From positions 1 through 21,322 of IMG/VR virus record IMGVR_UViG_3300001533_001120: 21,322 nt of DNA. The stretch is one strand, 5' to 3'. How positions within the stretch are numbered: position 1 is the stretch's first letter; the number at the start of each line of letters is the position of its first letter. The DNA is from a virus. Below are positions 1 to 21,322 of the stretch, piece after piece. The notes below the pieces were generated by a model. That model did not search any database. It was not told the DNA's origin and worked only from the letters and a program-made list of their open reading frames with translations. A program made the translations under genes and the position numbers.

Positions 1-182
1 TCTATCTGTGTGTCGGCTATCTCAAGGTAATCATTGAATTCTTGCCACTCCGTTGTTCCACTCGCCCCATAATCAGGACGATAAAATAAATCGTGAGTCG
101 TATAGTCCCCCGAAAGTTGTCCAAAAGCTGGTATTGTTATAAAAAGTAAAATTGTTAATATAATTATTAACTTTCTATCCAT
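1..182 (-). CDS. Partial secreted/virion-associated protein with N-terminal signal peptide
   Basis: This is the first 60 codons of a gene that continues beyond the left edge. The ATG at 182 follows a clear GAGGA site six bases upstream and overlaps the end of the preceding 188-aa gene by 16 bases. The start encodes MDRK, then a run of about 15 hydrophobic residues (LIIILTILLFITIPAFG), which is a good Sec signal peptide with likely cleavage after AFG. The mature start contains TTHDLFYRPDYGASG and EWQEFNDYL. I do not recognise a catalytic family. By position, last in a tail module, it could be a fibre, spike or receptor-acting protein. A signal peptide is unusual for a virion protein, so an exported effector or a host-surface protein is an alternative. 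Being truncated, it cannot be assigned further. Confidence 0.75.
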   Translation of the reverse strand, partial: MDRKLIIILTILLFITIPAFGQLSGDYTTHDLFYRPDYGASGTTEWQEFNDYLEIADTQI

Positions 183-733
183 ATTTGTTCCTCTCTTTCT
201 AATTCTGTCCATACAACAGTACCATCAGATAATTCTGTCCATACAACAGTACCATCAGATAATTCTGTCCAATTTAAATATCTTAATGTAACAGCTGAAC
301 CACCTAAGGTAAATCCTCCAGAACCTATTATCTCAAAATGCAAATCGAATATTTCATAAGTTCCTTCTCCTCCTAGAGCAATTCCACCACTAGGAATAAC
401 AACATATCCTAATGTAGGAACTGAGGTAGAAGCAGTTCCACCTAAAGTAAACCCACCAGAAGGAATGAATATAAAGGATTTTATAATAGCATAAGATGCA
501 GCTCCTCCTAGGGTGAATCCTCCAGAACCTGTTATCCCAGGGAAATACTTAGAGTACAATATATCAGCAGTTCCACCTAAAGTGAATCCACCTGTAGGAA
601 CAATTTCAAAAACCTTAGTGTACGAAGTAATTGCTGAACCGCCTAAAGTAAATCCACCTGTAGGGTTATGTATTTCAGGTTGTCCAAACCACCCTTCGTC
701 AAACCATTCTTCAAACCAACCCTTTTGAGCCAT
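167..733 (-). CDS. GGFTLGG-repeat structural protein, probably tail or fibre component
   Basis: A 188-aa protein made of six degenerate repeats of about 22 residues, each carrying the core GG(F/I)xLGGxA after a short linker such as IPS, VPT or IGS. The core is followed by a tail of two and a half copies of WTELSDGTVV and a short acidic end. The start at 733 has an AGGAG site seven bases upstream. It lies 9 bases after the 130-aa gene and its end overlaps the next gene by 16 bases. The regular Gly-Gly/hydrophobic pattern suggests a repetitive beta structure such as a fibre shaft or a multivalent surface protein. I know of GGxxLGG-type repeats only as features of uncharacterised phage proteins, so the fibre role is inferred from repeats and neighbours. 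Confidence 0.8.
   Translation of the reverse strand: MAQKGWFEEWFDEGWFGQPEIHNPTGGFTLGGSAITSYTKVFEIVPTGGFTLGGTADILYSKYFPGITGSGGFTLGGAASYAIIKSFIFIPSGGFTLGGTASTSVPTLGYVVIPSGGIALGGEGTYEIFDLHFEIIGSGGFTLGGSAVTLRYLNWTELSDGTVVWTELSDGTVVWTELEREEQIWIES
201..270. repeat. Tandem 30-bp direct repeat, 2.3 copies, in frame
   Basis: The unit aattctgtccatacaacagt plus accatcagat occurs at 201-230 and 231-260 without a mismatch, followed by the first ten bases again at 261-270. The unit length is a multiple of three and lies in frame at the 3' end of the 188-aa gene, giving WTELSDGTVV twice plus WTEL. Exact identity at DNA level points to a recent duplication or slippage, and copy number could vary between relatives. 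Confidence 0.95.
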
Positions 734-742
734 AATAACTCC

Positions 743-1135
743 TTATACTGCTGTAGTTAATGTTATTGTAGGAGTAATCTTTTCACTTCCACCACCACTT
801 GGAAATACATGAGCACTATCAAAAAGTTCACACCATAACACTGCTGTTCCTCCAGCATTTGTAACATAATAACCATAATGGGTTTCGTCTGCGGTATACG
901 TAAATATTTGTTCTGCAAAACTTGCTACCCCATCAGTAGCTGTCCAACTTGCTCCTGCTAACTCCTTAGCAGCATATCCAGCAACATCGGTTTCTGTAAA
1001 ATCTCCTATTACAGTATCATTATCTGGAGTTATATCATTTTTAAATATCTTTAGTTGGACTTCAGTAGGTTCTGTTTTGTTTAGCATATATTCTAATAAT
1101 AAATCTTTCCCTTCGTGGGGTACTACTATAGACAT
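743..1135 (-). CDS. Small phage structural protein (130 aa), likely beta-rich
   Basis: A 130-aa protein with segments such as VQLKIFKNDITP, GDFTETDVAGYAAK and TYTADETHYGYYVTN, ending in KITPTITLTTAV. This arrangement (KLFKND, then GDFTEA-F-GYAAK, then a YGYYVT strand) resembles a widespread family of small uncharacterised phage virion proteins near tail-fibre genes. That is recognition by pattern, not by a search. The start at 1135 has AAGGAG eight bases upstream, inside the last codons of the 1,819-aa gene, whose stop lies one base before it. No signal peptide or membrane segment is present. A role as a small head/tail decoration or fibre-associated protein is likely but unproven. Confidence 0.8.
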   Translation of the reverse strand: MSIVVPHEGKDLLLEYMLNKTEPTEVQLKIFKNDITPDNDTVIGDFTETDVAGYAAKELAGASWTATDGVASFAEQIFTYTADETHYGYYVTNAGGTAVLWCELFDSAHVFPSGGGSEKITPTITLTTAV

Positions 1136-1136
1136 A

Positions 1137-4100
1137 TCATTCTCCTTTATAATTTATTAAAGTATCTATTAAGTTATTACCACTTTTAGAACTACTATAG
1201 GTGGCTCTAAATCCATACCTACTAAAGATATATTCCTTAACTTGTCTTTTCTTTTTAGTTATCATTTTTTCTTTGTCTTCACTAGGCATATCCCTATATA
1301 CCTTTAAATCTTTAATAGCCTGGAACCAATTATTCATTACATAATTAAAAGCATCACCAGCTCTTTTAGTTTCCTTTTCTCCATATAACCACTTAAACTG
1401 TTTCATTTCTTCACTGGTTTTGGTTTCCCAATGGTCACTGCAAAATGAGTATGTTGTTACATTGATTCCAACACCTTCTGCAATTACAGCTAACATAGTA
1501 TCAGCAGCATAGGGGTCAGTTCTATCCTCAAATCCTGTTTCTACTATTATAGGAATAAATAGTCCTTTAAATACAGAACCTGGTGTAGTCTTTTCTCCAT
1601 CAAATGTTCTACCAAGAGCTATCTCTTTAATTTGAGAAGTTAGAGGAGCCCATTTATTCTCAAAGTAATTATATAAAACATCTAATCTGTCTTCGGCTCC
1701 GTATTCAAAAGTATCCAGTTTCTTTACAACTCCTGTAGTACTCCGTTTTGTGTATCCTGTAAACTGTCTTGCAGCTAACACAACTATAGAACCCATTCCC
1801 CCAGAATAATCGAATCTAGTGTTCCCTATCTTAATTTTCCCAAAATCAGTACTTCTGGGGTCTTCTTCATGTCCTTCTGGATTGAAGATTCCATTAAGTG
1901 CATATATTGTAGCCATACCAGCTATATTTTTAAGTAGATTTTTAGCTGCCTCTTTCTTCATCATACCAGAAACCTGCTGGTCTCCTATATGTGCTGTTAG
2001 GAATCTTAAATGGGAAGTAAGTAATCTAGGAGCAAAGAAGAACTTATTTATAGTTTCAGCAGAGCCTTCTAGTGGTCCTAAGGTACTTCTACCTGTCATA
2101 GCATTGGCTACTCTCCCTATACCAAGTCCAGTAGTTTCTTTATGTCCTAGTCTTTTTGCCATAGCAGAATAATGCTCATATAAAGCTATTCTATTTCTAT
2201 AAGACATACCTGTATAGGATACATCGGATATTTTCTGTAACCATCCTAGTATAGGAATTTCTTGTATTGCAGAACTTCCGACCATTTCTTCTTCTACTGT
2301 GGAGACATCAAGTTTATCTTTTACCATTTCTCCATATTGTGGATGAGAATATATGCTGGCATTTATTTCATCCATCATATCCTGATGACCAGCAGTTTTG
2401 ACAACATCTCTAATCATTAATCCTGCATTTTTGAACCAGGTTTTAGGGGTTGACCAGAATACTTTTAAACTCTGTCTGAACAAGTTACTCATGTCCCATG
2501 TTGCCTTCATAGTTTTAGAAATTCCAGCTAGTCCAGAAGCAACCCTACCAATATTTTTAGGATAAATATGCTCTATCAATTTTAATTTTCTAGCTTCCTG
2601 TTTTAATACTGCCATGTAGTTTCTAAAGTTAACGACTGCTATCCCAAAATCCCTCTCAGTAGGTGTCATATCCTCATGTTTTGCAGGATTCCTTCTAGGA
2701 TTATTACCCATTATTTCTCTTTTTTTCAATACTTCCTGGGATAATTTGAAAATTGTCTGGGCTTCAGAAGCACTTACAGCAACCCCTAGTTTATGTTCTG
2801 CTAGATCTTTTAAAAAAGCTTTCTCACTTATGGGGTTCAGTAGGTCTTCCATTTTTGCACTGTTTATTTTCATGAAGATGTCTTTTTTAGCTCTTTTAGG
2901 TAAAACTACCTTCTTCCACCATCTTATTAGTCCAGCCTTTTTATCTTTAAGTAATAACTTTGATTCAAAGAACCAGTTAGCATCATAAGCCTTTTCTTTT
3001 AATCTTGTTTTGTCCTTAATATAGGGTGCAAAAGTTTCCTCAAACCAGGCTCTCCTTTTTCCAGAAGACATATCCGCTATGACATCTAATCTAATCTTTT
3101 GAGGGTCAGAATCTGGAAGGTCTACTCTTCTTATCATTTCCTCTGCTAAATCGTTATCTAATGCGTGTCCTTCTTCTAAAAGTTGTCCTTGTACAATTTC
3201 ATCTTGAGACGCAGCAGATAATACAGTAGTATCAGGACCTTGTTGCTCTCTATTTTTTTTACTTCTAAATATACTTTTAAGTCTTTTTTTGAAACTTTCC
3301 AGGGATATACCCATGAAACTTTCTATATTTTTAGTTTCTTTCTGAATAGATTCATCTATTTTGGGATTTCTTTTCTTTGCCCATTGTTTTTTTGTGTCTT
3401 TAATTACTTTATAAGCAGTTACAAAATCATATTGTCCCATACTATCAAAGGCTTTAGTTTGTTGCCCATAAAATGTAGCTAATTCAGAAATGAATGAATT
3501 TTTAGCTAGCCTTGTTAATATCTCCATGTCACCAGATTTTCCTGCTATGTTGACAAAAGCATTAAATACAGCTCCTGGGATAAGTCTACCTTGCGAATCG
3601 GCAGGCACCCCAGGTTTGCCATCTATTTCTCCTGTTAATAAATAATTTCTTACTTCTTCGTAATTATTTTCTACATAGTCTATAGCTCTTTCTGCGTTTT
3701 CCAACAAATCAGCAGTAGTATAATGTTGAAGCTCTGTATCTGAAAGCCCTTGTTGTGTTTGAAGGGCTATAAAATCAGCAACCCTTTTAGAGATTGTATG
3801 GGTTTTCCCTTTGTCGGACTTAGGATAGTCCCTCATTCTCTCTCTTTCTGATTCTATCTCTGATTTTCTCGATTCCTCTGACTTTTCCCAAGGAAATTGA
3901 CCTCTACTAGAAGTTTCTCCCGAAGGTTCTACTGGTCCAGTTTCTCCAAAATCATATCCAGCTTGGATTGCTTCTCCAGGTTCGGCAGGTCCTGTTTCCT
4001 GGGTATCAAGTTTATCTAAATCTCTCAAAGTATTTATGGTTCTGTCTATGGAGGGGAGAAACTCTCCTATAACAGCAGCCATAGTTTTATTCTCTACTTC

Positions 4101-6596
4101 TGGATAATATTGAGTTTTCCTTTTTATTAATTCTTTAACATCAGATAAAGCATCTAAAACTACCTTTCTTTGTGATGGACTTACATCTGTAGCTAATATC
4201 TTTATAAATTCCATATTCTTAAAATCTAAGTCCTCAAAAGCTTGGTATAAATTAGCAATTTGTCGTTTAATCTCTGGGTCTTCAATTTTATTCAGATTTT
4301 GGTTTACTTCGTCTTTATGTAATTCTATAAACTTTTTATTGATTTCTTTGTTTTCAGAATAATCTATTTTCTCTTTCATTAGATTTATTCCAGTAAGGGT
4401 TGGCTCACCAGCATTATAGCCTGTTTGGGAGGTATCTATCCTACCTGGAGTATGTTCTTCTACATTCGTAGGGGTTATTCCAGGTTCTGTAGTACCTGTT
4501 TCAGTTCTCCCTATATTAGTTCTAGCCTCTGGAGTTGTTTCTAATTCTTCTATAGGAAGTTTGGATTCTTTAGTTTCTAAGTTAACCTTAAGATTCCACA
4601 AAGGTTTTCCAGCGTTCTCCTTAAAAGGGCTATTAGTGGTACCCATTAACTCAACTAAGGTAGGTTTAAAAAGTCTGGCTTCTTCTTTTGTTATATAACC
4701 ATCAAAGCCATCTTCTTTTATTTTAGTTTCATTTAGACCTTCTTCTGTTTGGTATTTATCTATGTTCTCTGAAACAGTTAAATCTAATAAGGTGTCCTTA
4801 TCTACTCTGGCTTTATATAAACTTTCACCCATTAAAAATTGTTTTTCAGGTCTCCCTTGTCTGGTATAAAAAGCAGTAGTAGGTTCTGATTTTTCGTCGT
4901 TCTCTATTCTTTCTCTTTCTGCTACTGTTCTGTTTGAGCCTATTTGGGTTGGGTCAACCGTTTTAATATCATCCATAGGTGAGATATGGTATAATTCTTC
5001 TACATTAGACATCTCATCGCTTGCTATTTCTTTTATTTCTTGTTTTAATACTTCCATTTCAGATGGCTTAATTTCTGTATTTTTTGGGAATATTTCTTCC
5101 ACCTTTTTATCAATATTCTTTTTAATATTTTCCGATGCATCCTTATCAGACATTTTAGCATCTATCAGATCCTTGACTCTGGCTGTCATTCTGGCTTTTG
5201 TTAGAGGTGCCTCAGAACTTTTCACAGTTGTACCCTTGGGGGCAATAGTATCAAATTCTGCTTGAGTAGCTTCCATAAAAAATGGGTCCGCTGGCTCTGT
5301 CCTTGTTAAAGGAGTAAATAGCTCTTCTTGTGTTTGTGTGCCTGTCTCAGAGACATCAAATTGCTCCTGCTGAGTGGGTTCTAAATTGAAAGGAGAAAGA
5401 CCTTCAACTCTGGGCATTGGACCAGTTTCTCCAGATGGAGCCATAGAAATCTCTGGTCTTGCTGGTGTTTGTCCTTGTCCTGCTTCCTGTACATGTCTTT
5501 GTTCAATTTCCTGCATGAGAGATTCATCTTTTGAAGCCTCTATAACAGATTTATTTATGTCTTCTTTGTGTTCCTCCATTAAGCCAGCTATTTTCTTTGT
5601 TAGAACTTCTTTATCTTTTTTATTTAATTTTATATTATTATCTTTTTGGAAGTTGCCCAAGACTACACTGGCAGGGGCTCCTAATAGTGCTCCTATCAAT
5701 GCAGCTCTTACTACACCTTCAAATATATCTTGTTCACTTTTGAAAGTTGTTTTGTCAATGATATTTCCAAAAAACTCCTGAGAAAATTCCTGCATACCCT
5801 CAGAAGCAGAATGTACCATAGTGCTAAGGATTCTATTCATTCCTGGAAATCGTTTAAACATGAAGTCTAATCCTATATATTCTAATCCACCTTCTACCAA
5901 ACCTCTTACCATAGCTATTTTATTAGATTCTTTCCTTGAAAGACCAGCTTCTCTTGCTTCTTTGTAAGATTGTCCTGATTGATAGAGTCCAAATAATACT
6001 GAGGCAGCATGAGGGGATTTAGTTAGTACACTAACTAAAGCAGCAGCTCCAAGAGTAGTAGCTCCAGCAGCAACGTCAGCAACAAATTTATCTACTTCTG
6101 AACCTTCAAATGGATAATATTTCATCATCTCTTGCATGTTTTTATCCATTTCCTTGAAAGCTTCTGCTTCCCATCGTGCTCCTATTTCATCGCCTCTTTC
6201 TTTGAACTCATCATTTATTTTTACCATATCATTATACCAATCTGGAGCATCTGGGTTAGTTCCATCCCCATATTGGTCTTTATATTTGTTTATCTTCTCC
6301 TGGAAAGGACCTTCCATTTCAACCAATCCACCACCATATAGTCCTTTTATACCCTGGAAAACTTGTGGACCTAAATATTTTCCCTGTTGCCATAGATTCT
6401 GAGCACCTATTTTAATAGTATTCCATAAAACACTACCCTCAGAAGTTTCTTCAGATGCCAATTGTTCCCATGAAGGTATCGAGGATCCCTCGGTATCTGG
6501 TTTTTTAACTTGGTCTACTATACTTGAAGGAGAACCCATCATTCCACTGGTATTATATTCTTTTTGTTCTTTATCTAATTCTTCCCATGATAACAT
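1137..6596 (-). CDS. Giant internal virion / large polyvalent protein with ART-like segment
   Basis: This 1,819-aa protein is the largest gene. Residues 1-160 are mixed and charged. Residues about 170-205 and 295-315 are Ala/Gly-rich hydrophobic stretches (AAGATTLGAAALVSVL, AALIGALLGAPASVVLG). Residues about 355-460 and 690-740 are Pro/Thr/Glu linkers with repeated ETGP. Residues about 533-650 resemble a phage ADP-ribosyltransferase-like fold: LYHISP, then TAFYTRQG, LYKARVDKDTLLDL, and DGFDGYITKEEARLFKP. Residues about 950-1055 end in TFYGQQTKAF, similar to the TxxGQ motif of large polyvalent phage proteins. Residues about 1350-1750 resemble the C-terminal part of internal virion/ejection proteins (DMSNLFRQSLKVFWSTP, NKFFFAPRLLTSHLRF, STDFGKIKIGNTRFDYSGG). 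The start touches the previous stop (TAAATG). A role in DNA ejection or delivery with the genome is inferred from size, position and these segments. No lysozyme or transglycosylase motif was recognised. Confidence 0.85.
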   Translation of the reverse strand: MLSWEELDKEQKEYNTSGMMGSPSSIVDQVKKPDTEGSSIPSWEQLASEETSEGSVLWNTIKIGAQNLWQQGKYLGPQVFQGIKGLYGGGLVEMEGPFQEKINKYKDQYGDGTNPDAPDWYNDMVKINDEFKERGDEIGARWEAEAFKEMDKNMQEMMKYYPFEGSEVDKFVADVAAGATTLGAAALVSVLTKSPHAASVLFGLYQSGQSYKEAREAGLSRKESNKIAMVRGLVEGGLEYIGLDFMFKRFPGMNRILSTMVHSASEGMQEFSQEFFGNIIDKTTFKSEQDIFEGVVRAALIGALLGAPASVVLGNFQKDNNIKLNKKDKEVLTKKIAGLMEEHKEDINKSVIEASKDESLMQEIEQRHVQEAGQGQTPARPEISMAPSGETGPMPRVEGLSPFNLEPTQQEQFDVSETGTQTQEELFTPLTRTEPADPFFMEATQAEFDTIAPKGTTVKSSEAPLTKARMTARVKDLIDAKMSDKDASENIKKNIDKKVEEIFPKNTEIKPSEMEVLKQEIKEIASDEMSNVEELYHISPMDDIKTVDPTQIGSNRTVAERERIENDEKSEPTTAFYTRQGRPEKQFLMGESLYKARVDKDTLLDLTVSENIDKYQTEEGLNETKIKEDGFDGYITKEEARLFKPTLVELMGTTNSPFKENAGKPLWNLKVNLETKESKLPIEELETTPEARTNIGRTETGTTEPGITPTNVEEHTPGRIDTSQTGYNAGEPTLTGINLMKEKIDYSENKEINKKFIELHKDEVNQNLNKIEDPEIKRQIANLYQAFEDLDFKNMEFIKILATDVSPSQRKVVLDALSDVKELIKRKTQYYPEVENKTMAAVIGEFLPSIDRTINTLRDLDKLDTQETGPAEPGEAIQAGYDFGETGPVEPSGETSSRGQFPWEKSEESRKSEIESERERMRDYPKSDKGKTHTISKRVADFIALQTQQGLSDTELQHYTTADLLENAERAIDYVENNYEEVRNYLLTGEIDGKPGVPADSQGRLIPGAVFNAFVNIAGKSGDMEILTRLAKNSFISELATFYGQQTKAFDSMGQYDFVTAYKVIKDTKKQWAKKRNPKIDESIQKETKNIESFMGISLESFKKRLKSIFRSKKNREQQGPDTTVLSAASQDEIVQGQLLEEGHALDNDLAEEMIRRVDLPDSDPQKIRLDVIADMSSGKRRAWFEETFAPYIKDKTRLKEKAYDANWFFESKLLLKDKKAGLIRWWKKVVLPKRAKKDIFMKINSAKMEDLLNPISEKAFLKDLAEHKLGVAVSASEAQTIFKLSQEVLKKREIMGNNPRRNPAKHEDMTPTERDFGIAVVNFRNYMAVLKQEARKLKLIEHIYPKNIGRVASGLAGISKTMKATWDMSNLFRQSLKVFWSTPKTWFKNAGLMIRDVVKTAGHQDMMDEINASIYSHPQYGEMVKDKLDVSTVEEEMVGSSAIQEIPILGWLQKISDVSYTGMSYRNRIALYEHYSAMAKRLGHKETTGLGIGRVANAMTGRSTLGPLEGSAETINKFFFAPRLLTSHLRFLTAHIGDQQVSGMMKKEAAKNLLKNIAGMATIYALNGIFNPEGHEEDPRSTDFGKIKIGNTRFDYSGGMGSIVVLAARQFTGYTKRSTTGVVKKLDTFEYGAEDRLDVLYNYFENKWAPLTSQIKEIALGRTFDGEKTTPGSVFKGLFIPIIVETGFEDRTDPYAADTMLAVIAEGVGINVTTYSFCSDHWETKTSEEMKQFKWLYGEKETKRAGDAFNYVMNNWFQAIKDLKVYRDMPSEDKEKMITKKKRQVKEYIFSRYGFRATYSSSKSGNNLIDTLINYKGE

Positions 6597-7622
6597 TTAG
6601 AACCATCCCTGACTTTTAGCATATTCTAAGACTTGTATTCTCTGTGGAGAACCTGCTGGATAACTTGCTGCTAATGCCTTTAATTCATCTTGACTTTTTC
6701 CTGCAAATGGGTTTGTATTTTCAGCTCCAGGAGCTCCAGTAGAATTTTCTACAGGGGGTTGATTCCCTCCTGTTGAGTTGCCTGTAGCCCAATCCACTGC
6801 TGGTTGTACGAATTTCCCTAAGGCAGTATCATAAAACCAATCACTAAAACCCTCTCCTTTTTCTACTTTTTCAAACCCTGCCAGGGGGTCTTCTCCAGTG
6901 ACTCCTGTTCCACCGCCAGCTCCAGTGACTCCTGGAGAACTTTCTGGGGTAGCCATTTTAGGAGTTCCACCTTTATATTCTGGATAATACAGACCCATAT
7001 CTTTGTTAAGTTTTACGTCCACATTTTCACCTGGATAGGCTGCTTTAGTTCCTGCTGCGGTTGGGTAGTATGTTCCTTGGTCTATAAGTCCTTGTCTGGC
7101 TTGGGCTGCCTCTTCTTGTCTTTTAGCTTCTGCTTTCTGTCTTGTTTCCACCATAGTTGTCATTTGACTTTTAGCTACTTCACCATATTGCATTGCTTTT
7201 TCAGAGGTGAATGTATTCATAACGGAATCATACATAGTGTTAATGTCCCCTGCTTCTAATAACTCAGTAGAACCCATCAGGTTTTCAGTAAGAGATGAAA
7301 TATATTCCATTTGAGACCTTGCCTCGTCTGCATGCCCCTGATTAATAAAAGTAACTAGTCCTTCAAATTGATTCTGTAATTCAGCCCTTGCAGAAAGATA
7401 CATAGTGTTTAACTGTAATAATTCCTGGTCTGTTACCCCATCTTGAATAATTTTATCTACCTTACTTGTGAAATCTTTCATTTCGACAGCTATTTCTTTT
7501 TTTAACTTAGCTTCTTCATCCCTTAGTTTCTTCATTTCTTCTATTTCTAATTTTTTTGCTTTCCATGACATCCCAGAGCCTATTCCCTCTGCGAAGCCAC
7601 TAACAAAACTTCCAATTGCCAT
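6597..7622 (-). CDS. Coiled-coil virion protein, probably internal/ejection-associated (341 aa)
   Basis: The start is placed at the ATG at 7622, because AAGGAG lies eight bases before it. An in-frame GTG at 7631 would directly abut that site and is not a plausible start. The N-terminus (MAIGSFVSGFAEGIGSGMSWKA) is Gly-rich and amphipathic. Residues about 25-180 are long charged helices with coiled-coil character. The last third is a Gly/Pro/Ser linker region, followed by a helical end containing AGKSQDELKALAA. It lies between another coiled-coil protein and the giant internal protein, with its stop immediately preceding the giant gene's ATG. This matches the position of internal virion (ejection) proteins in T7- and P22-like phages. 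No enzymatic motif is visible and the family is not recognised. Confidence 0.8.
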   Translation of the reverse strand: MAIGSFVSGFAEGIGSGMSWKAKKLEIEEMKKLRDEEAKLKKEIAVEMKDFTSKVDKIIQDGVTDQELLQLNTMYLSARAELQNQFEGLVTFINQGHADEARSQMEYISSLTENLMGSTELLEAGDINTMYDSVMNTFTSEKAMQYGEVAKSQMTTMVETRQKAEAKRQEEAAQARQGLIDQGTYYPTAAGTKAAYPGENVDVKLNKDMGLYYPEYKGGTPKMATPESSPGVTGAGGGTGVTGEDPLAGFEKVEKGEGFSDWFYDTALGKFVQPAVDWATGNSTGGNQPPVENSTGAPGAENTNPFAGKSQDELKALAASYPAGSPQRIQVLEYAKSQGWF

Positions 7623-7634
7623 ATTAATCACTCC

Positions 7635-8591
7635 TTATAATAATAGCCATCCAAACAGGAATCCAAATATATTACCTAATCCACCCCAAAAAGAAGCTTT
7701 CTCATTTGCTTCTATCTCCATTTGCATCATTTCTTTTTCTGCTTCTATTCGAGATTCCTGGAGAAGGTTATTGTAATAATATTCTGCTTCCATATTTTGT
7801 TCCTGATGTGCTTGGGCTAAATTTAATTTATAAACATCCATCTTTTGCTGGTATTCTATTAGTTTAGCTTCCTGTTCTACTTGCCATGTAGCAAATTCTG
7901 GTTGATATTTTAATTGAGACTGAGTACTTAAATAATCTAAGAACTGTCCAGCAGCACCCATAGCTTTTTCAAAAGATGCTAACTTCATAAGTTCTGATTG
8001 TATTTTTACATCAGTGATGCTCTTGGCAAGATTTTGGGTAGTATTAGCTTTGACCTTTTGTGTTTCAGAAAAAAGAAGACCTGAATTAGTTATTCCTCTT
8101 CTTTCCATGTCATTCTTCATGACTCTTAATTGCTCTTCTTCATCAGCCTTGAGGACATCACCAATTTGTTCTTGCATGAGTTCCTGGGTTTCTTCTGGAA
8201 TCCCATATCCACCAGCATCTAACCAATCCTGCAATTCTCCCTGGTAGTTCTCAGCCCATGCTTGCTCTTCTGGTGATGGTTCATAAGCTGGGGCATCGCT
8301 AATGTTAGGGGCACTTGGCATTTTAGGTTTAGTTGGTTCCCACGTAGGGGCTATTGGACCTTGAGGCTGATTATATGGTTGAGGCTGATTATTACCCCAT
8401 CCACCTGTACCAGTTACTCCTGCTTCTCCTGTATATTTCCCACCCTGAATATTACCTGCTTCGTAGAAATTCCAAAAATCCTTTGTAGTAGCTACCCCCA
8501 TTCCCGAAAGGTCATAAGTTGTAAATTTCTTTCCTGTATAAGGGTTTATATCACTTCCTACTTCAGGTTCGACAACAAAATTGTTTGCCAT
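7635..8591 (-). CDS. Coiled-coil virion protein with C-terminal hydrophobic tail (318 aa)
   Basis: An N-terminal region of about 130 residues is rich in Gly, Pro and Gln (WGNNQPQPYNQPQGPIAP). Residues about 115-295 are long Glu/Gln/Lys helices. The C-terminus is a 20-residue hydrophobic, Gly/Phe-rich segment ending FGFLFGWLLL, which could insert into a membrane. Helix plus terminal hydrophobic patch suits a protein ejected into the host envelope to help form the DNA conduit; this is inference. The motif VMKNDMERRGITNSGLL resembles helical segments of other podoviral internal proteins. The start at 8591 has GGAAG eight bases upstream. The gene lies just across the divergent promoter of the plus-strand lipoprotein gene. 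Confidence 0.8.
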   Translation of the reverse strand: MANNFVVEPEVGSDINPYTGKKFTTYDLSGMGVATTKDFWNFYEAGNIQGGKYTGEAGVTGTGGWGNNQPQPYNQPQGPIAPTWEPTKPKMPSAPNISDAPAYEPSPEEQAWAENYQGELQDWLDAGGYGIPEETQELMQEQIGDVLKADEEEQLRVMKNDMERRGITNSGLLFSETQKVKANTTQNLAKSITDVKIQSELMKLASFEKAMGAAGQFLDYLSTQSQLKYQPEFATWQVEQEAKLIEYQQKMDVYKLNLAQAHQEQNMEAEYYYNNLLQESRIEAEKEMMQMEIEANEKASFWGGLGNIFGFLFGWLLL

Positions 8592-8608
8592 TTATTTCAC
8601 TTCCTTAT

Positions 8609-8637
8609 TTGACATTTATACCTTTTTGTGATATAAT
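8609..8637 (+). promoter_or_regulatory. Near-consensus sigma70 promoter with extended -10
   Basis: TTGACA at 8609-8614 and TATAAT at 8632-8637 are separated by 17 bases, and TG at 8629-8630 makes the extended -10 TGnTATAAT. All core positions match the consensus. Transcription would start near 8643-8645, which is at the lipoprotein ATG (8645). It points against the surrounding structural operon, so it serves the plus-strand cargo gene only. Confidence 0.85.
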
Positions 8638-8644
8638 ATTTATT

Positions 8645-9154
8645 ATGAAACATTTAATAGTCCTTTTTATATTTTTAACACTATTTTTAATCAGCTGTAC
8701 TTTACCACCCAAAATAGTTAGTATTAATAAAATTGAAACTCAAACCACTCCTGAATTTATCGAAGTTATTAAAACACTTGATACTCCTAAGAAAATAGGT
8801 ACTTATATGAAAAACAATTTTGAAGGAGAAATCCATATTTTTTATAACTTAACACCTTATGAGTTATACAAAACCAAAAAAGGTGATTGTCAGGATGCTT
8901 GTGCTTTTTCTATGTTTATTGCTAACTATCATGGTTACGAAGTATACAAAATGTTAGTCAAAGAAAAAACTTTCTCATGGCATGTACTCACAATTTACAA
9001 AGAAAAAGGTGGTTATACTTTTACTGATGTTTTTACCTACAACAATACGGTTTGGGAGAAACCAAGAGATGTTTTAAAAGTGAGTGGTGATAAATGGATT
9101 TGTTACACTTTGTTTGATTATAATATGAATATAATTGAAACTGTTTATAAATAA
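8645..9154 (+). CDS. Lipoprotein with transglutaminase-like Cys-His-Asp pattern (moron)
   Basis: A 169-aa protein on the opposite strand to all its neighbours. It begins MKHLIVLFIFLTLF and has the lipobox LISC, so it is predicted to be a lipoprotein acylated on Cys18. The mature part has GDCQDAC (Cys82, with Cys86), SWHVLTIYK (His113) and FTDVF (Asp128), the order and spacing of the catalytic Cys, His and Asp of transglutaminase-like/papain-fold domains. It may be a peptidase or an amide-cross-linking or binding protein in the cell envelope. The start is set at 8645 because the signal peptide begins there and the promoter -10 lies immediately upstream. No Shine-Dalgarno site is present. Its stop abuts the stop of the converging tail gene (TAA/TTA at 9152-9157). 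Superinfection exclusion or host-envelope modification would fit a phage-borne lipoprotein, by inference only. Confidence 0.85.
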   Translation: MKHLIVLFIFLTLFLISCTLPPKIVSINKIETQTTPEFIEVIKTLDTPKKIGTYMKNNFEGEIHIFYNLTPYELYKTKKGDCQDACAFSMFIANYHGYEVYKMLVKEKTFSWHVLTIYKEKGGYTFTDVFTYNNTVWEKPRDVLKVSGDKWICYTLFDYNMNIIETVYK

Positions 9155-9994
9155 TTACCTTGCTTTTATATCTAATTTTACAGTTATCTGAACACTTAAC
9201 CTGGATCTTGTAGTAGATTCAAATTTTACTAGTTTACCCCCAGAGCCTATTACATCATTAGTTATATCAATGGCACTTTGGTTCTCTTCAAATGGTCCAT
9301 AAATATCAGAATAAGAATTGCCCTCATTATTTGATACAGCAAATTGAATAGCTGGAGAATTATCTTCTTCATGGATTCCATAGCTAATATCGTGTGTGTG
9401 GTCGGGTGTTGTGTGGGTATGGTCATTTATGGTTACAGTGTGGGAATGAGAACCAATAATAACCTTGTGTGTATGTATATTATTTGGTAAAGTTACAACC
9501 CTTTTTGTAGTAATAAGCCATCCATTTTCATTCTCATCACCAACATTACTTACAGAAGAAGAAGCTATATAATCATACACTGTGGTAGTGTTTCCAGATG
9601 ACTTGGTTGTTTTTGTACCATAATTATAGCTATTACTTGTCTTGGTATCTCCACCACCACTCCCCGAAGTAGAACCACCCCCGCTTTCAGCAGCAGTAGA
9701 ATAAGCTCTGTAATTCATAATCCAGAAATCTAACCAAACAGATACTATTTTAGTCATTTCTGATATGATGTTAAAATGAACATAAAAAGGATAACTCGAA
9801 TCCAAAGAATCCTGAGCATTGATTACATAGGTATTTCTAAGCTCTTTCATATTATATGAAGTTATTCCACCATCTACATAATCATTTATTGCCTGTAACT
9901 GAAGCTTTATTTTTCTTATAACTTCATTCATGTCCTGTTCAGGCATTTTATTACTAGAAGATAATATTTCATTTATTTTATTTTGTAAGCTCAT
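9155..9994 (-). CDS. Fibre-like tail protein with HxH metal-binding repeats
   Basis: This 279-aa protein has a helical N-terminus (residues 1-95), a Gly/Ser-rich linker (about 103-120) and a beta-rich C-terminal part. Within that part are four HxH motifs at residues 174-176, 183-185, 192-194 and 199-201 (HTH, HSH, HTH, HTH), about nine residues apart. Regularly spaced HxH motifs in phage fibres such as T4 gp12/gp37 bind metal ions on the axis of a trimeric stalk, so a trimeric, metal-stabilised fibre tip is plausible. The start overlaps the stop of the 592-aa gene (TAATG) behind AAGGAG. It probably attaches to the tail tube encoded upstream. The receptor is unknown. Confidence 0.8.
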   Translation of the reverse strand: MSLQNKINEILSSSNKMPEQDMNEVIRKIKLQLQAINDYVDGGITSYNMKELRNTYVINAQDSLDSSYPFYVHFNIISEMTKIVSVWLDFWIMNYRAYSTAAESGGGSTSGSGGGDTKTSNSYNYGTKTTKSSGNTTTVYDYIASSSVSNVGDENENGWLITTKRVVTLPNNIHTHKVIIGSHSHTVTINDHTHTTPDHTHDISYGIHEEDNSPAIQFAVSNNEGNSYSDIYGPFEENQSAIDITNDVIGSGGKLVKFESTTRSRLSVQITVKLDIKAR

Positions 9995-11772
9995 TAATAC
10001 TCCTTTGCCTCAGCATCAAATACTATCATATAACCCTCAAAAGTTACATCATATTTATCCGATACATACGGTCTTATTTTAATAGCCCTTCCTCGTTGTC
10101 CTCCGCCTTCTAGGTCGATTTTGTACCACTTTGTTTTATTAGCTGTTAATGTTAAGTCTTTATAAGTTTCACTTGCGATACCATTATCGTCTAATAGAGT
10201 GTAATACATTCTTAACGAGGTTCCCGTAGTTGAAGTAACCTTGATATATATATTATGAAATTCTTTATATAATTCTGGAATACCAAAATCCATGAAGTCA
10301 GTTTCGTCATTACATGCTATAGCAGAACCATCATCATCCAAAACTCCGTTGTCTATTTGATATACTCTCCCTATGGAAGTAGAGCCACCAAAAAGAAGTT
10401 CTCCATCACCCATTCTGTCTCTAAGGTTATAACAGGAAAAGGCAAAATCATAAACACCAAAAACTTTATTGACTAAATCTATTACTATTGATTCAGAATT
10501 GATAGTACTCGAACCTTTAGGGTACGAAAGAATATACAGGTCTTTATATACAGTAGCAGCAGCTACACCTATATAATCATCATTTATATTATCCTGAATA
10601 TAGGAACTCAGTTTTTTATGAAGTTCTTTGGCTTCTGTTCCATCAAAATAATATATACCATCAAAACTTAAATACATAACCATGTTTTTGTATATTTGAA
10701 CAGACCTGGGAGCATAGCATCCTTTTTTGGTAAAAGTGTTTTTAAACTCAAAATTATCAGTATCGGTTCCAGCTAATCTTTCTATTGAAGATTCTGTTAA
10801 TACAGGCAAAACTGTTACCTGTTCAATTAGCCCCTTAATTTTTTCTCTACCGCCTGTTTTTAAAAACCATGCAGCATCCACATAATCGGGGGCAGAAGTC
10901 TCTGACCAATAAAGATTATCTCCCTCTGCATAATACATTTTATTTCTTCTTTTTTCAATCAGATGAGCTCCACTTGGAGGAGTACTATGAGTTATATGTA
11001 ATCTACTTCCTAAGGTTGAATCGCCCTGGGTTGAATTATAGGTTGTGGTTGTATTATTATCGACTTCCCCATCATAGTAATAAATAGCTCCATTCCCAAC
11101 AGTTCTATATATTCTTCTTTTAGTTACTTTATCATCAGATGATGTGTCTATATTTATTTTAATACCATCTTCACTATCCCCTGATGTTCCTGATGTGATT
11201 ATAGCAGAGGCTTCACTTCCGTTGGATTCATAACCATCTTCATCTACAAAGGTTACTTTGAATTTATAATCAGCTTCTTCATCTAAAGAACCATTAATCA
11301 AAGCATTACTAGTAGGAGCATCTGGAACTGTTATCCCCACACTTCTTACGTAGGTTTCTCCGTACTTTTGTATTGCATCCTCTCCATTGACTATATAACA
11401 TAAATCATAGAAATTAGCAAAGTAAGTATCAGAGTCCGCTGTCTGAGTGTAATCTGTCCCAGATTCTGACTCCAGGGCAGTTGCAGCATGTCCAGCAGCA
11501 GAAGCTAATTTATATAATTTTGTGTTCCAGGCTGCTATCATTGTCTTTGACAAGTCACCCTCATTATAAAACGTATGTAGTCCCGTTATTGCATGAGAAG
11601 ATCCTATAGAATCTGTATTATATTTAGCATACCCCTTCCTTTTTTCTATCTGTCCGTATTCATTAATGAACATATTTTTGAGACCATCAATAGGTCTTGA
11701 TATATCTCTTAATTTAATCTGAGAAGGAGATAAGTCATCAAATATTTTTACTATTACTTTTTCTTGAGCCAT
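9994..11772 (-). CDS. Tail tube / stabilisation protein (T7 gp12- or P22 gp10-like)
   Basis: A 592-aa, beta-rich protein directly downstream of the adaptor gene, the usual position for the tail nozzle or stabilisation protein of podoviruses. The N-terminal segment PIDGLKNMFINEYGQIEKRKGY matches the opening of this family, where an N-terminal Arg-rich strand is followed by NM-xx-G-I-xRKG. Further in are repeated strands (ITGLHTFYNEG, IVNGEDAIQKYG, VMYLSFDGIYYFDGTEAKEL) suggestive of a propeller-like or Kelch-like barrel. The length is close to that of P22 gp10-type proteins. The start at 11772 has GAGG eight bases upstream. Its product is expected to assemble below the adaptor ring and carry the HxH fibre encoded next. 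Confidence 0.8.
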   Translation of the reverse strand: MAQEKVIVKIFDDLSPSQIKLRDISRPIDGLKNMFINEYGQIEKRKGYAKYNTDSIGSSHAITGLHTFYNEGDLSKTMIAAWNTKLYKLASAAGHAATALESESGTDYTQTADSDTYFANFYDLCYIVNGEDAIQKYGETYVRSVGITVPDAPTSNALINGSLDEEADYKFKVTFVDEDGYESNGSEASAIITSGTSGDSEDGIKINIDTSSDDKVTKRRIYRTVGNGAIYYYDGEVDNNTTTTYNSTQGDSTLGSRLHITHSTPPSGAHLIEKRRNKMYYAEGDNLYWSETSAPDYVDAAWFLKTGGREKIKGLIEQVTVLPVLTESSIERLAGTDTDNFEFKNTFTKKGCYAPRSVQIYKNMVMYLSFDGIYYFDGTEAKELHKKLSSYIQDNINDDYIGVAAATVYKDLYILSYPKGSSTINSESIVIDLVNKVFGVYDFAFSCYNLRDRMGDGELLFGGSTSIGRVYQIDNGVLDDDGSAIACNDETDFMDFGIPELYKEFHNIYIKVTSTTGTSLRMYYTLLDDNGIASETYKDLTLTANKTKWYKIDLEGGGQRGRAIKIRPYVSDKYDVTFEGYMIVFDAEAKEY

Positions 11773-11781
11773 TATTTACCT

Positions 11782-12474
11782 CTAATCAAAAACATCTGTT
11801 CTGCCCCATCTTATAACATAAGGAACCCTGGTTGGTCTGTACTCTGGTATCATTTGAAGAGATTCATCCTTATGACTATTTAGAATAGAATTTACTTTCC
11901 TTACTCCAGCATAAAAACTTCCTAATTTTTCATAGTATTTATCCATTTCATTCTTTTTATACCAACATTGAGCTATAGCAAAATCACGTATATAAATACG
12001 AAAAGCAACCGTTCTATAGTCGCCATTGAATGGGGTTTCAGTGTCAGATAATTCTTCTGGTCTCTCTATTCCATAAAAAGAAATAACATCTCCAGCAGAT
12101 GGAGCAGGATATAATCCTATATAATCTCCTCTTATGTAATACATTTTAGGAGTACCTGTGTTGTCTCTCCAGTTTCCTCCCCATGTATCCAGGACTGAAA
12201 TTGATGTTGGTTTTAATGTGTCATCATTACATGTAACACCACCCTCATCAAATGCTATAAAATCACTGGGTAATCTAATTTCCCTATCATTCACAATATC
12301 TGAAGCCTCCAAGGTTCTGGTATAAAAACTGGACAGTAACCCTGTTTCTGAAGACAAAATTTCCTGTCCTTGGTTAACCCATCTAGTTATTTCTGTATCA
12401 TTCCAGAAAGAGGCTGTGGTTTCATTTATTAGTGAACGAATATCAGTTATCATTTCTGATATATTTGCTAACAT
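11782..12474 (-). CDS. Head-tail adaptor / tail tubular protein A-like
   Basis: A 230-aa protein whose N-terminus (ISEMITDIRSLINETTASFWNDTEITRWVNQGQEIL) is the characteristic helical start of podoviral head-to-tail adaptor proteins, as in T7 gp11 and P22 gp4-like families. A beta-rich centre (IRLPSDFIAFDEGG, IGLYPAPSAGDVISFYGIE) and a C-terminal helix pair (YIRDFAIAQCWYKKNEMDKYYEKL) follow. It would form a dodecameric ring under the portal. The ATG overlaps the stop of the 65-aa gene (TAATG). The gene is followed within ten bases by the tail tube gene, which supports the assignment. Confidence 0.85.
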   Translation of the reverse strand: MLANISEMITDIRSLINETTASFWNDTEITRWVNQGQEILSSETGLLSSFYTRTLEASDIVNDREIRLPSDFIAFDEGGVTCNDDTLKPTSISVLDTWGGNWRDNTGTPKMYYIRGDYIGLYPAPSAGDVISFYGIERPEELSDTETPFNGDYRTVAFRIYIRDFAIAQCWYKKNEMDKYYEKLGSFYAGVRKVNSILNSHKDESLQMIPEYRPTRVPYVIRWGRTDVFD

Positions 12475-12671
12475 TATTTTTCACCATCTTTATATTCGGC
12501 AAATTTTTTATCTACTATTTTTCTAATTATCTCTGTTTGCTTAATTAAGGAAACTATATTAGCATTTAGAGTTTTTATATTTGCCATTATGTCGTTTTTA
12601 TAGTTATTGGTTAATTTATCTTCAAGTTCACTTAACCTTTTATCCATATATTGTTTTCCTATTGGAATCAT
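12474..12671 (-). CDS. Small coiled-coil protein (65 aa)
   Basis: The product is nearly all helix with heptad-like spacing of Leu and Ile (LSELEDKL, NIKTLNANIVSLI, IIRKIVDKKF). The start at 12671 follows a strong GGGGGTG site. The stop overlaps the ATG of the adaptor gene, so the two are probably translationally coupled. A small coiled-coil protein at this place could be a head-completion or assembly factor. I do not recognise the family. Confidence 0.7.
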   Translation of the reverse strand: MIPIGKQYMDKRLSELEDKLTNNYKNDIMANIKTLNANIVSLIKQTEIIRKIVDKKFAEYKDGEK

Positions 12672-12684
12672 TCATTCACCCCCT

Positions 12685-12978
12685 TTATGCGTAAAATATA
12701 ATATAATCACCTTCAGCAGCAGACAGTTCTGCATAGATACCATTCCTTACTCTTAACCCTCCGTTAGGGAAATTGTAAGTGACTGTATGTGTTTCATCAG
12801 AAGGCATTAGAAAAGCAATTTCATCACCAGAAGCAGCAGAAGCATTATCCCATACAGTCAAAGTAGGTTCATCTCCAGTATCTGCTACAAACATGATACC
12901 CATTATTATCCCTGGACCTGCTTTTATGGCACCGCTAGCCCCTTTTAATCCACTAGATTTATAATTTCCGTTTCTCAT
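12685..12978 (-). CDS. Small beta-sandwich-type capsid/virion protein (97 aa)
   Basis: The pattern GPGIIMGIMFVADTGDEPTLTVWDNASAASG, followed by strands ending GLRVRNGIYAEL and GDYIIFYA, matches a common family of roughly 100-residue phage proteins encoded close to the major capsid gene. Its exact role is unsettled; capsid decoration or fibre-base protein are the usual guesses. The start at 12978 has GAGG eight bases upstream. It lies downstream of an attenuator hairpin (12999-13015), so its level probably differs from that of the capsid protein. Confidence 0.75.
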   Translation of the reverse strand: MRNGNYKSSGLKGASGAIKAGPGIIMGIMFVADTGDEPTLTVWDNASAASGDEIAFLMPSDETHTVTYNFPNGGLRVRNGIYAELSAAEGDYIIFYA

Positions 12979-12998
12979 TTAATTACCTCAATTCTAAA

Positions 12999-13015
12999 GG
13001 GGGCATAAAGCCCCC
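12999..13015 (-). terminator. Attenuator-like hairpin between two small head genes
   Basis: On the minus strand GGGGGC, the five-base loop TTTAT and GCCCCC form a six-pair all-GC stem, followed by TTTAGAATT. The U tract is short, so partial termination or a transcript-stabilising 3' end is more likely than complete termination. It lies just after the stop of the 66-aa gene. Confidence 0.55.
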
Positions 13016-13021
13016 ATGATT

Positions 13022-13222
13022 TTAAGCACCATCATCAGCTTTATCAGCAAAATCCCAATCTTCGGCTGCAATTAGATAATATGTTTCTACAGTTGCTCCA
13101 TCCTGAATCCGTACAGGAATCAAAGCAAATTTTGTTCCACTAATTTCTAGAGAATAACCTGTAGTAGTAGTATCTAATGTAGCGTCTTGGTTTCCGCCAG
13201 TCTTTATAGTTGCTTTAGACAT
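13022..13222 (-). CDS. Small unknown head-region protein (66 aa)
   Basis: A 66-aa acidic protein (MSKATIKTGGNQDATLDT...) with alternating hydrophobic residues (KFALIPVRIQ, TYYLIAAEDWDF) indicating beta strands. AAGGAGAT lies seven bases before the ATG. It sits directly downstream of the major capsid gene and is bracketed by two GC-rich hairpins (12999-13015 and 13246-13267). The position would suit a capsid-decoration or stabilising protein, but it is short for that role and no family is recognised. Confidence 0.7.
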   Translation of the reverse strand: MSKATIKTGGNQDATLDTTTTGYSLEISGTKFALIPVRIQDGATVETYYLIAAEDWDFADKADDGA

Positions 13223-13245
13223 ATATATCTCCTTTTAAAAATAAT

Positions 13246-13267
13246 GGGGTGAGTTTTATCCCACCCC
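13246..13267 (-). terminator. Hairpin after the major capsid gene, probable partial terminator
   Basis: Minus-strand GGGGTG (13267-13262) pairs with CACCCC (13251-13246). One further G:C pair lies beyond an A/C mismatch, and the stem is followed by ATTATTTTT. This T-rich tail after a G-rich stem is terminator-like. Read-through is needed for the tail genes, so it probably acts as an attenuator or 3' protective structure for the capsid message. Confidence 0.6.
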
Positions 13268-13277
13268 TAATTTACAT

Positions 13278-14486
13278 TTATGCTATAGTGGAAGCTCCAC
13301 TAATTAAGTTAATTCCAAACATACCATTAAGGGGAGTAGCTACAAAGAATAATCTCCAAGAAACTAAGCTAAATGCGTTAGTAGCATTAGAGGTATCCTG
13401 AGGTCCACTTACTTTAACGATAAGCTTATCCTTAACTCCATCAATTCTAGTACCAGCTATAGCGTGTGCACCAAAAATAGGTGTGTGTCTTACAGTACCA
13501 GAAGCAGCAAAGAGTCCGAAACCTCTATCCTGGGTAGTTTCGTGGTCAGAAGCATCAGTAACTAATTCCATATAAGGTTCGGTATCTTCGTACCATCTTA
13601 CTCCGCCCCATTTCCCGACTTCTCCATTTAAAATGTTTTCTGGAGAGGCATAATTTTGAGCATTTACCCAGGAACTATCCTGTTTAAAATCGTACTCAAC
13701 AAATGGGTCCATAATGCCTACATAGTTCTTACCATCGAACTTAGGTGCATTATGAGACTTTAACAACGCTACAGCTCTTTCTACCGCTTCAGTGGTGATA
13801 ACATCACTTGAATCAAGACCTGTACTAACTACGATTCTGAATGTATCTTCAGCAGCAGGAGCTTCCTCTAAAGCAGGAGTGAATGTAACAGTATCAGTAC
13901 TAGCGACAAAATCAGTAACTAAGTGAACAGAACCTTTATTTGTTCCACTAGTAAAGATAATTATTCCATCATTCCAGTAATTATCAGTCTGTGTTAAAGT
14001 TGCATCTACAACAGTTGTAGCACTAGCAGAATCTACAGCTCCGCTTACAGCATAAGAACTACTGTTGTCTACTCTCAATGGGTAGAATCCAGTAGCCATA
14101 GCCTGTCTGTAAAGTCTGTTAACACTTCTTCCCATATTTTCGCCCTGTAACATTACAGCAGAGTCGAGAACGTCATCGTAAGCGGTTAGCTGAACTAATT
14201 CAGTAAGTCTTACAGAGTTAGCATATTTGCTAACAGTTTTCTCGAACTCAAAAGCTTCCATCTCAACGTAATCAGGGTTCTCACCTTCGGAAGTAGTAGC
14301 AGTTACAATATCCAGTGGGACATATCTAGTAAAGTTAACAGTTTTACCTTCTCTTTGAGGGATGTCTCTTGATTTGTCAGCAAGAGAATCAATTACCATA
14401 GAGGGTTTTGCATAGTGTAACAAAGCCCTGTCGTAATAAGTTTTCATTAATTGTGTGAGTGTACTTGTGGTTGTCGCAGTTCCCAT
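13278..14486 (-). CDS. Major capsid protein, N4-gp56 family (HK97 fold)
   Basis: A 402-aa protein following the scaffold gene. Its N-terminal third has the N4-gp56-type signature: a start near STLTQLMKTYYDRALLHYAKP, then IPQREGKTVNFTRYVPL, TATTSEGENPD, and RLTELVQLTAYDD (to residue 105). The late part contains YVGIMDPFVEYDFKQD, GVRWYEDTEPY and FFVATPLNGMFGINLI. Residues about 140-220 (TDNYWNDGIIIFTSGTNKGSV...VTFTPALEEAPAAEDTFRI) look like an inserted beta domain that could project from the capsid surface. The start at 14486 has a strong AAAGGAGAT site seven bases upstream, but that site is embedded in a long hairpin (14491-14537). The product would form the procapsid shell with the scaffold protein. 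Confidence 0.92.
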   Translation of the reverse strand: MGTATTTSTLTQLMKTYYDRALLHYAKPSMVIDSLADKSRDIPQREGKTVNFTRYVPLDIVTATTSEGENPDYVEMEAFEFEKTVSKYANSVRLTELVQLTAYDDVLDSAVMLQGENMGRSVNRLYRQAMATGFYPLRVDNSSSYAVSGAVDSASATTVVDATLTQTDNYWNDGIIIFTSGTNKGSVHLVTDFVASTDTVTFTPALEEAPAAEDTFRIVVSTGLDSSDVITTEAVERAVALLKSHNAPKFDGKNYVGIMDPFVEYDFKQDSSWVNAQNYASPENILNGEVGKWGGVRWYEDTEPYMELVTDASDHETTQDRGFGLFAASGTVRHTPIFGAHAIAGTRIDGVKDKLIVKVSGPQDTSNATNAFSLVSWRLFFVATPLNGMFGINLISGASTIA

Positions 14487-14490
14487 ATTT

Positions 14491-14537
14491 ATATCTCCTT
14501 TGAAGATTTATTTTTTTTATTCTTCCCCTGGAGATAT
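14491..14537 (-). promoter_or_regulatory. Hairpin sequestering the capsid gene ribosome binding site
   Basis: On the minus strand ATATCTCC (14537-14530) is exactly complementary to GGAGATAT (14498-14491), which contains the Shine-Dalgarno bases of the capsid gene. Inside, GAAGA (14525-14521) pairs with TCTTC (14506-14502) around a 14-base A-rich loop, separated from the outer stem by a small internal loop. The 3' arm ends four bases before the ATG. The fold could hold back capsid translation until ribosomes reading the scaffold gene, or another factor, open it, or it could act as a processing site. Confidence 0.6.
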
Positions 14538-14551
14538 GACTTTTAGCCTAT

Positions 14552-15547
14552 CTAGCCAATAGCAGCTCTGCTTTTCTCTTTTACCAGTTTTTGGAATTTC
14601 TCGAAAGGCATATTATCAATATCTATATTCTTACCCCTAGTATTAGCTCTTCCCTGAGGCTGTACAAAAGTCCTTTTCTTTTCTTTGGGTTGAGCAGTAT
14701 TCCTAGCCTCGTTTTTTATTTTTTCCTCATAAGCCTGTCTTTCTTCATCAAAATGTTTGTCATAAATAATCTTGTAGGCTTCTCTAAAGGCACCAGACCC
14801 ATACTGGTCAAATAAGTAACGTCTTCCGTTATTATCCTTTTTATCAAGAACTTGGTCTATCTCGTATTTGTATTTCTCATAAGGTACTAAACTATCTTTT
14901 GTAGTATTTATTAGGGTTTCTTCTTCTTTGTTATTGTTTTCTTTTGCCACTCTTCTAACTAAAGGACTTATGGCATCTTTAATCAGGGGCATTAGAGTTC
15001 CTTTTGGATTTCTAGTAAAGTCCTCAAGGAATTTATTAGTGTCCTCTTCACTCATTTTGTCAATATAATCATTGACTAACTTGTTGGAGGTTGCGTCAGT
15101 CTTGTATCTCTCTGCTTCCTCTTTGATTTTTTCCTGTTTTTCCTTTAGTTTTCTAAGTTCACCTAATTCTTTAGTCTGTTTAGATTGTAATTCCCTTATG
15201 TTGAGATACATTTTAGCTAGTTCTTCGGCAGATTTCCCTTTTAAATCGTCTGGTAGAGAGCTACCCTCTTCGTCAGTTTCCTCAGATTCTTCTTCGGATT
15301 CTTCCTCAGTGGACTCTTCTTCCTCTGATTCTTCAGGTAATTCTATCTCTTCTTCAAGTTCTTCTTCAGGTTCTTCTTCTAGTACTTCTTTTGCTGTAAC
15401 ATCCTGGGGGTCTGGCTTGACAGCCATCACTGTTTTCCTAAGTTCTTCAAAGCTAGGTTCAGTGTCTACGTTTGTTCCCTGGTTAGCCTCAGGTACTTGT
15501 CCTTTCGGGGCACCTTTCTGGTTATTAACCTTTGTTTCCTTAGACAT
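14552..15547 (-). CDS. Capsid scaffolding protein
   Basis: A 331-aa, highly charged protein immediately upstream of the major capsid gene. Residues about 55-95 are almost entirely Glu/Ser (EEEPEEELEEEIELPEESEE and onward). Residues about 105-155 form a Lys/Glu coiled coil. The C-terminus is basic, ending near MPFEKFQKLVKEKSRAAIG. An acidic N-terminal region, helical rod and basic C-terminal helix that contacts the capsid protein are classic for phage scaffolds. AAGGAGAT precedes the ATG at 15547. No protease motif is visible, so it is a scaffold rather than a scaffold-protease fusion. Confidence 0.88.
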   Translation of the reverse strand: MSKETKVNNQKGAPKGQVPEANQGTNVDTEPSFEELRKTVMAVKPDPQDVTAKEVLEEEPEEELEEEIELPEESEEEESTEEESEEESEETDEEGSSLPDDLKGKSAEELAKMYLNIRELQSKQTKELGELRKLKEKQEKIKEEAERYKTDATSNKLVNDYIDKMSEEDTNKFLEDFTRNPKGTLMPLIKDAISPLVRRVAKENNNKEEETLINTTKDSLVPYEKYKYEIDQVLDKKDNNGRRYLFDQYGSGAFREAYKIIYDKHFDEERQAYEEKIKNEARNTAQPKEKKRTFVQPQGRANTRGKNIDIDNMPFEKFQKLVKEKSRAAIG

Positions 15548-15550
15548 AAT

Positions 15551-15820
15551 TTATCTCCTTATCATTTTTAATTCTTTTTCTGATGTTTCTGATAATTCAC
15601 TGTAATTGTCTATTATCTGAAACAACTCTTTAATAGCATTTATCTGTGATTGATATTTTAACATATAAACATATTCTGATGCATTTAACAGTTTGAAAGT
15701 TAAATCATCTATCTTTTCTTCTAACCTGGATTTCAATATTCCCCAACCTTTAGTGCTCAAAGTTTTGTTTACTTTGGCAGCTTCATCTAGATTGAGTTCT
15801 AAATATTCTTCTTGATTCAT
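15551..15820 (-). CDS. Small helical protein between portal and scaffold (89 aa)
   Basis: An 89-aa, mostly helical protein (NQEEYLELNLDEAAKVNKTL, KGWGILKSRLEEKIDDL). Its ATG overlaps the portal stop (TAATG) behind AGGAG, and it ends three bases before the scaffold ATG. A small gene of this type is common at this position in podoviral head clusters, but its function is not established. No known domain was recognised; a portal- or scaffold-binding factor is possible. Confidence 0.75.
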   Translation of the reverse strand: MNQEEYLELNLDEAAKVNKTLSTKGWGILKSRLEEKIDDLTFKLLNASEYVYMLKYQSQINAIKELFQIIDNYSELSETSEKELKMIRR

Positions 15821-17778
15821 TATCTTGCTCCTAAATTCTGAGTAGCACTAGGTCTACCCGATTGCATGGTTCCCTGGCTTGATACCCTTTCTAGTGGATT
15901 ACTCATATCCGTAGGAGGTCTACCCCTAGGAGCTCCTCCAGGGGAAAGAGGACCTCCTGGGGTGTTTTGGGTAGAGGGGTTGCTACCCTGAGGGTTCATC
16001 CCTTGTAACTGAAGTCTCTTCTGTCTCAAGTAAGGAAGTAAATCCTCTAAATTCTTGAATCCAGAAAGCTCTGCAATTCTTTTCATTATTTCTCCCACAT
16101 CAGCCTTTGGAACCATAACAGGGTTCCCATCTTCACCCATTAAGGGTTCTCCTGTGTTTTGGTCTAATGCAGGTACGGTTGCTTTAGTTGAAATTTCTAA
16201 AAATCTTAACATCTTTTCTATTTCTGCTTGTTTTTCTGAAAATACAGACACACCCCTTGCTATAAAAGTAGGAGGTTCTGTTAACTGTATGTCCTCTTTG
16301 GTAATATCTGCTCTATGTTTTTCTTTTTCCCATTCCTCTGCTTTTTCCCTACCAAGTATTTGATAAGCAGGTGCACTTTCTAAAAATTTCAAATATAATT
16401 CCAACATAATTTCCAGAATAGATTCAAACGCTGGTTCAAAAGAATGTTTAACATCGTGTTTAATAGGTTCGGAAGCATTAGCCTGAATCATCTGGGTAGC
16501 ACCTAATGTTTCTGGTAGTCCAGCTTTATCAACAACGGGTGATATAACAGGAACAGCTTGAGTATTTCTCTGTATTTCATCCTTTAACATCCCTATTAGT
16601 TTTATTAAAGGTCCTAAAGCAGCAGCTTGAGAACTTGTATCCATCCAATACATAGCATGAGCAACATTTTCTACACCTGGTTGAGTTTTAAACATCTTAC
16701 CAGGATGAGAAATAATTGTGCCCTTCATTCCTACCATCTGACTTAGATTTACTACAGCCATAGGATTTGCTATAAGATTGATACAGTCCGTAAGTTTATT
16801 ATGTGCATTGGTTAATTCTTGAGCCATAGCTTCAATATCTTCGGCAGTACCAACACCCAACATTTCATTAGGTAGTCTATCCTTAGAGGCTTCTACAAAT
16901 TGTCTAGTTGTTTCGTAAGGATTTTCGTCTCTACGTATTATAACATCTCTATTTGCTAAAGTTATAATAGCATCCACATATTCATCTTCATATGGATTAA
17001 CTTGTGATACATCATATAAATCTCCCTCTAAGAGAGATTTAGGAACTTCCCCATGATACTCTAATAACTCTACCCTATTCTTTGTACTTCCCTGTTCTGG
17101 GGAATCGTTATCATCAGGATTATCATTCTGAGGCTGAGATGTATTATACAAATCTCCTATATTTTCATAGATCCCTTCATTTTCTAACATTCTTAGTTTG
17201 CCTATGAAAACATCCCTATATTGTAATACAACCCAACTGTCATTGATGTTCACTGACCCAGGATCGGGGAAAGTACTAAATACATCCAAGGTTTCAAATT
17301 CTGGTCCATGAAAAGTTGTTTTGCCTTGTTTATCTTTTTCATCTTTCCAATAAACCCTACCTAATGTGTATCCATACATTTCTCTTTGTTTCATAAAATC
17401 TTCCATTTGTCCATACAATCCACCCCTACGCTTACCAATACCCCTTAAACCGTAGGTAAGCAGATTCTTTGTATAGAACATCTTGCTTTCATCTTCTTTA
17501 GAACCTGGTTCCACATCAAAAGATTCATACCCCTTTGCAAATAATATATTCATAAATAAAGGTATTTTGATTCTTAATGCCTCTTTTAAGGAAGGAATGA
17601 CATAATTAGCCTGCCAGAACTCCTTCCTTGGGTCTCTTTGCCCTCTATATTGTTTATGATACCTTCTCATGGCATCATGTCTTGTTTGGAGTTCTCTTTT
17701 TGAATATGCCCATTGTTCTAAAACAAATTCTTTCAGGGCATCCTTTATAAATAAAGATTTCTCTTCTTCTTTAGCCAT
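15820..17778 (-). CDS. Portal protein
   Basis: A 652-aa protein directly after the large terminase gene. It has a Lys/Arg/Tyr-rich N-terminus (WAYSKRELQTRHDAMRRYHKQYRGQRDPRKEFWQ, residues about 17-50), a region describing the wing and stem (YGQMEDFMKQREMYGYTLGRVYWKDE), and the conserved late block MLGVGTAEDIEAMAQELTNAHNKLTDCINLIANP that lies near the stem/crown in portals of this type. The C-terminus is Pro/Gly-rich (SPGGAPRGRPPTDMSN). The length lies between T7 gp8 and the P22 portal. AGGAGATA lies upstream of the ATG. It forms the dodecameric DNA channel that docks the terminase and later the adaptor ring encoded at 11782-12474. Confidence 0.9.
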   Translation of the reverse strand: MAKEEEKSLFIKDALKEFVLEQWAYSKRELQTRHDAMRRYHKQYRGQRDPRKEFWQANYVIPSLKEALRIKIPLFMNILFAKGYESFDVEPGSKEDESKMFYTKNLLTYGLRGIGKRRGGLYGQMEDFMKQREMYGYTLGRVYWKDEKDKQGKTTFHGPEFETLDVFSTFPDPGSVNINDSWVVLQYRDVFIGKLRMLENEGIYENIGDLYNTSQPQNDNPDDNDSPEQGSTKNRVELLEYHGEVPKSLLEGDLYDVSQVNPYEDEYVDAIITLANRDVIIRRDENPYETTRQFVEASKDRLPNEMLGVGTAEDIEAMAQELTNAHNKLTDCINLIANPMAVVNLSQMVGMKGTIISHPGKMFKTQPGVENVAHAMYWMDTSSQAAALGPLIKLIGMLKDEIQRNTQAVPVISPVVDKAGLPETLGATQMIQANASEPIKHDVKHSFEPAFESILEIMLELYLKFLESAPAYQILGREKAEEWEKEKHRADITKEDIQLTEPPTFIARGVSVFSEKQAEIEKMLRFLEISTKATVPALDQNTGEPLMGEDGNPVMVPKADVGEIMKRIAELSGFKNLEDLLPYLRQKRLQLQGMNPQGSNPSTQNTPGGPLSPGGAPRGRPPTDMSNPLERVSSQGTMQSGRPSATQNLGAR

Positions 17779-17786
17779 GTTATCTC

Positions 17787-19136
17787 CTAAATTCCGCTAA
17801 ATATGTTAGCTTTTGATTTAGCATATTCTAATTCCGATTCATAATCGAATCTATCATCAAGGGCGATTGGATTCTTTTCAGCTACAGCGAAGTAACGCCA
17901 TGCGTCAGCAGCATGGTCATTTCCATCTCTTCTTGGGTTTGATGTATAGCAGTTCATTGTTCTGCTCCAGGTTTTAGAATAGGCTTCCAGGTGGTCTAAA
18001 AGTAGTCTGCATTTATTTTCATCAAAATATGCTCTACTGAACATGCTTCTTCCTGCTTCTATTCCTGCCTGATGAGATATTTTGGGTACAATCTGGAAAT
18101 TTATTCCATATTCCCTTGCAATCTCTATAGCTGGTTTGCCATCCTGGAACCATTGTTTTGCCCTTAAATCATGAGGTCCATAATGATTTCCATAAGTATA
18201 TCCTCTTTGAGCTAATACCTGGGCATAATGCTGGATTCCTTCACCCATATTTTCATAAAAATCAACAATATGGTAACGAGTAGGATAAACTTGATAAAAT
18301 ATTATCGAAGTAAAATCAGTAACACCAATATCCCATGCAGTATGTACAGGTCTAGAAGAATCCACAGGAACCTTGGTAATCCTGTCTCCTTCGTCTCTGA
18401 GTTTCTGGATTTCTCTTCCATAATAACTTCCTTCAATCCCCATTTCAAAGGAACAATAGTATTCCTGTTGAATCATTTCCTCAGACATGCCCTCTCTGCG
18501 TTCTTCTTCAATGTCCTCTTCTGTGAGGACCCCTGTTTCTGTTATAGGCAGAACCTGAGAAAACCATGTCTTAGGATTCATTTTGGCTACATTATAATGT
18601 AATCTGTAACCATGATTTCTCCCTCGTGGGGTATAGGGGAATATTGCTATTCCTTTATTTTCCCTCAAAATTGGTCTGATATACTCCCATGCCTGAGGGT
18701 TCTGAAGTGCATATTCAGAAAATACACACCAAATTGGATTAGTTCCCATTATTGCATCAAAATTGTCAGTTCCTATTATCTGGAACATAGAACCATTCTT
18801 CATACGGATTTTCATCTCGTCATTCCATGTAGTAGCCCTAAGTTCCTCAGGAATGAAGTCTAGGAACCTTTCGCCACTCCTTGTTATTCCATCCCAGATA
18901 ACCTTTTTCCCTTGAGCAAATGTGGGGAAGAAGTAATAATATGAACCTACTCCTCCATAGCCAGTCTGATTTTTTGTATCACACATAGCAGCAGCAGTTG
19001 CATTAATAATGGTTAAATCCTTGCCTGCCCTACGATGCCATACTAAATCATGTCTCCTATAGCCTCTTTCAAGTGCCCTAAAGAATGGTAACTGATAAAA
19101 TCTTGGTGTATAATTATATGGTAACTTAATCGCCAT
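17787..19136 (-). CDS. terL: Terminase large subunit
   Basis: A 449-aa packaging motor. The ATPase part shows a Walker A-like loop HRRAGKD (residues 34-40), a Walker B/catalytic carboxylate IWCVFSE (Glu141), and a coupling motif YTPRG (168-172). The nuclease part shows the three metal-binding Asp residues: AWDIGVTDF (Asp269), GPHDLRAKQW (Asp323) and HAADAWRY (Asp411). All catalytic positions are intact, so the enzyme should translocate and cut concatemeric DNA together with the small subunit. The ATG overlaps the end of the 63-aa gene by 11 bases. Its family, next to an N4-gp56 capsid protein and a T7/P22-type tail, supports a podovirus. Confidence 0.95.
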   Translation of the reverse strand: MAIKLPYNYTPRFYQLPFFRALERGYRRHDLVWHRRAGKDLTIINATAAAMCDTKNQTGYGGVGSYYYFFPTFAQGKKVIWDGITRSGERFLDFIPEELRATTWNDEMKIRMKNGSMFQIIGTDNFDAIMGTNPIWCVFSEYALQNPQAWEYIRPILRENKGIAIFPYTPRGRNHGYRLHYNVAKMNPKTWFSQVLPITETGVLTEEDIEEERREGMSEEMIQQEYYCSFEMGIEGSYYGREIQKLRDEGDRITKVPVDSSRPVHTAWDIGVTDFTSIIFYQVYPTRYHIVDFYENMGEGIQHYAQVLAQRGYTYGNHYGPHDLRAKQWFQDGKPAIEIAREYGINFQIVPKISHQAGIEAGRSMFSRAYFDENKCRLLLDHLEAYSKTWSRTMNCYTSNPRRDGNDHAADAWRYFAVAEKNPIALDDRFDYESELEYAKSKANIFSGI

Positions 19137-19317
19137 AATCTATATCAAAGTTCCTCGTATTCGTGGTATGTGGAGTATTTGATTCATTCATATTGTTCAG
19201 TATTTTGTGAACAGTAGAATCTATATGTTGCTGTTCAGCCCAATGACTATATAATTTCATTCTTTCTGTTAATGAAAGAGACGTGAACCAAAAACAAAGT
19301 CTTTCTTGTATATCCAT
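19126..19317 (-). CDS. Small unknown protein upstream of terminase (63 aa)
   Basis: A 63-aa protein with an N-terminal helix (MDIQERLCFWFTSLSLTERMKLYSHW) and a Thr/Asn-rich end. GGAGATA precedes the ATG, which overlaps the upstream stop (TAATG), and its own stop falls 11 bases into the terL gene. The tight coupling argues that it is a real, translated gene. No family is recognised. Confidence 0.65.
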   Translation of the reverse strand: MDIQERLCFWFTSLSLTERMKLYSHWAEQQHIDSTVHKILNNMNESNTPHTTNTRNFDIDYGD

Positions 19318-19553
19318 TATATCTCCTGTTTGCAGATGATTACTCTTACTGATTCCTCAGTATTCCATAATTCATCTAATTTTCCCATTAATCCATCATA
19401 TCCGTTAGTATCCAGGATAATCCTTAATCCCTTATCCATAGATGCTAATTTTTTACCCTTAATTTCTGCTATTTCAGCAAAAAATTCTACAGAATTGAAG
19501 TCAATGACTACTTTCTCTTCATCTCCTGGTAAATACTGTTCACTACTTTCCAT
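19317..19553 (-). CDS. Small unknown protein (78 aa)
   Basis: A 78-aa acidic protein with mixed alpha/beta pattern (EKVVIDFNSVEFFAEIAEIKG, GLRIILDTNGYDGLM, SVRVIICKQEI). The ATG at 19553 follows a strong GGGGGAAAG site. Its first 46 bases overlap the end of a 45-aa gene in another frame. The role is unknown. Confidence 0.65.
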   Translation of the reverse strand: MESSEQYLPGDEEKVVIDFNSVEFFAEIAEIKGKKLASMDKGLRIILDTNGYDGLMGKLDELWNTEESVRVIICKQEI

Positions 19554-19645
19554 TTAACTTTCCCCCTATATTTATTTACAGCCACTTTCTTGGCTTTATT
19601 CCATAACTTTTCATCACTTTTGGACCGTACAATATTTTTTGGCAT
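19508..19645 (-). CDS. Very small basic conserved-type phage protein (45 aa)
   Basis: The ATG at 19645 lies five bases after GAGGTG and opens 45 codons beginning MPKNIVRSKSDEKLWNKAKK and ending NSIYQEMKRK. The arrangement of an S-x-x-DExLWxKAK helix followed by IYxxM matches a short phage protein type found often near packaging and head genes. That is recognition from memory, so it needs a profile search. It is strongly basic and helical. It overlaps the next gene by 46 bases in a different frame, which is longer than the other overlaps in this operon. Confidence 0.7.
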   Translation of the reverse strand: MPKNIVRSKSDEKLWNKAKKVAVNKYRGKVKWKVVNSIYQEMKRK

Positions 19646-19654
19646 ACTGCACCT

Positions 19655-20086
19655 CTAGTGTCTTTCTCTAATTTGCCTCATTTTATCTCTAAGAGTTTGA
19701 TTTCTAGTAGATACTAAGTTAGCAGGTGTAGTACTCTTAGGAGAACTGACTTCTATACTAGGATTTGCTTGAGCACTGGCTAAATTAGTCTTAGGTTTAG
19801 AAGAACCCTTTGAAGCCGAGGGCTTCGAGGATGGCTTTGAGGATGTTGAAGGTCTCTTTTGTCCATATATCATCCTCTGGGCATTTAAAGAGGTACCAAC
19901 CCTTTCTTTGGTGTTATAATTCTTAGGTTTTGCTTTAGTTAGTTTGATGTTTTTATAATCTTCCTTGGTTTTAGCCCTACTTTTCCCTAAATCACTTAAT
20001 AAACTCTTTGTTTTAGGGTTATTACTCCCTAATTTTGTCAAATCTTTCTTTTTCTTCTCGTTCTCGTTCCCTTTTATCATCGCCAT
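19655..20086 (-). CDS. Basic Ser/Lys-rich, probably disordered protein (143 aa)
   Basis: A 143-aa protein dominated by Lys, Ser and Asn, with a low-complexity stretch SSKPSSKPSASKGSSKPK and a basic C-terminus (TLRDKMRQIRERH). The ATG at 20086 has AAGGAGAG eight bases upstream. Its first 65 bases overlap the end of the 103-aa gene in another frame. The composition suggests nucleic-acid or packaging-complex binding, but no domain is recognisable. Confidence 0.65.
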   Translation of the reverse strand: MAMIKGNENEKKKKDLTKLGSNNPKTKSLLSDLGKSRAKTKEDYKNIKLTKAKPKNYNTKERVGTSLNAQRMIYGQKRPSTSSKPSSKPSASKGSSKPKTNLASAQANPSIEVSSPKSTTPANLVSTRNQTLRDKMRQIRERH

Positions 20087-20333
20087 GACATTCTCTCCTT
20101 AACTCTTCGTACATATTTTTTAATTCTATATATAAATAATCTTTATCTAATGATTCAATCCAATCTTTTGTGAATACTTTTGCAATAGCCCATCTTTGAA
20201 AATTATAATATGTAAATAATATCATATGTTTTGTTTCATATTCAGGCATTTCCCTGAAGTATAAATAATAATTATCAGGTGCTATTTTCAAGAGTTGTTT
20301 AACAGCATGATCTTCAAACAATCTATAATTCAT
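20022..20333 (-). CDS. Unknown protein with aromatic core and Arg/Glu tail (103 aa)
   Basis: The first 80 residues are rich in Tyr, Phe and Trp (APDNYYLYFREMPEYETKHM, FTYYNFQRWAIAKVFTKDWIESL), suggesting a compact helical fold. The last 20 are almost pure charge (DDKREREREEKERFDKIRE). No Shine-Dalgarno site precedes the ATG at 20333. The start lies inside the end of the 25-aa gene, so translation probably depends on coupling. The function is unknown. Confidence 0.65.
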   Translation of the reverse strand: MNYRLFEDHAVKQLLKIAPDNYYLYFREMPEYETKHMILFTYYNFQRWAIAKVFTKDWIESLDKDYLYIELKNMYEELRRECHGDDKREREREEKERFDKIRE

Positions 20334-20400
20334 AAGAGGATACAGTTAAAATTATCATTACCCCTATAAAAACTTGAAACCATTCATTTAAAAACTCCAT
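20323..20400 (-). CDS. 25-aa predicted membrane peptide
   Basis: A short reading frame starts at the ATG directly abutting the stop of the terminase small subunit-like gene and stops at 20323, overlapping the start of the next gene by 11 bases. It encodes MEFLNEWFQV, then FIGVMIILTV, then SSYEL: a charged end, one hydrophobic segment of about 13 residues, and a polar end. It fills the otherwise empty gap exactly and links the two flanking genes by stop/start contact, which favours real translation. A weak GGAAG lies 11 bases upstream. It is too short for a classical holin; the role is unknown. Confidence 0.5.
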   Translation of the reverse strand: MEFLNEWFQVFIGVMIILTVSSYEL

Positions 20401-20814
20401 TTAGCTAATTTCTTCCGCCTCTTCCTCTTCAGAATATTTAGTAGGAATTACTTCCTCTTTTGCCTCTGTAGTTAAGAACTTCGTTATAAACACATTGAAA
20501 GGGTTACCAGTGTTTCTGATGTCCCTTACAGTAATGTCTGGTACAAACTTCTTCAGCAAAGCTATAAGTACTTTATCGGACTTATAAGCCCTGGAAATGA
20601 AGTGCTCTAAGAGCTTTTTACGTTTCCTTTTTTCTACTGTATTTATAGCTTGCCTAAGTTCTTCCAGATTGTATGTCCGTTTTTTCATCTTGCTCAATTG
20701 AGCTCCAGGAAGAAGTCTCCCTCTGGCATCCCTAGGAGCTACTTCATCTGGGGTCGGCAAGTACTCTGATTCTATATATTCTGGTTTATGGTCTATTCTA
20801 TTTTGTTCTTCCAT
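20401..20814 (-). CDS. Probable terminase small subunit
   Basis: A 137-aa protein that is first in the packaging operon. It has the segment RDARGRLLPGAQLSK (residues about 28-42), reminiscent of the R-x-DGT-F-xPGN-x-x motif in small-terminase-related phage proteins, then a basic helical region (TYNLEELRQAINTVEKRKRKK) and FISRAYKSDKVLIALLKKFVPDI, ending in a run of Glu. Position one before terL (after small genes) and the DNA-binding-like basic helices support TerS, which recognises the packaging site. AAAAGG lies six to eight bases before the ATG at 20814. The family call is moderate because TerS proteins diverge strongly. Confidence 0.65.
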   Translation of the reverse strand: MEEQNRIDHKPEYIESEYLPTPDEVAPRDARGRLLPGAQLSKMKKRTYNLEELRQAINTVEKRKRKKLLEHFISRAYKSDKVLIALLKKFVPDITVRDIRNTGNPFNVFITKFLTTEAKEEVIPTKYSEEEEAEEIS

Positions 20815-20843
20815 ATCAATCCTTTTCTTGTGTCTTATCCATT

Positions 20844-20865
20844 ACACACAAAACCGTTTGTGTGT
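20844..20865. promoter_or_regulatory. Perfect 9-bp palindrome in the operon leader
   Basis: ACACACAAA (20844-20852) and TTTGTGTGT (20857-20865) are exact reverse complements around a four-base loop. It lies about 30 bases upstream of the first gene. Neither side is followed by an immediate U tract, so it is not a convincing terminator. It could be an operator half-site pair or a leader hairpin. Confidence 0.5.
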
Positions 20866-20912
20866 CATATTTCCCTTTTTATTACACGCTAATTGACATT
20901 TTCTGGGTGTAT

Positions 20913-20942
20913 TATGTATGACATCTCGACTATCTATGTCAA
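20913..20942 (-). promoter_or_regulatory. Candidate promoter of the packaging/structural operon
   Basis: On the minus strand TTGACA (20942-20937) is a perfect -35. An 18-base spacer leads to TACATA (20918-20913), a weak -10. The -35 and spacer lie inside a 6-bp inverted repeat (TGACAT ... ATGTCA), which could be an operator. It would give a leader of about 90 bases before the terminase small subunit-like gene. A weak -10 would suit an activated late promoter. Confidence 0.4.
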
Positions 20943-20950
20943 CTTTACAG

Positions 20951-21021
20951 GTGACAAACCAACATTACCTGATTTCACAATTGGTTTGGAGCCAAGTATT
21001 TTACCATTAAACTATCGGCTC
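20951..21021 (-). tRNA. Degenerate tRNA-Trp(CCA)-like element
   Basis: Reading from 21021, the first 43 bases fit a tRNA position by position: acceptor GAGCCGA, TA, D arm GTTT-AATGGTA-AAAT, A, anticodon arm CTTGG-CTCCAAA-CCAAT with anticodon CCA (Trp) after the invariant T33. Four of the five anticodon-stem pairs form. After a five-base variable loop the T arm does not fold, and the 3' acceptor strand TTGTCAC pairs only partly, with two mismatches. Instead GAGCCGA can pair with the internal TTGGCTC (20995-20989), and CAAACCAA with TTGGTTTG (20988-20981 with 20962-20955). It is therefore a decayed tRNA, a tRNA-like piece of the adjacent RNA, or a two-hairpin structure resembling one, not a convincing functional tRNA. 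Confidence 0.3.
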
Positions 21022-21322
21022 TTTTCAGGGGGCACAACACCCGCATGGTTGAGTTAAGTTAATAACCTACCCACGACGCTCCCTCTACTACTTCTGCACA
21101 TGGCAGATTAGCTTTTGACTGCCCCACCTATCTTGCGAAAAGACCCTTGGTCTTTTATCAGCAGGGCAGTACCTTTTGCAATCAGGAAGGCAGAGGGTGT
21201 TGGCTTAAACCATGCCTTGCGGGAGAAGTCCTATAAACATCTCACTCTGATTGCCTACAGCCTACCTTTAGCCAACTTCAGTAGGCGGTTGATAATGGCA
21301 AGGTGAGCAGGAAACCCCACTC
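21022..21322 (-). ncRNA. Large structured noncoding RNA (ROOL/GOLLD-like candidate), partial
   Basis: Minus-strand sequence entering at the right edge folds into many mutually compatible helices: GCATGGTT with AACCATGC (21215-21208 / 21050-21043), CCCTCT with AGAGGG (21197-21192 / 21086-21081), ACTGCCC with GGGCAGT (21170-21164 / 21124-21118), AAAAGACC with GGTCTTTT (21156-21149 / 21145-21138), a TCTGC/GCAGA hairpin (21107-21093), and GCCTAC with GTAGGC (21286-21281 / 21265-21260). The loop of the last contains GTTGGCT (21276-21270), exactly complementary to AGCCAAC (21205-21199), a pseudoknot. GCAATCAG (21254-21247) matches CTGATTGC (21185-21178), a crossing or alternative helix. G+C is visibly higher than in the genes. 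No convincing gene occurs here. Phage location, size, complexity and an adjacent tRNA-like element resemble ROOL and GOLLD RNAs, but membership is inference. The 5' end lies outside the window. Confidence 0.6.

Follow-up and report, generated by a model that had tools for sequence, protein, structure and literature searches.

The last 301 nucleotides of this viral record (positions 21022 to 21322) raise the question of whether a phage encodes a structured noncoding RNA here and, if so, whether that RNA belongs to a known class. The window analyzed is the entire record, 21,322 bases with both ends open, and the candidate is therefore cut at the contig end. Our preferred reading, to which we give about an even chance, is that a structured but unclassified noncoding RNA, lying in a phage tRNA/RNA island, is represented here by a fragment, its 3' part. 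The original prediction of a large ornate RNA is a possible reading of the stretch, as yet unproven.

Gene context and the tRNA-like neighbor

Nearly all long frames of the record run leftward, and several of their products were recognized by protein family matches (Table 1). The candidate lies upstream of TerL, as predicted; "head of the packaging operon" is a loose description of this place, because the start of TerL is 1.9 kb away and five small frames lie in between. The rightmost protein frame of note starts at 20814, and over the remaining 508 bases of the contig the minus strand holds no frame of at least 60 amino acids, which argues for an RNA. The base composition points the same way. 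GC content climbs abruptly at the contig end, where positions 21001 to 21300 reach the maximum of the window (0.477; about 0.48 for the stretch versus about 0.36). On the other side of the ledger, no promoter-like sites above chance were found. Elsewhere in the window, the minus strand encodes a 1,819-amino-acid protein (1137 to 6596) that has no PHROGs or Pfam match at an E value of 0.001, and the start of the frame at 9994 to 11772 gives a low-scoring hit to the ribosomal S15 leader (11719 to 11829, minus strand; 21.9 bits versus a gathering score of 39.5), probably due to chance.

Immediately downstream of the candidate is a tRNA-Trp(CCA)-like sequence. Its D arm and anticodon arm are typical, the T region is shortened and contains no T arm, and the sequence thus departs from the tRNA (RF00005) cloverleaf, which includes one. 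ARAGORN did not call it as a tRNA. In BLAST searches, its D/anticodon part resembled phage tRNA-Trp and tRNA-Gly genes, with the matches confined to that part. A fold of two hairpins (-18.4 kcal/mol) is favored by 14 kcal/mol over a cloverleaf without the T arm (-4.0 kcal/mol). The element is probably a decayed or repurposed tRNA.

Table 1. Features of the window discussed in the text. RNA numbering counts down from 21322; for helices, the 5' strand is given before the slash.
Feature	Position	Strand or direction	Basis or remark
Internal-virion/head-closure-like protein	9994-11772		Protein family match
Major head protein	13278-14486		Protein family match
Portal-like or head-tail adaptor protein	15820-17778		Protein family match
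TerL	17787-19136	Leftward	Protein family match; start at 19136
tRNA-Trp(CCA)-like sequence	20955..21021	-	Rfam tRNA, 30.2 bits (gathering score, 29)
Candidate noncoding RNA	21022..21322	-	5' end open (contig end); 3' end would adjoin 5' end of tRNA-like sequence
Small open frame	21112-21306	+	TTG start; 63 amino acids, 64 codons
Exact 7-bp pseudoknot helix	21276-21270/21205-21199	-	RNA 47-53/118-124
Exact crossing 8-bp helix	21254-21247/21185-21178	-	RNA 69-76/138-145
First long-range exact 8-bp helix	21215-21208/21050-21043	-	RNA 108-115/273-280
Second long-range exact 8-bp helix	21202-21195/21042-21035	-	RNA 121-128/281-288
Adjoining 3' strands of first and second long-range helices	21035..21050	-	Partners 21208-21215 and 21195-21202
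5' strands of the same two helices	21195..21215	-	5 nt apart; includes pseudoknot strand 21205-21199
Exact 7-bp stem	21170-21164/21124-21118	-	
Local exact 8-bp hairpin	21156-21149/21145-21138	-	
7-bp stem around 8-bp hairpin	21118..21170	-	Best supported local element; pair probabilities, 0.84-1.0
Hairpin with pseudoknot strand 21276-21270 in its loop	21260..21286	-	Pair probability, about 0.78

Pairing potential and folding

The 301 nucleotides contain six exact Watson-Crick helices of at least 7 bp, and the pairings quoted in the original prediction, among them the 7-bp pseudoknot and the crossing 8-bp helix, are all exact. Helices of at least 8 bp numbered four versus 0.63 expected, a count reached in 4 of 1,500 dinucleotide shuffles; for helices of at least 7 bp, the six observed compare with 2.4 expected (reached in 52 of 1,500 shuffles). 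Four 8-bp helices were found in none of 127 GC-matched 301-nt windows taken from other phage loci. Within the same contig, a 301-nt window at 7476 also has four, the sole other place to do so besides windows overlapping the candidate, and the summed helix score of the candidate is equaled in 40 of the 841 windows of the contig. To describe the pairing as far beyond that of coding or spacer DNA here is therefore too strong. The excess of exact helices is genuine, though of moderate size, and it came to light because such helices were being sought.

The helices also do not nest into a single multibranched fold, as had been proposed. Each of the three long-range 8-bp helices crosses the other two, and four bases of the second long-range helix are also used by the 7-bp pseudoknot. 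The first and second long-range helices occupy one continuous 16-nt 3' strand, with their 5' strands ordered as in a pseudoknot; judged by this geometry, the formation of both in one coaxial stack is unlikely, and the two may be alternatives of each other. The predicted ensemble gives good support to just three elements: the 7-bp stem, the 8-bp hairpin inside it, and the hairpin at 21286 to 21260. The first two make up a compact local element whose pairs have probabilities near 1. The long-range helices have pair probabilities of 0.00 to 0.46, values in which crossing pairs are undercounted because the ensemble model is nested.

The minimum free energy (MFE) of the minus strand over the 301 nucleotides is -100.7 kcal/mol, with an ordinary z score of -1.2; the plus strand does relatively better (z = -2.1), a point against our reading, and the 3' half of the minus strand alone (21022 to 21171) also reaches -2.1. 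As a yardstick, a true ROOL RNA gave MFE z scores of -1.4 for the whole molecule and -0.4 for its 3' 301 nt, and the latter contains no exact helix of 7 bp. Because neither statistic recognizes the true ROOL RNA, the weak z score is no argument against an ornate RNA and the helix excess is no argument for one.

These results bear on the chief rival to a structured RNA, namely, that the stretch is ordinary spacer or leader DNA, a decayed tRNA island with an untranslated leader whose complementarities arose mostly by chance. The mutual conflict of the long helices and the ordinary stability of the whole fold favor this explanation and count against ours, and it is also in keeping with the recurrence of the same helix score along the contig, with a tRNA-like element devoid of a T arm, and with the several intergenic gaps of 150 to 350 nt that related phages show upstream of TerL. 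However, spacer DNA would not be expected to have a GC content well over that of the rest of the phage, nor helix counts exceeding those of GC-matched windows. We regard it as a tentative alternative that we lean against. The same two observations, together with the compact local element and the adjoining tRNA-like sequence, support the unclassified RNA that we prefer.

Comparison with known RNA families and search for relatives

A cmscan of the whole Rfam library at E values up to 10 returned nothing meaningful besides the tRNA, two additional hits (E = 4.6 and 7.2) being far under their gathering scores. The models that the original prediction had singled out gave no match: OLE and HEARO in the whole-library scan, ROOL (RF03087) also when run by name at E values up to 10, and GOLLD (RF02032) likewise when run by name at E values up to 10, the fragment control described below being for ROOL only. 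A group I or II intron, RNase P, and tmRNA are unsupported, as none had an Rfam match, and neither Rfam nor ARAGORN detected a recognizable tRNA inside the 301 nucleotides.

The ROOL RNA of L. salivarius plasmid pMP118 served as a positive control and was found at 130 bits, and its 3' 301 nt by itself was still recognized (E = 3e-12); phage K, tried as another ROOL control, gave no match. An ordinary ROOL RNA would not be missed through truncation at the contig end, because a ROOL fragment of the same length was found, and an ordinary ROOL identity is excluded.

ROOL RNAs are near 570 nt in length, and GOLLD RNAs are about 800 nt. What the original prediction said of their surroundings agrees with the literature: both are encoded in phages, often close to tRNA islands (PMC12286853). 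A ROOL RNA would be expected in a phage or prophage near tRNA genes; the candidate lies on a phage contig, and its neighbor is a tRNA-like sequence that lacks the T arm. Like ROOL, it is phage-borne and noncoding, with crossing pairings proposed; unlike the true fragment, it is not matched by the ROOL model. With GOLLD it likewise shares a phage setting, noncoding character, and proximity to tRNAs, and it differs in giving no match even though the 3' region of GOLLD is described as universally conserved (PMC12286853).

This raises the possibility that the stretch comes from a distant relative of ROOL or GOLLD or from a new class of that kind, a large RNA-only assembly, which would be a special case of the explanation that we prefer. 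The phage setting, the tRNA-like neighbor, and the long-range and crossing complementarity fit such an RNA, but neither the ROOL nor the GOLLD model gives a match here at E values up to 10, a true ROOL piece of 301 nt being found by the former, and long exact helices are not a mark of ROOL, because the 3' 301 nt of the true RNA has none of 7 bp. We consider this unlikely. A narrower version, in which the stretch forms the 3' portion of a large pseudoknotted phage RNA of a new class, neither ROOL nor GOLLD, with its 3' end set by the tRNA-like element, is in our view distinctly unlikely.

Searches for relatives found no homologue of the 301 nucleotides among viral contigs, bacterial genomes, phage and plasmid records, or related phages, which weighs against our preferred reading. 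Compared directly at the DNA level, phage and plasmid records matched only the tRNA part. A 16-base exact pattern had eight hits in viral contigs, which we attribute to chance because the complementary strands were missing from all of them; a 25-base exact pattern and a pattern from the tRNA part had none in the same contigs. Back-translated multipattern scans with the RNA stretch, read in either direction, over viral and genome contigs confirmed nothing. Like the other scans of these collections, they are insensitive to diverged RNA and therefore show the absence of close relatives only. The neighboring 137-amino-acid gene used as a query brought no relatives. TerL relatives were found at 20 loci (the best 65% identical) and capsid relatives at seven, of which L030 and L031 are 81% identical but are fragments that do not include the candidate region. 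Among the other TerL and capsid relatives, no similarity to the 301 nucleotides was seen.

The absence of relatives from every collection searched, along with the abrupt GC rise, would also fit a contig-end artifact in which chimeric assembly attached the last 300 bases from a different genome. No match to any other genome was found either, however, and the tRNA-like element puts the boundary at a natural gene edge; we consider such an artifact quite improbable. Least credible of all is a small protein gene on the plus strand, where a frame is open from a TTG start but has no Pfam match, encodes a translation without relatives in viral or genome contigs, and runs opposite to the recognized genes.

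A candidate RNA in a proposed tRNA/RNA island

In two related records with TerL proteins 65% identical, L002 and L004, tRNA-Thr and tRNA-Met lie some 1.4 to 1.7 kb upstream of TerL, which supports the placement of the candidate in an island. As in phage tRNA islands, a tRNA-like sequence adjoins the candidate and related phages have tRNAs at a similar place, whereas the 301 nucleotides themselves contain no recognizable tRNA. The phage would be podovirus-like, with a small tRNA/RNA island upstream of its structural genes and leftward transcription. We propose that a transcript would begin beyond the contig end and pass through the tRNA-Trp-like sequence. By analogy with RNase P acting on pre-tRNAs, a cut at the 5' edge of this element, predicted despite its missing T arm, could set the 3' end of the RNA near 21022, and the product, whatever its full size, might function in infected cells as a stable folded RNA. 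A role in packaging is suggested by position and by nothing beyond it: the stretch is located 1.9 kb from TerL, where relatives have tRNAs. If real, an RNA without known relatives would join the few large phage noncoding RNAs, whose functions are open, in a small podovirus-like genome. For now, the candidate amounts to a single incomplete sequence that offers a starting point for gathering relatives.

The related records hold further tRNA-like sequences. Upstream of tRNA-Thr in L002 (positions 580 to 660), and also in L004 (about 8145 to 8220), is a tRNA-like structure with an encoded CCA in which acceptor-type and T-type stems flank one long hairpin; neither ARAGORN nor Rfam calls it, and its fold is similar to that of a tmRNA-style tRNA-like domain lacking the mRNA part. 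Between tRNA-Thr and tRNA-Met of L002 (838 to 912), a further tRNA-like sequence, called by no tool, has a T-loop-like GGGTTCAAGTCC and a CAT triplet.
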